DNA of 64,000 bases from Saccharothrix deserti (lineage in GTDB: Bacteria > Actinomycetota > Actinomycetes > Mycobacteriales > Pseudonocardiaceae). The first letter of the stretch is position 1, and each line of letters begins with the position of its first letter. The DNA is taken from contig NZ_VKAB01000012.1 of NCBI RefSeq assembly GCF_009769385.1, positions 62,001-126,000 on the forward strand, read 5' to 3'. Under the pieces are notes generated by a model. That model saw only the letters and a program-made list of their open reading frames with translations, had not been told where the DNA came from and did not search any database. The translations under genes and the position numbers were made by a program. Positions 1 through 64,000 of the stretch are shown piece after piece.

Positions 1-312
1 AAGAGCGGGGACGGCTCGCGCGTCCGCCACCGGGTTCAGAGCGGCCAACACCTCCTCGGGGAAGACCCGTTCATCCTTCAGCAGAAGCGCCGCGCACAAG
101 AGCGGCACCGCCTCCCCCGAAGGTTTTCGCTGTGCGGCGAGCACGTACAACTCGAACCCGTCCCAATCCTCGCGCGCGAAGGTGTGTTCCAACCCCTCGA
201 CGATGCACCGCTCGTCCCCGTCCGACACCTCCACCGACCGCAGCCGTTCGAGGAGGTCGACGCTTCCATCGCGGAGCGCCCGGTCGAAGTCCCGGCAGTC
301 GACATCAGTCAT
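1..312 (-). CDS. Probable immunity protein for the Rhs toxin (partial, C-terminus outside window)
   Basis: An open minus-strand frame starts at ATG 312 and runs off the window edge, giving 104 residues (MTDVDCRDFDRALRDGSV...). Its start overlaps the stop of the Rhs toxin gene in the arrangement ATGACTGA, an 8-base overlap that implies translational coupling. The visible part is acidic, soluble and helix-rich (e.g. VDLLERLRSVEV, EAVPLLCAALLLKDE), reminiscent of HEAT-like or all-alpha immunity proteins; no family is recognised. Position directly after a polymorphic toxin is the classical place for a cognate immunity gene, so the function is inferred from context only. The frame carries no stop within the window. 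Confidence 0.72.
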   Translation of the reverse strand, partial: MTDVDCRDFDRALRDGSVDLLERLRSVEVSDGDERCIVEGLEHTFAREDWDGFELYVLAAQRKPSGEAVPLLCAALLLKDERVFPEEVLAALNPVADARAVPAL

Positions 313-3300
313 CGAGCTTCCCCACCACTCCCCAATCGAGGATCCCCGAGTTGAAGACCTTGACCGAGCCCCTGCGGAGCCCGTAGTTCAAGTGACCACC
401 TTCGGATTTCATGTGCACCTGGTTCCGCCCTGCTCGCCCTTTGGCCAGGACGGGCAGGCCGCCGAGTCCTGCTGCCGCGATACCCGCCGAGATGACCCCG
501 TCGCGGGCGCCGACCGCGAGCAGCGCATCACGCGTCCCGGGCTTGACGTCGAACCGGATCAGGTGATCGTAGGTGTACTGGTCATTTCCATTGGCCGCTG
601 CCTGCGCGGCGAGTCCGATGATGTAGTCGACGCTTTGCGTGACGAACGACTCACCGTACTTCGGCCAGAGCTTGCCTTTGGAACCTTCGAGGAACTCCAG
701 TTCCGCCGTCGAGACTCCCCGGTAGAAGGTCTCACAAGCGCCGCCGGCTGATGCGTTGGGAGCAGAGTTGTGCGTGAGTACCGCGGCCGCGCCGGCGCCC
801 ACGAAGTACGTGTGCAGGCCGTCGACGGTGAGGTTGTGGACCTCGCGGTCCGGGGAGAACGGGCGGGTGCCGGTGACGGTGGCCGGGCGGTGGTCTGCGG
901 TTTCGAAGGTGTAACCGGGCTCGAGGTCCTTGGCGTGGACCCACTTCTGCAGGGACTCGACCCAGAACGGGTGTTCGTCGGTGGCTACCAGGTTGTCCGC
1001 GCCGTCGACGGTGATCTCGTAGAGCAGGCGCTCCGCCTGGTGCGAGCGGGTGTCGGTGACGGTGCGCGGGCCGGTTTCGCCGGTGGTCGGGTCGGTGGAC
1101 AGGACCTGGTCGCCCACCGCGACGCCGGCGATCGGCTTGCGACTCCCGTCCGCCATGAGGACCGGGGTGTCGCCGGAGAAGCTGTTGGAGTCGTAGGACA
1201 CCCGGCAGGACGCGCCACCGGCCGCTTCCCCCTTGGCCTGCTTGCCCTTGGTGCCGGGCGACTTCTTCTTGCGGCCGCCGAGGTCCATCAGGTTCTCGGC
1301 GTACGGGATGCCGGACGTCGCCAGGACTTCCGACACCTGGGCCTGCGCCGCTTCCTTGATCACTTCCTTGCCGGCGCCGAGCATCGCCGTCTTGATCGTC
1401 TCGTAGACCTTGTTCAGGTCCTGCACGTTCGTCACGGTCGCCTGCACGATGCGGGCGGGTGCGTTGGGAACGGCGGAGACGATGTTCTTGGCGTTGGCGA
1501 TCCGGGGCTTCAACGCCGCCTGCATCGTGGGCAGCGGGTTGTTCTTGACCGCCTTGGCCACGGCGGCCTTGGCGGCGGACGTGCGGGCGATCGCCGCCTG
1601 GAGTGCCGCACGGGCCGCGGCGGCTCGGCGGGCCGCCGCTTCGGCCGCCAGCTTGCGCGCGTCCGGCACGGCCTTGCTCGTGGACGGGACGCCGTTGCTC
1701 TTCTTGATCGGCACGCCGTCCGGGCCCCGGACGTTCTTCGGGGTCGAGTAGTCCGGGGTGCGGCCACTCGGCGCGTCGGGGGTGCGCGGGGTCGGCACGT
1801 TGTCCGCGCCGCGCACCGCGTCGTAGCCCCGGTTGCCCCACTTGGCGGCGGTGGCGCCCCAGCCGGCGAACGGCACCATGCCCGCGAACGACAGGCCCGC
1901 GTCCACGTAGTTGCCCTCGGCCAGGTACCAGGCGCCGTTGATGCCGTCGGCGATCTCGCCGATGCCCGGGACCAGTCCCGCGACGTCGAGTGCCGTGTGG
2001 CCGATCGTGCTGATGTTGTCGCCGACCCAGCTCACCGCGTCGGAGAACCAGCCGTGGCCGTCCGGGTCGAAGCCGTTGAGCGGGGAGCCGACGCCGTAGA
2101 GGTAGCGGTTGTAGCCGGCCGAGCCGGGACCGCCCCGGGTGACCGAGTCACGGCTGCTGAACGTGCCCGTGGCCGGGTCGTACCAGCGGGCACCCATGTT
2201 GACGCGGCCGGTGTCCGGGTCGGTCCAGTCGCCCTGGAAGCCGACGTTGCGCTTCGTGCCGACGTCCGCGGTCCGGTTGCCCCACGGGTCGTAGGCGGTC
2301 GAGTCCGGCAGGGACGTCAGCGTTGTCGCGGGGTCGAACCCGCCCACCACGTCGCCGTGCTTGTCCGACAGCAGCAGTCGCTTGTCGGCGCCCTGCGCGA
2401 GTGAGAGCAGCTCGCCCGACAGCCCGCGGCCGTAGGTGGCCGTGCCGTCGCTGACCGCGTCGATCTCCGCGCCGGCGTAGCGGAACGCCTGCGCGCCGCG
2501 CGTCACCGGCCGGTCGAGACCGTCGTAGGCGTAGGACGTCGCGCCGACCTGGATCAGGCGGTCGAAGGCGTCGAAGGAGAAGTTCTCCTGGTAGCCCGAG
2601 CTGGTGCGCGACGCCAACGTGCCGCGTGCCGTGTACTGGTAGGTGTAGTCGCCGTCGGACAGCACGCGGTTGCGCTCGTCGTACACGGCCGTCTTCGCGC
2701 CGTTGCGCACGCGGTTGCCCGACGCGTCCCACCCGTACTCGGTGGTGGCGCCGTTCGCCGTCCACGACGTGGTCCGGCCGAGGTGGTCGTAGGCGTAGGT
2801 CTGCTCGCCCGCGCCCGCCGTGCCGGTGGAGACCTTCTTGGTCAACCGGTCGTTCGGGTCGTAGGTGTAGGCGATCGACGCCGCGATCGCGCCGGCGGCG
2901 TTCTTGGTGACGTCGGAGACCTCGCGGCCGAGGTCGTCGTAGCCGAACTCGCGGACCCGGCCCGCGCCGTAGTCCATCGTGCCCAGCCGACCGGACGGGG
3001 TGTAGCCGAACCCGATCGACCCCCCGGTCACGCCGTCCCGCACGGTGGCGAGGCGGCCTGACGCGTAGGAGAACCCGCTGGTGCCCGACGCGTCGGTGCG
3101 CGACACCAGACGGCCCTGCTCGTCGTAGTCGAACGTGGCGTCACCGGACGGGCCGGTGGCCGAGAGCAGCAGGCCGCGGGCGTTGTAGCCGTAGGTGTTG
3201 GTGCCGCCGGGCGCGCTGACGGCGGTGGTGCGGCCGACCGCGTCGTACCGGACCTCGCGGTCGGTGGTGGCGGCCGAGGCTCCCGCGCCGGTCTCCTTCA

Positions 3301-6300
3301 CCATGCGGCCGAGTGCGTCGTAGGTCAGGTTGCGGGTCACGCCGCCGGGCGCGGACAGGACCGTCGGGCGGCCGCTGCCGTCGTAGGCGGCGGTCCACGT
3401 GCGGTCCGCGGCCGTCGGGTGGGCGGCGGTGGCGGGCTCGACGACCGACTCGGGCTTGCCCAGCGCGTTGTAGGTGTAGACGGTGGTGTTGCCGCGACCG
3501 TCGGTGAACCGCGTCCGCCTGTTGGAGGTGTCGTAGCCGTAGGACGTGGTGATCGACTCGGTGTCCGACACCGGCTCGACCAGCTGCGTGAGCCTGCCCA
3601 GGGTGTCGTGGGTGTACCGGGTGGTGCGGTTCATCGGGTCGACCGACGTGAGCCGGTTGCCCACCAGGTCGTAGGTGTGCCGGACCGTGCGGAGGGTCCG
3701 GTCGGCCGCGTCGAGGTCGAGCTCGGCGACCTGGTTGCCCGCCCGGTCGAGCTTCACGTAGTGCGCCCGGCCCTCGGCGTCCCGGGCGAAGACCTGGTTG
3801 CCGAAGCTGTCGTACCCGAAGCGGGTGACGACGCCCGCGGGGTCGGTCACGCTGGTGCGCTGGCCCAGCGCGTCGTAGCCGTACCGGGTGACGTCGCCCT
3901 TCGGCGAGGTGGTGGTCTCCAGGTTGCCGGCGGCGTCGTAGGCGAACTTCGTCTCGTGCGCCGCCGGGGTCGGCCGCAGTTCGACGGCGGTCTCGGTGAG
4001 CGGCCGGCCGAACTGGTCGTAGGTGCGCCGCACCTCGCCCAGCGTCGGGTCGGTCGACGACAGCAACTCGTTGGCGTGGGTGTAGCTGTACCGCCAGCTG
4101 CCACCGGGCTCACCCGGCGCGTCCGGCTTCGGGTCCTGCTTCTCGACCACGCGTCCGCGCTGGTCGTAGAACATCCGGACGACCGCGCCGCCCGGGTCCG
4201 TGGTCCTGGTGACCCGGCCCATCGCGTCGTACTCGGCCCGCACGGTCGCGACCAGCGGCGACGAGGCGCCGGGCGCCTGGTAGCCGGGCGATTCGGTGAG
4301 GGTGGTCCGACCGGCCCGGTCGTAGCCGAGCTTCATCACGCCGCCCGCCGGGTTGCGGATCTCGGTGACCTCGCCGAACGCGTTGTAGCCGGTGGTCGTG
4401 GTCGGCCGGGTCACGGTCGCGGCCTGCCCGTTCTCCTCCGCGCTCACGGGCGGCGAGACGACGGCCGTGGTGCGCCCGCGCTCGTCGTAGCGGTACTCCG
4501 TGGTGTGGTCGGCGGCCACGCCGCCGGTCGCGTTGCCCAGCGGCGCCACGACCTTGGTGACCAGGTCGCGCTGGTCGTAGCTGGTGCGGGTGACGACCGG
4601 GCCGGTGGTGCCCTGGAGCGCCTCCTTGACCTGGCGGCCGGCCAGGTCGTACTCGAAGTCGACGACCTCGGCGAACGACGCGCTGAACGGCCCGGTGCCG
4701 GAGTGGGCACCGCTGCGGGCGACCCGGGTGACGTTGCCGCTGAGGTCGTAGCGGTACTCGGTGCGCCGGCGCAGGGTCTCCGGTTCCCGGGTGGTGGCGA
4801 CCAGCCGTCCGGTGGCGTCCACCTCGTGGGTGACGACCGTGCCGCCGAGGCCGACCCGGCGGACCAGGTTCCCCGCGGCGTCGTAGGTGTTGTGCTGGAC
4901 GAGCAGGGCCTGCGTCTCCGGCTTGTTGTCCGCCCTCGCCCGGATCTCGCGGACCAGGCCGTCGCCGTAGTAGGAGAAGGTGGTGCGACGCCCCATGGCG
5001 TCGGCCTGCACCACGAGCCGGCCCGCGTGGTCGTACTGGTTGGACTCCAGCACCAGGTCGGGCAGTGGTGTCTCCGGGTCGGACGGCGGCACGTCGGTGG
5101 CGCCGGGCGTGATCGCCTTGCCGTGCCAGCCGACGAGCCGCACCTGGGCGACCTTGTTGCGCGCGGTGTAGGTCCAGGTGGTCTTCACGCCGTTGGCGTC
5201 GACGGCCCACGTGCGGTTGCCGAACTGGTCGTAGCCGAACGACGCCTCGTTGCCCTCGGGACCGACCGCCCGGCTCATCCGGCCGCGGTCGTCGAACTCG
5301 AACGTCGAGGTGCGCGGACTGCCCGGGTCGGCCAGGTCGACCACCTCGGCCTTGGTGGTGTTGCCGTCCTGGTCGTACTCGGTGGTCTCGCGCTCGGTGC
5401 GGGAGACACCGGTGACCGCGTTGGTGGCGGCCGGGTAGGTCACCTCGACTACGCGGCTCAGCGCGTCGTACCGGTACGTGGTGCGCACGCCCGCCGGGTG
5501 CGCGTCGGAGTACTCGGTCGCGGTCAGCTTGCGGCCCAGCGCGTCGTAGGTGAACGCGGTGCGCAGACCGGACGGCGACAGCGTCTCGGCCAGGTCGCCG
5601 TTGCTGTGGTACCGGTTGACGGTCGTCGCGCCGCGCGGGTCGGTGGTGGACTTCAGCAGCCGCGCCGGCTCCTTGCCGCCGCCGACCGCGTCGGACGTGC
5701 CGTCGGTGTAGCTGTGGAACGTCGAGCCGCCGTCCGGGTTGGTCTCCTTCGCCAGGTCGCCGAAGTCGGTGTACTCGGACGTGGTCAGGTAGGTGTTGTC
5801 GGTCGGACCGGACGACCGCGCGTCGCGGACGGCGACCAGCTTGTCGGTGCGCGGGTCCGTCGGGTCTGCCGTCGCCGGGTGGTACTCGTGGTAGGTGGTC
5901 TGGCAGCTGTCCTCGCTGCGGCACGTGGTCTTGCGGGTGAGGTTGCCGCGGTCGTCGTGCACGAGGGTGGCCTTGTTGCCCTCCTCGTCCACGACCGTGG
6001 TCTGGAAGCCCGACTCGTCGTAGTCGTACAGCCGCACGCCGAGGCTCACCACGAGCCCGTTGCAGGTGACGATGCCGTCCGCGTTGGTGGTGCAGTCACG
6101 GCCGACGACGTCCTCGGGGCGCGGTCCCGTGCCGATCGGCGTGACCTGCCGCAGGATGCGGCCCTTGAGGCCGTCGAAGTCGTAGTAGTGCGCCCGGCCG
6201 CCCGGGTCGGCGACGCGGACGGAGCGGATGACGTTGGTCTCGGAGCCGCCGACCGTGGGGACGCCGAGCTGCCAGCGACCGCCGTCGCCGTCGACGTACT

Positions 6301-9300
6301 CCTTCATCCGGTCGTGCAAGCCGTCGTAGGTCACCTCGGCGGCGACCCTCATGCTCGGCATGGTCACCTTGGTGACCTGGTCGCCCGCCTCGCGGGCGCG
6401 GTGGTGCGCGGCGACCTGGTTCGGACCCAGCGGCCGGGCGTACACGGCGAGCTCGTCGACGAACCCGGCCAGGGAGGTGCGCCCGCTGCCGATCCCCGGG
6501 AACGACCCGACCGAGTGGGCGGCGCCGACCTGCGCGAACTCCAGGCGCGGGTGGTCGATCACGCCGTCGCGGGTGCCGACCGCGACGCCGTCGAGGTACA
6601 GCGTCTGGGTGGCCAGCGAGCCGGACAGCACCACGTGGTGCCACTTGTCGTCGTTGACGGCACCGGAGCTGGTGATCGGGTCGACCACGCCGGTGCCGAA
6701 CTGGCCGCGCAGCTTGCCGTCCGAGCCGATGTAGAGCAGCGGGGCGCCCGCGCCGGGGGTCTCGCCCAGCGGCTTGTCCTGGTAGCCGACGAGCGGGCCC
6801 GCCGACGTGGTGCGGAACCACAGCTCCACCGCGAGGTCGCGGTGCTTGTTCAGGGCGCGGTCGGGCAGCGCGATGTGGGCGCTGCCGTTCAGCTCGGCCG
6901 AGCGGTCGTCGCTGCCGACCAGGGCGCCCGGCCTGCCGTGGTTGTTCGGGCCGAAGCCGACGAACCGGCCCATGTCCTTGCCCAGCTTGACGCCGATCTG
7001 GCTGTTGGCGTCCGCGCCGCCCGCCTCACCGAGCCGCCAGTAGGAGTCCGGGCGCGAGTCGAGCACGACGCTGCGGTAGTGCGAGCCGTTGTCGTACTGG
7101 TAGCGGGTGCACTGCCCGTCCGGGTTGCACGCCTCCAGCAGCCGGTGCGCGTCGTAGCGGTAGACCCAGGTCAGCGCTTTCCCGTCCACCGGGTCGGTCT
7201 TGACCTCGACGACGTGGCCGTTCTCCCAGCGGAAGAACAGGGTGCGGTTGCTGGTGCGGCTGATCGCCTTCCACAGGCGGCCCTCGATGTTGTGCACCAG
7301 TTCGACGAGGCGTCCCGCGCTGTCGCGGACGGACTTCAGCACGCCGTCGAAGCGGAACGTGTAGACCGTGCGGTCCTTGTCGACCAGCCGCCAGCCGCCG
7401 CCCTCGCCTTCGGGGAACTCGGTGAGGGTGGCGGAACGACCGGGCGGCGGGGTGTAGCTGCCGTCGGGGTTGCGGCCGAAGCGGACCTGCTGGCCGTCGG
7501 GGTAGGTGGCCACGACGTTACCCGAACCATCACTGTCCGTGATGATCTTCATGTCGTAGCGTGACGACCAGCCGGTGCCGAACGCCAGGTCCTGGCGCGG
7601 GTCGAGGCTGTTGTACGTGCGCGCGACGTTCAGCTCGGGCCCGACGGTGGCGGCCGTGGCGTCCACCGCGGCCGTCGTGAAGTTGCCGACCATCGGGTCG
7701 AAACCCAGGCCGTTGCCGGTGTACGGGGCGTTGCCGAGGCGCGAGGTGACCTCCGGCTGCGGCACCGACGTGAGCAGCGCCGAGAACGGCAGGCCCTCGC
7801 TCTCCGACTGGCCGTCCCACAGCCAGGTGCGCCACAGGTAGACCTTGTCCCAGTGCAGCTTCCCCGCGGGCAGCGTCCAGTACACGTTCGGCTGGCGGCC
7901 GGAGTCGAAGCAGGACACCGGGTTGCCGAGGCCGTCCTTCTCGCACACCTCGAAGCGGTACTGCAGCGGGTCGTTCTCGTGGTCCTGTCCCTTGGCCCAC
8001 AGCTGCGGGCGCAGCGTCTCCACGCTGTGTCCCGCCGGCGGGTACTGCTCGCCGACGACCGGCGGGATGTTGAAGATCTGGAGGGTGATGCGGGCCGGCG
8101 CGACCTGTTCGTCGGTGAACATCAGGCCGTTGTGCCGCATGGAGAAGTCCAGGACGTACACGCCCTGGTCGCGCTTCTCGACGACCGCGTCGAGCGTGAC
8201 CTCCTGGCCGGGCGCGACGTCGTGCGGCAGGCCCGCCGAGCGCACGGTGGCCAGCTGCGCGTTGGTGTTGGCGTCGAACAGCTTGTAGGCCAGGTCGTAG
8301 GAGGACGCGGTCCACGTGGTCGCGCCCGTGTTCGCGACCTTGATCTTCACCACGCCGTCCTGCACGCGGGTGACCGGCGGGTTCGGGATCGGCTGCTCGA
8401 CGGTGTACCGCGCGTCGTACGGGCTGTGCGTGACGTACAGCTTCGGCGGGTTCGCCGAGTTGCCGCCGGTGAACTTCTTGAACCCGCCGGTGGTGGCGTT
8501 GTCCGAGGCGCGCAGCGCGAGCCCGTTGTTCACCCCGCCGTTGACCCAGTCCTGCACCAGCTGCTGGCCGCCGATGCCGAGGTCGATCAGCTCTCCCGCG
8601 GCGGGACACGCGGAGCGGGTCTGGCCGAGGGCGATGAAGCCGTGCGAGAACGAGGCTCCCGCGATCGGCGCGCCGACGGCGGGCGCGCCCGCGACCGACC
8701 ACGGCTGGGCGACCGGGTGCACGGTCAGCGGCCGGGGCGCGCAGGTGTTCGAGTCGAAGTTCACCACGTGCAGCGCCGCGCCGAAGATCTTGTGGTTGCG
8801 CAGGCGGGACACCACGTCCGGGAACGCGACGTAGGAGCTGTTCACCGCGCCGCCGTTGAGGCCGATGCGCAGCTCGCTCGGGTTGTTCACCTTCGTGCCG
8901 CCGGCGACGTACATGCTCTGCGTGCCGCGGCCCTCGAACACGCTCGGGTCGACCAGCACCGGGTAGACGCGCGCCGGGTCGTCCAGCCACGCGCCGTCGA
9001 GCGCGACCCGCAGCGTGCCGCCGCCGTCGACCAGCTCGTAGCGCACGCCGTGCGAGGTGGCCGGGGTTTCCGGCGCGGAGTCGACCATGTAGCCGGTCGG
9101 GATGCGCATCCGCTCGGCGCCGGAACCGTCCACGAGGGAGACGGCGCCGTCGTCCGCGAGCTTCGCGGTGAGACCCTTGAGCCGCAACGGGAAGTCCCAC
9201 GTGCGGGGTGCCGTGCGGTCCCGCAGGACCACGGTTTCCTTGGCGCCGCCCGGCACGGATTCGACTCGCAGGTCGGTCTGGTCGGCCACGCCCTCGTAGG

Positions 9301-10006
9301 TGGCGGTGGCGCCGTCGACCCGGCCCGCGACGTCACGCGCGCCGCGCAGGCCGTAGGCCAGTTCGTGCTCCTCGTCGAGCCGCACGCGCACCAGGTCGCC
9401 GGCCGCGGCCGACCACCCGAGGCGCACGTCGACCTGGTCGGCGCGGTTGTGCCAGCCGTCGCCGTCGCCGTCGACGACACCGACCAGGGCGGGGTCGATC
9501 GGGGCCCAGCCGCCGTCGGGGAGCCGGTAGTTGACCGGGGTGTTGCTGAACTCGGTGGTGCGGGTGCCGTCGGTGTTGCGGTAGGTGCGCTCGTTGCGGC
9601 CCCGGTCGGCGGGCACTTCGGTGCTGGTGGCCGCGTCGAAGCCGGTGGGGTTCGGGGAGACGTCAACGACCCGCGCCTCGTTGCGCGCGGCGTCGGAGGG
9701 CTGTTTGAACTCGGGCCGCGCGTACTTGGACTGCTCGGAGACCGGCATGCCCCAGTTGCCGTCGCGGCTGTCGGTCGAGTCGGGCAGCCCGTCGGCGCTG
9801 CCCCACTCCTGGTCCGCGGCCATGTCCCGGGCGCGGTCGAGGCGTTCGGAGAGCTCCGCGGTGTCCTCACCGCCGCCGCCCGACCAGGGAGCCCAGTCGA
9901 AGTTCGGGCCCGCGACCCCCACGACCAAGGTGGTCGTGAGGAACAAACCCAGTAGCGGCACCAGGAATCTGGGCGCGCGGAAGCGCGCGGCGCGACGGCC
10001 GACCAT
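305..10006 (-). CDS. Rhs/YD-repeat polymorphic toxin with LamG, Hint and C-terminal toxin domains
   Basis: A 3,233-residue exported giant. Residues 1-45 hold a basic N-terminus and one hydrophobic segment (LVPLLGLFLTTTLVVGVAG), a signal or anchor. About 360-530 is a DNRLRE-like region, about 975-1200 a LamG/concanavalin-like domain (DSYWRLGE, ELWFRT, GFVDELAVYARPL), and about 1200-2500 contains dozens of YD repeats (YDxxGR/N). The Rhs core (GARWYDPATGTFSSRDS) lies near 2575-2600, followed by a hydrophobic pretoxin region and an Ala-rich helix. A Hint autoprocessing domain starts near 2935 (SFSGDTPVLMADGS) and ends near 3078 with VLTHNS. The last ~150 residues (CETFYRGVSTAELEFL, GESFVTQS, DVKPGTRDALLAVGA) resemble ADP-ribosyltransferase-type toxins, with YRG as a possible NAD-binding arginine; that fold call is inference. 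A good ribosome site (GGGGGAGAT) precedes ATG 10006. The shell probably encloses the toxin and Hint releases it into rival cells. Confidence 0.93.
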   Translation of the reverse strand: MVGRRAARFRAPRFLVPLLGLFLTTTLVVGVAGPNFDWAPWSGGGGEDTAELSERLDRARDMAADQEWGSADGLPDSTDSRDGNWGMPVSEQSKYARPEFKQPSDAARNEARVVDVSPNPTGFDAATSTEVPADRGRNERTYRNTDGTRTTEFSNTPVNYRLPDGGWAPIDPALVGVVDGDGDGWHNRADQVDVRLGWSAAAGDLVRVRLDEEHELAYGLRGARDVAGRVDGATATYEGVADQTDLRVESVPGGAKETVVLRDRTAPRTWDFPLRLKGLTAKLADDGAVSLVDGSGAERMRIPTGYMVDSAPETPATSHGVRYELVDGGGTLRVALDGAWLDDPARVYPVLVDPSVFEGRGTQSMYVAGGTKVNNPSELRIGLNGGAVNSSYVAFPDVVSRLRNHKIFGAALHVVNFDSNTCAPRPLTVHPVAQPWSVAGAPAVGAPIAGASFSHGFIALGQTRSACPAAGELIDLGIGGQQLVQDWVNGGVNNGLALRASDNATTGGFKKFTGGNSANPPKLYVTHSPYDARYTVEQPIPNPPVTRVQDGVVKIKVANTGATTWTASSYDLAYKLFDANTNAQLATVRSAGLPHDVAPGQEVTLDAVVEKRDQGVYVLDFSMRHNGLMFTDEQVAPARITLQIFNIPPVVGEQYPPAGHSVETLRPQLWAKGQDHENDPLQYRFEVCEKDGLGNPVSCFDSGRQPNVYWTLPAGKLHWDKVYLWRTWLWDGQSESEGLPFSALLTSVPQPEVTSRLGNAPYTGNGLGFDPMVGNFTTAAVDATAATVGPELNVARTYNSLDPRQDLAFGTGWSSRYDMKIITDSDGSGNVVATYPDGQQVRFGRNPDGSYTPPPGRSATLTEFPEGEGGGWRLVDKDRTVYTFRFDGVLKSVRDSAGRLVELVHNIEGRLWKAISRTSNRTLFFRWENGHVVEVKTDPVDGKALTWVYRYDAHRLLEACNPDGQCTRYQYDNGSHYRSVVLDSRPDSYWRLGEAGGADANSQIGVKLGKDMGRFVGFGPNNHGRPGALVGSDDRSAELNGSAHIALPDRALNKHRDLAVELWFRTTSAGPLVGYQDKPLGETPGAGAPLLYIGSDGKLRGQFGTGVVDPITSSGAVNDDKWHHVVLSGSLATQTLYLDGVAVGTRDGVIDHPRLEFAQVGAAHSVGSFPGIGSGRTSLAGFVDELAVYARPLGPNQVAAHHRAREAGDQVTKVTMPSMRVAAEVTYDGLHDRMKEYVDGDGGRWQLGVPTVGGSETNVIRSVRVADPGGRAHYYDFDGLKGRILRQVTPIGTGPRPEDVVGRDCTTNADGIVTCNGLVVSLGVRLYDYDESGFQTTVVDEEGNKATLVHDDRGNLTRKTTCRSEDSCQTTYHEYHPATADPTDPRTDKLVAVRDARSSGPTDNTYLTTSEYTDFGDLAKETNPDGGSTFHSYTDGTSDAVGGGKEPARLLKSTTDPRGATTVNRYHSNGDLAETLSPSGLRTAFTYDALGRKLTATEYSDAHPAGVRTTYRYDALSRVVEVTYPAATNAVTGVSRTERETTEYDQDGNTTKAEVVDLADPGSPRTSTFEFDDRGRMSRAVGPEGNEASFGYDQFGNRTWAVDANGVKTTWTYTARNKVAQVRLVGWHGKAITPGATDVPPSDPETPLPDLVLESNQYDHAGRLVVQADAMGRRTTFSYYGDGLVREIRARADNKPETQALLVQHNTYDAAGNLVRRVGLGGTVVTHEVDATGRLVATTREPETLRRRTEYRYDLSGNVTRVARSGAHSGTGPFSASFAEVVDFEYDLAGRQVKEALQGTTGPVVTRTSYDQRDLVTKVVAPLGNATGGVAADHTTEYRYDERGRTTAVVSPPVSAEENGQAATVTRPTTTTGYNAFGEVTEIRNPAGGVMKLGYDRAGRTTLTESPGYQAPGASSPLVATVRAEYDAMGRVTRTTDPGGAVVRMFYDQRGRVVEKQDPKPDAPGEPGGSWRYSYTHANELLSSTDPTLGEVRRTYDQFGRPLTETAVELRPTPAAHETKFAYDAAGNLETTTSPKGDVTRYGYDALGQRTSVTDPAGVVTRFGYDSFGNQVFARDAEGRAHYVKLDRAGNQVAELDLDAADRTLRTVRHTYDLVGNRLTSVDPMNRTTRYTHDTLGRLTQLVEPVSDTESITTSYGYDTSNRRTRFTDGRGNTTVYTYNALGKPESVVEPATAAHPTAADRTWTAAYDGSGRPTVLSAPGGVTRNLTYDALGRMVKETGAGASAATTDREVRYDAVGRTTAVSAPGGTNTYGYNARGLLLSATGPSGDATFDYDEQGRLVSRTDASGTSGFSYASGRLATVRDGVTGGSIGFGYTPSGRLGTMDYGAGRVREFGYDDLGREVSDVTKNAAGAIAASIAYTYDPNDRLTKKVSTGTAGAGEQTYAYDHLGRTTSWTANGATTEYGWDASGNRVRNGAKTAVYDERNRVLSDGDYTYQYTARGTLASRTSSGYQENFSFDAFDRLIQVGATSYAYDGLDRPVTRGAQAFRYAGAEIDAVSDGTATYGRGLSGELLSLAQGADKRLLLSDKHGDVVGGFDPATTLTSLPDSTAYDPWGNRTADVGTKRNVGFQGDWTDPDTGRVNMGARWYDPATGTFSSRDSVTRGGPGSAGYNRYLYGVGSPLNGFDPDGHGWFSDAVSWVGDNISTIGHTALDVAGLVPGIGEIADGINGAWYLAEGNYVDAGLSFAGMVPFAGWGATAAKWGNRGYDAVRGADNVPTPRTPDAPSGRTPDYSTPKNVRGPDGVPIKKSNGVPSTSKAVPDARKLAAEAAARRAAAARAALQAAIARTSAAKAAVAKAVKNNPLPTMQAALKPRIANAKNIVSAVPNAPARIVQATVTNVQDLNKVYETIKTAMLGAGKEVIKEAAQAQVSEVLATSGIPYAENLMDLGGRKKKSPGTKGKQAKGEAAGGASCRVSYDSNSFSGDTPVLMADGSRKPIAGVAVGDQVLSTDPTTGETGPRTVTDTRSHQAERLLYEITVDGADNLVATDEHPFWVESLQKWVHAKDLEPGYTFETADHRPATVTGTRPFSPDREVHNLTVDGLHTYFVGAGAAAVLTHNSAPNASAGGACETFYRGVSTAELEFLEGSKGKLWPKYGESFVTQSVDYIIGLAAQAAANGNDQYTYDHLIRFDVKPGTRDALLAVGARDGVISAGIAAAGLGGLPVLAKGRAGRNQVHMKSEGGHLNYGLRRGSVKVFNSGILDWGVVGKLDD

Positions 10007-10281
10007 CGGATCTCCCCCGGAAACTCCACGCGCCCCAACAGCGCGACGGGGAGCTTAAGTGGGCTTTCCGGGCATCACAAGAGGTGTGTCAGTAACCACT
10101 TCCGGTAACGCGCGCGCATTCGCAGCAACGCCGTCTCAACACCGTTCTCGCTCTCCCGCAACGGAAAAACTTCTGGTAGAAAGCCCGCTGTCGACATCCC
10201 ACGGGGGGATGGCAGCTATTTACCTACGGACGCGTGGAACACCCACGTGTGTTTTCGCGCGCCCGCATCGAGGGGCACTCA
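10007..10281. other. Divergent intergenic region between Rhs toxin and lectin gene
   Basis: This 275-bp spacer must hold both promoters. It is less GC-rich than the flanking genes (for example around 10150-10220, CGGAAAAACTTCTGGTAGAA). I see no clear operator dyad and no convincing extra gene. Confidence 0.5.
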
Positions 10282-10334
10282 ATGACCAGACCGGGGCATT
10301 CAAAGGCCGGACCGGGGCACTCGAAGACCAGACC
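10272..10334 (+). repeat. Three tandem 21-bp repeats across a start codon
   Basis: Three contiguous copies (10272-10292, 10293-10313, 10314-10334) share the pattern GGGGCAYTCRAWGRCCRGACC. The first copy supplies both the purine-rich ribosome site and the ATG at 10282 of the lectin-like gene, and the following copies are translated as the heptapeptides GHSKAGP and GHSKTRP before the signal peptide. This looks like repeat expansion at a gene start. Confidence 0.8.
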
Positions 10335-13104
10335 CTGGCGCCAGTCGTGGAGACGTCTGGCGCGGCTCTCGCTCGTCGCCGTCCTGGGGGTGGTCGGCCT
10401 TCCGGTGCTGACCTCCGCGGGCAACGTCGCCAACGCCGTCGAGACCGCGCAGTGCGCTCCGACCGCCAACGTGTTCGTCGCGATGACGAACAGCCCGGCG
10501 CTCCGCATCCGCCCGCTCGTCGACCCCGCCTCGGGTCGCGCGTCGTGGACCGAGGACGCCCACATCGGCAACGGCTGGGAGACGCGCTTCTTCGCCGGTG
10601 CCAACGGTTACGTGTTCTACATCCGGGAAGACGGCTCGTTGCAGCGGCACCGCTGGATCAACGGCGGCTGGGCTGACGGCGGCGTCTCCAAGGAGATCGC
10701 GACCGGCTGGACCGGTTGGGAGGACCCGTCGGTGCGCTACCGCGTCACCGCCGACGCCAACAACCACATCTACACCGTCGGCTACGACGGCAACCTCGCC
10801 CTGCACGTCTACGACGAGGCCACGGGCGCCATGGCCCGCACCGTGATCGCCTCCGGCTGGGGCAAGTACGACCAGATCTTCGCCGCCGGTGACGGCGTGC
10901 TCTACGCCCGCGACCCCGCCGTGCAATTCGGCACGCTCTACCGGTTCCACTACGACGCCGACACGGCGACCTGGCTCCAGCAGGACAAGAACGTCGGCTG
11001 GGGCTGGAACGGCTTCAAGCAGATGGCCTCCCCCGGCGCCGACATCGTCTACGGCATGGAGCCGGGCGGGAACCTGTGGTGGTACCGCTACCTGCCGGCG
11101 CAGGACATCTGGACCGGCGGCGCCAACTCGGGCGGACGGGAGAACGTCGGTCCCTGGTCCGGTGTGGACAACTTCATGGTGCCCGTGGACAGCTGCAAGC
11201 TGGGCCAGGTCGCGACCGACGTCCAGTGCAAGCCGTCCGCCGACTTCTTCGCTTCCCTGACCAACAACCAGTTCCACCTGCGCCCGCACGCCGAGCCGGA
11301 GACCGGCCTGGGCAACTGGACCACCGACCGGCACATCGGCAACGAGTGGAACTCGCGCTTCCTCAGCGGCGCCAACGGGTACAAGTACATAATCCGCACC
11401 GACGGCGCGCTTCACCGGCACCACTGGAACGGCACGTCCTGGGCCAACGGCGGGGTGAGCGAGCAGATCGCCACCGGCTGGACCGGCTGGGACGACCCCC
11501 GGTACCACTTCCGGATCACCGTGGACTCCAACAACCACTTCTACGGCGCGCTGGCGGTCGGCGACCTCCAGCACAGCGTCTACGACGACGTGGCCAAGAC
11601 GTGGACCCAGACGATCATCGACACCGGGTGGGGCAAGTACGACCAGGTGTTCGCCGCCGGTGACGGCGTGCTCTACGCACGCGACCCGGCGGTCGACGAC
11701 GGCACCCTCTACCGGTACCACTACGACTGGAAGAACCGCCGCTGGCTCGACTACGCCACCCGGTTCGGCACCGGCTGGAACGGCTACAAGCAGATCGTCT
11801 CGCCGGGCGCGGACATCATCTACGGCGTGTACGGCAACGGCGACGTGTACTGGTACCGGTACGACCCGGTGACCAAGAAGAGCGTCCACGGCGCCGAGGG
11901 CACCGAGAAGGAGTACGTCCTCAGCTGGCCCGGCATCTCGGAGGTGGGCGTCGACATCGACGCCTGCAAGCTGGTCTCACCGGCCGTGGTGACGCCGCCG
12001 GCCGTGCCCGCGCCGAACAACGAGCGCGCGCACATGGTCCTCAATTCGAGCACCCAGCGCCTGGAGATCGCGTTCGTCTCCAACAGCGGCGTGCTCCAGC
12101 GCGGCAACCAGAGCGCGACCGGTTCCGAGCAGGTGGAGTGGCAGGCCCTGTCGGGCTTCCAGGGCCACTCCGGCCAGGCGGCGCTGGCCCAGCGCCAGGA
12201 CGGCCGGCTCGTCGCGATGGCCCGCGACACCGGGGCGCAGACCCGGGCGTACACGCAGAACACCACGGGCAGCAACCTGTGGACCGGTCCGGCACCGGTC
12301 AACGGCGCGCTGTCGAGCAGCCCGGTGCTCATGCGCGGCGCCAACGGCCACCTGATCGCGTTCGCCGTGGACGGCGCGAGGCTCTGGTACTCGGAGCAGT
12401 TCAGCCCGACGGGCGAGTTCAAGCCGTGGCGGCAGGCGACCAGCACCACCGCGTACAACATGACGGGCGAGTTCACCGTCGTGCCGAGCGGTGACGGCTT
12501 CGAGATCGCCTACCGGGCTGTCAGCAATGTGTATGCGGTGAAGAAGTTCACCAACGGTGTGTTCGGCCCGACCAGGGTCGCGGGCGGGATCACCGCTGCC
12601 GCGACTCCGGGTGCGGTCGTGTTCGCCGACGGCAAGGTGCAGCTCGTGGTCCGGGCGGCCGACAACCGCTTGTACACGCAGAAGGAAGGCGCTACCGGCT
12701 TCAGCGGCACGGGGTGGACCGACATCAGCGCGGGCCGCACGTTCGTCGGCGCGCCGAGCGCGCTGCTCAACGTGCACGGCGTCGTGGAGGCGGTGGCGCG
12801 TGACAGCGACAGGAAGGTGGTGCGGAACAACCAGACCGCTCCGGGTTCGGCTTCGTGGGGCGGGACTTGGCTCGGGAACGTAGATGAGCCATCGGTGACG
12901 GACCCGACGTTCGTCTCTGCGGGTGGGACCGAGCAGCGGGTGTTCTTCCTCGACGACTGGGGCAACTACTACCTGTGGCAGATCACGGCCGCCACCTCGA
13001 CCTCTTCGGGCTCTTTGGGCTCTTCGGCCTCGTCTGCCGACCAGCGCGGTGTCGCGCCGGCGGAGGGTGTTGTGGTCAAGGGACGGGTGCCCGCCGACAA
13101 GTAG
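10282..13104 (+). CDS. Secreted tachylectin-like beta-propeller protein
   Basis: A 940-residue exported protein. The N-terminus has heptapeptide repeats, an arginine-rich stretch (WRQSWRRLARLS), a hydrophobic core and a probable cleavage site after NVANA near residue 49. Two tandem ~260-residue modules follow (about 55-310 and 315-560). They repeat the same motifs in order: AHIGNGWETRF/RHIGNEWNSRF, GANGYxxxIRxDG, IATGWTGWxDP, GWGKYDQxFAAGDGVLYARDPA and SPGADIxYG. This is the pattern of the tachylectin-2 propeller family. The C-terminal third resembles a sialidase/PLL-type propeller. The role is probably carbohydrate binding at the surface or outside the cell. ATG 10282 was chosen over an in-frame upstream ATG at 10234 because AGGGGC lies at proper distance. 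It is transcribed divergently from the Rhs toxin gene; a functional link is possible but unproven. Confidence 0.85.
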   Translation: MTRPGHSKAGPGHSKTRPWRQSWRRLARLSLVAVLGVVGLPVLTSAGNVANAVETAQCAPTANVFVAMTNSPALRIRPLVDPASGRASWTEDAHIGNGWETRFFAGANGYVFYIREDGSLQRHRWINGGWADGGVSKEIATGWTGWEDPSVRYRVTADANNHIYTVGYDGNLALHVYDEATGAMARTVIASGWGKYDQIFAAGDGVLYARDPAVQFGTLYRFHYDADTATWLQQDKNVGWGWNGFKQMASPGADIVYGMEPGGNLWWYRYLPAQDIWTGGANSGGRENVGPWSGVDNFMVPVDSCKLGQVATDVQCKPSADFFASLTNNQFHLRPHAEPETGLGNWTTDRHIGNEWNSRFLSGANGYKYIIRTDGALHRHHWNGTSWANGGVSEQIATGWTGWDDPRYHFRITVDSNNHFYGALAVGDLQHSVYDDVAKTWTQTIIDTGWGKYDQVFAAGDGVLYARDPAVDDGTLYRYHYDWKNRRWLDYATRFGTGWNGYKQIVSPGADIIYGVYGNGDVYWYRYDPVTKKSVHGAEGTEKEYVLSWPGISEVGVDIDACKLVSPAVVTPPAVPAPNNERAHMVLNSSTQRLEIAFVSNSGVLQRGNQSATGSEQVEWQALSGFQGHSGQAALAQRQDGRLVAMARDTGAQTRAYTQNTTGSNLWTGPAPVNGALSSSPVLMRGANGHLIAFAVDGARLWYSEQFSPTGEFKPWRQATSTTAYNMTGEFTVVPSGDGFEIAYRAVSNVYAVKKFTNGVFGPTRVAGGITAAATPGAVVFADGKVQLVVRAADNRLYTQKEGATGFSGTGWTDISAGRTFVGAPSALLNVHGVVEAVARDSDRKVVRNNQTAPGSASWGGTWLGNVDEPSVTDPTFVSAGGTEQRVFFLDDWGNYYLWQITAATSTSSGSLGSSASSADQRGVAPAEGVVVKGRVPADK

Positions 13105-13130
13105 TGCGGCAAGTAGTGCGGCGATGACTG

Positions 13131-13161
13131 ACGGCCGGTGCCCTTTTCGGGTGCCGGCCGT
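13131..13161 (+). terminator. Stem-loop terminator of the lectin-like gene
   Basis: A 13-bp stem (ACGGCCGGTGCCC with GGGTGCCGGCCGT, including two G-U pairs) closes a TTTTC loop 26 bases after the stop. No long T tract follows, as is common in actinobacteria. A 12-bp direct duplication (CAAGTAGTGCGG) surrounds the stop codon just upstream. Confidence 0.75.
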
Positions 13162-13221
13162 TCGCGTCGCAGTCGTCGGCTTTCGGGAGCGGAGTTGTGG
13201 AGTTGTGGAGCTCCCGAGTTG

Positions 13222-13286
13222 CGGGAGTAGTCGTACACCCTGGCCGCACTCGGCCTGGTCAGGTCGATGTCCGGTCGTTCGCTCAC
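13222..13286 (-). pseudogene. 5' remnant of a DUF574-type SAM-dependent methyltransferase gene
   Basis: On the minus strand a GTG at 13286 with a perfect upstream AAGGAG begins MSERPDIDLTRPSAARVYDY. The TRPSxARVYDY signature is the conserved N-terminus of the actinobacterial PF04672 (DUF574) SAM-dependent methyltransferases. After the tyrosine the similarity stops; the continuing frame (SRNSGAPQLHNS...) runs antisense into the lectin gene and looks random. Only about 20 codons and the translation signal of the original gene survive, so this is a truncated gene left by a deletion or rearrangement. The rest of the 13105-13419 spacer holds a terminator and the promoter area of the MarR gene. Confidence 0.7.
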
Positions 13287-13387
13287 GCGGGGCTCCTTCC
13301 CCCAAGACCCCGAAGCCTAGGCGCTGCGCCGTTCGTGGGGCGCAAGACCGCTTGCCGACCGTTCGGCTGACGCCGCGGGCATAAGAT

Positions 13388-13399
13388 GTATACCCATAC
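13388..13399. promoter_or_regulatory. Candidate MarR autoregulatory dyad
   Basis: The only AT-rich stretch before the MarR gene contains GTATACCCATAC, an inverted repeat with 4-bp arms 21 bases before the TTG start, next to a possible -10 (TAAGAT, 13382-13387). It could be the autorepression site; short arms make this tentative. Confidence 0.35.
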
Positions 13400-13419
13400 C
13401 TGCACTCCAGGGGGTCGAG

Positions 13420-13830
13420 TTGTCCGCTCGCGCCACGTGGTCCGGTCTCCGGGCCCTGCACAACCGGATCAACGCGAACCTGGAACGCTCGTTGCAGCGG
13501 GAGTTCCACTTCGGGATGTCGGAGTTCACCGCGCTGTGCGCGTTGGCCGACGCGCCGGACGGCGAGTTGCGGATGCAGGAGCTGACCGAGGTGATCGGGC
13601 TGAACCAGAGTTCGGTGAGCCGGCTCGTCGCCCGGTTGGAGCAGTCCGGGCTGACCGCGCGTGAGCTGTGCGAGACGGATCGGCGGGGCGTGTTCAGCCG
13701 CATCACGCCGGCTGGGCGTGAGGTGTACGCCAACGCGCTGCCGTTCTACGAGAAAGTCCTGGCCGGGATCTTCGACGAGGTCGAGGCCGACCCGGAGCTC
13801 GGGCCGCTGCTGAAAAAGGTCCGCGACTGA
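13420..13830 (+). CDS. MarR-family transcriptional regulator
   Basis: A 136-residue winged-helix protein. The helix-turn-helix lies around residues 45-75 (MQELTEVIGLNQSSVSRLVARLEQSGL) and the wing around 80-95 (ARELCETDRRGVFSRITPAG). The N- and C-terminal helices form the usual dimer interface (LHNRINANLERSL, FYEKVLAGIFDEVE). The start is TTG 13420 after CCAGGGGG, the only start that keeps the conserved N-terminal helix with a ribosome site. Target genes are unknown: the neighbour downstream is separated by 168 bp and has its own SOS-type control, so this gene probably regulates itself and a distant locus. Confidence 0.9.
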   Translation: MSARATWSGLRALHNRINANLERSLQREFHFGMSEFTALCALADAPDGELRMQELTEVIGLNQSSVSRLVARLEQSGLTARELCETDRRGVFSRITPAGREVYANALPFYEKVLAGIFDEVEADPELGPLLKKVRD

Positions 13831-13887
13831 AGCGCGACCGAAGCGCACCGAAGAAGGTCCGCAAAGGCCCGCAGAAGGTCCGCGACT
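13816..13887 (+). repeat. Decayed short direct repeats after the MarR stop codon
   Basis: AAGGTCCGCGACT, which encodes the last codons of the MarR protein (KVRD), recurs exactly at 13875-13887. Two shorter copies lie between (AAGGTCCGC at 13854, AAGGCCCGC at 13864). They appear to be slippage or duplication products of the gene's 3' end. Confidence 0.65.
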
Positions 13888-13961
13888 AGCCCGTTTGCGT
13901 GCGGTCCGATCGTGTGCGGCCCCCGTTCGCAGCCCTCGGATTGTCGGACCCCGACGGTAGA

Positions 13962-13979
13962 ATCGAACACGAGTTCGAT
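13962..13979. promoter_or_regulatory. SOS box (LexA operator)
   Basis: ATCGAACACGAGTTCGAT is a perfect inverted repeat with 7-bp arms and a 4-base centre. The core TCGAAC-N4-GTTCGA fits the LexA box known from actinobacteria and Bacillus (CGAAC-N4-GTTCG). It overlaps a -10-like TAGAAT (13958-13963) and lies 20 bases before the GTG start of the next gene, the expected place for repression. Confidence 0.8.
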
Positions 13980-13998
13980 CGCGCGAGGGGAGCTTGTC

Positions 13999-14628
13999 GT
14001 GGAGCCGATCAGCGTCACCGCCCTGTCCTTCACCGAGTACGTCATGAGCGGCCAGCGTGGCCGGATCAACATCGTGTCCGACCAGCGGCGCATCTACCTG
14101 TCGTCCGAGCAGTGGGTGGCCGGGTTCTACAACCCGATGCGGGACGCGATGCGGCGGGCGGCGAACTCGCCCGATCCGGCGGCGGAGTTGGAGAAGGCGG
14201 TGGCGGCGGCGCACCTTCAGCCGCGGGCCGGGCAACCGCGGGCGTTCGAGGAGTTGAGGGAGGGTTTCCTGCCGTGGTTGCGGGCGACCAGAGCGACGGG
14301 GGTGCCGACTGGGGCGGCACGGTGGCAGACCGGTGATCTGGCGTTGCGGGTTCGGCCGCACCTGGGGTTGCGGATGCCGGACGGGTCGCGGGCGGCGGTG
14401 TTGGTGTACATGAAGGAGGCGCCGATGACGCAGGAAGCGGCGAACGTCGGGCTGCGGATCCTGCAACAGACGGTGTCCGACACCCTGCCGGGCGCGATTC
14501 CGCTCGTGCTGGACGCGCGGCGGGGGCGGGCGTTCCGGATGTCGCGGCGGACGAACCTGGCGAAGCTGGACGCACTGATCGCGGCCGAGGCGGCGGGGTA
14601 CGTCGTGCACTGGCGGATGAGCGCCTGA
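13999..14628 (+). CDS. Unknown protein under probable SOS control
   Basis: A 209-residue soluble protein (MEPISVTALSFTEYV...), with no signal peptide or membrane segment and no family that I recognise. Features visible: an N-terminal segment with INIVSDQRRIYLSSEQW, a central basic region (AFEELREGFLPWLRATR), and a C-terminal half with LALRVRPHLGLRMPDGSRAA, LVYMKEAPMTQEAANVGLRI and LVLDARRGRAFR. The latter resemble the phage- or transposon-type beta-strand/helix pattern of nuclease-fold proteins, but no catalytic motif can be named. GTG 13999 after GAGGGGAGC was chosen because the upstream frame runs through the SOS box. DNA-damage induction suggests a repair, nuclease or stress role; this is inference. 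Confidence 0.75.
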   Translation: MEPISVTALSFTEYVMSGQRGRINIVSDQRRIYLSSEQWVAGFYNPMRDAMRRAANSPDPAAELEKAVAAAHLQPRAGQPRAFEELREGFLPWLRATRATGVPTGAARWQTGDLALRVRPHLGLRMPDGSRAAVLVYMKEAPMTQEAANVGLRILQQTVSDTLPGAIPLVLDARRGRAFRMSRRTNLAKLDALIAAEAAGYVVHWRMSA

Positions 14629-14657
14629 CGGTGGTTTGGGGTTTGTGGTCCGGTCCC

Positions 14658-14791
14658 GGCTCGATTTGACATGGGGCCCTTACGGGCACCGGAGGCAGGC
14701 CGCAGCCGGCAGGCGTGGCGGGGAAGAGCGTCCCGCCACGCCTGCCGGCTCCGACCAGCCTATGGCACCCGAACCCATGTCAAATCGAGCC
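14658..14791. repeat. 134-bp double-palindrome element between convergent genes
   Basis: Outer arms 14658-14675 (GGCTCGATTTGACATGGG) and 14774-14791 are perfect 18-bp complements. Inner arms 14704-14722 and 14732-14750 (AGCCGGCAGGCGTGGCGGG) are perfect 19-bp complements around a 9-base loop. A small GCCC-TTAC-GGGC hairpin sits between them on the left side. The element lies between the ends of two converging genes, so it can serve as a two-way terminator, but its size and two stacked palindromes are more typical of a REP/MITE-like dispersed element. No target duplication is seen. Confidence 0.8.
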
Positions 14792-14871
14792 TCGTCGGCC
14801 ACCGCCGGTTCGGTGTGGTCCGGCAGGGGTTGGTGGCCTCGTCGGTCGCCGGCGGATTGGTGTGGGGTTGG

Positions 14872-16461
14872 TCAGTTGGTGGTGAAGTTGGTTGGGTCGT
14901 GGGCGAACTCGCCGTTCACGACGGTGGCCCGGACCTCGATGTCGCCGATCTTGGAGATGTCACAGGTTCGCGGATCGCTGTCGAGGATGGCGAAATCCGC
15001 CAGCTTGCCCGGCGTGATGGTGCCCAGCACGTGCTCGCGTCGGCAGGCGTAGGCCGCGCCGACGGTGTAGGCGGCGATCGCCTGTTCCACTGTGACCGCC
15101 TCGTCCGGACCGATGGGCCGGCCCTCCTTCGACAGGCGCTCGACCATGAACTGGATGGCGCGCAACGGTTTTCCGTCCGCCACCGGGCGGTCCGAGCTGC
15201 CCGCCAGCACGATGCCCCGGTCGAGGAAGGCCTTGCCCCGGTACATCCACGGCGCCCGTTCGGGGCCCATGATCTCGGCGTAGTCGTTCCCGTACGCCCA
15301 CAGGAACGTCGGCTGGATCACGGGAATCACGTTCAGCTCGGCTATCCGGTCCAGTTGTTCCGGCCGCACCAAGCCGCAGTGCTCGATGCGGTGCCTCGCA
15401 TCCGCTCGTGGGACGGCGTGTTGGGCTTCCGACAACGCGTCGAGCGCGAAGTCGACCGCACGGTCACCGATCGCGTGTACGGCTAGCTGCCAGCCGGCGG
15501 CGTGACCGTCGACGATCGCGGCGTGCATCAGCTCTGGGTCGTCCTGGAGTTGGCCTGCGGTCTCCATGCCCTCGTACGGCCAGGTCAACGCCGCTGTGCG
15601 GGCCATCATGCCGCCGTCGGTCCACAGCTTGAGCGGGCCGATGGACAGCCGGTCGTCGCCCAGACCGGTGCGCAGGCCGAGTGGCACGGCGCGGCGGATG
15701 CGGTCGGCGGCGTGGCCGGCCACCGGTTCGAGGCGGTCTGCGGAGACCATGAGTTGCACCCGGATCGGCAGCGAGGCGCGGAGGTAGGCCTCGATCTCCA
15801 ACGGGCTGCTGCCCAGCAGGCCACCGCCTACCCCGGCCTCGGCCGCCAGTACGACGCCTTCCCGAAGGCATTGCCGCGCACCGGATTCGACGTCCGCCGC
15901 GATGTCGTCCAACGAGTACGGCAGTCGCAGGGCCCGGACCGCCGTCTGGGCGCCTTCTGCCAGGAAGCCGGTCAGGGCACCGGTCGCGTCCCGCTGTGCC
16001 TCGCGCAACGCCGAAGCCGGCAGCACTGCCAGCACGTCGCCGCTCACCACGCACGCGTGGCCGGACAGGTCCTGCACGTAGATCCGCGGGCCGATCAGGT
16101 CGAGATCACGTGAGGTCAGCGGGCGATCCAGGGCTCGGTGGTCGTAGCCCGCCACCTCGATCCAACCGGAGGAGCGCGGGGCGTCGCGCAGCACGTCCAG
16201 GACCTGTGCGACGGTCGCGCAGGACGAGATGTCCAACGTCCGCGCCGCCCGTCCGGCCCACGCCAGGTGGTTGTGCGCGTCGACGAACCCCGGCAGCACG
16301 ACCGCGCCGTCGAGGTCGACGACCCGTCGCGCTGGGAGGTGCGCCACGTCGTCGTCCAAGCCGACGATCCGCCCGGCCCAGACGCCGATCACCGACGCCA
16401 CCGGCCGGGCCGGGTCCATCGTCACGACCTGCCCGCCGACCAACTTCAGGTCCAGGATCAC
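14872..16461 (-). CDS. YtcJ-type metal-dependent amidohydrolase
   Basis: A 529-residue cytoplasmic hydrolase of the amidohydrolase superfamily. The N-terminal beta-sandwich (LVGGQVVTMDP, GRIVGL) leads into the HxH metal motif VDAHNHLAW near residue 65. Further barrel motifs are LKLWTDGGMMART near 290, the histidine motif LAVHAIGDRAVD near 335, RIEHCGLV near 365 and a late aspartate in GSSDRPVADGKPL near 425. The C-terminus closes the sandwich (GTITPGKLADFAILD). This arrangement matches YtcJ/exoenzyme-regulatory type amidohydrolases, whose natural substrates are mostly unknown. The start at ATG 16461 is 73 bp from the divergent formyltransferase start, and the iron boxes lie between the two, so this gene may also respond to iron. 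Confidence 0.88.
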   Translation of the reverse strand: MILDLKLVGGQVVTMDPARPVASVIGVWAGRIVGLDDDVAHLPARRVVDLDGAVVLPGFVDAHNHLAWAGRAARTLDISSCATVAQVLDVLRDAPRSSGWIEVAGYDHRALDRPLTSRDLDLIGPRIYVQDLSGHACVVSGDVLAVLPASALREAQRDATGALTGFLAEGAQTAVRALRLPYSLDDIAADVESGARQCLREGVVLAAEAGVGGGLLGSSPLEIEAYLRASLPIRVQLMVSADRLEPVAGHAADRIRRAVPLGLRTGLGDDRLSIGPLKLWTDGGMMARTAALTWPYEGMETAGQLQDDPELMHAAIVDGHAAGWQLAVHAIGDRAVDFALDALSEAQHAVPRADARHRIEHCGLVRPEQLDRIAELNVIPVIQPTFLWAYGNDYAEIMGPERAPWMYRGKAFLDRGIVLAGSSDRPVADGKPLRAIQFMVERLSKEGRPIGPDEAVTVEQAIAAYTVGAAYACRREHVLGTITPGKLADFAILDSDPRTCDISKIGDIEVRATVVNGEFAHDPTNFTTN

Positions 16462-16484
16462 CCACGCAGGCTAGCCCACGGGAC

Positions 16485-16518
16485 TTAGGTTAGGGTTGGG
16501 TAACTTAGGCGAGCCTAT
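16485..16518. promoter_or_regulatory. Two overlapping iron boxes (IdeR/DmdR1-type)
   Basis: 16485-16503 reads TTAGGTTAGGGTTGGGTAA, matching 15 of 19 positions of the iron-box consensus TTAGGTTAGGCTWACCTAA. 16500-16518 (GTAACTTAGGCGAGCCTAT) matches about 12 of 19, with a strong TTAGGC...GCCTA core. They overlap the promoter and end two bases before the ribosome site AAGGAGGAG of the formyltransferase. Iron-loaded IdeR/DmdR would repress here. Confidence 0.7.
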
Positions 16519-16534
16519 GCAAGGAGGAGCCCCC

Positions 16535-17482
16535 ATGCGGGTCGTCATGTTCGGCTACCAGACCTGGGGTCATCGAACGCTCCAGGCACTGCTGGACTCC
16601 GAGCACGAGGTGGTGCTGGTCGTCACCCACCCCAAGAGCGACCACGCCTACGAGCGCATCTGGAGCGACTCGGTCGCGGACCTGGCCGCCGAGCACGGCG
16701 TCGAGACGGTCATCCGCAACCGGCCCGACGACGACGAGCTGTTCCAGCGCCTGAAGGAGGTCGAGCCGGACGTCATCGTCGCCACGAACTGGCGCACGTG
16801 GATCCCGCCGCACATCTTCACCCTCCCCAAGCACGGCACGCTGAACGTGCACGACTCGCTGCTCCCCGCCTACGCGGGTTTCTCGCCGCTGATCTGGGCT
16901 CTGATCAACGACGAGAAGGAGGTCGGCGTCACCGCGCACATGATGGACGAGACGCTGGACGCCGGCGACATCGTGCTCCAGCGCGCCGTCCCGGTCGGCC
17001 CTCGCGACACCACGGCCGACCTGTTCCGCAAGACGCTCGAACTGTTCGGGCCGATCACCGTGGACGGCCTGGCCGAGATCGCCAAGGGCCGCACGGACTT
17101 CACCAAGCAGGACCGCTCGAAGGCGAGCTTCTTCCACAAGCGCGCCGAAGAGGACCTGCGGATCGACTGGACGTGGGAGGCCGAGGAGCTGGACCGGCTG
17201 GTCCGCGCCCAGTGCGCGCCGTACCCGAGCGCGTTCTGCTTCCACAAGGGCAAGCGGCTGGAGATCGTCGAGGCCGACGTGTCCGAGGAGCGCTACGGCG
17301 GCACGCCCGGCCGGATCTTCTACCGCGAGGGTGACGGTGTCGCGATCGTCGCGGGCGCGGAGGCACGCCGTGGCCGCAACCACGCGCTGCTGGTCAAGCG
17401 GGTGCGCACCGAGGACGGCGCGGAGTTGGCCGCGAGCGAGTACTTCACGCACATGGGCGGGTACCTCACGAGCCGCCCCTGA
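16535..17482 (+). CDS. Formyltransferase, probably siderophore-linked
   Basis: A 315-residue protein of the methionyl-tRNA/folate formyltransferase fold. The N-terminal Rossmann-like domain carries the catalytic N-H-D motif in LNVHDSLLPAYAGFSPL near residues 105-121 and the conserved AHMMDETLDAGDIVLQ near 135-150. The C-terminal third (about 205-315) is the OB-like domain (APYPSAFCFHKGKRLEI). The start is ATG 16535 behind an ideal AAGGAGG. Housekeeping fmt is normally next to def or rsmB and is not iron-regulated. Here the iron boxes argue for formylation of hydroxyornithine in a hydroxamate siderophore, as proposed for CchA of coelichelin. No NRPS or other siderophore gene is in the window, so the role is inferred. 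Confidence 0.82.
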   Translation: MRVVMFGYQTWGHRTLQALLDSEHEVVLVVTHPKSDHAYERIWSDSVADLAAEHGVETVIRNRPDDDELFQRLKEVEPDVIVATNWRTWIPPHIFTLPKHGTLNVHDSLLPAYAGFSPLIWALINDEKEVGVTAHMMDETLDAGDIVLQRAVPVGPRDTTADLFRKTLELFGPITVDGLAEIAKGRTDFTKQDRSKASFFHKRAEEDLRIDWTWEAEELDRLVRAQCAPYPSAFCFHKGKRLEIVEADVSEERYGGTPGRIFYREGDGVAIVAGAEARRGRNHALLVKRVRTEDGAELAASEYFTHMGGYLTSRP

Positions 17483-17558
17483 CCGCTCCCTGTCGCACGA
17501 CGAACAGGAAAGCCCACCGTCAGCACGATGAGGCCGGCGTGGGCGACGAGCGGTCAGG
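17478..17558. repeat. 11-bp inverted repeat flanking the formyltransferase stop
   Basis: CCTGACCGCTC at 17478-17488 includes the stop codon and is exactly complementary to GAGCGGTCAGG at 17548-17558, 59 bases away. It could be a long-loop terminator or the ends of a small inserted element. The remaining spacer to 17692 encodes short hydrophobic peptides on the minus strand in broken frames (e.g. LVAHAGLIVLTVGF), perhaps a decayed membrane protein, but nothing firm. Confidence 0.55.
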
Positions 17559-17692
17559 TGGACTTCCTCCACCAGGACCCAGCCCGACCACGTGCGAGTG
17601 AGGAGGGCGCCGGCCGCCGCCGCGTGCCGGTGCTCCACCTCGCCAACACGACAGGACGGCGGCCACGATCGTCAGGCCGAACCGGCCCGGCT

Positions 17693-18346
17693 TCAGATGG
17701 AGCGCGGACGGACCAGGCCCACCTCGTAGGCGAGCACCACGGCCTGCACGCGGTCGCGCAGGCCGAGTTTGCGCAGGATCGCGGACACGTGCGTCTTGAC
17801 CGTCGCCTCGGTGAGCACCAGGTGGGCGGCGATCTCGGCGTTCGACAGGGCGAACGCCACCAGTCGCAGCACCTCCATCTCACGGCTGGTCAACGCGTCC
17901 AACGCGTGTGGTGACGGTGCGGGGAGCGTGTCCATGAACCGGTCCAGCAAGCGGCGGGTGACGGACGGCGCGAGCAGCGCGTCACCACGGGCGATGATCC
18001 GCACGGCCTCCACCAGCTCGGCCGGCCGCACGTCCTTGAGCAAGAACCCGCTCGCGCCCGCACGCAGTGCCGCGTACACCGAGTCGTCCACGTCGTAGGT
18101 GGTCAGGACCAGGACGCGGGCCGGGCTTCCCGATCCGATGATGCGGCGGGTCGCCTCCAGGCCGTCCACTTCCGGCATCCGCACGTCCATCAGCACGACG
18201 TCCGGCGTCAGGTCGGCGGTCAACGCCACGGCCTCCGCGCCGTCCGCCGCTTCGCCGACAACGTCGAGGTCGTCGCGTGATTCCAGGATCATGCGGAAAC
18301 CGCCGCGCACCAACGCCTGGTCGTCGGCGATGAGCACGCGGATCAC
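17693..18346 (-). CDS. NarL/LuxR-type response regulator
   Basis: A 217-residue two-component regulator. The receiver domain (1-120) has the acidic pocket ADDQ, the phospho-acceptor Asp54 in VLMDVRMPEVDG and the conserved Lys in GFLLKDV. The C-terminal LuxR helix-turn-helix occupies about 150-212 (LTSREMEVLRLVAFALSNAEIA, TEATVKTHVSAILRKL). It overlaps the upstream histidine kinase gene by 4 bases (ATGA), so the pair is translated together. Targets cannot be read from the sequence. Confidence 0.95.
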   Translation of the reverse strand: MIRVLIADDQALVRGGFRMILESRDDLDVVGEAADGAEAVALTADLTPDVVLMDVRMPEVDGLEATRRIIGSGSPARVLVLTTYDVDDSVYAALRAGASGFLLKDVRPAELVEAVRIIARGDALLAPSVTRRLLDRFMDTLPAPSPHALDALTSREMEVLRLVAFALSNAEIAAHLVLTEATVKTHVSAILRKLGLRDRVQAVVLAYEVGLVRPRSI

Positions 18347-19386
18347 GCGGTCACCGCCAGCGGCAGGCGGGCGTGCACGCGGAAACCGCCGTCGGGCAGC
18401 GGACCCGCGTCGACCGTGCCGCCGAGGAGTGCGGCGCGTTCGCGCATCCCGGTGATGCCACGGCCGAACCCCGCCACGCCGCCTCGGCCGTCGTCGCGGA
18501 CTTCCAGGTCCAGCACGCCGGAATCGTTGCGCACCAACACTTCCGCACGGCTGGCCTGGGCGTGGCGGAGGGTGTTCGTCAACGCTTCCTGCACGATCCG
18601 GTACGCGGACAGGTCGACGCCGGCGGGTAGCGGCGCGGATTCATGCGTTATTTCTACGCGCAAACCGGCTGCCCGCAACGGTTCCACCAGATCGGCCAGT
18701 CGGTCGAGGCCGGGGCGTTCCTCCGGGCGGACGGCACCGAGGAGTTTGCGCAACTCGTCGAGGGTGGCCCGTGCCGTCGCGTCGATGGAGCGCAGCGCTT
18801 CCCGTGCGCGGTCGGGGCGTTGGTCGAACACGTCGTCCGCCGCCGCGGCCTGCACCACGATCACCGAGACGCCGTGCGCGATGACGTCGTGCAGTTCGCG
18901 GGCGATGCGGGCCTGCTCCTCGCTCACCGCGCGTTGGGCCGCCTGCGACACCGCGACCCGCCGATTGCGCACCGCCTCGCCCAAGGCCCACACCACTACC
19001 GCGACCGCCATCACGAACTGCGTGTCCTCGGCGGTGATGGTGCGGAAGTTCAGCGAGATCAGGGCGAGCAGCAAACCCAAGGCGGGCAAGGAGAACCACG
19101 GTGAACGCGCGGCGGCCAGCGAGCCGGTGGCGACGAGCGCGGCCACCGGGAACACCGTCTCCGGCGCGACGAGTTGCACGACCAGGTCGGCGGCCAGCGT
19201 GAAGCCCATGACCGGCACGGGAGCGCGGCGTCGCCACCACAACGCGGCGGCGGCCGCCAACGCCAGCAGGGCGGTCGGCACGGTGATCGCGGGTTCGAAT
19301 TCGGACGTGCCCATGACCACGAGCGCGACGTACGCCCCGACCACGATCGACACGACCACGTCGAGCAGCTGTCGGATGCGGCGCAC
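18343..19386 (-). CDS. Membrane sensor histidine kinase (HisKA_3 type)
   Basis: A 347-residue NarL-class kinase. The N-terminal 140 residues form about five membrane helices (VVVSIVVGAYVALVV, LLALAAAAALWW, FPVAALVATGSLAAA, LGLLLALISL, FVMAVAVVVWALG) with no large extracellular sensor domain. The dimerisation helix contains the phospho-histidine near 166 (ARELHDVIAHGVSVIV), and the ATPase domain has VQEALTNTLRHA and DDGRGG...GITGMRER. It is partner to the response regulator encoded 4 bases downstream. A short sensor of this kind usually detects membrane or envelope state; the signal is unknown. The 71-bp spacer to the divergent lipoprotein gene holds its promoter. Confidence 0.94.
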   Translation of the reverse strand: MRRIRQLLDVVVSIVVGAYVALVVMGTSEFEPAITVPTALLALAAAAALWWRRRAPVPVMGFTLAADLVVQLVAPETVFPVAALVATGSLAAARSPWFSLPALGLLLALISLNFRTITAEDTQFVMAVAVVVWALGEAVRNRRVAVSQAAQRAVSEEQARIARELHDVIAHGVSVIVVQAAAADDVFDQRPDRAREALRSIDATARATLDELRKLLGAVRPEERPGLDRLADLVEPLRAAGLRVEITHESAPLPAGVDLSAYRIVQEALTNTLRHAQASRAEVLVRNDSGVLDLEVRDDGRGGVAGFGRGITGMRERAALLGGTVDAGPLPDGGFRVHARLPLAVTA

Positions 19387-19457
19387 GAAATGTGATTATT
19401 CCGGACGTTTGCGCCTCCGGTGTTCCGATCGGTGCGGTCATCACTGATTATGTGTGT

Positions 19458-20117
19458 ATGAGCCGGTCGACCACGATCGTCAGCGGCGTTGTCGTGATCC
19501 TTTTGGCCATCGCCGGCTGCAACGTGACAGGAACCCTTCAACCGACCACCTCGCCGTCCGGCGGCGTGCCGACCGGTCCGGCCGCGCCCGGTGACGACAT
19601 GGCGGCGCAGCTGGCGGCGTTGACCGTGGCGCCCGAGGGGAAGATGACGGGCTACAGCCGTGACCGGTTCCCGCACTGGAGCAGCCAGGGGAACTCGTGC
19701 GACACCCGTGAGGTGGTGTTGCAGCGGCAGGGCGCGGACGTGAAGACCGATGGCGAGTGCAAGGCGACGTCCGGGACGTGGACCAGCGTCTACGACGGCG
19801 TGGTCGTGACCAACGCGCGTGATCTGGACATCGACCACACCGTGGCGCTGGCCGAGGCCTGGCGGTCGGGTGCGGACAAGTGGACCGACGAGCAGCGGGG
19901 GAAGTTCGCCAACGACCTCGGCGGGTTGCAGCTGATCGCGGTGACGGCGAGCAGCAACCGGTCCAAGGGCGACCAGGACGCGGCGAAGTGGAAACCGCCG
20001 GTGCAGACGTACTGGTGCACGTACGCGCGGGCCGTGGTGTCGGTGAAGACCCTGTACGCGCTGACCGTGGACCAGGCGGAGCGCGACGCGCTGGGCGCGA
20101 TGCTGCAGACCTGCTGA
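19458..20117 (+). CDS. Exported HNH nuclease-like lipoprotein (DUF1524/GmrSD C-terminal type)
   Basis: A 219-residue protein with a lipoprotein signal (VVVILLAIAGC, lipid-modified Cys near 21), a Thr/Pro-rich linker and a catalytic domain. The domain carries the DUF1524 signature: ARDLDIDHTVALAEAW near 120-135, then NDLGGLQLIAVTASSNRSKG with the conserved asparagines, and KWKPP. This is the HNH-type metal site shared with secreted actinobacterial nucleases and the C-terminal domain of GmrD. It likely acts outside the membrane on nucleic acid, for nutrition or defence. ATG 19458 is chosen as it starts the signal peptide. It is divergent from the two-component system and could be one of its targets. 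Confidence 0.85.
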   Translation: MSRSTTIVSGVVVILLAIAGCNVTGTLQPTTSPSGGVPTGPAAPGDDMAAQLAALTVAPEGKMTGYSRDRFPHWSSQGNSCDTREVVLQRQGADVKTDGECKATSGTWTSVYDGVVVTNARDLDIDHTVALAEAWRSGADKWTDEQRGKFANDLGGLQLIAVTASSNRSKGDQDAAKWKPPVQTYWCTYARAVVSVKTLYALTVDQAERDALGAMLQTC

Positions 20118-20124
20118 CTGTGAC

Positions 20125-20149
20125 ATGGCCGCTGCTCCGCAGGCGGCGG
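20125..20149 (+). repeat. Dispersed hairpin repeat, copy A, in a 210-bp spacer
   Basis: ATGGCCGCTGCTCCGCAG followed by GCGGCGG is the third, diverged copy of a motif found at 33791-33820 and 46832-46861. The stem is CTGC/GCAG around TCC. The rest of the spacer 20118-20327 has a GGGGATCCCC palindrome near 20250 and ATCTTG...CAAGAT arms near 20270-20290, all non-coding in appearance. Confidence 0.6.
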
Positions 20150-20327
20150 CCCGGTCGCCTGGCTGTGGTCGATCGCGCCGCTCCGCGGCGGGGCGGACCG
20201 CTCGCGGGGTGTTGTGGCGATGGCGATGCTTCGCAGGGGTCCCCGCCCGGGGGATCCCCGGTTTTGATCTTGCCAGATGGGACCGACAAGATTCGGGCGT
20301 CGGGGCTTGCCTGTGGATAACTCCCGG

Positions 20328-21191
20328 TCAGGGGCGCAGGGACTCGAGCTGGTCGACGATGTCGGTGTAGGCCTCGGCCCGGCGGACCCAGGCGGCGAAG
20401 CCGGAGGCGGCGGAGGGGGTCTCGCCCAGGGGGGAGATCGGGTCCGTGACGCCGTATTCGAGGCGGTAGGCGACCAGGGCGACCGCTGCTTCCACCCAGC
20501 GGGACGGGTCGGGGCTGGTGATCTCGCCGAGGCCCACGCGGAACCACAGGGGTAGGCGGGTGTCGGCGGCCAGGGCGCGGTTCAGGCGGTCGCGGGCGAT
20601 GTCCAGGATTTCCTGGCGGGCCTTGTCGCCCGCCACCACGGCTTCGGCGCGCCACGGCGTCTCGGCGGCCAACCGGTCGGCGGCCAGCCGTTGGGCGGCG
20701 TCCACCGCGCCCGGTTCCTGCGCGTTGACCCGCCACTCCAGGTTCTGCACCTCGTGCTGCAACGCGTCCCGCTCGAAGCGCGGCATGCGGCCGGTCGAGA
20801 GCTTGGCCAGGCCCGCGTTCAGCTGCTCCCTCAACGACTCGTACTCGGTGACGTCGGCCTGCAGCTCGGCCCGGACCGAGTCGGCGAGCAACTCCTGTTC
20901 GGCGTTCCACGCGGCGCGCAGCGCGTCGACGGTCTCGGTGATGCCGACGATCGAGTCGAGGTCTTCGTCCGGCCCCGATCCGGCGCCGGACAGCCTGCGT
21001 TCCAGCACGAGCAGACGGGCGCTCACCCGACCGAGTTCGGCCGTCAGCGCCTGGGTGGTGGCAACGAGGTCCGCGACCGTCGGCTCGACCTCGTCGAGCC
21101 GCTCCTTCTCCGTGGGCACGCGAACCAGCCAACCGCACCGCGAGGCCCCGTCCAGGGACGAAACCGAAAGACCACGCGTACGGGCCGACAC
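20328..21191 (-). CDS. Coiled-coil protein of unknown function
   Basis: A 287-residue cytoplasmic protein rich in Glu, Ala and Leu. Residues about 25-130 form a long helical, coiled-coil-like stretch (EVEPTVADLVATTQALTAEL, VSARLLVLERRLSG). A GrpE-like impression arises from the helical charge pattern, but no diagnostic GrpE motif is present. The C-terminal part (RLPLWFRVGLGEITS, VEAAVALVAYRLEYGV) is conserved-looking and globular. The GTG at 21191 follows a GGGGG stretch; a GTG inside the frame near 21119 (VPTEKERLDEVEP) is an alternative start. No neighbour suggests a role, since the gene stands alone between two plus-strand genes. Confidence 0.7.
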   Translation of the reverse strand: MSARTRGLSVSSLDGASRCGWLVRVPTEKERLDEVEPTVADLVATTQALTAELGRVSARLLVLERRLSGAGSGPDEDLDSIVGITETVDALRAAWNAEQELLADSVRAELQADVTEYESLREQLNAGLAKLSTGRMPRFERDALQHEVQNLEWRVNAQEPGAVDAAQRLAADRLAAETPWRAEAVVAGDKARQEILDIARDRLNRALAADTRLPLWFRVGLGEITSPDPSRWVEAAVALVAYRLEYGVTDPISPLGETPSAASGFAAWVRRAEAYTDIVDQLESLRP

Positions 21192-21269
21192 AAACCCCCG
21201 ACCTGGTTAACGACCGATCACAGACGGTAACTGTGTCTGAACTGCACCCAAACGGTGTATGTCTTGTAC

Positions 21270-22757
21270 ATGTCGAGCTCGGTGAACGAAACGGAACGCA
21301 AATACGAGGCACTCGATGGAACCCCGTTGCCCGACCTGGCCGATCTGCCCGGCGTCGCCGCGGTGGCCGGGCCGGAGGAGCAACGGCTGGAGGCGGTCTA
21401 CTACGACACCGCCGATCTGAGGCTGGCGAGGGCCGGGTTGACGCTGCGCCGCCGCACCGGTGGCGATGACGCGGGCTGGCACCTGAAGCTGCCGGTCGGC
21501 GTGGACACCCGCCAAGAGGTGCGGCTGCCACCGGGCCGTGCGGCCAAACGCCCGCCCAAACAGCTCGGCTCGCTCGTCCAGGTGCACGCCCGGGGCAACG
21601 AGTTGGCGCCGGTCGCGCGCATCCGGACCAGGCGGCAGCGCTGGCAGCTGGTGGACGACCGGGGCAACCTGCTCAGCGAGGTGGTCGAGGACCTGGTGTC
21701 CGGGCAGTCGCTGGCGGACGGCTCGCCGGTCGACTCGTGGCGCGAGATCGAGGTCGAGCTGGGCGAACGCGGTGACGTCGCGCTGCTGGACCAGGTCGAG
21801 GCGCGGCTGGCGGACGCGGGCATCACGCGGTCCTCGTCGTCGGCGAAGCTGACCCGGCTGCTGGCCGACCGGATGGCCGCGACCACGCCGTCGTCGCGTC
21901 CCACCGGCGATTCCGCCGGTGACGTGGTCTTGAGCTACCTGCGCGCCCAGGCCGACGCGTTGAAGCACGAGGACCCGCGCGTGCGCCGGGACGAGGACGA
22001 CGCGGTGCACCAGATGCGCGTGGCGACGCGGCGGATGCGCAGCGCGCTCCAGGCGTTCAGCGCGATCGTGGAACGCGAAGACACGCGCGAGTTGACCGAC
22101 GAGCTGAAGTGGCTCGCGGGTGTGCTCGGCGAGGCACGTGATCTCGAGGTGCTGCGGGACCGGTTCGAGAACGGCCTCGCGGCGCTCGACCCCGACCTCG
22201 TGCTCGGCTCGGCCAAGGCGCAGCTCGTCCGGCACTTCGCGCCGCTGGAGAGCGCCGCGCACGAGGCGGCCGTGGCGGCGTTGGACAGCGGTCGGTACTT
22301 CGCGCTGCTCGACGCGGTCGACGCGTTGATCGCCGAGCCGCCGTTCACGCCGCTGGCCGGCAAGAAGGCCGCGAAGGTGCTGCCGGACCTGATCGACAGG
22401 ACCTACCGCAGGCTCGCCAAACGGGCCGAGGGCGCGCACAGCGACGTCGAGCTGCACGAGGCGCGCAAGGCCGCCAAGCGGCTGCGGTACGCGGTGGAGG
22501 TGTCCGAGCCGCGGTTCGGCAAGAGCGCCAGGAAGTACCGCAAGAAGGTCAAGGCGGTGCAGGAGCTGCTGGGCGAGCACCAGGACAGCGTGGTGGCGCG
22601 GCCGGTGCTGCGTGAGCTGGGCGGGAAGGCCCACCTCGACGGGGAGAACGGCTTCACGTTCGGTCTGCTGCACGGTCTGGAGACGGCGGCGGCGCAGCGG
22701 GTGGAGAACCGGTTCCCGGCCGTCTGGCGAGAGCTGGGCAAGCCGAAGCTGCGTTGA
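21270..22757 (+). CDS. CYTH-CHAD domain protein (polyphosphate-type)
   Basis: A 495-residue protein with two domains. The N-terminal CYTH triphosphate tunnel domain (1-200) has the ExExK signature ETERKYE, and the paired motifs YYDTADLRLARAGLTLRRR, WHLKLPVG, RQRWQLVDD and EIEVELGE. The C-terminal CHAD domain (about 215-495) is a histidine- and arginine-rich helical bundle (DAVHQMRVATRRMRSAL, EARDLEVLRDRFE, ELHEARKAAKRLRYAVEV). CYTH domains hydrolyse or bind triphosphates and CHAD domains bind inorganic polyphosphate, so polyphosphate metabolism or granule association is likely. An alternative ATG lies 15 bases upstream at 21255. Confidence 0.93.
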   Translation: MSSSVNETERKYEALDGTPLPDLADLPGVAAVAGPEEQRLEAVYYDTADLRLARAGLTLRRRTGGDDAGWHLKLPVGVDTRQEVRLPPGRAAKRPPKQLGSLVQVHARGNELAPVARIRTRRQRWQLVDDRGNLLSEVVEDLVSGQSLADGSPVDSWREIEVELGERGDVALLDQVEARLADAGITRSSSSAKLTRLLADRMAATTPSSRPTGDSAGDVVLSYLRAQADALKHEDPRVRRDEDDAVHQMRVATRRMRSALQAFSAIVEREDTRELTDELKWLAGVLGEARDLEVLRDRFENGLAALDPDLVLGSAKAQLVRHFAPLESAAHEAAVAALDSGRYFALLDAVDALIAEPPFTPLAGKKAAKVLPDLIDRTYRRLAKRAEGAHSDVELHEARKAAKRLRYAVEVSEPRFGKSARKYRKKVKAVQELLGEHQDSVVARPVLRELGGKAHLDGENGFTFGLLHGLETAAAQRVENRFPAVWRELGKPKLR

Positions 22758-22772
22758 TTGGTCTGGACCTTG
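22757..22772. promoter_or_regulatory. Candidate DasR operator (dre-like site)
   Basis: ATTGGTCTGGACCTTG matches 11 of 16 positions of the DasR consensus ACTGGTCTAGACCAGT, including the whole TGGTCT and GACC half-site core. It lies 72 bp before the start of a beta-N-acetylhexosaminidase gene, a typical member of the GlcNAc/chitin regulon. Confidence 0.6.
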
Positions 22773-22843
22773 ACACCTCCTGGTGCGGCTGAAACGGTGA
22801 ACCGGCCGCCGCTCGGTGATCCACGCTGACCAGGAGGACGTCA

Positions 22844-24433
22844 GTGCTTCTTACAGAAGGCGCCGGACGGCGCGGGCTCGGTCGAGCGCTCGTCGCGTTG
22901 CTGTTCGTCGGCGCGGTGGGCACGGCGGTTCCCGCCCGAGCAGCTCCGGAGACGCCGTTGCAGCACATCGTGCCCGCCCCCGTCACAGTCACCCCGCGTC
23001 CGGGCGTGACGTTCACGCTCAGCGCCGACACCAGGATCTACACCCACCCCGGTTCGGTGGCGGCGAAGCAGGTCGGCGAGTTCCTGGCGGGCGTGCTGCG
23101 CCCGTCCACGGGCTACCGGCTGCCGGTCGTGCCCGGCGCGTCCGGGCGGCACATCTCGCTGCTGCTCGTCGGCGCGGACCAGCGGGTCGGTGCGGAGGGC
23201 TACCAGCTCGACGTGACCGGGCGGGGCGTGCTGATCCGGGCGCGGACGGCCGCCGGCCTGTTCGCGGGCGTGCAGACGTTCCGGCAGATCCTGCCCGCGA
23301 AGGTGGAGGCGAAGACGAAGCAGAGCGGGCCGTGGACCGCGCCCGGCGGCCGGGTGCTGGACTACCCGCGTTACGCCCACCGCGGCGCGATGCTCGACGT
23401 GGCCCGGCACTTCTTCTCCGTCGACGAGGTCAAGCGGTACGTCGACCAGATCGCGCTCTACAAGGTCAACCGGCTGCACCTGCACCTGGCCGACGACCAG
23501 GGCTGGCGGCTGGAGATCAAGAGCTGGCCGAAGCTCGCCACGTACGGCGGCAGCACGGAGGTCGGCGGCGGCCCCGGCGGGTACTACACGCAGGAGCAGT
23601 ACGAGGACCTGGTGGCCTACGCCGCGGCACGGCACATCACGGTGATCCCGGAGATCGACATGCCGGGTCACACGAACGCCGCGCTGGCGTCGTACCCGGA
23701 GCTGAACTGCGACGGCGTCGCACCGCCGCTCTACACCGGCATCGAGGTCGGCTTCAGCTCGCTGTGCATCGACAAGGACATCACCTACAAGTTCGTGGAC
23801 GACGTGCTGCGCGAGGTCGCCGCACTCACGCCCGGCGAGTACATCCACATCGGCGGCGACGAGGCGCACGCCACGACGGAACCGGACTTCGACCTGTTCA
23901 TGGACAAGGTGCTGCCGCTGGTGGCCAAGCACGGCAAGACCGCGACCGGCTGGCACGAGTTCGTCAAGGCCGGTCCGCCCGCGTCGGCGGTGCCGCAGTT
24001 CTGGGGCACGACGACGGTCGCGCCGGACATGGTCGAGGCCGCCGCGCGGGGCAGCGAGATCGTGCTGTCGCCCGCGACCAAGGCGTACCTGGACATGAAG
24101 TACGACGCCAACACCAAGCTCGGGTTGAACTGGGCCGGGTACACCGACGTCGAGGACGCGTACGACTGGAACCCCGGCGCGTACATCGAGGGGCTGCCGG
24201 CGGACGCCGTGCGCGGGGTCGAGGCCCCGCTGTGGAGCGAGACGATCACCAACTCCGACGACCTGGAGCACATGGCGTTCCCGCGGCTGCCCGCGATCGC
24301 GGAACTGGGCTGGTCGCCGTGGTCGACGCACGACTGGGAGAAGTTCAAGGTCCGGCTCGCCGCGCAGGCCGACCGGTGGCGGGTGATGGACGTCAACTAC
24401 TACGCGTCGCCGCAGGTGCCCTGGAAGAAGTGA
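22844..24433 (+). CDS. Secreted beta-N-acetylhexosaminidase (GH20)
   Basis: A 529-residue exported glycosidase that removes terminal GlcNAc/GalNAc from chitin-oligosaccharides or glycans. The signal peptide ends near residue 34 (GTAVPARA-APETP). The N-terminal alpha/beta GH20b domain (35-170) precedes the TIM barrel. Catalytic Asp339-Glu340 lie in HIGGDEAH, and other signatures are MLDVARHFFSVDEVKRYVDQ, LHLHLADDQGWRLEI and EIDMPGHTNAAL. The aromatic motifs APLWSE and ELGWSP form the substrate pocket. GTG 22844 follows AGGAGG at ideal distance. A dre-like site upstream suggests DasR repression relieved by glucosamine-6-phosphate. Confidence 0.96.
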   Translation: MLLTEGAGRRGLGRALVALLFVGAVGTAVPARAAPETPLQHIVPAPVTVTPRPGVTFTLSADTRIYTHPGSVAAKQVGEFLAGVLRPSTGYRLPVVPGASGRHISLLLVGADQRVGAEGYQLDVTGRGVLIRARTAAGLFAGVQTFRQILPAKVEAKTKQSGPWTAPGGRVLDYPRYAHRGAMLDVARHFFSVDEVKRYVDQIALYKVNRLHLHLADDQGWRLEIKSWPKLATYGGSTEVGGGPGGYYTQEQYEDLVAYAAARHITVIPEIDMPGHTNAALASYPELNCDGVAPPLYTGIEVGFSSLCIDKDITYKFVDDVLREVAALTPGEYIHIGGDEAHATTEPDFDLFMDKVLPLVAKHGKTATGWHEFVKAGPPASAVPQFWGTTTVAPDMVEAAARGSEIVLSPATKAYLDMKYDANTKLGLNWAGYTDVEDAYDWNPGAYIEGLPADAVRGVEAPLWSETITNSDDLEHMAFPRLPAIAELGWSPWSTHDWEKFKVRLAAQADRWRVMDVNYYASPQVPWKK

Positions 24434-24438
24434 CGCCC

Positions 24439-24477
24439 GAGGGGGAGGTTGGCCCGGCTCCTGCCTCCCCCTCTTTA
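24439..24477 (+). terminator. Terminator after the hexosaminidase gene
   Basis: A perfect 10-bp stem, GAGGGGGAGG (24439-24448) with CCTCCCCCTC (24464-24473), with a 15-base loop and a TTTA tail, directly after the stop codon. Confidence 0.85.
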
Positions 24478-24488
24478 GGCTGGTCGGC

Positions 24489-25088
24489 ATGGGGCATTTC
24501 CGACCGGGGGACGTGGCGTTGCGCCGCGAGGTGTTGCACGGCAAACCGTGGGCGGTGACGCCTACCAGGGTCGTCCTCGACGAGCCCGACCTCCTGCTTG
24601 TGTTCACCGCGCCGGACGTGGCGTTCGGGTTCCCGCCGCACCACTGGCCCCACCACTGGCAGACCCTCGGCCGGACGCACTGGCGCGGCACGGGCAAGCT
24701 CCAGATGCACCGGCCCGGTGACGCGTACTCGGTCGACCTGTACTGGCACGGCGAGGAACGCCGGTTCGCGGGCTGGTACCTCAACCTCCAGGACCCGTTC
24801 CGCCGCACACCGCTCGGCTTCGACACCCTCGACCACGCGCTGGACTTCTGGGTGCCGGTCGAGGGCGACTGGGAGGAACTGGACCGCGACGAGTTCGAGC
24901 AGCAGGTCGCGGAGGGCAAGTACACCGCCGAGCAGGCCGAGTCGATCAACGCCACCGGCAAGGAGATCGAGGCGATGCTGACCGCGGGCACCACGTGGTG
25001 GGACCCGGCGTGGGGCAAGTGGGAACCGGACCCGGACTTGCCCGTGCCGGTGCTGCCGGACGGCTGGGAGGACTACCCGCTGTCGTGA
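24489..25088 (+). CDS. DUF402 domain protein
   Basis: A 199-residue protein of the DUF402 family, whose studied members are nucleoside di-/triphosphate phosphatases or RNA-binding FAU-1-like domains. Visible family features are GKLQMHRPGDAYSVDLYW, HGEERRFAGWYLNLQDP and the acidic LDHALDFWVPVEGDWEELD, with a charged C-terminal helix (FEQQVAEGKYTAEQAESIN). The ATG at 24489 lies close after a terminator, with no obvious ribosome site, so leaderless expression is possible. The stop overlaps the next gene's start (GTGA), which makes this the first gene of a 4-gene operon ending with a YidC paralogue. Confidence 0.85.
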   Translation: MGHFRPGDVALRREVLHGKPWAVTPTRVVLDEPDLLLVFTAPDVAFGFPPHHWPHHWQTLGRTHWRGTGKLQMHRPGDAYSVDLYWHGEERRFAGWYLNLQDPFRRTPLGFDTLDHALDFWVPVEGDWEELDRDEFEQQVAEGKYTAEQAESINATGKEIEAMLTAGTTWWDPAWGKWEPDPDLPVPVLPDGWEDYPLS

Positions 25089-25714
25089 AGGTCGTTCCTC
25101 TTTCCCCGCAGACCCTGGTGGACGAACTGGTCGGGCGGATCGACGCGTTGCCGCGCTCGTCGTGGGCACGGGTGTTGATCGACGGCGCGTTGCCGACCAA
25201 GCCCGGCGAACTGGCGGACGCCCTGGTGGAGCCGTTGCGCGCGCTGGGACGTCCGGTGCTGCGCGTCTCGGCTCAGGACTTCCTGCGGCCCGCGTCCGTG
25301 CGGCTGGAGTACGGCCACGAGGACCCGGACTCGTTCCGCGACTCGTGGCTGGACGTGGGCGGGTTGATGCGCGAAGTGCTGGAACCGCTGGACCCCGGTG
25401 GGTCGGGACGGGTGCTGCCGGCGCTGTGGAACGCGGCGACGGACCGGGCACACCGGGCCGACTACGTCACGCTCGGCGCGGCCGGGGTGCTGCTGCTCGA
25501 CGGCACGGTGCTGCTGGACAAGTGGCTGCCCGCCGAGCTGACCGTGCACCTCTGGCTGTCGTCGGGCGCGTTGGAACGGCAGATGCCCGACGAGTGGCGG
25601 TGGACGCTGCCCGCGTACGCCTCGTACGAGCCGCACGCCGATGTGACGGTGCGCTATGACCACCCCGCACGGCCGGCACTCGTGGGTAGAGTTGACCGAG
25701 AAGGCGAGCACTGA
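25085..25714 (+). CDS. Uridine kinase-like protein lacking an intact P-loop
   Basis: A 209-residue protein with the fold and landmarks of the uridine kinase/phosphoribulokinase family: an N-terminal WARVLIDGALPTKPGELADA where Walker A should be, VLRVSAQDFLRPAS, an acidic DPDSFRDSWLDV, and GAAGVLLLDGTVLLDKWLP. The glycine-lysine-serine/threonine of Walker A is absent (ALPTKPGE instead of GxxGxGKS/T), so ordinary ATP-phosphotransfer is doubtful. It may bind a nucleotide or sugar without catalysis. GTG 25085 overlaps the stop of the DUF402 gene by 4 bases, indicating coupling. Upstream in-frame codons are ignored because they lie inside that gene. Confidence 0.75.
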   Translation: MKVVPLSPQTLVDELVGRIDALPRSSWARVLIDGALPTKPGELADALVEPLRALGRPVLRVSAQDFLRPASVRLEYGHEDPDSFRDSWLDVGGLMREVLEPLDPGGSGRVLPALWNAATDRAHRADYVTLGAAGVLLLDGTVLLDKWLPAELTVHLWLSSGALERQMPDEWRWTLPAYASYEPHADVTVRYDHPARPALVGRVDREGEH

Positions 25715-25733
25715 GATCAAGGGGGAGGTGGGT

Positions 25734-26009
25734 ATGGCCAGGCTGCGGTTGCTGTTGGCGCTGTACCTGCCCGCGCTCTACGCCCTCACCCTGCTGAACA
25801 CACCGACCGAAGTGCTGGCCGCCGTGACGGCCGTGGCGCTGGTCGTGTTGTTGCTGACCGCCACCCCGGTGGTGCAGGCCGCGCCCGCGTGGGTGCGGTC
25901 GCTGTCGATCCGCGAGAAATCACTGCGCGCCGCCTTCCTGCGGCTGCGCGACCCCGACGCGGCGGGCCGTCCCCGTCCTCGAGCACCCGGACTCGGCCTC
26001 AGCTCCTGA
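25734..26009 (+). CDS. Small membrane protein (DUF6412-like), YidC-associated
   Basis: A 91-residue protein with two hydrophobic segments (LLLALYLPALYALTLL and VLAAVTAVALVVLLLTATPVV) and a basic, Arg/Pro-rich cytoplasmic tail (REKSLRAAFLRLRDPDAAGR). ATG 25734 follows GGGGGAGG at good distance. Proteins of this form commonly precede a second YidC gene in actinobacteria, as here, 39 bp upstream of it; a role as partner or regulator of the insertase is inferred from that location. The DUF6412 assignment is from memory of the pattern. Confidence 0.75.
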   Translation: MARLRLLLALYLPALYALTLLNTPTEVLAAVTAVALVVLLLTATPVVQAAPAWVRSLSIREKSLRAAFLRLRDPDAAGRPRPRAPGLGLSS

Positions 26010-26048
26010 GGCCCTTGTTCCGCTTGTTCCGAGGACGGAGTTCTCCCC

Positions 26049-26717
26049 TTGTTCCACGCCCTGGGCTCGGCCCTGGCCGGGTTCGCCACGCCCGCCCTGG
26101 CCATCGTCGCCTTCACCGTCGTCGTCCGACTGCTCATGCACCCGCTCAGCCGCGCCGCCGTGCGCGGTGAGAAGGCCCGCGCCGCGTTGGCGCCCGAGAT
26201 CCGCAAGCTGACCGAGAAGTACGGCAAGGACAAGGTCAAACTCCAGGAGAAGACGCTGGAGCTGTACCGGTCGAACGGCACATCGATGCTCGCGGGCTGT
26301 CTGCCCGCGCTGGTCCAGGTGCCGTTCTTCATGGTGATGTACCGGCTGGTCACCACGCCGAACCCGCTGCTGGACGGCACGCTGCTCGGCGTGCCGCTGG
26401 GCACGCACTGGTTCGGCGTGTGGGCGCACACGCCGGTGTTCCTCGCGCTGTTCGCCGTGCTCACCGGGGTCGCGTTCGCGACATCCCGGTGGCAGGCGGC
26501 GGTCGCCTTGAGGAACGGCGGGCCGCAGCCGCCGTTCGCGAAGCTGCTGCGGCTCCTGCCGTTCGGGACCGTGTTCATCGCCGCCGTGCTGCCGCTGGCG
26601 GCCGGGGTCTACCTGGTGACGACGACTACCTGGACCCTGCTGGAGCGAGCTTTCCTGTACCGCGCAGTTCAGCTCCCGCCTCGTGCAGGTACTTCAGCAC
26701 GTGCCCGTACGACGTGA
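26049..26717 (+). CDS. yidC: YidC/Oxa1 family membrane insertase paralogue
   Basis: A 222-residue polytopic protein that inserts and folds inner-membrane proteins. The conserved order is: a first helix (LAIVAFTVVVRLLMHPL) with the buried hydrophilic-groove Arg, a charged cytoplasmic hairpin (RKLTEKYGKDKVKLQEKTLELYR), then MLAGCLPALVQVPFFMVMYRLV, a helix at VFLALFAVLTGVAFA and LLPFGTVFIAAVLPLAAGVYLVT. It is shorter than the housekeeping YidC next to rnpA/rpmH, so this is a second copy. TTG 26049 follows GGAG. The last ~30 codons (from about 26626) overlap the convergent desaturase gene by 92 bp, and the final residues look like read-through. Confidence 0.9.
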   Translation: MFHALGSALAGFATPALAIVAFTVVVRLLMHPLSRAAVRGEKARAALAPEIRKLTEKYGKDKVKLQEKTLELYRSNGTSMLAGCLPALVQVPFFMVMYRLVTTPNPLLDGTLLGVPLGTHWFGVWAHTPVFLALFAVLTGVAFATSRWQAAVALRNGGPQPPFAKLLRLLPFGTVFIAAVLPLAAGVYLVTTTTWTLLERAFLYRAVQLPPRAGTSARARTT

Positions 26718-27696
26718 ACAGGCCGCACTCGGCGTAGGACACCGAGTGCCGTTGGCAGAAGTCGCGGACCAGCGCCTGCGCGTGGCGCAGGTGCGGTCGC
26801 GGCATGCTCGGGAACAGGTGGTGCTCGATCTGGTAGTTCAGGCCGCCGAGCAGGAAGTCGGTGAACCAGTTGCCGCTGACGTTGCGCGAGGTCAGCACCT
26901 GCTTGCGGAGGAAGTCGAGCTGGTGGCCGGCCTGGAGCACCGGCATGCCCTTGTGGTTGGGCGCGAACGAGATGCCCATGTAGACGCCGAACAGGCCCTG
27001 GTGGACCGCGATGAAGACCAGCGCCTTCACCGGGGACATCACCAGGAACACCGTGGTCAGGTAGACGACGACGTGCGTCGCCAGCAGCACCAGCTCCAGT
27101 CGCCAGCCCTTGACCTCGCGGCGCACCGCGGCGGCCGTGCTGATGATGTGCAAGCTGAAGCCTTCGAGCAGCAGCAACGGGAAGAACAGGAACGCCTGGT
27201 GCTTGACCACGAACCGGAAGAAGCCGCGCTTGCGGGCGGCCTGCTCGGCGCTGAACGCCAGCACCGAGATGTCGACGTCCGGGTCCTCGTCCTCGTGGTT
27301 GGGATTGGCGTGGTGCTTGCTGTGCTTGCCCATCCACCAGCCGAAGCCGACGCCGACGAGGAGGTTGCCGAGCAGCAGGCCGGTGGTGTGGTTGACCCGG
27401 CCGTCGGAGAACACCTGCCGGTGGCCCGCGTCGTGGCCGAGGAACGCGATCTGGGTGTAGACGATGGCGAGCACGACGGCGACCGCCAGCTGCCACCACG
27501 AGTCGCCGATCAACACCAATGCGACCCCGGTCAGCCCCAGTGCGGCGATCAAGCCGACGAGGAACGTGATGTAGAAACCGATGCGCCGGTCCAGCAGACC
27601 TTGCTGCTTGACCAACCTGGACAATTCAGCGAAGTCGCTGCCGCGGGCTTGGGTGCTCACTCCCGGAGGGTACGGCGCGTTGGGCCACCTGCTCAT
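26626..27696 (-). CDS. Membrane fatty acid desaturase
   Basis: A 356-residue integral di-iron desaturase that introduces double bonds into acyl chains. All three histidine boxes are present: HDAGHRQ near 88-94, HSKHHAN near 124-130 and QIEHHLF near 296-302. Four hydrophobic segments lie around them (FLVGLIAALGLTGVALVLI, LAVAVVLAIVYTQIAFL, LVLLATHVVVYLTTVFLVM, ALVFIAVHQGLFGVY). The box spacing resembles linoleoyl/delta-6-type acyl-lipid desaturases of actinobacteria, without a cytochrome b5 domain. Its ATG overlaps the stop of the PucR gene by 4 bases (ATGA); a GTG at 27660 (STQARGSD) is a plausible alternative start. Co-transcription with the PucR regulator is likely. Confidence 0.93.
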   Translation of the reverse strand: MSRWPNAPYPPGVSTQARGSDFAELSRLVKQQGLLDRRIGFYITFLVGLIAALGLTGVALVLIGDSWWQLAVAVVLAIVYTQIAFLGHDAGHRQVFSDGRVNHTTGLLLGNLLVGVGFGWWMGKHSKHHANPNHEDEDPDVDISVLAFSAEQAARKRGFFRFVVKHQAFLFFPLLLLEGFSLHIISTAAAVRREVKGWRLELVLLATHVVVYLTTVFLVMSPVKALVFIAVHQGLFGVYMGISFAPNHKGMPVLQAGHQLDFLRKQVLTSRNVSGNWFTDFLLGGLNYQIEHHLFPSMPRPHLRHAQALVRDFCQRHSVSYAECGLFTSYGHVLKYLHEAGAELRGTGKLAPAGSR

Positions 27697-29228
27697 CCCA
27701 GCCTGAGTTGCAACTGGGCGAACAACCGGAGTAGCGGGTCGTCTAGATCGAAACCACCGACCTCCGCAGCACGTCGGACCCGGTATCGGAGGGTATTCGG
27801 GTGAACGTGCAGCTTGGCGGCTGCGCTTTTGACGTCACCGAATTCGTCCAGGTAGGCCAAAAGGGAACGTGCCAGTTCCCCATCGAGCTTGTCGAGCCGG
27901 GGATCTCGGATTCGCGGGTGCTCGGCCAACAGGGCGAGCGTTTCGCTGATCAAGACCCGTGACCGGACGTCCTCGAGGGTCGCCACGTCGGCGTCGAGGT
28001 CGCGGGACATGGCGTCGAGCACGCGGTCGGCCTCGTCCCGGGAGATCATCACCTCGTCCACGGTCGACACCGTGGAGCCGATCGCGCCCTGCACGTGCAG
28101 GCCCATGTGCTTGCGGGCGGCGGCCACGATCTCCTTGGTGAGCGTGAGCAGCGGGGCCTTCGGCGGCAGGTCGGTCAGCAACGCGTACGTGCGACCGTTC
28201 TGCTGGCTCACGAGTGCACTGCGCCGGTACGCGGCGGCGTGGACCGAGATCAGACTGGTCATCTCGGCCCGGCGCAGCTCGTGCTGGGTGCGGTCCGCGT
28301 GCTCCTGACCACGCAGGGCGAAGACCACGACGGCGGCCGGTTTCTCCGGGTCGGCGCCGATCTGCTCGGCGATCGCCCCGGCGTCCATCCGGCCGTCGAG
28401 CAGGGACGCGAGCAGGTTCTCCCGGAACGCGGCGGCGGGTTCGCGCTGCTGGACCAGGTGCAGGGCGGTGACGCGGGCCGCGCCGAGGAGGGCGCGTTCG
28501 GCCTGCTCGGTGAGGGGTGTGGCGCCTTCCTGGACCCAGATCGTGCCGAGCGGCTGCGCGCCCGCGTGGATGCCGACCGCGATGCGGCGGCGGATGCCCA
28601 GCTCGGGGCGTTCGTCGATGCGGACGACCTCCTCGCCGGACCGAAGGCGCTGGTAGACGCCCCATTCGCGGAGCATCTTGAGGTAGGGCTCGGGCCCTTG
28701 GCGGCCGAGGATGGACAGGCGGCGGAGTTCGTCCACCTCGTCGGTGGAGCGCGAGTAGGCCAGCACGCGGCTGGCGGTGTCCTCGATGCTGACGATGCCG
28801 CCGGTCAGCGAGGCGATGGTCTGGGCGAGGCCGAACAGGTCGCCGAGGACTTCGCCCGCGCCCGCGTCGGCCGTCACGCGGGCGTTGTGCACGACTCCCT
28901 TGGCGAGCGCTTCGAGGTGTTCCCAGCGGACCTCGGGCCGCACGGCGAGCAGCGCGACGCCCGCGTCCGCCGCCGCCTGCCTCAGCACGGGCACCGGCAC
29001 TTTGACCGCCACGGCTACCGCTCCCCCGGCTCCGGCGGCCCTGACCAGCGGCAACGCCGCCCGCCCGCGGGCACCGATGATCAACGCGAGGTCGCCGGGG
29101 CGCACGTCGGGCGTGTCGTCGGGGTCGAGGATGACCACGTCGAGGACGTCGCCCTCCAGCCCGTGCGGTGCGACCTGCACTTCGACCAGCGGATCGCCGA
29201 GCGCGATCAGGACCTGCCGCAGGCTCAC
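27693..29228 (-). CDS. PucR-family regulator, probable activator of proline degradation
   Basis: A 511-residue CdaR/PucR-type regulator. The N-terminal PucR domain (1-130) starts SLRQVLIALGDPLVEV, a central GGDEF-like/GAF region follows, and the C-terminal helix-turn-helix is near 455-500 (DVKSAAAKLHVHPNTLRYRV). GTG 29228 is preferred to the longer frame (29279) because the family begins at this point and the upstream codons fall in the operator region. The gene is divergent from P5C dehydrogenase and proline dehydrogenase with a 114-bp shared spacer, the arrangement known for the proline-responsive PucR-type activator of actinobacterial put genes. The regulatory assignment is inferred from this context. 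Confidence 0.88.
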   Translation of the reverse strand: MSLRQVLIALGDPLVEVQVAPHGLEGDVLDVVILDPDDTPDVRPGDLALIIGARGRAALPLVRAAGAGGAVAVAVKVPVPVLRQAAADAGVALLAVRPEVRWEHLEALAKGVVHNARVTADAGAGEVLGDLFGLAQTIASLTGGIVSIEDTASRVLAYSRSTDEVDELRRLSILGRQGPEPYLKMLREWGVYQRLRSGEEVVRIDERPELGIRRRIAVGIHAGAQPLGTIWVQEGATPLTEQAERALLGAARVTALHLVQQREPAAAFRENLLASLLDGRMDAGAIAEQIGADPEKPAAVVVFALRGQEHADRTQHELRRAEMTSLISVHAAAYRRSALVSQQNGRTYALLTDLPPKAPLLTLTKEIVAAARKHMGLHVQGAIGSTVSTVDEVMISRDEADRVLDAMSRDLDADVATLEDVRSRVLISETLALLAEHPRIRDPRLDKLDGELARSLLAYLDEFGDVKSAAAKLHVHPNTLRYRVRRAAEVGGFDLDDPLLRLFAQLQLRLG

Positions 29229-29230
29229 TT

Positions 29231-29248
29231 GTTGTCCATTCGTACAAC
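29231..29248. promoter_or_regulatory. Candidate operator of the put divergon
   Basis: GTTGTCCATTCGTACAAC carries perfect 5-bp inverted arms (GTTGT/ACAAC) with 8 bases between. It lies in the shared spacer, 3 bases before the PucR start and about 95 bases from the P5C dehydrogenase start, suited to regulation of either gene. Confidence 0.5.
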
Positions 29249-29342
29249 GGCGGATGGCCAAGCCTAGACGTGTGGACAACGGGGCGCTTCGTCGGAAGCC
29301 CTACCGTTGGTTCACCCAACCCTGTGGCGTGAGGAGCTGCTT

Positions 29343-30964
<1,622 letters not shown>

Positions 30965-30968
<4 letters not shown>

Positions 30969-31894
30969 CCATGCTCCGCTCCACGTTGCTCGCCGCCTCC
31001 CGGTCCGGGGCGATCCGCGGGCTGGTCGAACGCACGCCGCTGACCCGGCCGGTCGTCAAGCGCTTCGTCTCCGGCGACGACGTGGCCGCGGCCGTCGCCA
31101 CCACCGGCGAGGTACTGGCCGACGGCCGGTACGTCACGCTGGACCACCTCGGCGAGGACACCCGTGACGCGGCGCAGGCCGCGGCCACCGTCGAGGCGTA
31201 CCTGGACCTGCTGCGCCGCCTCGAAGCCGCCGGGCACACGCTGCGCGCCGAGGTGTCGGTGAAGCTGTCCGCGGTGGGCCAGTTCCTGCCGCACGAGGGC
31301 GAGAAGATCGCGTTGGAGCACGCCCGCCGGATCTGCGCGGCGGCGGGCGCGGTCGGCACCACGGTCACCCTCGACATGGAGGACCACACGACCACGGACT
31401 CGACGCTGGGCATCCTGCGCGAGCTGCGGGCGGACTTCCCGTGGGTCGGGGTGGCGCTCCAGGCGTACCTGAAGCGGACCGAGCAGGACTGCCGTGACCT
31501 GGCGTACGCCGGGTCGCGGGTGCGGCTGTGCAAGGGCGCGTACCGGGAGCCGGTGTCGGTGGCGTTCCAGGACAAGGTGGACGTCGACCGGTCGTACGTG
31601 CGCTGCCTGAAGGTCCTGATGGCCGGTGAGGGCTATCCGATGGTCGCCTCGCACGACCCGAGGCTGATCGCGATCGCGTTGGAGCTGGCCAAGGGGCGGG
31701 GACAGGACAGCTACGAGTTCCAGATGCTGTACGGCATCCGGCCGGACGAGCAGCACCGCATCGCCGCCGCGGGCAACCGCATGCGGGTGTACGTGCCCTA
31801 CGGCGACGAGTGGTACGGCTACTTCATGCGGCGGCTGGCCGAACGCCCGGCGAACGTGGCGTTCTTCCTGCGGTCGCTGGTCACCACGGGGTAG
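30965..31894 (+). CDS. Proline dehydrogenase
   Basis: A 309-residue FAD enzyme that oxidises L-proline to P5C, the substrate of the neighbour. The (beta/alpha)8 barrel motifs are LRAEVSVKLSAVGQF, TLDMEDHTTTDSTL, VALQAYLKRTEQD, RLCKGAYREP, VASHDPRLI and EFQMLYGIR, ending in the conserved VYVPYGDEWYGYFMRRLAERP. The size fits the monofunctional ProDH of Gram-positive bacteria. GTG 30965 overlaps the P5C dehydrogenase stop (GTGA); an ATG 6 bases later (30971) with AGGGG upstream is an equally good start. Confidence 0.95.
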
Positions 31895-31997
31895 CCGGAT
31901 CCCGCACCGAGCGCATCCGGGCGCGCGCCGTCCCGGGGTCGGCGTGCGCCAGGATCACCGCGTCCACGGCTCGGCGTGGCAAGTCCGGTCTGCTCAC
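31881..31997 (-). CDS. Possible small translation-coupled ORF (38 aa)
   Basis: On the minus strand GTG 31997 overlaps the stop of the ATPase gene (GTGA) and opens a 38-codon frame, MSRPDLPRRAVDAVILAHAD..., that ends at 31881, overlapping the convergent proline dehydrogenase by 14 bp. Codons after the first ten show the high G/C third positions of real genes, and the peptide looks like an amphipathic helix. No family is recognised. It could also be a leftover of a longer gene or chance; only the coupling speaks for it. Confidence 0.35.
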   Translation of the reverse strand: MSRPDLPRRAVDAVILAHADPGTARARMRSVRDPATPW

Positions 31998-33748
31998 GCT
32001 CGCTCCGAGTAACGGCGCAACAACTCCGCCGCCTCCTCGGACGCGCGCAACGCGTCGGCCGGGCGTTCCAGCCCGCGCAGCAACGTGCTCAGCCCGTCCA
32101 GCGCGGACGCCAGCTCCGGCTCGAAGTCGCGCGGGTTGGCGCGGGCGAGCCTGCGCAGCACCTCGATCGACTCCTCCACCACCTCCAACGCTTCGTCATG
32201 CCTGCCGTGCGCGGACAGCAGGGACGCGATCGAGGCCAGCGTTCGGGCGAACTCGCCTTCGTAGCGCGGATCCGCGTTCGCCACCGCCCGCCATTGCGTG
32301 ACGGCGACCCGCGTGACGTACGCGGCCTCGTCGTGGCGTTCGGCGTCGAACAGCCGCATCGCGTGGTGGTGGGTGACCTTGGCCAGGTTCACCCGGAACA
32401 ACGCCGGGTGCGCCGCGGCGAGACGCCGGTACAACCCGGACGCCTCGCCGATCGCGGACATCGCCTCGTCGCGACGGCCCAGCGCGGCGTAGCGGAAGCT
32501 GAGCTGGTCGAGCGCGTCGGCCAGTTGTGACGTGCAGTCGTCGTCCTCGGCGGCTATCACCCGGCACAGCGTTGCGGCTTCCTCGGAGGCGGCGAGGGCG
32601 TCCTCGGCGCGGCCGACGGCGATGAACCGCAAACCCAGGTCCCCCAACGCGTCCGCGAGCGCGGGGCGGTGCTCGGCGGGGTCCTCTTCGGCCAGTTCGC
32701 GGTAGAGGGCGACTTCGTGCTGTGCCGCCGTCAGCGCTTCTTCCCGGAGGGCGGCCAGGGCGGCGCGGGCGGCGAGCACGCCGTGCAGCTCGGCCAGTTC
32801 CAGCTTCCCGGAGGTGTGGGCGCGGTCGTGCAGCAGGGTGCGGGTGAGCACGGCGGGCAGCGGGTCGCAGTGGAAGCGGGGGTCGTCGAAGACGCGGCGG
32901 GCGACGGCGCGGGCGGGTGCGGGTGCGGGTGCGGATGACTCGACGAGTGCCCTGAGGGTGGCGCTGGTGGCGGTGCCGGCCAGTTCGGGGTGTGCGGTGA
33001 ACAGCTCCTCGGCGCGACGGCGGGCGTGCGGCCAGCGGTCGGCGGCGCGGAGCAGGGTCTCCAGGGCGTCCGGCGTGCGTTCGGACTCGATCCGATCGTC
33101 CAACAACGTGACGGCCAGGACGTCCTCCGCGAGCCGGCCGCGGGTCGGTGGGTTGGGGTCGAGGTTGATCAGCCGGCGGACCAGGTCGACCGGGTTGTCG
33201 GCGGGCGAGCCGTGCACGGCGGCGACGGCGGCCAGGTGCAGGTCGTGGTACGTCGCCGCGTTGGGAGGCGTGGCGGTGGGGCGTGGGCGGCCGAGGGCGT
33301 CGGCGAAGTGGGCGCAGGCGGCGGCGAAGGACGCGGCGTGCTCGTCCGGGCGGGCCGTGACGGCGAGGTCGGCGGCAGTGTAGTCGAGATCGGCCGCGCG
33401 TTGGCGCAGCGCGGACCACCACCAGCCCGTGCTGCGGGCGACGAGGAGGACGCGCGTGCGGCCGGTCGGCTGCTGGAGCAGGTGGTGGAGGTCGCGCCAG
33501 GGGATCAGGTCGGCGTCGTCCACCACCCGGACGGTCGAACCGGCGGCGAAGTGCCTGGCCAGACGCGTCTTGCCGACGCCGGCCGGACCGTGCAGGAGGA
33601 GGGCGGAGAGCATCCCGTCGCCGCCGCGCCACCGTGCGAGCGCGGCCAACTCGTCCACGCGTCCGTGGAAGGGCACCACCTCATGCCGCGGGTCGAGCAA
33701 CTCACCGGGCGACAGGATGGGATCCACCCGCCCATAGTGCCCGCCCAC
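31994..33748 (-). CDS. NB-ARC/AAA-like ATPase with C-terminal TPR repeats
   Basis: A 584-residue cytoplasmic protein. The P-loop LLLHGPAGVGKTRLARHF lies near residue 50 and a Walker-B-like segment VRVVDDADLIPW near 75. A middle, mostly helical region follows (75-320). The C-terminal half holds about five tetratricopeptide repeats (e.g. LAEHRPALADALGDLGLRF, LDQLSFRYAALGRRDEAM). This is the STAND-type layout of actinobacterial signalling ATPases, here without an attached effector or DNA-binding domain. GTG 33748 is proposed; a longer frame to 33844 is possible, but its extra 32 codons are made of a dispersed repeat. Divergent from the DNA polymerase gene, with a 104-bp spacer. Confidence 0.8.
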   Translation of the reverse strand: MGGHYGRVDPILSPGELLDPRHEVVPFHGRVDELAALARWRGGDGMLSALLLHGPAGVGKTRLARHFAAGSTVRVVDDADLIPWRDLHHLLQQPTGRTRVLLVARSTGWWWSALRQRAADLDYTAADLAVTARPDEHAASFAAACAHFADALGRPRPTATPPNAATYHDLHLAAVAAVHGSPADNPVDLVRRLINLDPNPPTRGRLAEDVLAVTLLDDRIESERTPDALETLLRAADRWPHARRRAEELFTAHPELAGTATSATLRALVESSAPAPAPARAVARRVFDDPRFHCDPLPAVLTRTLLHDRAHTSGKLELAELHGVLAARAALAALREEALTAAQHEVALYRELAEEDPAEHRPALADALGDLGLRFIAVGRAEDALAASEEAATLCRVIAAEDDDCTSQLADALDQLSFRYAALGRRDEAMSAIGEASGLYRRLAAAHPALFRVNLAKVTHHHAMRLFDAERHDEAAYVTRVAVTQWRAVANADPRYEGEFARTLASIASLLSAHGRHDEALEVVEESIEVLRRLARANPRDFEPELASALDGLSTLLRGLERPADALRASEEAAELLRRYSERA

Positions 33749-33790
33749 CTTCACCACGATCGGGTGAGTGCGCCCCCAGCACGCGACCTC

Positions 33791-33820
33791 GCCCGCCGTC
33801 TGCGGAGCAGCGGCCATCAA
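33791..33820 (-). repeat. Dispersed hairpin repeat, copy C
   Basis: Read on the minus strand, 30 bases starting TTGATGGCCGCTGCTCCGCA are identical to 46832-46861. The core folds into CTGC-TCC-GCAG with flanking CCG/CGG pairs and a bulged A. It sits between the divergent ATPase and DNA polymerase genes, 33 bp before the polymerase ATG. Confidence 0.8.
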
Positions 33821-33852
33821 CACTGTCGGACCCTCCTTGCACAATCAAAGGC

Positions 33853-35526
33853 ATGCTCATTGCCCTGGTGTCGGACGCGGAGAACGCGGGTCGGTTGCGC
33901 GTGCTCTCCGACGCCGGGGTGCCCGAAGGACCTGTGGTGGAGACGTCGGACCTGGCGGCGGCCGTGTCCGATTTGGAGGTTCGGCACAGACCCCGGTGGC
34001 TGTGGGCCGAAACGACCGAGATCTACCCGGACCTGTTGGCGCGCGGTGTCCGGGTGGAGCGGTGTCAGGACTTGGCGCACGCCGAGTACCTCTTGTTGGC
34101 GTACCAGGGTCGGCACAGCGAGCCGCGCGGGCTGGGTGCGGCGATCGCCCGGTTGCGCGGGCTGCCCGTGCCGGACGACCACGGGCCGCGCAAGCGCGAC
34201 ACCCAGCCGACCCTGTTCGAACCCGAGCAGGAACGGCTGCCCGGTGACGCCGACCCGCTCGACGCGGTGATCGCCGTGCACACCGAGCAGCAGCGACTCG
34301 TCGCCACGCTCGGGCACGCCGACCAGTTGCGGCTGCTGTTCGCGGCCGAGTCCGCGAGCGCCTTGGCCGCCGCCGAGATGACGCACTACGGCCTGCCGTG
34401 GCGGGTGGACGTGCACGAGAAGCTGCTGGTGGACGTGCTCGGCCCACGTCCGGTGAACGGGGTCCGGCCGATCAGGCTCGCGGAGCTGGCCGACCGGATC
34501 ACGGCGGCGTTCGGCGGAAAGCAGGTCAACCCGGACCACCCGCCGGGCATCGTGCGCGCGTTCGCCCGGGAGGGCATCGACATCCCGTCGACCCGCGCCT
34601 GGGTGCTCAAGAGCGTGGACCACCCTGCCGTGGAGCCGCTGCTGGAGTACAAGGAACTGGCCCGGCTGTGGGTGGCGCACGGCTGGTCGTGGCTGGACTC
34701 CTGGGTCGCGGACGGCCGATTCCGGCCGGACTACGTGGTCGGCGGCGTGGTGTCCGGGCGGTGGGCGACGCGGGGCGGTGCGGCGTTGCAGATCCCGCGC
34801 ACGCTGCGCACGGCGGTGCGGGCCGATCCGGGGTGGAAGCTGGTGGCGGCGGACGCGGCGCAGCTGGAACCGCGGGTGCTGGCGGCGTTGTCGAACGACC
34901 GCAGGTTCACCGAGGTCTCCGGGGACGACGACCTGTACACGTCGCTGGCCGAGGAGGCGTTCGACGGCGACCGAGGCCGGGCGAAGCTCGCGATGCTGTC
35001 CGCGATGTACGGCGGCACGGGCGGTGAGGCGGGTCCGGCGATGGCGGTGCTGCGCCGGAGGTTCCCCGAAGCCGTCGGGTACGTGGAGGCCGCCGCCCTG
35101 GCCGGTGAACAGGGCCGGATGGTCCGCTCCCGGTTGGGCCGGACGAGCCCGCCGCCGTCGGCCGCGTGGCACGAGGCGACCGGCGACACGGACGTCGGCG
35201 AGGACGCGTTGCGCCGGTCCCGGCGGGCGGCGCGGGACTGGGGCCGGTTCACCCGCAACTTCGTGGTGCAGGCCAGCGCGGCGGACTGGACGGCGGCGCT
35301 GCTCGGCGCGTTGCGGCGGCGGTTGCACCAGTCGGCGCGCGGCTCCCACCTGGTGTTCTTCCAGCACGACGAGGTGCTGGTGCACTGCCCGGAGGAGCTG
35401 GCCGAAGCCGTGTGCGCGGAGGTGACGGCGGCGGGCGAGGAGGCGTCACGGCTGGTGTTCGGCGGGACACCGGTCCGCTTCCCGCTCAAAGCCGTGCCGG
35501 TGGACAGCTACGCGGACGCGAAGTAG
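33853..35526 (+). CDS. Bifunctional 3'-5' exonuclease/DNA polymerase (PolA-like, short form)
   Basis: A 557-residue family A DNA polymerase without the 5' nuclease domain. The N-terminal part (1-190) corresponds to a degenerate exonuclease domain. The polymerase domain has motif A VAADAAQLEPRVLAALS near 332, the O-helix region GRAKLAMLSAMYGGTGG (Lys and Tyr) near 378, and motif C VFFQHDEVLVHCPEE near 500. Such short PolA paralogues are widespread in actinobacteria in addition to the full-length Pol I and may serve in repair. ATG 33853 is the start; longer frames run through the dispersed repeat and the ATPase start. Confidence 0.93.
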   Translation: MLIALVSDAENAGRLRVLSDAGVPEGPVVETSDLAAAVSDLEVRHRPRWLWAETTEIYPDLLARGVRVERCQDLAHAEYLLLAYQGRHSEPRGLGAAIARLRGLPVPDDHGPRKRDTQPTLFEPEQERLPGDADPLDAVIAVHTEQQRLVATLGHADQLRLLFAAESASALAAAEMTHYGLPWRVDVHEKLLVDVLGPRPVNGVRPIRLAELADRITAAFGGKQVNPDHPPGIVRAFAREGIDIPSTRAWVLKSVDHPAVEPLLEYKELARLWVAHGWSWLDSWVADGRFRPDYVVGGVVSGRWATRGGAALQIPRTLRTAVRADPGWKLVAADAAQLEPRVLAALSNDRRFTEVSGDDDLYTSLAEEAFDGDRGRAKLAMLSAMYGGTGGEAGPAMAVLRRRFPEAVGYVEAAALAGEQGRMVRSRLGRTSPPPSAAWHEATGDTDVGEDALRRSRRAARDWGRFTRNFVVQASAADWTAALLGALRRRLHQSARGSHLVFFQHDEVLVHCPEELAEAVCAEVTAAGEEASRLVFGGTPVRFPLKAVPVDSYADAK

Positions 35527-35562
35527 CTCCTTTGCGCCGTTCGGTCGCTTGAACGATCATCG

Positions 35563-35576
35563 TGAGAGCGCTCTCA
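35563..35576. promoter_or_regulatory. CebR-like LacI-family operator
   Basis: TGAGAGCGCTCTCA is a perfect 14-bp palindrome that differs from the CebR box TGGGAGCGCTCCCA in only one position per arm. It is 65 bp before the glucanase start. A LacI-type repressor that senses oligosaccharides is likely to bind here. Confidence 0.7.
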
Positions 35577-35640
35577 TGAGTGTGGAAGGCAATTTGTTGT
35601 CGTGCCGAACGCAGGGACAGTGACAAGGAGGTCACCGCTC

Positions 35641-37035
35641 ATGGAGTTCAGCCGGAGCCGACGACGACGGGTCCTCGCGACCGCCGCCACCCTGATCACC
35701 GCCGTGCCGCTCGCGGTCGTCGCCACCATGGCGGCCGACGCCGCGGTGCCACCGACCCCGCCGGGCTGGACGCTCCAGTGGAGCGACGACTTCAACGGCG
35801 CCGCGAACACGCTGCCGTCGTCCTCGAACTGGATCTTCGACCTCGGCCACGCCTACCCCGGCGGTCCGGGCAACTGGGGCACCGGCGAGATCCAGAACTA
35901 CACCAACAGCACGAACAACATCAAACTCGACGGCGCGGGTAACCTGCGCATCACCGCGCTGCGCGACGGCGCGGGCACCTGGACGTCGGCCCGCATCGAG
36001 ACCCAGCGGGCGAACTTCAAGCCGCCGGCGGGCGGCAAGCTCGCCATCGAGGGCCGTATCCAGATGCCCAACGTCAGCGGTCAGGCCGCCCTCGGCTACT
36101 GGCCCGCGTTCTGGGCTCTCGGCTCGCCCTACCGCGGCAACTACTGGAACTGGCCGTCCATCGGCGAGTTCGACATCATGGAGAACGTCAACGGCATCAA
36201 CTCCGTGTGGGGCGTGCTGCACTGCGGCGTGAACCCCGGCGGGCCGTGCAACGAGACCAATGGCCTCGGCGCGAGCCGGACGTGCCCCGGCGCGTCGTGC
36301 CAGTCGGCGTTCCACACCTACCGGTTCGAGTGGGACGACAGCGTGTCGCCCAAGGCGTTCCGCTGGTACGTGGATGGGCAGCAGTTCCACAGCGTCAACC
36401 AGAACCAGGTCGACGCGACCACGTGGAACAACATGACCGGCCACGCGGGCTACTTCATCCTGCTGAACCTGGCCATGGGCGGCGCGTTCCCCGACGGCGT
36501 CGCGGGCCACGCCACGCCGACCTCGGCCACGGTGCCCGGTCACTCGCTGCTGGTGGACTACGTCGCGGTCTGGACGGCCGGTGGGAGCACTCCGCCGACC
36601 ACCACGACCACCAACCCGCCCGGCGGCAGCGGGTGGGACGCGTTCGCCGACATCCAGGCCGAGCAGGCCACGTCGCGGTCCGGCGGTTCGATCGAGGCGG
36701 CCGAGGGCGGTCAGGCGGTGGCGCAACTGCGCAACGGCAACTCGTTGCGCTTCTCGGGTGTCCGGTTCGGCTCCCGCACCGCCACGCAGTTCATCGCACG
36801 GGCGGCGTCCGGCGCGTCCGGCGGGGTGAGCGGCCTGGTCGAGGTGCGGCTGGACAGCCCGACCGCGGCGCCGGTCGGCAGCTTCGCCATCGCCAACACC
36901 GGTGGCTGGCAGAGCTGGCGCACGGTGCCCGCGAACATCTCCGGGATCACCGGCACGCACGACGTCTACATCACGTTCACCAGCGGCCAGCCCGCGCCGT
37001 ACGTGAGCGTGAACTGGATCCGTTTCGGCACGTAA
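35641..37035 (+). CDS. Secreted GH16 endo-beta-1,3-glucanase with a CBM6-type module
   Basis: A 464-residue exported enzyme that cleaves beta-1,3-glucans such as laminarin or fungal wall glucan. A signal peptide (RSRRRRVLATAATLITAVPLAVVATMAADA) ends near residue 37. The GH16 jelly-roll domain (about 40-315) carries the catalytic EFDIME motif with Glu176, Asp178 and Glu181, plus YWPAFWALG, WGVLHCG and FILLNLAMGG. A Thr/Pro linker leads to a C-terminal carbohydrate-binding module (about 335-464: DIQAEQATSRSGG, ANTGGWQSWRTVPANI, VNWIRFG), typical of CBM6. ATG 35641 lies after AAGGAGG. Control by the upstream CebR-like palindrome is inferred. Confidence 0.96.
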   Translation: MEFSRSRRRRVLATAATLITAVPLAVVATMAADAAVPPTPPGWTLQWSDDFNGAANTLPSSSNWIFDLGHAYPGGPGNWGTGEIQNYTNSTNNIKLDGAGNLRITALRDGAGTWTSARIETQRANFKPPAGGKLAIEGRIQMPNVSGQAALGYWPAFWALGSPYRGNYWNWPSIGEFDIMENVNGINSVWGVLHCGVNPGGPCNETNGLGASRTCPGASCQSAFHTYRFEWDDSVSPKAFRWYVDGQQFHSVNQNQVDATTWNNMTGHAGYFILLNLAMGGAFPDGVAGHATPTSATVPGHSLLVDYVAVWTAGGSTPPTTTTTNPPGGSGWDAFADIQAEQATSRSGGSIEAAEGGQAVAQLRNGNSLRFSGVRFGSRTATQFIARAASGASGGVSGLVEVRLDSPTAAPVGSFAIANTGGWQSWRTVPANISGITGTHDVYITFTSGQPAPYVSVNWIRFGT

Positions 37036-37094
37036 GTGCTCGTGGCGGGTCGCGCATGCCTCCTCCTGCGCGGCCCGCCACTACCATCGTTCGG

Positions 37095-37769
37095 GTGTAC
37101 GAGGAACAGCCGTTCCCCGGTGTGGCCTGCGTGTGGCGGCGGACCACGCCGTCGACCGCCGTGGCGCGGATCGTGCCGGACGGGTGCACCGACATCATCT
37201 ACTCGGCCGCCACCGGTGACGTGTTCGTCGCCGGGCCGGACACGGTCGGGCACGTGACCCCCATGAGGTCGGGTGCGTTGTTCGGCGTGCGCTTCGGTCC
37301 CGGCGTGGGGCCCTCGGCGTTGGGTGTTCCCGCAGTCGAACTGCGTGACCAGCGCGTTCCGCTGGAGGCGCTGTGGGGGCCGTCGTCACGTCTGGAGGAC
37401 GCCCTCGGTGCGGCCGACGACCCGTGCGCGGTGCTCGCGTCGGCCGCGGTGGCGCGGTTGCGGGAGACGCCGCCGGAGCCCGTGGTGGGTGCGATCGCGT
37501 CGGCCGTGTCGTCGTCCAGCGTGGGTGAACTGGCCTGGTCGTTGGGGTTCAGCGCCCGCCAGCTGCACCGGCGCAGCCTGGCCGCGTTCGGCTACGGGCC
37601 CAAGGTGCTGCACCGGGTGCTGCGGTTCGACCGGGCGGTCAAGCTGGCGTGGGCGGGCGTGCCGTTCGCCGACATCGCCCACCGCACCGGATATGCGGAC
37701 CAGGCGCACCTGTCGCGCGAGGTGCGCGAACTTGCCGGCGTGCCGCTGGGTCAGCTGATCCGGCCGTAG
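37095..37769 (+). CDS. AraC-family transcriptional regulator
   Basis: A 224-residue regulator. The N-terminal part (1-110) has IVPDGCTDIIY and FVAGPDTVGHV, the pattern of the DUF6597/XylR-like N-domain of small AraC regulators. The C-terminal double helix-turn-helix is at about 140-222 (SVGELAWSLGFSARQLHRRS, FADIAHRTGYADQAHLSREV, AGVPLGQL). GTG 37095 begins VYEEQPFPGVACVWRR; there is no ribosome site of note. It follows the glucanase gene by 59 bp in the same direction and could be co-transcribed. Its 3' end overlaps the convergent gene by 19 bp. Confidence 0.9.
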   Translation: MYEEQPFPGVACVWRRTTPSTAVARIVPDGCTDIIYSAATGDVFVAGPDTVGHVTPMRSGALFGVRFGPGVGPSALGVPAVELRDQRVPLEALWGPSSRLEDALGAADDPCAVLASAAVARLRETPPEPVVGAIASAVSSSSVGELAWSLGFSARQLHRRSLAAFGYGPKVLHRVLRFDRAVKLAWAGVPFADIAHRTGYADQAHLSREVRELAGVPLGQLIRP

Positions 37770-38614
37770 GCGCGCAGCGTCAGCAACGCCTCGATGGTGA
37801 TGACCGGCCGCCACTCGTAGGTCGTCACGGGGGTCCACGCGGGCCACGGGAACGTCCACCCGCCGTCCTCCCGCTGGGCGGCGGCCAGCTCGTCGAGGTC
37901 CCGGTCCATCTCGTCGTCGCTGAACCAGCGCCTGGCCAGGCTGTCCGGGGTCGGCGCGTAGTGGTTGGGCTTGTGCGTCTCCCCCGCCGCGTACCCCTCG
38001 GGCGCCTGGCCTTCGCCGACGTCGACGAGCCCCTGGTCGCGCACCAGCTCGCCCAGCCGCTGCGCCTCCCGTTCGGCCCTCGGCCGGTCGGGCACGTGGT
38101 CGAGGAAGCGGACGCTCGCGTTGGCCTCGTACGGGTGCGTTTTGGCCAGGTCGCCGATGCGCTGCCAGCAGAACGCGGTCGCGCCGCCCAGCCAGGGGTG
38201 CTCGACGCCCATCTTGTGCAGGACGCTCGCCAGCAGTGCCGTCATCAGCAGGTCGCTGTCTTCCGACACCTGCCACCACGGCGCGTGCGGGTGGTCACGG
38301 GCGGTGGCCAGGCTGTTCGGCACGCCCCCGTCCGGGTTGGTGATCGTGGTCAGGAAGTCGCACGCCTGCCCGACGTGGTCGGTCACGCCCAGCTCGTCGA
38401 ACAGGGACAACGCCGTGTACGTGTGCAATGGCTGACTCGTCGGCCCACGCCCGTCGGGCTCCAGGGCATGCCCGAACCCGCCGTCGTCGTTCCGGTAGGC
38501 CAGCACCGCCGCCGTGACGGGCTCGACCGGCCCGCCGTCGAAGAGGTGCAGGAACCGCCGCTGTTCGAGGACGCGTGCGTTGAGCCAGAGGAATGAACGG
38601 GCTGCTTCGATCAT
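37751..38614 (-). CDS. Terpene cyclase/prenyltransferase alpha-toroid-like protein
   Basis: A 287-residue soluble protein with the helical repeats of the squalene-cyclase/prenyltransferase fold: AYRNDDGGFGHALEPDGRG, FLTTITNPDGGVPN and AAQREDGGWTFPWPAWTP, i.e. QxxDGGW/F-type turns, each followed by a helix. No DxDD cyclase acid motif is present, so catalysis is uncertain; many actinobacteria carry such proteins as unannotated hydrolase- or inhibitor-like toroids. ATG 38614 (MIEAARSFLWLN) is preferred over a longer frame to 38677 because the upstream residues are unconserved in style. Convergent with the AraC gene. Confidence 0.82.
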   Translation of the reverse strand: MIEAARSFLWLNARVLEQRRFLHLFDGGPVEPVTAAVLAYRNDDGGFGHALEPDGRGPTSQPLHTYTALSLFDELGVTDHVGQACDFLTTITNPDGGVPNSLATARDHPHAPWWQVSEDSDLLMTALLASVLHKMGVEHPWLGGATAFCWQRIGDLAKTHPYEANASVRFLDHVPDRPRAEREAQRLGELVRDQGLVDVGEGQAPEGYAAGETHKPNHYAPTPDSLARRWFSDDEMDRDLDELAAAQREDGGWTFPWPAWTPVTTYEWRPVITIEALLTLRAYGRIS

Positions 38615-38764
38615 GCCACTGACGGTAGGCCCGCCGAGGTCCCGCCGTCTTGAACAGATCGGACGTCCATCCCCCACCGGGAGTAACCACCGCGATACCC
38701 CGGACGTGGCCGGACCCCTGTGCCATCATCATTTCGGGCAGTTCAGCGTGAGGGGAGCACGGCA

Positions 38765-39181
38765 ATGTTGGACGCCGAGAGCGGCGGGGGCATGCGGCGG
38801 ATCGGGTTCGTGGCGGACACCGTGGCGCCCAGCGGACCGGGAGCGGGGCTGGTGTCCACCCAGACGCAATTCAGCGTCGACCCGGAGCAGGCCCAGAAGC
38901 TGATCGACGGCCTAGCCGACGCGCGTGACCGGTTGCAGAAGTTGAACCGCGACGCCAACATGCTCCAGTCCATGGGGTCACCCGGCAAGGACGTCTACAG
39001 CGGGATGGCGACCCTCGCCATCCAGCGGACGGCCGGCGAGGACGTGGGCGGTTACGCCTGGGCCAACAAGATGGCGTTCGACGCCCTGAACAACACGATC
39101 CAGAGCATCCAGGCCTCGTTGAACACATACAAGAACCAGGACGAGACCACTGCAGACGCCTTCAAGGGCGAGGGGAAATAG
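38765..39181 (+). CDS. EspC-like (WXG100-related) type VII secretion substrate
   Basis: A 138-residue helical protein, first gene of a four-gene type VII-associated operon. The region from QFSVDPEQAQKLIDGLADA to the end forms two helices joined by a loop (MGSPGKDVYSGMATLAIQRT), as in the EspC/WXG100 superfamily. The C-terminal helix ends in YKNQD, fitting the YxxxD/E secretion signal of mycobacterial type VII substrates. ATG 38765 follows GAGGGGAG. The next gene begins 3 bases after the stop. It probably is exported as part of an effector complex; the ESX core secretion genes are not in this window. Confidence 0.78.
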   Translation: MLDAESGGGMRRIGFVADTVAPSGPGAGLVSTQTQFSVDPEQAQKLIDGLADARDRLQKLNRDANMLQSMGSPGKDVYSGMATLAIQRTAGEDVGGYAWANKMAFDALNNTIQSIQASLNTYKNQDETTADAFKGEGK

Positions 39182-39184
39182 TCG

Positions 39185-39796
39185 ATGAGGCGAGCAGTAC
39201 TGGCAGTGGTTTCTGCGGCGTCCCTGGCGCTGGCGGCGGGCTGCACCTCGGTCGGTGGCTCACCGACTGCGGCCGAGACCACGAGCGCGACGAGCACGTC
39301 CACCGGGTCCACCGACACCTCGGAGGCGTCGGGCAAGGCGCCCGCGATCACCGGTCCCGAACTGGACCTGTCGAAGTTCAGCGGACCGTGCGACATGCTG
39401 ACGTCCGCCCAGTTGTCCGCCCGCGGCGTCACCAAGGCAGGCGAGGAACGGGCCGCGCCGACGGGCCGCGGCTGCGACTGGACTCCGGACGACCGCGCCT
39501 TCGGCACCAGCTTCGGCGCCACGTTCCTGACCGAGTCCAAGGGGCTGGACGGCTTCTACCAGAACCGCGACGACTTCGCGGTGTTCGAGCCGACCGAGGT
39601 GGCCGGATACCCGGCGGTGAACAGTGACCTCATCGACATAAAGAGCGGCTCGTGCTCGACGGCCGTCGGGGTGGCCAAGGGCGAGGGCTTCGTCGTCCAG
39701 ATCAACGTGAACGACAAGAAACTCCCCGAGTACGGGAACCCGTGCTCAGTGTCCAGCGCGATCGCGGAAACCGTGATCGGGAACTTGAGAGGGTAG
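39185..39796 (+). CDS. DUF3558 lipoprotein
   Basis: A 203-residue lipoprotein. The signal peptide has the lipobox LALAAGC (lipid-bearing Cys near 20), followed by a Thr/Ser-rich linker and a DUF3558 domain. This holds DLSKFSGPCDMLTSAQLSAR, GRGCDWTPDD, VAGYPAVN and the paired cysteines SCSTAVGVA and NPCSVSSAIAE. DUF3558 proteins are abundant in Pseudonocardiales, often beside PPE/EspG genes. The ATG is 3 bases after the previous stop, and the next gene follows after 5 bases, so the operon is tight. Function is unknown; possibly an outer-face factor for the secreted partner. Confidence 0.92.
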   Translation: MRRAVLAVVSAASLALAAGCTSVGGSPTAAETTSATSTSTGSTDTSEASGKAPAITGPELDLSKFSGPCDMLTSAQLSARGVTKAGEERAAPTGRGCDWTPDDRAFGTSFGATFLTESKGLDGFYQNRDDFAVFEPTEVAGYPAVNSDLIDIKSGSCSTAVGVAKGEGFVVQINVNDKKLPEYGNPCSVSSAIAETVIGNLRG

Positions 39797-39801
39797 GGGC
39801 C

Positions 39802-41133
39802 ATGGCCGGCGACGTCGAGATGGACCTACCCGGGTTCGCGTTGTTGCAGCTGGGCATCGGTGCGAACAAGATCTACGGCTGGTTCCGCGAGGGCAAGGGC
39901 GCGTCGCAGACGACCGACGTCGGCGATCAGACGTGGACCGACATCGCCACCGGTCAGGACCAGATCAGCGAGTTGATCAACCGGGCGGTGCGCGAATCGG
40001 GCGCCGCGTGGGAGGGCGTGGCGGGCGATCAGGCCCGCGCCTCGACCACACCCCTCGCCAGCTGGTCGGACACGGCGAGTACCAGCGCCACCACCGCCGG
40101 GCAGAACACCGCCGAGATCAGCCGTGCGTTCCGGGTCGCGGAGAGCGAAGTCCAGAAGCCCGTCGACGTGCCGGACAAGCCTTGGTACAACGACGCGATC
40201 CCGTGGGACACCGACTACGACGACGCGGTCGAGCAGAGCCAGGAAGTCAACTCGCACAACATGCAGGTGCTGAGCACGTACGGCACCACGGTCAACGCGG
40301 CCAGCGCGAGCATGCCGACGTTCGAGTCGCCCGGCGAGGTCGACGGCAACCTCAAGGAAGACCCGATCGAGATCCAGCCGCCCAAGCCCGGCAAGGGCAA
40401 GGACGATCCCGATGGCACCGGGGACGGTACCGGCGACGGGACGGGTGACAAGACCGGCGACGGTACGACGAAGCCGTCGTGGGTCGACCCGACGATCCCG
40501 GGCACGAACGACGACGGCACGACCAGGAAGTCGTCGGTGCTGCCCGACGTCAACAAGCCCCAGGTCGATGTGCCGTATCGGCCGCCGGACCCGACGAGGG
40601 ACCCGCGCCTGCCGTACGACCCGCGGTTGCCCTATGACCCCAGGTTGCCGTACGACCCGCGCAACCCGAACGATCCGCGCAACCCCAACAACCCGCGCAA
40701 CCGTCCCCCGGTCACGCCGGGCGTGCCACGCGTCCCTGGCGTCCCCGGTGGTGGCGGTGGCGATGGCGGCATGGGCCGCGGCGGCGGAGGCGGTGGCGGT
40801 GGGATGGGCGCCGGGCGGATCCCAGGCATGGGTGGTCCCGGTATGGGCGGTGCCGGCGGGTTCGGTCCCGGCGGCACGTCCGGTGCGATGGGGCACGGCG
40901 AGGGACGCGGCGGCTTCGGCCCCGGCGGCGGCGCGGGCGGTTTCGGGCCCGGCGGTGCGGCGGGTGCTCGGGGCGGTGCCGGTGCCGCCGGTATGGGAGC
41001 GGGTATGGGCGCCGGTGGTGCTCGCGGTCAGGGTGACGAGGACAAGGAACACAAGGCCGCGTCGTACCTGCAGGAGACCGAGGACATCTTCGGTGACGGC
41101 AAGATGGTGGCCCCGCCGGTCATCGGCGAATAG
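39802..41133 (+). CDS. PPE-like type VII substrate with Pro-Asp-Arg and Gly-rich tail
   Basis: A 443-residue protein. The N-terminal ~190 residues form a PPE/WXG-like helical domain (INRAVRESGAAWEGVAGDQA with the W-x-G turn, SWSDTASTSATTAGQNTAEI, YDDAVEQSQEVNSHNMQVL). The tail is low complexity: GTGDGTGDGTGDKTG, then PYDPRL three times with NPNDPRN/NPNNPRN variants, then an 150-residue Gly/Met-rich region (GGAGGFGPGG). It ends with a charged segment (DEDKEHKAASYLQETEDIF). PPE proteins need an EspG chaperone, which is encoded directly downstream. ATG 39802 lies 5 bases after the lipoprotein stop. Tail repeats probably vary in length between strains. Confidence 0.82.
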   Translation: MAGDVEMDLPGFALLQLGIGANKIYGWFREGKGASQTTDVGDQTWTDIATGQDQISELINRAVRESGAAWEGVAGDQARASTTPLASWSDTASTSATTAGQNTAEISRAFRVAESEVQKPVDVPDKPWYNDAIPWDTDYDDAVEQSQEVNSHNMQVLSTYGTTVNAASASMPTFESPGEVDGNLKEDPIEIQPPKPGKGKDDPDGTGDGTGDGTGDKTGDGTTKPSWVDPTIPGTNDDGTTRKSSVLPDVNKPQVDVPYRPPDPTRDPRLPYDPRLPYDPRLPYDPRNPNDPRNPNNPRNRPPVTPGVPRVPGVPGGGGGDGGMGRGGGGGGGGMGAGRIPGMGGPGMGGAGGFGPGGTSGAMGHGEGRGGFGPGGGAGGFGPGGAAGARGGAGAAGMGAGMGAGGARGQGDEDKEHKAASYLQETEDIFGDGKMVAPPVIGE

Positions 41134-41149
41134 GTGAACAGGGGGGAAC

Positions 41150-41968
41150 GTGCTGCGCACCAGGGTCGCCATCCCGGTCGTCGCGCTCTACAACGCCTGG
41201 CAGGCCGAAGGTCTGCCGACGCTGCACAACGCGCTGCTGGCCCAGGTCGACTTCGACGAGGACCGACTCGCCGAGGGTGACGTCTCGGGCCTGGCCGACC
41301 TCGCCGCCCGCGGCTGGGCCGAGTTGGAACGGCTGGGTCTGGCACGCGGTCGGCAGGTGCACGCCGACCTGGGCCGGTCGCTGCGCCTGATCGCGGACGC
41401 GAGCGCCGAGTACTACGCGTTCTTCAACCAGGGCGACGGCGACACGCGCACCGCCCTGGTGGTGCAGTCGGGTGACGAGGCGCTGCGCGTGGTGTTGCGG
41501 GCGGACAAGCACTTCGTGCTGGAGCCGGTGCGGGTCGAGGACGTGGTGCAGTCGCTGGTGTCGGCGCTGCCGGAGGCCAAGCCGGGACGTGGCGGCGTGA
41601 TCTCGCTGCCCGCGGACGCGTTGACCGACAAGCCGCGCCGGCCCCGGCCGGACGAGGAGGGCGGGTCGTTCCTGCAAGCCAGCAGGCCGACCGGGGCGCA
41701 CGTCAGCGAGGCGCAGCAGGTGCGCAAGCTGCTGGCCGAACAACGCACCGGCGGCGGCCAGCTGTACGCCGCGCGGCGTGACCGGTTCGGGCGCAAGCAG
41801 CGCTGCGCGGCGCCGCTGACCTACTTCGACACGATCACCGGTCGTTACCTGTCGGCGAAGGCGCCCGGCGGCGACGGCACGCCGTGGATCACCGTGCAGC
41901 CGGCCGACTTCACCACGTTGCAGAACAGGTTGCGGCAGCTCAGCGCCGACGCAGCGCCTCGCGGTTGA
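41150..41968 (+). CDS. EspG-family type VII secretion chaperone
   Basis: A 272-residue cytoplasmic protein. It starts MLRTRVAIPVVALYNAWQAE and has the EspG landmarks ELERLGLARGRQVHADLG, ASAEYYAFFN, TALVVQSGDEALRVVLRADKHFVLEPV and SEAQQVRKLLAEQRTGGGQLYAARRDRFGRK, with a final motif FDTITGRYLS. EspG proteins bind the tips of PE-PPE dimers and keep them soluble for export by a cognate ESX system. The adjacent PPE-like gene 16 bases upstream is the obvious client. GTG 41150 follows GGGGGGAA. The 3' end overlaps the convergent oxidase gene by 29 bp. Confidence 0.88.
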   Translation: MLRTRVAIPVVALYNAWQAEGLPTLHNALLAQVDFDEDRLAEGDVSGLADLAARGWAELERLGLARGRQVHADLGRSLRLIADASAEYYAFFNQGDGDTRTALVVQSGDEALRVVLRADKHFVLEPVRVEDVVQSLVSALPEAKPGRGGVISLPADALTDKPRRPRPDEEGGSFLQASRPTGAHVSEAQQVRKLLAEQRTGGGQLYAARRDRFGRKQRCAAPLTYFDTITGRYLSAKAPGGDGTPWITVQPADFTTLQNRLRQLSADAAPRG

Positions 41969-43100
41969 GCTCGGCCGGGCTGCGGTGCCCGGACAGGCCG
42001 AGGGTGAGGTCGAAGTCGGCGAGCAGGCTGCGCAACACGTGCCGCACGCCGACCTGCCCGCCGTGCGCCAGGCCGTAGGCGAACGGACGGCCGACGAGCA
42101 CGGCCTTCGCGCCCAACGCGAGGGCCTTGACGATGTCCGCGCCGCCGCGGATGCCGGAGTCGAACAGCACCTCGACCTGCTCGCCGACCGCGTCGGCGAT
42201 CTCCGGCAGCACCTCCAGCGACCCGACCGCACCGTCCACCTGCCGTCCGCCGTGGTTGGAGACGACGATGCCGTCCACACCCGCGTCCACGGCCTTGCGC
42301 GCGTCGTCCACGTGCTGGATGCCCTTGAGCACGATCGGCCCGTCCCAGTGCTCGCGCAGGAACGACAGCTGGTCCCACGACTTGTCGGTGCCGGTGAACA
42401 ACTGCACCCAGCGCAGGATCGCCATCGGCAGGTCGTCTTCGGGTGACGCGGCGAGCCCCGCCCGGAACGCCGGGTCGGAGAACGGGATGGCCGTCCCGAT
42501 ACCGCGCAGGAACGGCAGGTAGGACTGGTCGAGGTCGTGCGGACGCCAGGCGAGGGTCCACGTGTCGAGCGTGACGACGAGCACCCGGTACCCGGCCTTG
42601 CGCGCCCGGTCGAGGATGCTCGCGGCCACGTCCGGGTCGTTCGGCCAGTAGAGCTGGAACCACCGGGCGACGTCACCGGCGGCGGCCGCAACCTCCTCGA
42701 TCGTGTGCGAGGAGGCGGTCGACAACACGAACGGCACACCGAGTTCGGCGGCGGCACGTGCGGTAGCCAGTTCCCCGTCCGGGTGCAGGATCGCCTGAAC
42801 ACCAACCGGCGCAAGCAGAACCGGTGCGGGCATGTCCGTGCCCAGCACAGACACCCCAAGATGCCGCTCGGTGGCGTTGGTGAGCATCCGCGGCACGATC
42901 CGCCAGTCGTCGAACGCCTCCCGGTTGGCCCGAGCCGTAGCCCCGCCACCGGCCGCACCCGCCACGTACCAGAACGGCCCGGGCCCCAGCCGTTCCCGAG
43001 CCGACGCCTCCAGCCCCTCGGGGTCGGTGGTGAACGGTGGCAGGTTGCCGGCCAGGCCCTGAAGGTAGATCTCGTTCTGGTACGCGGCGAATCCGGTCAT
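41940..43100 (-). CDS. Lactate 2-monooxygenase-like alpha-hydroxy-acid oxidase (FMN)
   Basis: A 386-residue FMN-dependent TIM-barrel enzyme. The family signature SNHGGRQVDGAVGSLEVLP near 278-296 holds the catalytic His/Arg, and FMN-phosphate motifs are DSGIRGGADIVKALALGA and VLVGRPFAYGLA. The insert HDLDQSYLPFLRGIGTAI and the N-terminus FAAYQNEIYLQGLAGNLPPF match lactate 2-monooxygenase (lactate to acetate, CO2 and water) better than glycolate oxidase. It is the last gene of a minus-strand run with an antiporter gene 12 bases upstream, so it might be expressed with it. Substrate assignment is by similarity pattern. Confidence 0.92.
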   Translation of the reverse strand: MTGFAAYQNEIYLQGLAGNLPPFTTDPEGLEASARERLGPGPFWYVAGAAGGGATARANREAFDDWRIVPRMLTNATERHLGVSVLGTDMPAPVLLAPVGVQAILHPDGELATARAAAELGVPFVLSTASSHTIEEVAAAAGDVARWFQLYWPNDPDVAASILDRARKAGYRVLVVTLDTWTLAWRPHDLDQSYLPFLRGIGTAIPFSDPAFRAGLAASPEDDLPMAILRWVQLFTGTDKSWDQLSFLREHWDGPIVLKGIQHVDDARKAVDAGVDGIVVSNHGGRQVDGAVGSLEVLPEIADAVGEQVEVLFDSGIRGGADIVKALALGAKAVLVGRPFAYGLAHGGQVGVRHVLRSLLADFDLTLGLSGHRSPAELNREALRRR

Positions 43101-43112
43101 GGGTTCACCTTG

Positions 43113-44282
43113 CTACACGAACAGGCGTTTCGGCAGGAGCCACGTCAGGCGGTTCGACCGCAGCACGGCCAGCGGACCGACGACGGCCAGCAGGAGGACG
43201 TAACCCGCTACGAACGGGGCGACGCGGGGGTCCAGGCCGGCGGTTACCGCCATTGCCGCCAGTACCAGGGAGAACTCGCCGCGCGTCAGCACGGTCAAGC
43301 CGATGTCCACGGCCTGCTGCCGGTCGAACGAGTGCAGTTTGGCGGCGAACAGGCCCGCGCCCAGGTTGAGCACGATGGTCACCGCGACCGCCGCCAGGAT
43401 CGGCAGCACGACCGTTCCCACGGCCCTCGGGTCGATGCTCAGCCCGAAGATGAAGAAGAACAGCGCCCCGAACGCGTCCCGCAGTGGCAGCACGAGTTTG
43501 TGCACGCGTGGCGCGACGCCGGAACCACCCAGTACGGCACCGACCATGAAGGCGCCGATCGCGTCGGACACGCCCAGCTCGTGCGCGACGGCCGCACCGG
43601 TGACCGCCACACCCACGAAGCACACGACCAGCAGCTCGTCGTCCGCCGAACCGAACAGCCTGGTCACCACCCGGCCACCCCAGCGCGCGATCGCGGCCAG
43701 CACCAGCAGGAACGCGAACGCCTTGGCGAAGTCCACCAGCGCGGACACACCGGACGTGCCGCTGAGCACGGGTTGCAGCACCGCCAGGTACAGCGCGAGG
43801 AACACGTCCTCGATCACGATGATGCCCATCACCAGCCGTGACTCGGGGTTGCGCAACCGCCGCGCCTCGACCAGCAGTTTCGTCACGATCGCCGACGACG
43901 AGATGCCGATCGCCCCGGCGATCACCAGCGCCTCGCGCGTGCCCCAGCCCAGCGCGAACCCGAAAGCCAGGCCACCGCCGATGTTGAGCACCAGGTAACC
44001 GGTACCGGCCAACGCCAACCGGCGCCCGCCCGACACCAGGTCGTCCACCGAGAACTCGAGCCCCAGGTAGAACAGGAGGAACACCAGGCCTAGTCCGGAC
44101 AGGACGCCCATCTCGCCGGGATCGTCCACAAGCGACAGACCGGGTGTGTTGGGGCCGAACAGGATCCCGGCCACCATGAACAGCGGGATGGTGGGCAGTC
44201 CGATCCGGACTCCCGCCCGAGCGATGACGCCGGCGGCCAGGAACGCACCGCCGACCGCGAGCAAAGCGTGTCCTGTGTTCAC
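43113..44282 (-). CDS. Cation:proton antiporter, CPA2/Kef type
   Basis: A 389-residue polytopic antiporter with about 12 hydrophobic segments. Typical motifs are PLFMVAGILFGPNTPGL near residue 40, LVFLLFYLGLEFSVDDL near 75, the discontinuous-helix region AIGISSSAIVTKLL near 125, and DAIGAFMVGAVLGGSG near 250. The C-terminal RCK/TrkA regulatory domain of KefB/C is absent, so gating must be intrinsic or by a partner. Its ATG overlaps the stop of the fused SecDF gene by 4 bases. It exchanges Na+ or K+ for protons and may supply or use the same proton gradient that drives SecDF. Confidence 0.92.
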   Translation of the reverse strand: MNTGHALLAVGGAFLAAGVIARAGVRIGLPTIPLFMVAGILFGPNTPGLSLVDDPGEMGVLSGLGLVFLLFYLGLEFSVDDLVSGGRRLALAGTGYLVLNIGGGLAFGFALGWGTREALVIAGAIGISSSAIVTKLLVEARRLRNPESRLVMGIIVIEDVFLALYLAVLQPVLSGTSGVSALVDFAKAFAFLLVLAAIARWGGRVVTRLFGSADDELLVVCFVGVAVTGAAVAHELGVSDAIGAFMVGAVLGGSGVAPRVHKLVLPLRDAFGALFFFIFGLSIDPRAVGTVVLPILAAVAVTIVLNLGAGLFAAKLHSFDRQQAVDIGLTVLTRGEFSLVLAAMAVTAGLDPRVAPFVAGYVLLLAVVGPLAVLRSNRLTWLLPKRLFV

Positions 44283-46432
44283 CGGTCCTCCAACACGATC
44301 GCCACGGGCGCCGCTGTCAAGACCGTCGAGACCGTGCCCGCGACCAGGCCGATCAGCAGCGCGGTCGCGAAGTCGGCCAACGACCCGTCACCGAGCACCA
44401 GCAACGCGGCCAGCACGAACAGCACGCCGATACCCGTGTTCACGGTCCGCGGCAGGGTCTGCAGCACCGCCGAACTCATCACCTCGGGGAACGGCGCGCG
44501 CGTCCGCCTCAGCTCGCGCACCCGGTCGAACACCACCACCGAGTCGTTGACCGAGTACCCGATCACGGTCAGCAGCGCGGCCAGGAACACCGCGTCCGCC
44601 GTCTTGCCCAGCCACGCGAACACCCCGACCAGCACGACCACGTCCGTGACCAGCGCGACCACGGTGGCCACGCCGAGCCGCCAGTCGAACCGGACCGCCA
44701 GGTACGCGAGCTGCGCGGCGACCGCGATGGCCAGCGCGATCAACGCGTTGCGCCGCAGCTCCGACCCCAGGCTGGGGCCGATGAGCTCGTTGCTCACCTG
44801 CTCCGCGCCACCGGTCGCGCGGTCGACGGCCTCACCGAGCCGCACCGCCGCGGCCGAGTCGATCGGGCCCGTGCGCACCGAGACGCCGTCGGAGCCCGAC
44901 GTCACCACGACCGCGTCGGCGAATCCGGCGGACGACAGCTCGGCGCGCACCTTCGCGGCGTCCACAGAGGGCGCGGTGAACTCCAGCATCCGCCCACCGG
45001 TGAACTCGACGCCCAGCTCCAGCCCGCGCACCAGCAGGCCGCCGACCGCCGCCAGCAGCACCAACCCGGCGGTCAGCAGCCAACGACGCGGACGGCGGAA
45101 CAGCGTGATCCCGCGTGCGGTCAGCCAGGTCCGCACCCGTCCCAACGAGTGCAGCCCGCTCCACCGCGGCCTCCGTTCCAGCACCGGCATGACCAGCTGC
45201 AACAACACCCGGCTCAACACCAGCGCGCTGAACAACGACGCCAGCACACCGATCGACAGCGTGACGCCGAACCCCTTCACCGGCCCCGTGGCCAGCCAGA
45301 ACAGCAGACCGGCGGCCAGCAACGTGGTCACGTTCGAATCCGCCACCGCGCTCAACGCCCCGCGGAAACCCTGGTCCACCGACCGGGGCAAGCGTTTGCG
45401 CCGCGCGAACTCCTCCCGCGCCCGTTCGAACACCAGCACGTTCGCGTCCACCGCCATACCGATGGCCAGCACGAACCCGGCCAACCCCGGCAACGTCAAC
45501 GTCGCACCGATCGCCAGCAGCGCGGCGTACGCCAAGGCCGCGTAACCGGCGAGAGCCAGCACGGCCACCAGCCCCGCCAGCCGGTACACGAAGATCAGGA
45601 ACAGCCCGGTCAACGCCACCCCGATGATCGCCGCACGGGCACTGGCGTCGATCGCCTCCGCACCGAGCGTCGGCCCGACCGTCCGCTGCTCCACCACCTC
45701 GACCGGCACCGGCAACGCACCCGACCGGATCACCAGCGCCAGCTCTTCGGCCTCGGCCTGGGCGAACCGCCCGGTGATCTGCGTGCTGCCGCCGATCATG
45801 CCGGTGCCGCACACCACCGACGGGTCGACCTGCGGCGCGGACACCACCTCGCCGTCCAGCACGAACGCCACCCGCCGTTTCGGGTCGCCCGGCGGCGAGC
45901 ACGCGGCGTCGGCGGTCACCTGTTGCCAGGCCTGTGGGGCGTCACCTTGGAAGTCGACGCCGACGAGGTAGCCGACGCCCTGCGAGTTGGGTGTGGCGCG
46001 GGCGTCCTTGATGCCCTCGCCGGTCATCACGACGTCACCAAGGCTGATCGCATCACCCTCGGGTGTCGGCACGTCGCCGAGCCCGGTCACCGGCTGCACG
46101 CGCAGCTGCGCGGTGCGGCCGAGCACTTCGATGGCCTCGGTCGGGTCCTGGACGCCGGGCAGTTCCACCACGATGCGGTGGTCGCCGGAACGGGCCAGCA
46201 CGGGTTCGGCCACACCGAGTTCGTCGACCCGGCGGCGCAGCACCTCCATCGCGCGGTCGGTGGCGTCGGAAGTGGCTTCGGACGGGGTTTCCAGCACGAT
46301 CTGGGTGCCGCCGCGCAGGTCGAGACCGAGGCGCGGTTGGACGGTGAGCAGGGTGAACGCGGACGCGGCGAGCACGCCGAGGGCAAGCAGCCCACGGACG
46401 AGTAGCGCTCGCCGCGCGCTGGGGCGCGGCAT
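44279..46432 (-). CDS. secDF: Fused SecDF protein-export membrane protein
   Basis: A 717-residue fusion of SecD (1-420) and SecF (440-717), 12 predicted helices in the RND fold that uses the proton gradient to assist Sec export. SecD signatures: LGLDLRGGTQIVLE near 40, RRVDELGVAEP, and TLPGLAGFVLAIGMAVDANVLVFERAREE near 330. SecF signatures: ELGVEFTGGRMLEF near 475 and VIGYSVNDSVVVFDRVRELR near 635. Actinobacteria usually carry separate secD and secF beside yajC/ruvB; this is a stand-alone fused copy, probably a paralogue. It is coupled by 4 bases to the antiporter gene. ATG 46432 follows GGGAGGTC. Confidence 0.93.
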   Translation of the reverse strand: MPRPSARRALLVRGLLALGVLAASAFTLLTVQPRLGLDLRGGTQIVLETPSEATSDATDRAMEVLRRRVDELGVAEPVLARSGDHRIVVELPGVQDPTEAIEVLGRTAQLRVQPVTGLGDVPTPEGDAISLGDVVMTGEGIKDARATPNSQGVGYLVGVDFQGDAPQAWQQVTADAACSPPGDPKRRVAFVLDGEVVSAPQVDPSVVCGTGMIGGSTQITGRFAQAEAEELALVIRSGALPVPVEVVEQRTVGPTLGAEAIDASARAAIIGVALTGLFLIFVYRLAGLVAVLALAGYAALAYAALLAIGATLTLPGLAGFVLAIGMAVDANVLVFERAREEFARRKRLPRSVDQGFRGALSAVADSNVTTLLAAGLLFWLATGPVKGFGVTLSIGVLASLFSALVLSRVLLQLVMPVLERRPRWSGLHSLGRVRTWLTARGITLFRRPRRWLLTAGLVLLAAVGGLLVRGLELGVEFTGGRMLEFTAPSVDAAKVRAELSSAGFADAVVVTSGSDGVSVRTGPIDSAAAVRLGEAVDRATGGAEQVSNELIGPSLGSELRRNALIALAIAVAAQLAYLAVRFDWRLGVATVVALVTDVVVLVGVFAWLGKTADAVFLAALLTVIGYSVNDSVVVFDRVRELRRTRAPFPEVMSSAVLQTLPRTVNTGIGVLFVLAALLVLGDGSLADFATALLIGLVAGTVSTVLTAAPVAIVLEDR

Positions 46433-46468
46433 GGTGAAGGGACCTCCGGGCGAGGGGAACGGGTGAGT

Positions 46469-46798
46469 TCAGCTACCGGAGGTCAGGGGCGGTGCGCGTT
46501 CGCCGAGCGGCGTCTGGCCGGCCCGCTCGGGGGTGCGGTGGGTCGGGTCCACGACGTCCACCCGCACCGGCGGCGCGGGCGTGACGTGCACGGCGGGCTG
46601 GACACCGTCCAGCGGTTGGCCCAGGTGGACCTGCACCGGGTGCGCGGCGGGCGTGCCGCGCGTGGCCGTGCCGGGCAGGTGGACGCCGTCGACCGTGGCC
46701 GAGATGGCGACGACGTCGGAAGGCGTGGTCGGGCCGGGTCCGGACACGACGAAACCCGCGATCAACGCCAAGATCGCGAGCAGCGCACGCCGGGTCAT
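46469..46798 (-). CDS. Small exported protein of unknown function
   Basis: A 109-residue protein with an N-terminal signal or anchor (ALLAILALIAGFVVSGPG) and a short Pro/Val/His-rich extracytoplasmic part (AISATVDGVHLPGTATRG, HPVQVHLGQPLDGVQPAVHV). ATG 46798 follows AAGGGGG. It lies 36 bp upstream of secDF on the same strand and probably is its operon leader gene. No family is recognised. Composition resembles other Sec/RND-adjacent small proteins but nothing firm can be said. Confidence 0.65.
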   Translation of the reverse strand: MTRRALLAILALIAGFVVSGPGPTTPSDVVAISATVDGVHLPGTATRGTPAAHPVQVHLGQPLDGVQPAVHVTPAPPVRVDVVDPTHRTPERAGQTPLGERAPPLTSGS

Positions 46799-46831
46799 CG
46801 GTCCCCCTTCCCGACGTCCAGGTTAGCTGTG

Positions 46832-46895
46832 TTGATGGCCGCTGCTCCGCAGACGGCGGGCTCGGTCGCCCGGGAGGTCGATCGACGGCGACCTC
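46832..46895 (+). repeat. Dispersed hairpin repeat, copy B, and an adjoining hairpin
   Basis: 46832-46861 is the 30-base repeat identical to the minus strand of 33791-33820. Just after it, GAGGTCG (46874-46880) pairs with CGACCTC (46889-46895). The pair lies between a flavoprotein gene end and the next gene start on the minus strand and may terminate transcription of the former. Confidence 0.75.
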
Positions 46896-46955
46896 GCGGC
46901 GGTGGTGCGGTTGGGCGACGGCCGGTTTGCGCACCACGCGGTCTTCCTGAAAGCA

Positions 46956-48161
46956 CTAGGTCAGGTCGGCCAGGGTTGCGTTGCGGAGTCGGTCCGGCGT
47001 TACGGCGGCCTGGGCGTCGACCAACGCCTGCAACGCCGTGCCGTCGTCCCACTGGTTGACGTTCATCGCCGCCCGCAACCGCCCGTCACGCAGCCAGAAC
47101 GCGGTGAACTCGCGCGCCTCGACGTCACCGCGCACGACCAGCTCGTCGCGCTCCGCGTCGGCGAGCCCCCGGTACTCCATGCCCAGGTCGTACTGGTCGG
47201 TGTAGAAGTACGGCGAGACCTGGTACGGCTCGTCGAGCCCGAGCACGGTGCCCGCCACGTGCGCGCCCTGGTCCCTGGCGTTCGCCCAGTGCTCGACCCG
47301 GACCCGCCGCCCGTAGCGGGGGTGGTCGTGCGCGGCGATGTCGCCAACAGCGAAAACGTCCGGCGCGGACGTGCGCAGTGCCGCGTCCACGGCAACCCCA
47401 CCCTCGGCCATCGTGAGGCCGGCGTCCTGGGCGAGCCCGATGTTCGGTGCGGCACCCACCGCGAGCACCACGACGTCACCGGTCAGCTCGCTGCCGTCGG
47501 CGAGCCGGACGCCGCCCTCGGTGAAGCCGTCCACCCCGACGCCGAGCCGCCACGTCACGTCGTGCGAGGCGTGCAGGTCGCGGAACACCTCTCCCATCCG
47601 CGGTCCGAGCACGCGGCGCAACGGCAGGTCGACCGGGTCGACCACGGTCACCGACGCGCCGTGCCGCCGGGCCGCGGCGGCGACCTCGCACCCGATCCAC
47701 CCCGCGCCCACGACCAGCACCTCGGCGCCCTCGGTCAGCGCATCACGCAACGACAGCGAGTCCTCGACCGTGCGCAGCGTGCGCAGACGTGGGAGTTCTC
47801 CGCCGGGAACGGGCAGCCGACGCGGCGTCGAGCCGGTCGCCAGGATCAGCCGATCGTACGAATGGCCTGCACCGGTCGAGTCGACGACCACCCGTTCGCC
47901 GACGTCGATCCGGGTGATCTCGGTCTTCAGCCGCAGCTCGATCCGCCGGGTTTCGTAGAAGCCGGGCTCGTGCACGCGGTTCGGCGCGTCGGCGTCACCG
48001 AGCAGCACGTCCTTGGACAGCGCGGGGAGTTCGTACGGCTGGTGCGCCTCCCGGCCGAAGACGACGACGTCACCGGTGTAGCCGCGTTCCCGCAACGCGC
48101 CCGCGGCGGCGGCCCCTGCCAGGCCCGACCCGATTATCACGATCCGTTGCGGTTCAGCCAT
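46956..48161 (-). CDS. FAD-dependent ferredoxin/rubredoxin reductase-like oxidoreductase
   Basis: A 401-residue flavoprotein of the NAD(P)H:(putida)redoxin/rhodocoxin reductase type. The FAD Rossmann motif IIGSGLAGAAAAGALRERG lies at 7-25, the second FAD/NAD motif LVVGAGWIGCEVAAAARR near 150, and the FAD-binding VFAVGDIAAHDHP near 275. The C-terminal reductase domain (VSPYFYTDQYDLGMEYRG) and the size match reductases that deliver electrons to ferredoxins of cytochromes P450 or dioxygenases. No partner ferredoxin or oxygenase is nearby. ATG 48161 follows GAAGGATGAG. Confidence 0.92.
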   Translation of the reverse strand: MAEPQRIVIIGSGLAGAAAAGALRERGYTGDVVVFGREAHQPYELPALSKDVLLGDADAPNRVHEPGFYETRRIELRLKTEITRIDVGERVVVDSTGAGHSYDRLILATGSTPRRLPVPGGELPRLRTLRTVEDSLSLRDALTEGAEVLVVGAGWIGCEVAAAARRHGASVTVVDPVDLPLRRVLGPRMGEVFRDLHASHDVTWRLGVGVDGFTEGGVRLADGSELTGDVVVLAVGAAPNIGLAQDAGLTMAEGGVAVDAALRTSAPDVFAVGDIAAHDHPRYGRRVRVEHWANARDQGAHVAGTVLGLDEPYQVSPYFYTDQYDLGMEYRGLADAERDELVVRGDVEAREFTAFWLRDGRLRAAMNVNQWDDGTALQALVDAQAAVTPDRLRNATLADLT

Positions 48162-48336
48162 TTTCTCATCCTTCTAGGTGACTGGAGCGATAACCGCATG
48201 CGACGCTAGCTATAGCTCGGCACGGTCGCCCGATGGGATTTTCCCCGTCATGGCACCAACCCGCGTGCGTCTCTTCCCCGCGAGCGCCCGGATTGGTCCG
48301 AGCACCACGTGTCGAGACAGCTGGAGGTAGGGGGCC

Positions 48337-48540
48337 GTGGGAACAGGCAAGGAGTGGCAGATCTCTTGCCGCGACATCGCATCACGTCGCCGTGACATGA
48401 CCGTTTTCGTCAGCCAGGGCCACGTCGTCGTGACCGTGCCGCCGGGCGAGGCGGCCGTGCTGACGCCGTTGGAGGTGGGTCGCCTGCGCGCGGCTTTGCG
48501 CGACGCGGTGGTGAACGCGTCCGGCACGCCGGAAAGCTGA
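48337..48540 (+). CDS. Small hypothetical protein
   Basis: A 67-residue protein (MGTGKEWQISC...), with a beta-type core VFVSQGHVVVTVPPGEAAVL followed by an amphipathic helix TPLEVGRLRAALRDAVV. GTG 48337 lies 7 bases after GGAGGTAGGG, a good ribosome site. An internal ATG at 48397 (MTVFVSQGH) is an alternative. I believe similar short proteins occur in Pseudonocardiales near regulators, but cannot name a family. The 175-bp divergent spacer to the flavoprotein gene holds both promoters and a short GCTAGCTATAGC stretch. Confidence 0.65.
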   Translation: MGTGKEWQISCRDIASRRRDMTVFVSQGHVVVTVPPGEAAVLTPLEVGRLRAALRDAVVNASGTPES

Positions 48541-48607
48541 TCACCAGGGTTCCGATTTCACCCGACACTCTTCCTACTCGCGGGTAGGTAGTGTCAGTAT
48601 CGGGACC

Positions 48608-48865
48608 GTGAGTACCTACTTCGTCACCGGCGCGACGGGCTTCACCGGCAGGCGCCCGCTCGGGAGGCTGCTCCGGCGGCCGGCCTGTGAGCGGGTGTTC
48701 GCGCTGGTCAGGCCGCGGTCCGCGGACGAGCTGGGCCGGCACGACGAGCTGACCCCGGTGCTGGGCGACGTCACGTCCACCGAGGACGACCGCGACCGGC
48801 ACCCGCCCTCCCCGCACCGAACGACCGAGCACGCCGCCGTGAACACCCTGCGAGCGACCCGGTGA
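48608..48865 (+). pseudogene. Truncated SDR/epimerase gene fragment
   Basis: A 85-codon frame from GTG 48608 begins with a clear extended-SDR N-terminus: YFVTGATGFTGRRPLGRLL (TGxxGxxG nucleotide motif), then CERVFALVRPRS and VLGDVT. After about 60 codons the family sequence breaks off. The rest (RDRHPPSPHRTTEHAAVNTLRATR) lacks the YxxxK active site and the remaining ~250 residues of such enzymes. The stop overlaps the start of the acyl-CoA synthetase gene. It looks like an internal deletion of an SDR that once formed a pair with the synthetase; a functional small protein is unlikely. Confidence 0.75.
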
Positions 48866-50442
48866 ACCGGCTGGTGGGGGCGCTGCGCGCGTTGACAACG
48901 CTGGTGCGCGCCGGTGTGGTGCGGCCGATGGGCCCCGGTCGGCTGCTCGGCGTGCTGGACGCCTACCTCAGGTGGGACATCACGGTGGCGTTCGGGTTCG
49001 CGACCGGCGCGGCCCGGCACCCCGACCGGCCCGCGATCGTCGACGACGCCGGCACGCTCACCTACGCCCAGGTCGACGAGCGCACCACCCGGCTGGCGCA
49101 CGGCCTGCACGACCTGGGCGTGCGGGCGGGCACGAAGGTCGCGGTGCTGTGCCGCAACCACCGCGGTTTCGTGGAGACGGTGACCGCGTGCGTGAAGCTC
49201 GGCGCGCACACCGTGCTGCTCAACACGGGTCTGAGCGCGGGCCAGATCGCGACCGTGCTGCGCGAGCAGGACGTGTCGGTGGTCGTCGCCGACACCGAGT
49301 TCCGCGACCTGCTGGTCAACGCGCCGCGCAAGGTGCGCCGGGTGATGGCGTGGGTGCAGGGCGTCACGAAGAGCCGGACGTTGGAGCAGCTCATCGCGGG
49401 CTCCCCCGCCACACCGCTGCCCAAGCGCCCGCCGCGCGGCCGGATGATCGTGCTGACGTCCGGCACCACGGGCGCGCCCAAGGGCGCCAGGCGGCCGGAA
49501 CCGGCGAGCCTCGCGCCCGCCGCCGCGTTGCTGTCCCGGATCCCGTTGAAGGCCGGTGACCGGTTCTCCGTGCCGGCGCCGCTGTTCCACACGTGGGGCC
49601 TGGCCGCGTTCCAGATCGGGCTCGTGCTCGGCGCGACCCTGGTGCTGCGGCGCAAGTTCGACCCGGCGCTGACCCTCGCCGACGCGCGCGGGCACGGCAG
49701 CGACGCGTTGTTCGTCGTTCCCGTGATGCTGCAACGCATCCTCGACCTGACCGGCCGCCCGCACCTGCCGGAACTGCGGGTCATCGCGTCCAGCGGCTCG
49801 GCGTTGCCGCCTCCGGTGGCGCGGCGGTGCCTCGAGGACTTCGGCCCCGTGCTCTACAACCTCTACGGCTCCACCGAGGTGTCGTGGGTGAGCATCGCCC
49901 GGCCGGACGAGCTGGAACGGCACCCGGACACCGCCGGTATGCCGCCGCACGGCACCCGGCTGGAGATCCTGGACGACGAGGGCAACGAAGTGCCCGTCGG
50001 CACCACCGGCCGCATCTTCGTGGCCAACGAGATGCTGTTCGACGGCTACACCAACGGCGGCAACAAGGAGGTCCGGCACGGCCTGATGGCGACCGGCGAC
50101 GTCGGCTACCGCGACGACGCCGGACTGCTGTTCGTGGCGGGCCGGGACGACGAGATGATCGTCTCCGGCGGAGAGAACGTGTACCCGCGCGAGGTCGAGG
50201 ACCTGCTCGCGGGCCTGGCCGGGGTGCGCGAGGTGGCCGTGGTCGGCGTGCCGGACGAGCAGTTCGGCCAACGGCTCGCCGCGTACGTGGTGTGCGAGGA
50301 GCCGGGCGTGCTGGACGAGGACGCGGTGCGCGAGCACGTGCGCGGCAACCTGGCCAAGTTCTCCGTGCCGCGCGAGGTGGTGTTCCTCGACGCACTGCCG
50401 CGTAACGAGACGGGAAAGGTGCTGAAGCGGGAGTTGCGGTGA
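48862..50442 (+). CDS. AMP-forming acyl-CoA synthetase
   Basis: A 526-residue ANL-family enzyme that adenylates a carboxylic acid and transfers it to CoA. The AMP-binding P-loop-like motif is LTSGTTGAPKGARRP near 195, then LFHTWGLAAFQ, LYGSTEVSWV near 335, TGDVGYRDDAGLLFVAGRDDEMI near 415, VSGGENVYPREVED and the C-terminal catalytic Lys in NETGKVLKREL. The N-terminal 60 residues (RALTTLVRAGVVRPMGPGRL) match the long-chain FadD12/FadD2-like subgroup. GTG 48862 overlaps the SDR fragment (GTGA). The substrate is probably a medium- or long-chain fatty acid. Confidence 0.93.
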   Translation: MNRLVGALRALTTLVRAGVVRPMGPGRLLGVLDAYLRWDITVAFGFATGAARHPDRPAIVDDAGTLTYAQVDERTTRLAHGLHDLGVRAGTKVAVLCRNHRGFVETVTACVKLGAHTVLLNTGLSAGQIATVLREQDVSVVVADTEFRDLLVNAPRKVRRVMAWVQGVTKSRTLEQLIAGSPATPLPKRPPRGRMIVLTSGTTGAPKGARRPEPASLAPAAALLSRIPLKAGDRFSVPAPLFHTWGLAAFQIGLVLGATLVLRRKFDPALTLADARGHGSDALFVVPVMLQRILDLTGRPHLPELRVIASSGSALPPPVARRCLEDFGPVLYNLYGSTEVSWVSIARPDELERHPDTAGMPPHGTRLEILDDEGNEVPVGTTGRIFVANEMLFDGYTNGGNKEVRHGLMATGDVGYRDDAGLLFVAGRDDEMIVSGGENVYPREVEDLLAGLAGVREVAVVGVPDEQFGQRLAAYVVCEEPGVLDEDAVREHVRGNLAKFSVPREVVFLDALPRNETGKVLKRELR

Positions 50443-50492
50443 GTACCGTCGGCTGAGCCGACAGTCGGACGACAGTCGGCAATGATTGACAA

Positions 50493-50548
50493 TCAGACGA
50501 CAGCCGGCGGGGGCTGACCACCAGACGACTGCCGGCGGGGGCTGACCA
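50493..50548 (+). repeat. Two 28-bp direct repeats before the LuxR gene
   Basis: 50493-50520 and 50521-50548 are tandem copies that differ at two positions (pattern YCAGACGACWGCCGGCGGGG, then GCTGACCA). The second copy ends on the A of the ATG and supplies the ribosome-site-like GGGGG; the first has CAC where ATG stands. Further upstream, ACAGTCGG motifs repeat at 50459-50480. Confidence 0.8.
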
Positions 50549-51885
50549 TGACGATTCCGGTCCAGCGAGCGGCCGATCCACGCGAGGCCGCGGTGTCCAA
50601 CCTGCGCGAGGCGCGGATGGCGCTGGACGAGGGACGCCCCGGTGACGCGCTGGAGTTCGCCGAGAAGGCGGTGGCCGCGTTCTCGTGGCTGGACGACGCG
50701 GAGGGCGTGGCGCACAGCGTGCTGGCCCAGTCGGTGGCGCTCGGCAAACGCGGCCTGCTGCCCGGCGCGCTGGACACCATCGACCGGGTGCAGCAGATCG
50801 CGGCGGCCAACCGGCACGTCGGCCTGCAGGCGTGGTGCGGCTTCTCGCAGGCCGTGGTGGAGCTGCGGCTGGACTCTCGGGAACGGTCGCTGCACTCGTT
50901 CGCGCGCGCCCTGGGGCTGGCCGAGCTGACCAAGGACGTCGAGCTGATCGGCTCGATCCTGTTCGAGCAGGCCAACGTGCTGCGCACGCAGTACCACGAG
51001 CACTGCATGATCCGTTCGGCGGCGAGCCGGTGCAGCCTGGACGGCGAGCCGTGCACGCGCAAGCTGCGGCGCGCGGAGGAGCTGTGCGCGCAGGTCCGGG
51101 ACCGGTGGAAGCACCTCGACCAGCCGCTGCGGATGGCGCGGCTGAACCTGCTGCTCACGCACGTGCGGCTGGATCTGGGTGAGGTTGAGCGCGCGCTCCG
51201 GTCGTGCCAACGGGCCGACCGCCTGCTGGCCGGGCAGGAGCGGCCCGTGCTGCGGGCCGAGCTGCTGATGGCGCGGGCCCGGATCAGCGGCGCGCGGGAG
51301 CGTTACGACGACCAGGTGCGGCTGCTGACCCGTGCGGCGGAACTGGCGATGGGCGTGCTGGCGCGTGAGGTCGCGGTGCGGGCGCACGGCGCGTTGAGCG
51401 TGGCCTACGAGCGGGCCGGGAAGTTGGACTCGGCGTTGCACCACGCCCGGTACCAGTTGGAGCAGTACCGGTTGTGGGAGTTACAGGAAGGCCGTGACCT
51501 GCTGCGGATGCGGGAGCACGACCTGTCCGCGCGGCTGGTGGACCAGTTGGCCGACCACACGTTCGGGCTGCGCCGGGAGAACGGGTTCGCCCGGTCGCCG
51601 CGGCCCGGTCCGCTGCGCAGCTCGGACACCGCCGAGCAGGACAACCGGCGGATCGCGCGGGCGTTGCGGGCGGGCCTGACCAAACGCGGTATCGAGGTGC
51701 TGCGGCGGGTCGCGGCCGGCGAGAGCACCGCCGCCATCGCGGCCGAGCTGGCGCTGTCGCCGAAGACCGTGCAGAACCACCTCCAGCGCATCTACCGGAC
51801 CATCGGGGTGCGCGACCGGGCGGGCGCGGCCGTCTGGTGGGTGGACCTGGACGAGGAGTCGCGGGCCCCGACCGGGCTCGACTGA
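50548..51885 (+). CDS. LuxR-family regulator with TPR-like sensor region
   Basis: A 445-residue regulator. The N-terminal ~330 residues are helical TPR-like repeats (DALEFAEKAVAAFSWLDDAEG, RALGLAELTKDVELIGSILFE, GEVERALRSCQRADRLLAG). The C-terminal LuxR helix-turn-helix is at about 375-430 (LTKRGIEVLRRVAAGESTAA, LSPKTVQNHLQRIYRTIGV). No receiver domain is present and there is no N-terminal ATPase, so it resembles a LAL regulator without the NACHT part. Four cysteines near 155-180 (HCMIRS, RCSLDGEPCTRKLRRAEELC) stand out and could bind metal or sense redox state. The start follows a 28-bp tandem duplication. Confidence 0.85.
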   Translation: MTIPVQRAADPREAAVSNLREARMALDEGRPGDALEFAEKAVAAFSWLDDAEGVAHSVLAQSVALGKRGLLPGALDTIDRVQQIAAANRHVGLQAWCGFSQAVVELRLDSRERSLHSFARALGLAELTKDVELIGSILFEQANVLRTQYHEHCMIRSAASRCSLDGEPCTRKLRRAEELCAQVRDRWKHLDQPLRMARLNLLLTHVRLDLGEVERALRSCQRADRLLAGQERPVLRAELLMARARISGARERYDDQVRLLTRAAELAMGVLAREVAVRAHGALSVAYERAGKLDSALHHARYQLEQYRLWELQEGRDLLRMREHDLSARLVDQLADHTFGLRRENGFARSPRPGPLRSSDTAEQDNRRIARALRAGLTKRGIEVLRRVAAGESTAAIAAELALSPKTVQNHLQRIYRTIGVRDRAGAAVWWVDLDEESRAPTGLD

Positions 51886-52108
51886 GTCACTTCCCGGTTT
51901 CCGGCTCGTTAACGGGAATGGTGGGATGTCCCCGACGAGCGGGTCGTCCACATCGGGGGTATTGCCTAGTCGGCCGAGTCAGAAGTGGGTGATGACCGTG
52001 ACGACCCCTATGTGCCATGCTCCGCTTGGACGCTGCCACAGGTCCCCTGCGGGTCTGGTCCGGCTCCCCCCTGCCGACGAAGCCGCTACGATCGAACGGA
52101 GTTCGACG
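51886..52108 (+). other. Spacer with an imperfect dyad before a small secreted peptide
   Basis: The 223-bp spacer contains, 4 bases before the next ATG, ATCGAACGGAGTTCGA (52091-52106) with arms TCGAA/TTCGA. It resembles an SOS box but its centre is one base short. A short frame at 51991 (MTVTTPMCHAPLGRCHRS) could be a leader peptide, but without further support. Confidence 0.4.
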
Positions 52109-52258
52109 ATGGTTGTGCACTCCCTGCACAGAATCATGGCCGCGCTTGCCATCTGCGCCGGCCTCGCGGTCGTCGTGGGTGTGCCCACCACGGCGGCCGT
52201 CCAGGGTGAGAGCGTTACGGCCGAGCCCTTCCAGGCGCCGTACGCCCCTCAGCCCTGA
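52109..52258 (+). CDS. Small exported peptide (49 aa)
   Basis: ATG 52109 opens a 49-codon frame, MVVHSLHRIMAALAICAGLA..., with a typical signal peptide: basic start, hydrophobic core to VVVGVPTTAA and a likely cleavage after Ala31. The mature peptide would be about 18 residues (QGESVTAEPFQAPYAPQP), Pro- and Gln-rich, without cysteine. A strong terminator follows, so it appears to be a separate transcription unit. No family is recognised. It may be a small secreted signal or wall peptide. Confidence 0.6.
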   Translation: MVVHSLHRIMAALAICAGLAVVVGVPTTAAVQGESVTAEPFQAPYAPQP

Positions 52259-52285
52259 CCCGCCCGTCCAGGGCGTGACACTCCA

Positions 52286-52325
52286 CTCAAGGCCGGGTTC
52301 GCGCGCACGCGGGCTCGGCCTTGAG
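52286..52325. terminator. Bidirectional-looking stem-loop
   Basis: CTCAAGGCCG (52286-52295) pairs perfectly with CGGCCTTGAG (52316-52325), with a 20-base GC-rich loop that can pair further. It lies just after the small peptide gene and 5 bp before the next gene. Confidence 0.8.
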
Positions 52326-52330
52326 GCACA

Positions 52331-52831
52331 GTGGACGGCGTGAGCAGCGAAGTGTTGCGCCTGCGTGCGCCGAGGCACCAGGTGAGCCGCAAGTCGATCA
52401 CCCTCTGGACCCTGCACGCGTTGATCGGCTGGACGGTGCTGCTGGTGCCGCAGCTGGTCGTGCTGATCTTCGCCTCGTCACCGTGGCAGTTCGCGGCCGC
52501 GATCGCGACCCTGGTGCTCGGCACCGCGCACACGCTGGTGATGCCGCGCTGGCGGTACCGGGTGCACCGCTGGGAGGCCACCCCGGACGCGGTCTACACG
52601 CTGGCCGGCTGGCTGAACCAGGAGTGGCGCATCGCGCCCGTCTCGCGCATCCAGACCGTGGACACCAAGCGCGGACCTCTGCAGCAGCTGCTCGGCCTGT
52701 CCACGGTCACCGTGACCACCGCCTCGGCGGCCGGCCCCGTGCACATCGAGGGCCTGGACCACGACGACGCGGTGCGGTTGGCGGACGAGCTGACCACCAC
52801 CACCCAGGCCACGCCGGGTGATGCCACGTGA
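52331..52831 (+). CDS. PH domain-containing membrane protein (YdbS-like)
   Basis: A 166-residue protein with two membrane helices (LHALIGWTVLLVPQLVVLIFA and FAAAIATLVLGTAHTLVM) followed by a bacterial PH-like domain (YRVHRWEATPDAVYTLAGWL, RIAPVSRIQTVDTKRGPLQQLLGLSTVTVTTASA). This matches the YdbS/bPH2 family. It is coupled by a 4-base GTGA overlap to its larger partner gene. In Bacillus the YdbS-YdbT pair protects against membrane-active compounds such as amylocyclicin; a similar envelope-defence role is plausible. The start may be GTG 52340 (SSEVLRLRAP). Confidence 0.9.
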   Translation: MDGVSSEVLRLRAPRHQVSRKSITLWTLHALIGWTVLLVPQLVVLIFASSPWQFAAAIATLVLGTAHTLVMPRWRYRVHRWEATPDAVYTLAGWLNQEWRIAPVSRIQTVDTKRGPLQQLLGLSTVTVTTASAAGPVHIEGLDHDDAVRLADELTTTTQATPGDAT

Positions 52832-54321
52832 CCACCGACCTGCCCCACGCGCCGGAGTACGCCGAGCCGGTGGTGGACTGGCACCGGCTGGACGTCCGGA
52901 TGCTCATCGTCCGCCCGCTGAACGAACTGGTCGGCCTGGTGCCGCTGATGGTCGGCCTGCTGGTGCTCGGCGGGGGCGAGACGTGGCGGATCCTGACCAG
53001 TCTGGGCGTGATCGCGGCGATCGTGCTGTTCGGCCTGCTGCGCTGGCTCACCACCCGGTACCGGATCACCACCGAGCAGGTCGAGATGCACACCGGTCTG
53101 TTCGTGCGCAAGCGCCTGGCGGTGCCGCGCGACCGGATCCGCACCGTCGACCTGACCGCGAAGCTCGGGCACCGGCTGTTCGGGCTGTCCGCGATCCGGG
53201 TCGGCACCGGGCAGCGCGACCAGCCCGGCGAGGACGGCCTGACGCTGGACGCGGTGTCGTCGGCCGAGGCGGAACGGCTGCGCGTGCTGCTGCTCACCAT
53301 CGCCAAGGCGGAGAACCCGGCGGTGACCGAGGTCGCCGAGCAGCGGCCGGGCGTCGTGCTGTCCAAATGGGACAAGCGGTGGCTGCGGTACGCGCCGTTG
53401 ACGCTGTCCGGTCTGGTGGCGGCGGGTGCGTTGTTCGGCTTCGTGATGAACTTCGCGCGCGAGCTGGACATCGAGGTGTTCGACCCGATGACGCAGGCCG
53501 CGCACTGGGTCGCGGACCAGCCGATCGGGTTGACCATCGCGTTGTTCTCGGGCGTGGTGCTGCTGGTCGCCACGCTGGGCTCGGTGCTGGTGTACGTGGT
53601 GCAGTTCTGGGGCTACCAGCTGACCCGCGAGCCGGACGACACGGTCCGGGTGCGCCGTGGTCTGCTCACCACGCGTTCGGTTTCCGTTGCCGAACAACGA
53701 CTCCGCGGCGTCGAGCTGGTCGAACCGCTGCTGCTGCGGGCCGGACGGGGTGCGCACGCGAAGACGGTGACGACCGGTCTGGGCCGCAAGGGCGAGAGCA
53801 ACCTCCTGCTGCCGCCCGCGCCGGTCACCGAGGCGCACCGCGTGTCCGCGGCCGTTCTGCGACAGGACGAGTCTCCGACGACGACGCCGTTGCGCCGCCA
53901 CCCCTTGGCCGCGCTGCGCCGCCGGTTGGTGCGCGCCGTCGTGCCGTTGCTGGTGCTGGCGGCGGTCCTGGCGTGGTTCGCGCCGAGTTGGGCGTGGCAG
54001 GTCGTGCTGGCGCTGGTGCCGTTCTCCGCCGCCCTGGGCTGGGACCGCTACCGCTCGCTCGGCCACGCGTTGACCGACCGCTACCTGCTCGCACGGGCGG
54101 GTTCGGCGATCCGGGAAACCGTTGCGCTGCAACGCACCGGCATCATCGGCTGGCGCGTCTCCCGCTCGTTCTTCCAGCGCCGCGCGGGCCTGGTGACGAT
54201 CTCCGCCACCACCGCGGCGGGCGACGGTGCGTACCACGTGATCGACGTGGCCGAGGCCGACGGTCTGGCGTTGGCCGACGAGGCCGTGCCCGACCTGCTG
54301 CGGCCGTTCCTGGAGCGGTGA
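52828..54321 (+). CDS. PH domain-containing membrane protein (YdbT-like)
   Basis: A 497-residue partner of the preceding protein. It has three PH-like units alternating with pairs of membrane helices: helices at 35-75 (LNELVGLVPLMVGLLVLGG), a PH unit at about 75-160 (RYRITTEQVEMHTGLFVRKRL, RIRTVDLTAKLGHRLFGL), helices at 190-265 (LTIALFSGVVLLVATLGSVLVYVVQFW), a PH unit at 270-330 and another after helices near 375-405 (DRYLLARAGSAIRETVALQR). This is the YdbT layout. GTG 52828 overlaps the stop upstream, so both are made in a fixed ratio. Confidence 0.9.
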   Translation: MTTDLPHAPEYAEPVVDWHRLDVRMLIVRPLNELVGLVPLMVGLLVLGGGETWRILTSLGVIAAIVLFGLLRWLTTRYRITTEQVEMHTGLFVRKRLAVPRDRIRTVDLTAKLGHRLFGLSAIRVGTGQRDQPGEDGLTLDAVSSAEAERLRVLLLTIAKAENPAVTEVAEQRPGVVLSKWDKRWLRYAPLTLSGLVAAGALFGFVMNFARELDIEVFDPMTQAAHWVADQPIGLTIALFSGVVLLVATLGSVLVYVVQFWGYQLTREPDDTVRVRRGLLTTRSVSVAEQRLRGVELVEPLLLRAGRGAHAKTVTTGLGRKGESNLLLPPAPVTEAHRVSAAVLRQDESPTTTPLRRHPLAALRRRLVRAVVPLLVLAAVLAWFAPSWAWQVVLALVPFSAALGWDRYRSLGHALTDRYLLARAGSAIRETVALQRTGIIGWRVSRSFFQRRAGLVTISATTAAGDGAYHVIDVAEADGLALADEAVPDLLRPFLER

Positions 54322-54459
54322 GCGGCCGATCGGGGCGCCGGGACGGGTGCCGTCCGAAGTGGACGAAGCGGCGGCGGTGTGCCGGTCGTTGCCGGCGGCC
54401 CGGCCTGGTGCTGGACAACGCGGCCGACGCCGAGCAGGCGCGGCCGAGCCGGCCGACAG

Positions 54460-54485
54460 AGCTAGCCGACTGAGCTAGCCGACTG
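54460..54485. repeat. 13-bp tandem duplication at the GlxA-type gene's stop
   Basis: AGCTAGCCGACTG occurs twice in tandem (54460-54472, 54473-54485); each copy contains the TAG that ends the minus-strand gene. The remaining 54322-54459 spacer shows no gene or clear terminator. Confidence 0.75.
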
Positions 54486-55449
54486 AGCGGAACGTGGTCC
54501 GGTAGACGCTCGGCGCCACGCCCAACGTCGCGCTCATCTGCTGCCGCAACGCCGCACCCGTGCCGAAACCCGCGTGCCGGGCCACCTGGTCGATCGCCAG
54601 GTCCGTGGTCTCCAGCAGGTGCCGGGCCCGCTCGACCCGCTGCTGCGTGATCCACTTCCCCGGACTCACCCCGGTCTCCTCGCGGAACCGGCGGGTGAAC
54701 GTGCGCACGCTCATCCGGGCGTGCGCCGCCAGGGCGCGCAGCTCCAACGGCTCGTGCAGGTGTTCCTGGGCCCACGCGCGGGCGGGTGCGGTGGACGTGT
54801 CGGTCTCGTCCGGGATCGGGCGCACGATGTACTGCGACTGGCCGCCCGGCCGCCACGGCGGCACGACGCACCGGCGTGCGGCCATGTTCGCCACCTCGCT
54901 GCCGTGGTCGTGCCGGACGAGGTGCAGGCACAGGTCAACGCCCGCCGCGACGCCCGCCGAGGTGAGGACGTCGCCCTCGTCCACGAACAGCACGTCCGGG
55001 TCGAGGTCGACGTTCGGGAACAGGCGGCGGAAGTTGTCCGCGTGCGCCCAATGCGTGGTGGCCCGGCGGCCGTCCAGCAGACCGGCCGCGGCCAGCACGA
55101 ACGCGCCCGTGCAGATCGACATGACCCGCGCGCCCCGGTCCGCCGCCGCGAGGAGGGCGTCGCGCACCGGCTCGTCCAGCGTGCCGTCCTCCAGCACCCG
55201 CGCGCCGTAGTGCACGCCGGCCACGACGACCGTGTCCGCCTCCGCCAGCAGCTCCAGGCCGTGCTCGGGGGTGATGGTGAACCCCGCCGCGCTGCGCACC
55301 GGCCGTGCGCCGGGCGTGCAGATCCTGACCCGGTAGTACCGCCGCGCCTGCTCGTCGCGGGCGGCGTTGAAGACCTGCGTGGGCGTGCCGAGGTCGAACG
55401 TCACCACCTCGTCCAGCGCGAGCACGGCGACCAGGTGACGGCTGTCCAT
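54475..55449 (-). CDS. GlxA-family (DJ-1/PfpI + AraC) transcriptional regulator
   Basis: A 324-residue regulator. The N-terminal class-I amidotransferase-like domain (1-190) has VVVAGVHYGARVLEDGTL, the nucleophile-elbow-like SICTGAFVLAAAGLLDGR near 110 with a Cys, and THWAHADNFRRLFP. The C-terminal AraC domain (about 215-320) includes LRALAAHARMSVRTFTRRFR and IDQVARHAGFGTGAALRQQM. This architecture is the GlxA/FtrA type, acting as an activator. ATG 55449 (MDSRHLVAVLAL) is chosen over 55476. The MFS gene diverges 71 bp away, so it is a likely target. Confidence 0.93.
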   Translation of the reverse strand: MDSRHLVAVLALDEVVTFDLGTPTQVFNAARDEQARRYYRVRICTPGARPVRSAAGFTITPEHGLELLAEADTVVVAGVHYGARVLEDGTLDEPVRDALLAAADRGARVMSICTGAFVLAAAGLLDGRRATTHWAHADNFRRLFPNVDLDPDVLFVDEGDVLTSAGVAAGVDLCLHLVRHDHGSEVANMAARRCVVPPWRPGGQSQYIVRPIPDETDTSTAPARAWAQEHLHEPLELRALAAHARMSVRTFTRRFREETGVSPGKWITQQRVERARHLLETTDLAIDQVARHAGFGTGAALRQQMSATLGVAPSVYRTTFRSVG

Positions 55450-55520
55450 GGCCCGATTCTTGCACATGATGGCCATCGAGCCACTTTCCGGAACCGCAAC
55501 GGATCACGGACGCTGGCCGC

Positions 55521-56816
55521 GTGATTCGCAACAGGCAGAACTGGGCGTGGGTCGTCGCCGGTGTCGGTTTCATCGCGCTCATCGGAGCCGCGGCGTTCCG
55601 GGCGACGCCGGGCGCGTTGATCGAACCGCTGCAACGCGAGTTCGGCTGGTCCACCGCCACCATCGGCTTCGCCGTGTCGGTCAACCTGATGCTGTTCGGC
55701 CTGACCGCGCCGTTCGCCGCCGCCCTGATGGAGCGCTTCGGCGTGCGCAAGGTCGTGGCGAGCGCGTTGACGCTGGTCGCGGTGGGCAGCGGGTTGACCG
55801 TGTTCATGACGACGGCCTGGCAGCTCGTGCTGTTCTGGGGCGTGCTGGTGGGCCTGGGCACCGGTTCGATGGCGCTGGCGTTCGTGGCCACCATCACCGG
55901 CCGCTGGTTCGTGAAGCACCGGGGCCTGGTCACCGGCGTGCTCGCGGCGGGCGGTGCGACCGGTCAGCTGGTGTTCCTGCCGGTGGTGGCGACGGTGTCC
56001 GAGTCGTCGGGCTGGCGCACCGCTTCGATCGTGGTGTCCATCGGGGCCCTCGCGGTGGTGCCGCTGGTGCTGCTGTTCCTCCGCGACCACCCCGCCGACC
56101 TGGGGATTCCGCCCTACGGCGGTGACGCGATCGTGCCCGTGCCGCCGACCACCGGCGGTGCCGCCCGCCGTGCCGTCGGAGCCCTGACCAGCGCCGCCCG
56201 CACCGGACCGTTCTGGTTCCTCGCGGCCGGCTTCGCGATCTGCGGGGCGACCACGAACGGCCTGGTCGGCACCCACTTCATCCCCGCCGCCCACGACCAC
56301 GGCATGCCCACGACGACGGCGGCGGGCCTGCTCGCCATGGTCGGCATCTTCGACATCGTCGGCACGGTGCTGTCGGGTTGGCTCACCGATCGGGTGGACT
56401 CGCGGATCCTGCTCGCCGTCTACTACGCGCTGCGCGGCGCGTCACTGCTGCTCCTGCCGCAGCTGTTCCACGACTCGGTGCACCCGTCGATGCTCGTGTT
56501 CATCATCTTCTACGGCCTCGACTGGGTGGCCACCGTGCCACCGACCGTCGCCCTGTGCCGCGAGGTCTTCGGCCTCTCCGCACCGGTCGTCTTCGGCTGG
56601 GTCTTCGCCTCGCACCAACTGGGCGCCGCCTTCGCCGCCACCGCCGCCGGCCTCACCCGCGACACCTTCGGCAACTACGCGCCCGCCTGGTACGTCGCCG
56701 GCCTGCTCAGCATCGGCGCCGCGTTCCTGTCCATGAAGGTCAAGCGCTCACCGGCGCTTCCGAGCAGCCCCGAAAACCCCACGGGCGATCTCATGCCCGA
56801 GAGCACCCGAGGCTGA
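55521..56816 (+). CDS. MFS transporter
   Basis: A 431-residue 12-helix permease. The N-half has FGVRKVVASALTLVAVGSG (motif A-like loop) and LGTGSMALAFVATITGRWFVKHRG, which is typical of the monocarboxylate/oxalate-formate antiporter-like (OFA/MCT) group. The C-half has VGIFDIVGTVLSGWLTDRVDSRILL. GTG 55521 starts MIRNRQNWAWVV. It probably exports or imports an organic anion under the divergent GlxA-type regulator. The C-terminal ~20 residues (PALPSSPENPTGDLMPESTRG) are antisense to a decayed helicase gene, so the original end of the protein was likely shorter or replaced. Confidence 0.92.
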   Translation: MIRNRQNWAWVVAGVGFIALIGAAAFRATPGALIEPLQREFGWSTATIGFAVSVNLMLFGLTAPFAAALMERFGVRKVVASALTLVAVGSGLTVFMTTAWQLVLFWGVLVGLGTGSMALAFVATITGRWFVKHRGLVTGVLAAGGATGQLVFLPVVATVSESSGWRTASIVVSIGALAVVPLVLLFLRDHPADLGIPPYGGDAIVPVPPTTGGAARRAVGALTSAARTGPFWFLAAGFAICGATTNGLVGTHFIPAAHDHGMPTTTAAGLLAMVGIFDIVGTVLSGWLTDRVDSRILLAVYYALRGASLLLLPQLFHDSVHPSMLVFIIFYGLDWVATVPPTVALCREVFGLSAPVVFGWVFASHQLGAAFAATAAGLTRDTFGNYAPAWYVAGLLSIGAAFLSMKVKRSPALPSSPENPTGDLMPESTRG

Positions 56817-57100
56817 TCGGAGGAGCGACTTCACCGCCGCGTTGCCGAGCACCTGCTCCACCACGCCCGGCTCGTCGCGTTCCGGCTTCGGTGGTGGCAC
56901 CTCCTCGTGCCGGTCCAGCGGGGGCGCCACCCTGGCGGTCAGCTTCCCGTAGGCCGACCCGCGGCCACCCCGTCTCCGCGTACTTGCCGTGCAACTCCGA
57001 CGACGCGGCGGCCTGCTTGATCGCATCCGACCCGATCGTGTCCATCAAGGACCGCGGCGCGCGCAGCCGGGTCCACGCCACCGTCGTCGGCGCGCCTTCG
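56748..57100 (-). pseudogene. 3' remnant of a HerA-like helicase (DUF853) gene
   Basis: Two overlapping minus-strand frames together read as the C-terminus of a HerA-like/DUF853 ATPase. Around 57100-56990 one frame encodes GAPTTVAWTRLRAPRSLMDT and IGSDAIKQAAASSELHGKYA, and a second frame continues with AYGKLTARVAPPLDRHEE, then VVEQVLGNAAVKSLLRSASG and ALGHEIARGVFGAARKRR to the stop at 56748. A frameshift of one base separates them near 56960-56990. All upstream parts, including the ATPase motifs, are gone. This is a decayed fragment; it overlaps the 3' end of the MFS gene on the other strand by 69 bp. Confidence 0.75.
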
Positions 57101-57257
57101 AGCGCCGCGCCGAACCCGATGGCCGCACCCTCCGTGGCGCAACCGGCGGCGATGTCGCTCTGGGCCGTCATTGCGACGAGCGTAATGAGATTGGTAGGGC
57201 CCGCCACCCGAAGCGACGCGGGTCCGGCACGACCGGGCGACTAGGCTCGCCCTGGTG

Positions 57258-57866
57258 ATGGATCGCTTGGTGTGGATCGACTGCGAGATGACAGGCCTCG
57301 ACCTGGGCAAGGACGCCTTGATCGAGATCGCGGCGTTGGTGACCGACGCGGAGCTGAACGTGCTCGGCGAGGGGGTCGACGTGGTGATCCACGCCGACGA
57401 CACCGCGCTCGACTCGATGCCGGACGTCGTCATGCAGATGCACGCCAAGTCCGGGCTCACCGAGGAGGTCCGGCGGTCCACCGTGACGATCGCCGACGCC
57501 GAGGCGCAGGTGCTGGCCTACATCAAGGAGTGGGTGCCGGACCCGCGCACCGCGCCGCTGGCGGGCAACTCCATCGCCACCGACCGCGGGTTCATCGCCC
57601 GCGACATGCCCGCGCTCGACGCCCACCTGCACTACCGCATGGTCGACGTGTCGTCGATCAAGGAGCTGTGCCGGCGCTGGTACCCGCGCATCTACTACGC
57701 GCAGCCCGAGAAGGGCCTGGCGCACCGCGCGCTCGCCGACATCCGGGAGTCCATCCGGGAGTTGGCGTACTACCGGCGCACGGCGTTCGTGCCGCAGCCG
57801 GGGCCGTCGTCGGAGCAGGCGCAGGCCGTGGCCGCCGAGCTCCTGGCGGCCGACGGCCTGAAATAG
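57258..57866 (+). CDS. orn: Oligoribonuclease
   Basis: A 202-residue DEDDh 3'-5' exonuclease that degrades very short RNA (2-5 nt), including pGpG from c-di-GMP breakdown; essential in many bacteria. The Exo motifs are visible: [20 protein letters not shown] (Asp/Glu of ExoI), [18 protein letters not shown] (ExoII) and [15 protein letters not shown] (ExoIII His/Asp), with [14 protein letters not shown]. Length and sequence fit orn of actinobacteria. A GTG immediately upstream (57255) is an equally possible start. The gene is followed by tRNA-His. Confidence 0.97.
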
Positions 57867-57927
57867 GGTCGATTTCAGACCCGGCGGTAGGGCACTGTAT
57901 GCTTCATCCGCCGGGTCAGCCGGTCTT

Positions 57928-58004
57928 GGTGGGTGTAGCTCAGCTGGCAGAGCACTGGGTTGTGATCCCAGGTGTCGCGGGTTCAAGTCCCGTCACTCAC
58001 CCCA
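57928..58004 (+). tRNA. tRNA-His (anticodon GTG)
   Basis: Cloverleaf: acceptor GTGGGTG/CACTCAC, D arm GCTC-GAGC, anticodon stem CTGGG/CCCAG with loop TTGTGAT (anticodon GTG), T arm GCGGG-TTCAAGT-CCCGT. The additional G-1 (57928) faces C73, the identity mark of tRNA-His, and CCA is encoded (58002-58004). A TATGCT -10 element lies at 57898-57903. Confidence 0.97.
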
Positions 58005-58010
58005 AGCGAA

Positions 58011-58047
58011 ACGCCCCTCGACACCTTGTCGAGGGGCGTCTTCTTTT
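58011..58047 (+). terminator. Terminator of tRNA-His
   Basis: A perfect 13-bp stem (ACGCCCCTCGACA with TGTCGAGGGGCGT) closes a CCT loop, followed by CTTCTTTT. Confidence 0.95.
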
Positions 58048-58073
58048 GTCCGTCCCCCTGCCGTGGAGTTGTC

Positions 58074-59705
58074 ATGAGCGCCACACTCGTCGCGAAGGAC
58101 CTGGCCGCCGGGCACGGCGACCGCGTGCTGTTCTCCGGGCTGGACCTCGTCGTCGCGCCCGGCGACGTGATCGGCCTGGTCGGGGCGAACGGCGCGGGCA
58201 AGTCGACGTTGCTGAGGACGTTGGCCGGCCTGCTGCCCGCCGAGCGGGGTGTGATCCGCCTCTCCCCCGTGACCGCGACCGTCGGGCACCTGCCGCAGGA
58301 GCCCGACCGGCGTCCGGGCGAGACGGTGCGCGCTTTCCTGGCGCGGCGGACGGGCGTGACGCAGGCGCAGGCCGGGCTGGACCGGGCCACCGAGGCGTTG
58401 ACCACGGGTTCCGCCGACGACGGCTACTCCGAGGCGTTGGAGAAGTGGCTGGCGTTGGGCGGCGCGGACCTGGAGGAACGGTCGCTGGAGGTGGCGGCCG
58501 AGCTGGGGCTGGACGTGTCGCTCGACCTGCCGATGACGGCGCTGTCCGGCGGCCAGGCGGCACGGGCCAGCATGGCGTCGTTGCTGCTGAGCCGGTACGA
58601 CGTGTTCCTGCTGGACGAGCCGACCAACGACCTGGACCTGGACGGTCTGGCGCGGCTGGAGCGGTTCGTGACGGGGCTGCGCGCGGGAACCGTGCTGGTG
58701 TCGCACGACCGCGAGTTCCTGGCCCGCACGGTGACCCGGGTGGTGGAGCTGGACCTGGCACAGCAGCAGGTGCGGTCCTACGGCGGCGGGTACGAGTCGT
58801 ACCTGGAGGAGCGGGAGATCGCCCGCAGGCACGCGCGGGACGAGTACGACGAGTACGCGTCCACGCGGTCGGCGTTGGAGGAGCGGGCGCGGACGCAGCG
58901 GTCGTGGATGGAGAAGGGCGTGAAGAACGCCCGGCGCAAGGCCCCGGACAACGACAAGGTGGGGCGCAAGTTCCGTTCCGAGGCGACCGAGAAGCAGGCG
59001 TCGAAGGCCCGGCAGACCGAACGGCTGATCGAACGGCTGGACGTGGTCGAGGAGCCGCGCAAGGAGTGGGACCTGCGGATGGAGATCGCCGCCGCGCCCC
59101 GGTCCGGCGCGGTCGTCGCGGTGCTGCGGGCGGCGGTGGTGACGCGGGGGTCGTTCACGCTGGGGCCGGTGGACCTCCAGGTGGACTGGGCGGACCGGAT
59201 CGCCATCACCGGGGCGAACGGCTCGGGCAAGTCGACGCTGCTGGCCGCGCTGCTCGGCCGCGTCACGCCTGATTCAGGCTCGTCGTCCCTGGGTTCGGGC
59301 GTGGTGGTGGGCGAGATCGACCAGGCGCGCGGGCTGTTCCTGGGCGACGAGCCGTTGCTGGACGCCTTCGGTGCCGCCGTGCCGGATTTGGTGGCGGCCG
59401 ACGTGCGCACGTTGCTGGCGAAGTTCGGGCTGAAGGCGGCGCACGTGCTGCGACCGGCCGCGTCCCTCTCCCCCGGTGAACGCACCCGTGCCGCGTTGGC
59501 GCTGCTCCAGGCACGCGGGGTGAACCTGCTGGTCCTGGACGAGCCGACGAACCACCTGGACCTGCCCGCGATCGAACAGCTGGAGTCCGCGCTCGACTCG
59601 TACACCGGCACCCTGCTGCTGGTCACGCACGACCGGCGGATGCTGGACGCGGTGCGAACGACCCGCCGCCTGGTGGTGGCGGCGGGTCGTGTCACAGACC
59701 TCTAG
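58074..59705 (+). CDS. ABC-F family ATPase
   Basis: A 543-residue soluble protein with two ABC domains. Walker A motifs are GANGAGKST near 37 and GANGSGKST near 385. Signature and Walker B motifs are ALSGGQAARAS with VFLLDEPTNDLD near 180, and SLSPGERTRAA with LVLDEPTNHLD near 480. A ~75-residue charged linker (REIARRHARDEYDEYASTRS) lies between. Such proteins bind the ribosomal E site and act in antibiotic resistance (ARE) or translation rescue. The short linker and the actinobacterial context suggest the resistance-type group, but this is undecided. ATG 58074 is chosen with GGAG upstream. Confidence 0.93.
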   Translation: MSATLVAKDLAAGHGDRVLFSGLDLVVAPGDVIGLVGANGAGKSTLLRTLAGLLPAERGVIRLSPVTATVGHLPQEPDRRPGETVRAFLARRTGVTQAQAGLDRATEALTTGSADDGYSEALEKWLALGGADLEERSLEVAAELGLDVSLDLPMTALSGGQAARASMASLLLSRYDVFLLDEPTNDLDLDGLARLERFVTGLRAGTVLVSHDREFLARTVTRVVELDLAQQQVRSYGGGYESYLEEREIARRHARDEYDEYASTRSALEERARTQRSWMEKGVKNARRKAPDNDKVGRKFRSEATEKQASKARQTERLIERLDVVEEPRKEWDLRMEIAAAPRSGAVVAVLRAAVVTRGSFTLGPVDLQVDWADRIAITGANGSGKSTLLAALLGRVTPDSGSSSLGSGVVVGEIDQARGLFLGDEPLLDAFGAAVPDLVAADVRTLLAKFGLKAAHVLRPAASLSPGERTRAALALLQARGVNLLVLDEPTNHLDLPAIEQLESALDSYTGTLLLVTHDRRMLDAVRTTRRLVVAAGRVTDL

Positions 59706-59717
59706 TCAGCGCTCCGG

Positions 59718-60905
59718 TCAGCGGTTGCCCTTGACCCACTGGTCCCACGGGATCTGCCAGTCGCCGAAGCCGTCCCAGGACTCCAGGACCGGGCCGCCGG
59801 AGTTGGTGACGACCACGATGTCGCCCTGCTTGGAGTTGTCGAACACCCACTTGGCGTTCTCCGGCGAGAGGTTCAGGCAGCCGTGGCTGACGTTGCGCCT
59901 GCCCTGGTCGCCGATCGACCACGGCGCGCTGTGGAAGAAGATGCCGGAGTTCGACATCCGGTAGGCCCAGTCGACCGGGGTGACGTAGCCGCCCGCCTCC
60001 AGGGAGAGGCCGTAGGTGCGGGAGTCCATCACCATGTGCGCGTGCTTCTCCATGAGCACGTATGTGCCCGTGGGGGTGGGGTTCTGCGCGTCGCCCATCG
60101 AGGTCGGCATGGTGCGCACGACCTGGCCGTTGACCTTGGTGACCACCTGGTGGGTCTGGCCGTCCGCCTCGTGGACGACCGCGTCACCGATCGTCGTGGT
60201 GATGAGGCGGTCTTCCTCGCCGTAGACGCCGTTGCCGACGTGCTTGCCGTAGATCTTGGCGTTGATGGTGACCTTGGTGCCGGGCGCCCAGTAGTTCTGC
60301 GGGCGCCAGTGCGCGGTCTTCTCGTCGAACCAGTAGAAGGCGCCCTCGACGCGCGGTTCCGTGGTGATCGAGATCATCGCCTCGGCTGCGGCCTTGTCGG
60401 CGATCGGCTCGTCGAAGTAGAAGGCGAGCGGTTGGCCGACACCGACCGTGGTGCCGTCCTGCGGGTTGACCGAGAGGTAGGTCAACGTGCGCGGCTTGAC
60501 GGTGGTGAAGCTGGACGTCTTGGTGACCGGCTTCCCGTCGGCGCCCTCACCCGTCACGGCCAACGTGTAGGTCTTCTGGTAGCCCAGGGGTTCCGTGTTG
60601 GTCCACTGGAGGCCGTCGGGGCTCACCTGGCCGGCGACGGCCTTGCCCTCGGGGTTGGTCAACACGACCTGGGTGAGCTTGCCGTCGGTGGCCGTGACCA
60701 CGACCGGCGAGCCCGGCGCCACGTCGACCGCCGCGTCCGCGGGGCCCGTGGTCAACGACACGGGCTTCGGCGGCGGTGTGGACGAGGTCGTGGTGGAGGT
60801 CTGGCCGGCGTCCCCGGTGGCGGCCGAGCCAGATGAACAACTTGTGATCAACGTCGCAACCAACCCGATCGCGACGATTGCGAGCGTCCCCCGCTTGCGG
60901 TGCAT
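59718..60905 (-). CDS. L,D-transpeptidase lipoprotein (mycobacterial Ldt type)
   Basis: A 395-residue envelope enzyme that forms 3-3 cross-links in peptidoglycan. A lipobox GLVATLITSC puts the lipidated Cys near 23, then a Thr/Pro-rich linker, two immunoglobulin-like domains (about 50-145 and 150-250, e.g. LTYLSVNPQDGTTVGVGQPL), and the YkuD catalytic domain (255-380). The active site is FFHSAPWSIGDQGRRNVSHG with Cys343 in SHGCLNLS. The C-terminal cap (SWDGFGDWQIPWDQWV) is typical of LdtMt2-like proteins. Its stop is 12 bp from the convergent ABC-F stop. Carbapenems are the known inhibitors of the family. Confidence 0.96.
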   Translation of the reverse strand: MHRKRGTLAIVAIGLVATLITSCSSGSAATGDAGQTSTTTSSTPPPKPVSLTTGPADAAVDVAPGSPVVVTATDGKLTQVVLTNPEGKAVAGQVSPDGLQWTNTEPLGYQKTYTLAVTGEGADGKPVTKTSSFTTVKPRTLTYLSVNPQDGTTVGVGQPLAFYFDEPIADKAAAEAMISITTEPRVEGAFYWFDEKTAHWRPQNYWAPGTKVTINAKIYGKHVGNGVYGEEDRLITTTIGDAVVHEADGQTHQVVTKVNGQVVRTMPTSMGDAQNPTPTGTYVLMEKHAHMVMDSRTYGLSLEAGGYVTPVDWAYRMSNSGIFFHSAPWSIGDQGRRNVSHGCLNLSPENAKWVFDNSKQGDIVVVTNSGGPVLESWDGFGDWQIPWDQWVKGNR

Positions 60906-61138
60906 CCCGTCCTCCGGTTCATCCCCTCAACACCGAGACCGCCTGCGACAGGAGTCCGCCGGTGTCCCCTGACAAGGTGACGCCTGGAGGGTTGACGATG
61001 TTGCCCGAGATGCTGGATCGTTACCAAGGCGAAGTTCCCCCTGCGTCAGGGCGGCACACCCACCCTGACCAGGCGATTGGGAGCTCCGTCAGACGCTGTG
61101 CTAATGTTCTCCGCGTCGGACAGAGCAAGACAGTCCGA
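60906..61138. other. Spacer between Ldt gene and tRNA-Lys
   Basis: This 233-bp region must contain the promoters of the minus-strand Ldt gene and of tRNA-Lys. A possible tRNA promoter is TTGGGA (61078) and TAATGT (61103), with a rather long spacer. A TTGACG at about 61000 could be another -35. No gene is apparent. Confidence 0.4.
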
Positions 61139-61211
<73 letters not shown>

Positions 61212-61218
61212 CAACACA

Positions 61219-61255
61219 GAAGCAGGCCGGAATTCACCCGGCCTGCTTCTTTTTT
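61219..61255 (+). terminator. Terminator of tRNA-Lys
   Basis: A perfect 12-bp stem (GAAGCAGGCCGG with CCGGCCTGCTTC), 7-base loop, followed by TTTTTT. Confidence 0.96.
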
Positions 61256-61416
61256 CGTTTCCGGGTGTATTCACGCCAAGCCCTCACCGTCCCCAGTCGC
61301 GCTCGTGCGCCCAGCCGCTTCGACTGGGGCTTGAAGGTGCTCGGCGCATCGGCGCTGCGATGTCGGGCGAAATCGACGAAAAGTCTCCGGGACGACTTCG
61401 ACGAAACACTTGGGGT

Positions 61417-62150
61417 ATGGATGTCGGAGATCACAAACCGCAGGTGACGAAGGCTGCCGTCAAGCCCGCCTTCAGCCGGGAAGAACACCGCCGGTGGTGG
61501 ACGTTGGCGGTGGTGAGCGCGGCGCAGCTCCTGGTGGTCTTGGACGGCACGATCGCGAACATCGCGCTGCCGTCGGCGCAGGACGCGCTCGGCATGTCCG
61601 ACGCGAGCAGGTAATGGGCGATCACCGCGTACGCGCTGACCTTCGGCGGACTGCTGTTGATCGGCGGTCGGATCAGCGGTGCGCTCGGCCACCGGCGCAC
61701 GTTCCTGATCGGCCTGACCGGCTTCGCCGCGGCCTCCGCGCTGGGCGGCGCGGCCGTGAACCCTCCGATTCTGTTCGGGGCGCGTGCGCTGCAAGGTGTG
61801 TTCGCCGCCGCTGCCGGGATGTTCATCCTGACCAGGTTGACGTCGGAGAGCACGGACGTCCGGGCCATCCCCGGCAGCTTCGTGGTGAACATCGGCGATC
61901 TGATGGCCCGGTGGACGGGAGGCCGGTGGGTGTCGACCATGCACCGAGTCGTCAACCCGGACCGGGGCGACATCCCCTCCCGCCTGTCCGTCCCGTTCTT
62001 CTACCAACCCAACCACGACACCCGAGTCGACCCCCTGCACCCGCTCGCCGCGTCAGCCGACGAACGACGTTCGCCCCGTGATCGCCGGGGAGTCGATGGC
62101 GATGAAGACACAGAAGCTGTTCGCGACGGCACCGCAGATCGGCAGCCGAC
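61417..62150 (+). pseudogene. Composite pseudogene: MFS drug transporter N-terminus joined to a 2OG-Fe(II) oxygenase C-terminus
   Basis: From ATG 61417 the frame encodes a DHA2-type MFS start: RRWWTLAVVSAAQLLVVLDG, then TIANIALPSAQDAL and DASR. An in-frame TAA at 61612 interrupts it where a Q codon (CAG) is expected. The same frame then continues as WAITAYALTFGGLLLIGGRI to ALQGVFAAAAGMFILTRL (about 61850), equal to roughly the first three helices. It joins directly to IPGSFVVNIGDLMARWTGG and RWVSTMHRVVNPD, the C-terminal half of an isopenicillin-N-synthase-like 2OG oxygenase. A +1 frameshift near 62050 leads to PTNDVRPVIAGESMAMKTQK. Stop, deletion fusion and frameshift show it is dead. Confidence 0.85.
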
Positions 62151-62155
62151 AGCAC

Positions 62156-62189
62156 AAAGCCAGGCCGGCATTCTCGCCGGCCTGGCTTT
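62156..62189 (+). terminator. Strong stem-loop terminator
   Basis: A perfect 14-bp stem (AAAGCCAGGCCGGC with GCCGGCCTGGCTTT) around ATTCTC, similar in form to the tRNA terminators. It ends the composite pseudogene region; a tail of CTATTCC follows. Confidence 0.9.
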
Positions 62190-62233
62190 CTATTCCGTTC
62201 TTTCCGGACATCCGGATCCGCTGTCCGGCGTCC

Positions 62234-62578
62234 TCAGCTCTCGGGAAGGTATGCCGCGAGCGTGCCCCGCGCCTGCCGCAGGGTGTCAATGCGCCCGTCC
62301 ATCGCGGCGAGTTCGTCGGTCAGGGTCCGCACCAGCTGGGGACACATGTCGAGCTTGGGCTGGTCGCCGTTGGCGCACGGCAGCACGGTGCGGATCACAT
62401 CGGTGCTCAGTCCCGCCGCGAGCAGTGCCCTGATCTGGCGCACGGTGACGACGGCGTCGTTGCTGTAGGTCCGGTAGCCGTTGGCGTCGCGGCGGGTTCC
62501 GAGGAGTCCCTGTTCCTCGTAGTAGCGCAACAGTCGTGCGCTGACACCGGTCCGCCTGGACAACTCCCCGATCAGCAT
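62234..62578 (-). CDS. MerR-family transcriptional regulator
   Basis: A 114-residue regulator. The N-terminal winged helix is MLIGELSRRTGVSARLLRYY and EEQGLLGTRRDANGYRTY; the dimerisation helix is near 75-110 (QLVRTLTDELAAMDGRIDTLRQ). A single Cys pair region (LPCANGDQPKLDMC) could bind a metal or an electrophile, but the usual long effector domain is missing. It is divergent from the alpha/beta hydrolase with 53 bp between starts, and is the obvious regulator of that transcription unit. Confidence 0.94.
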   Translation of the reverse strand: MLIGELSRRTGVSARLLRYYEEQGLLGTRRDANGYRTYSNDAVVTVRQIRALLAAGLSTDVIRTVLPCANGDQPKLDMCPQLVRTLTDELAAMDGRIDTLRQARGTLAAYLPES

Positions 62579-62593
62579 GTGTCACACCTCGCC

Positions 62594-62624
62594 TTGACCT
62601 TGACACCGATGTGAATGCTTAACG
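62594..62624 (+). promoter_or_regulatory. MerR-type promoter with 19-bp spacer
   Basis: TTGACC (62594-62599) and TTAACG (62619-62624) are separated by 19 bp, the over-long spacing on which MerR activators act. The spacer has a weak CACCGATGTG dyad. Confidence 0.55.
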
Positions 62625-62631
62625 TCGCGGC

Positions 62632-63402
62632 ATGAGCGAACATTTCTCCCGCACCATCCGCGGTTCCGGTCCAGGCCTGCTGCTCGCGCACGGCGCCGGT
62701 GGCGGTGTGGAGGCCAATTTCGGGTCGATCCTCGACGACCTGGCCCTCACCCACACCGTGGTCGGCGTCGATTACCCCGGCGCCGGGAAGACGCCGCGCA
62801 GCACCGAACCGCTGGTGCTCGACGACCTCGCCGACGAACTCGTGCGCGCGGGCGTGGAATCCGGCCTCGATCGCTTCGCGATCCTCGGTTACTCGCTCGG
62901 CACGGCCGTCGCGGTGCGTACTGCCGTCCGCCATCCCGATCGGGTCACCGCGCTCGTGCTGACAGCCGGGTTCGCCCACCCGGACAACCGGTTGCGCCTG
63001 GCGCTGGACACCTGGGCCCGGCTCCTCGACGGTGATCGGATGGTGCTGGCCAGGTACGCCACGTTCGCCGGGACCGGCCAGACGTACCTGGACTCCCGTA
63101 CCGCCGAGGAGCTCGACGAGTCGGTCCGCCAACTCGCCGAGGTCATCCCGGCGGGCAGTCCGGAACACGTCGCGCTGACAGCCTCGGTCGACACGAGGGC
63201 CGAGTTGGCCACGATCACGGCGCCCACGCTCGTCGTGGCGACCACGGAGGACGGCCTGGTGGTCCCCGCGTTGTCCGGCACGCTCGCGAGCGGGATCCCC
63301 GGCGCGGAACTCGTCGGGGTCAGGTCGGGACACGGGATCGCGGTCGAGGCGCCGGACGAGTGGCTCGGCGTGATCCAGGACTTCCTGGCGAAGGTGGGGT
63401 GA
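62632..63402 (+). CDS. Alpha/beta hydrolase
   Basis: A 256-residue cytoplasmic hydrolase. The oxyanion region is LLLAHGAGGGVEANFG, the nucleophile elbow GYSLGTAVA (Ser near 87), the acid region TLVVATTEDGLV near 205 and the catalytic His in VRSGHGIAVEAPDEW near 235. The size matches haloperoxidase/esterase-like proteins; the substrate is unknown. It overlaps the next gene, an F420-dependent oxidoreductase, by 4 bases (GTGA), and is controlled by the divergent MerR protein, so the pair may detoxify an inducing compound. Confidence 0.92.
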   Translation: MSEHFSRTIRGSGPGLLLAHGAGGGVEANFGSILDDLALTHTVVGVDYPGAGKTPRSTEPLVLDDLADELVRAGVESGLDRFAILGYSLGTAVAVRTAVRHPDRVTALVLTAGFAHPDNRLRLALDTWARLLDGDRMVLARYATFAGTGQTYLDSRTAEELDESVRQLAEVIPAGSPEHVALTASVDTRAELATITAPTLVVATTEDGLVVPALSGTLASGIPGAELVGVRSGHGIAVEAPDEWLGVIQDFLAKVG

Positions 63403-64000
63403 CCGTGGATCTGGAAGTGGTCCTCCCCGACGAATCAGCCGCGATGGAACCCCACCGGCTCGCGGAACTGGCCGCGGCCGCGGAGAAGACCGGGTACCGG
63501 ACGGCGTGGTTGCCCGATCACCTGCTGCCACCCGGCCGGTACAGCCCCGAGCGTTACGGCGGTGTGTACGAGCCGCTGGTGTCGTTGTCCTACATCGCGG
63601 CGCACACGAGCACGATCGGGCTGGGCACGTCGGTGCTGGTGCTGCCGATGCGCAACCCGTTCGTCGTGGCCAAGCAGGCCGCCACCCTCGACCGGCTCTC
63701 CGGGGAACGGCTCACGCTCGGCGTGGGCATCGGCTGGGACCGGACGGAATTCACCGCCGTGGGCGCGGATTTCCACACCCGGGGTGCTCGGACGAACGAG
63801 GCGATCGCCTTGCTGCGGCATCTCTTTCACGGCGACGGGCCGTTCGAAGGCCGTTTCTACGGCTACGAGACGGGGGTGTTCGAGCCGCGACCGCGCCGCA
63901 GGATTCCGATCATGGTCGGCGGGACCAGCGAGCCCGCCCTGCGCCGCGCGGCGACGCTGGCCGACGAGTGGCAGGCCGTCGGCCTGAGTCCCGCACAGTT
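63399..64000 (+). CDS. LLM-class F420-dependent oxidoreductase (partial, 3' end outside window)
   Basis: GTG 63399 overlaps the hydrolase stop and opens a frame to the window end with 200 codons. The N-terminus TVDLEVVLPDESAAMEPHRL, the barrel strands YRTAWLPDHLLPP, TIGLGTSVLVLPMRNPFVVA and QAATLDRLSGERLTLGVGIG, and PRRRIPIMVGGTSEPALRRA are characteristic of the luciferase-like, F420-using TIGR03619-type family. It probably uses reduced F420 to reduce an activated olefin or similar substrate. Translation coupled to the hydrolase suggests action on the same compound. Confidence 0.93.
   Translation, partial: MTVDLEVVLPDESAAMEPHRLAELAAAAEKTGYRTAWLPDHLLPPGRYSPERYGGVYEPLVSLSYIAAHTSTIGLGTSVLVLPMRNPFVVAKQAATLDRLSGERLTLGVGIGWDRTEFTAVGADFHTRGARTNEAIALLRHLFHGDGPFEGRFYGYETGVFEPRPRRRIPIMVGGTSEPALRRAATLADEWQAVGLSPAQ

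Follow-up and report, generated by a model that had tools for sequence, protein, structure and literature searches.

Among the closest described systems are RhsP2 of Pseudomonas aeruginosa with its antidote RhsI2 (PDB 7RT7) and RhsF of Chromobacterium violaceum with its antidote RhsFi, and both toxins are T6SS effectors of Gram-negative bacteria (PMC13324451). According to that paper, RhsP2 was the only RNA-modifying Rhs tip for which an R-Y-E triad was on record before RhsF. RhsP2 uses R1490, Y1524 and E1576 together with K1574 for RNA binding (PMC12340436), and RhsF, which carries a FIX domain, modifies RNA in vitro (PMC13324451). Both antidotes neutralise by occluding the active site (RhsI2, PMC11833690; RhsFi, PMC13324451), and RhsFi is a 12 kDa protein of six helices that the accessible portion of its description does not present as HEAT repeats. 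The actinomycete ADP-ribosyltransferase ScARP of Streptomyces coelicolor marks guanosine in RNA (PMC11833690); it has an R-S-E triad (PMC13324451) and modifies a base, not the ribose. Zhang et al. 2012 described the Tox-ART families RSE, PARP, HYE1, HYD1 and HYD2. These ADP-ribosyltransferases form the tips of polymorphic toxins, some of which contain RHS and HINT, and the available tables give Imm41, ADP-ribosyl glycohydrolase and Imm-My6CBD as partners, with neither an R-Y-E triad nor a HEAT immunity protein among the entries (PMC3482391). The same source describes Imm-HEAT, HEAT-repeat immunity proteins adjoining polymorphic toxins, which its available part pairs with Tox-REase-7 and Ntox34 and with no listed ADP-ribosyltransferase (PMC3482391).

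The locus described here lies at one end of the window, the 64,000-nucleotide stretch of the Saccharothrix deserti genome that was analysed. It probably encodes a polymorphic toxin composed of an Rhs shell, a Hint module and a 153-residue RhsP2-type ADP-ribosyltransferase directed against RNA, together with a HEAT-type immunity protein. By predicted fold and active site, the tip is a distant member of the RhsP2 toxin family, but it shares 28% identity with RhsP2 over the structural alignment, sits on a Hint-carrying Rhs protein of a soil actinomycete and is followed by a HEAT-type immunity protein. Like RhsF it is an Rhs tip with an R-Y-E triad, a likeness drawn from description and not from sequence, whereas T6SS delivery, the FIX domain and the six-helix antidote set RhsF apart. 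Like ScARP it comes from an actinomycete, but it has R-Y-E in place of R-S-E, and ScARP was not among the best 50 Foldseek or best 50 VIA matches of the tip, an absence that does not speak against kinship. The pairing of an ADP-ribosyltransferase tip with HEAT-type immunity also departs from the Tox-ART and Imm-HEAT pairings listed above. Searches of the open-licence literature turned up no description of HEAT immunity paired with an RhsP2-like toxin, and one may be in print elsewhere. The genes and domains of the locus are as follows.

305..10006, minus strand: Rhs polymorphic toxin gene, 3,233 codons (ORF list, Pfam, NCBIfam)
9908..10006, minus strand: residues 1-33, basic then hydrophobic, by eye resembling a secretion signal or anchor (inference from sequence)
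7478..7699, minus strand: DUF6531, residues 770-843 (Pfam, E 8.2e-12)
6410..6889, minus strand: Laminin_G_3, a concanavalin-like lectin domain, residues 1040-1199 (Pfam, E 1.4e-17)
2054..2293, minus strand: Rhs-associated core (Rhs_assc_core), residues 2572-2651 (NCBIfam, E 7.7e-16)
764..1156, minus strand: PT-HINT module, residues 2951-3081, with LTHN at 3077-3080 (Pfam, E 1.5e-16)
308..766, minus strand: toxin tip, residues 3081-3233, predicted RhsP2-type ADP-ribosyltransferase fold (family, profile and fold matches, conserved residues)
1..312, minus strand: immunity gene, first 104 of 161 codons, predicted HEAT-type solenoid (ORF, fold and profile evidence)

The toxin gene opens with ATG, and its 3,233-residue product contains both Rhs/YD repeats and the Rhs-associated core (Pfam, NCBIfam), the RHS_repeat family matching in 23 stretches (Pfam, E 1.8e-98); by the Pfam boundaries PT-HINT directly precedes the tip. 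Since a frame of this length carries Rhs and Hint domains, and since the tip and the downstream protein both have families, the finding is not a product of chance. The original prediction of a 3,233-residue Rhs protein with a Hint module was thus borne out, and the order of Rhs, Hint, toxin and immunity that it proposed is supported by the domain layout and the adjoining immunity family. In 10 of 11 same-genus loci a Cys lies seven residues ahead of the NSF of the Hint start and the module ends in HN (L028-L036 and L053, with the window counted in the 10 of 11; L054 does not match), and in L018, L024 and L026 the Cys lies three residues ahead of NSF. A divergent gene with tachylectin repeats (window:10282-13104, plus strand, start by eye; PF14517, E 4.6e-48) points away from the Rhs gene and possibly encodes a secreted lectin.

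One backbone carries different tips in the host genus. The 521 residues ahead of the junction, used as a query, gave matches in 25 of 25 genomes of the genus, many of them covering the Hint or short parts alone; among the matches listed, the backbone is near full length at 11 places in 9 of the 25 genomes, own included. The window tip occurs in 1 of the 25, at one place. The closest backbone among the matches listed (L029, in G001) agrees with that of the window in 442 of 503 columns up to the junction and then runs into a different tip and a different downstream gene. The change point is LTHN, and the L029 tip carries a GCGHCAEGN motif, which we take to be deaminase-like.

The tip starts after LTHN and contains YRG at 3095, FVTQS at 3121 and DVKPGTRDALL at 3153, so that all three motifs of the original prediction were located; its length of about 150 residues also stood, and the range it gave (3080-3233) shifts to 3081-3233. 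FVTQS and DVKPGTRDALL are signatures of the family, and the residues matching the RhsP2 triad lie elsewhere. No Pfam or NCBIfam family could be assigned to the tip. As a single-sequence query, it gave zero matches in the protein collection, one genome scan, the plasmids and the phages, a result that we count against our explanation. It matched 4 of 99 genomes (own included): the host, G025, with a relative 58% identical and broken in frame, and G053, with a decayed relative; the match in G079 was rejected as spurious. The immunity-protein query matched 6 of the same 99 genomes, own included, and led in G030 to a locus (L018) where an Rhs-Hint protein has a distant tip and its gene overlaps a HEAT gene by 4 bases. 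Compared with the PDB, the L018 tip matched the toxin domain of RhsP2 (E 4.3e-21).

Alignments used as queries widened the family. Three tips retrieved 16 proteins, and seven tips retrieved 8 loci in named records, five of them in Streptomyces and one each in Streptoalloteichus, Solirubrobacter and a Solirubrobacteraceae MAG. With 18 tips, matches came from 9 of 390 genomes of the host family, Pseudonocardiaceae, own and decayed ones included. The family comprises tips from Streptomyces, Solirubrobacter, Actinoplanes, Streptacidiphilus and several Pseudonocardiaceae, and a Micromonospora tip with Lys in place of the Glu. The tip frame is broken in 3 of 16 loci read (L007/L020, L008 and L067/L069). 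On the strand opposite to its broken RhsP2-like tip, the Streptoalloteichus contig has a second Rhs end (L007:2-1056); the tip there is a different one, and a further small, repeat-like protein comes after it. What looks like the end of an Rhs gene, with an RhsP2-like tip, is contained in a 1.7 kb record (L071:1001-1372) whose label, Salmonella phage (unverified), may be wrong. On a Cronobacter condimenti plasmid, an RhsP2-like tip with a broken frame is covered by annotations of hypothetical proteins (L072:2183-3354).

Structure-based and profile searches of the tip both led to RhsP2. Among the best 50 Foldseek and best 50 VIA matches, the predicted ADP-ribosyltransferase fold is closest to RhsP2, and the profile match to RhsP2 supports the same assignment. 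Consequently, the ADP-ribosyltransferase-like nature first suspected for the tip is supported by fold, profile and a conserved R-Y-K-x-E set, and the evidence supports RhsP2, an RNA-modifying enzyme, as its closest known toxin. The codons of the corresponding residues are the following.

719..721, minus strand: R3096, aligned with RhsP2 R1490 (alignments; role in RhsP2, PMC12340436)
569..571, minus strand: Y3146, aligned with RhsP2 Y1524 (alignments)
407..409, minus strand: K3200, placed against RhsP2 K1574 of RNA binding (alignment and spacing; PMC12340436)
401..403, minus strand: E3202, placed against catalytic E1576 of RhsP2 (alignment and spacing; other alignments differ)

In a 31-row alignment, R3096 is present in all 20 rows that reach it, Y3146 in 29/29, E3119 in 28/28, K3200 in 31/31, E3202 in 30/31 and H3198 in 28/31, the sole exception at E3202 being P0020, with Lys instead. 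This alignment takes in L071 and leaves out L072, and two of its rows are non-independent, P0009 being the same gene as L020. R3096 and Y3146 align plainly with the RhsP2 triad; the register of the Glu is weaker. In three alignments (two profile, one MAFFT; one at low confidence) the RhsP2 Glu falls near V3197-M3199, and in these neither its Glu nor that of L018 stands opposite E3202. The RhsP2-like sequences L071 and L072, which have a short hairpin, keep the spacing of the window: K-x-E, six residues, then G-L or Q-L. Because of the 31-row alignment and this spacing, we take K3200-x-E3202 to correspond to K1574-x-E1576 of RhsP2; H3198 is a less likely stand-in for the RhsP2 Glu.

The immunity gene starts at 312 and overlaps the toxin gene by 8 bases ATGACTGA. 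The original prediction had placed its start within the toxin stop codon; the overlap stands, with the start codon immediately ahead of the stop codon. The remainder of the gene continues beyond the window on the same contig (L002:9827-10312, in a 10.8 Mb genome of 162 contigs), giving a complete frame of 161 codons. Its acidic product, at first of no recognised family, is by fold matches a predicted HEAT-type solenoid with HEAT repeats. No chain of 7RT7 appeared among its sequence matches or the best 50 of each fold search, RhsI2 itself standing outside this comparison. The HEAT immunity gene also occurs, with the tip absent, in two same-genus genomes, as one start-less copy and one shortened copy (L016:5207-5590 and L017:6739-7155).

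The pairing of tip and following gene, proposed in the original prediction, was examined by running a profile against all frames of at least 60 codons; the seven immunity proteins that make up the profile come from outside the tested loci. The 13 test loci (L018, L021-L027, L062, L063, L064, L066 and L067) comprise 966 frames; the window, L007/L020 and L008 were kept out, being in the profile or the same gene, and L069 is the same place as L067. The profile gave 13 matches below E 1e-4, one per locus (13/13; the weakest, 9.1e-5, in L024), each in the next gene after the tip, which in L067 follows the second piece of the broken tip. Among the 597 frames of 17 Rhs control loci from the host's genus it gave none. 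That these controls bear other tips follows from the tip search described above, and for 14 also from reading, with L044, L054 and L055 resting on the search. The pairing is supported by this contrast, and the protein, with HEAT repeats and a gene beside a polymorphic toxin tip (13/13 loci), has the features by which Imm-HEAT is defined. Since it is encoded just behind the tip in each of 13 related loci, the HEAT-type protein is very probably the antidote. Note that the profile's fourteenth match, above that threshold (E 0.0067), is a shorter immunity-like frame upstream of the broken tip in L067 (L067:1709-2026, minus strand), perhaps a decayed second copy.

A mechanism can be proposed from these observations and from RhsP2. 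The Rhs protein would be secreted, its Hint module probably cutting the tip free of the shell, and the toxin and immunity genes would be co-transcribed. In the cytoplasm of a competitor, the likely reaction is the ADP-ribosylation of structured RNA, a substrate suggested by analogy with RhsP2: R3096 and Y3146 would hold NAD+, E3202 would drive the transfer of ADP-ribose, and K3200 beside it would position the nucleic-acid backbone. The acidic HEAT-type protein would bind the tip, probably covering its active site, and such occlusion is the most likely mode of neutralisation since both RhsI2 and RhsFi act in this way.

The choice of RNA as substrate is where this proposal meets its main rival, that the tip ADP-ribosylates a protein, as do ParT and diphtheria toxin, which we judge unlikely. 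The triad alone does not decide for RNA, since EcPltA, which modifies protein, is given the residues R9, Y67 and E118 (PMC13324451). We count this against an RNA target, along with the weakly basic character of the tip (pI 7.8) and the fact that, of the six-residue cationic surface of RhsP2, the K1574 equivalent alone is universal in the tip family. The window tip has a basic loop (K3189, R3191, R3194) whose residues some relatives lack. That the tip might instead destroy NAD+ as a glycohydrolase, without transferring ADP-ribose, seems to us quite improbable. The Tne2 and RES toxins are NAD glycohydrolases, and in the fold search they stand nine to ten Z units below RhsP2; furthermore, the tyrosine and the K-x-E of the tip match the transferase RhsP2.

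HEAT repeats are general protein-binding scaffolds, and the HEAT protein could accordingly serve the tip as a chaperone or as an adaptor for loading instead of being its antidote. We give this little probability, because the gene tracks the tip across the tested and control loci and because its frame is open in the three loci with a broken tip frame, which fits an antidote that has been retained. These decayed relatives also raise the thought that the window tip is itself an inactive remnant, which is highly improbable: its frame is open up to the stop, equivalents of the RhsP2 triad and Lys are all present, and the immunity gene is complete and overlaps the toxin gene.

Delivery and protection of the producer bear on how far the RhsP2 parallel extends. 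No match to the VipA or Hcp family was found in the assembly, and the same searches were positive in an E. coli control; judged by these two parts, T6SS delivery is not what this genome presents, and the kinship of the tip to RhsP2 is independent of delivery. The host genome contains one microbial-type PARG (G000:C2:361896-362315, PF10021, E 3.9e-49). PARGs of Streptomyces coelicolor and Deinococcus radiodurans remove the mark of RhsP2 and protect E. coli (PMC11833690), and the host enzyme may be a second, enzymatic guard against RNA ADP-ribosylation. We put forward, at slightly below even chances, the wider reading that a family of actinomycete R-Y-E tips acts against structured RNA, on secreted Rhs proteins without a T6SS, the producers being guarded by a dedicated family of HEAT-type antidotes unrelated to RhsI2, with PARG perhaps a second guard.

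If these tips modify RNA, the range of such weapons extends to the soil bacteria that produce antibiotics, among which ScARP is already at work on guanosine in RNA. HEAT-type immunity would be joined to a new class of toxin, and a set of hypothetical proteins would gain a function. The PARG enzymes of actinomycetes have been called functionally enigmatic (PMC11833690), and an RhsP2-type attacker within the PARG bearers' own group would make a protective role of PARG directly testable.
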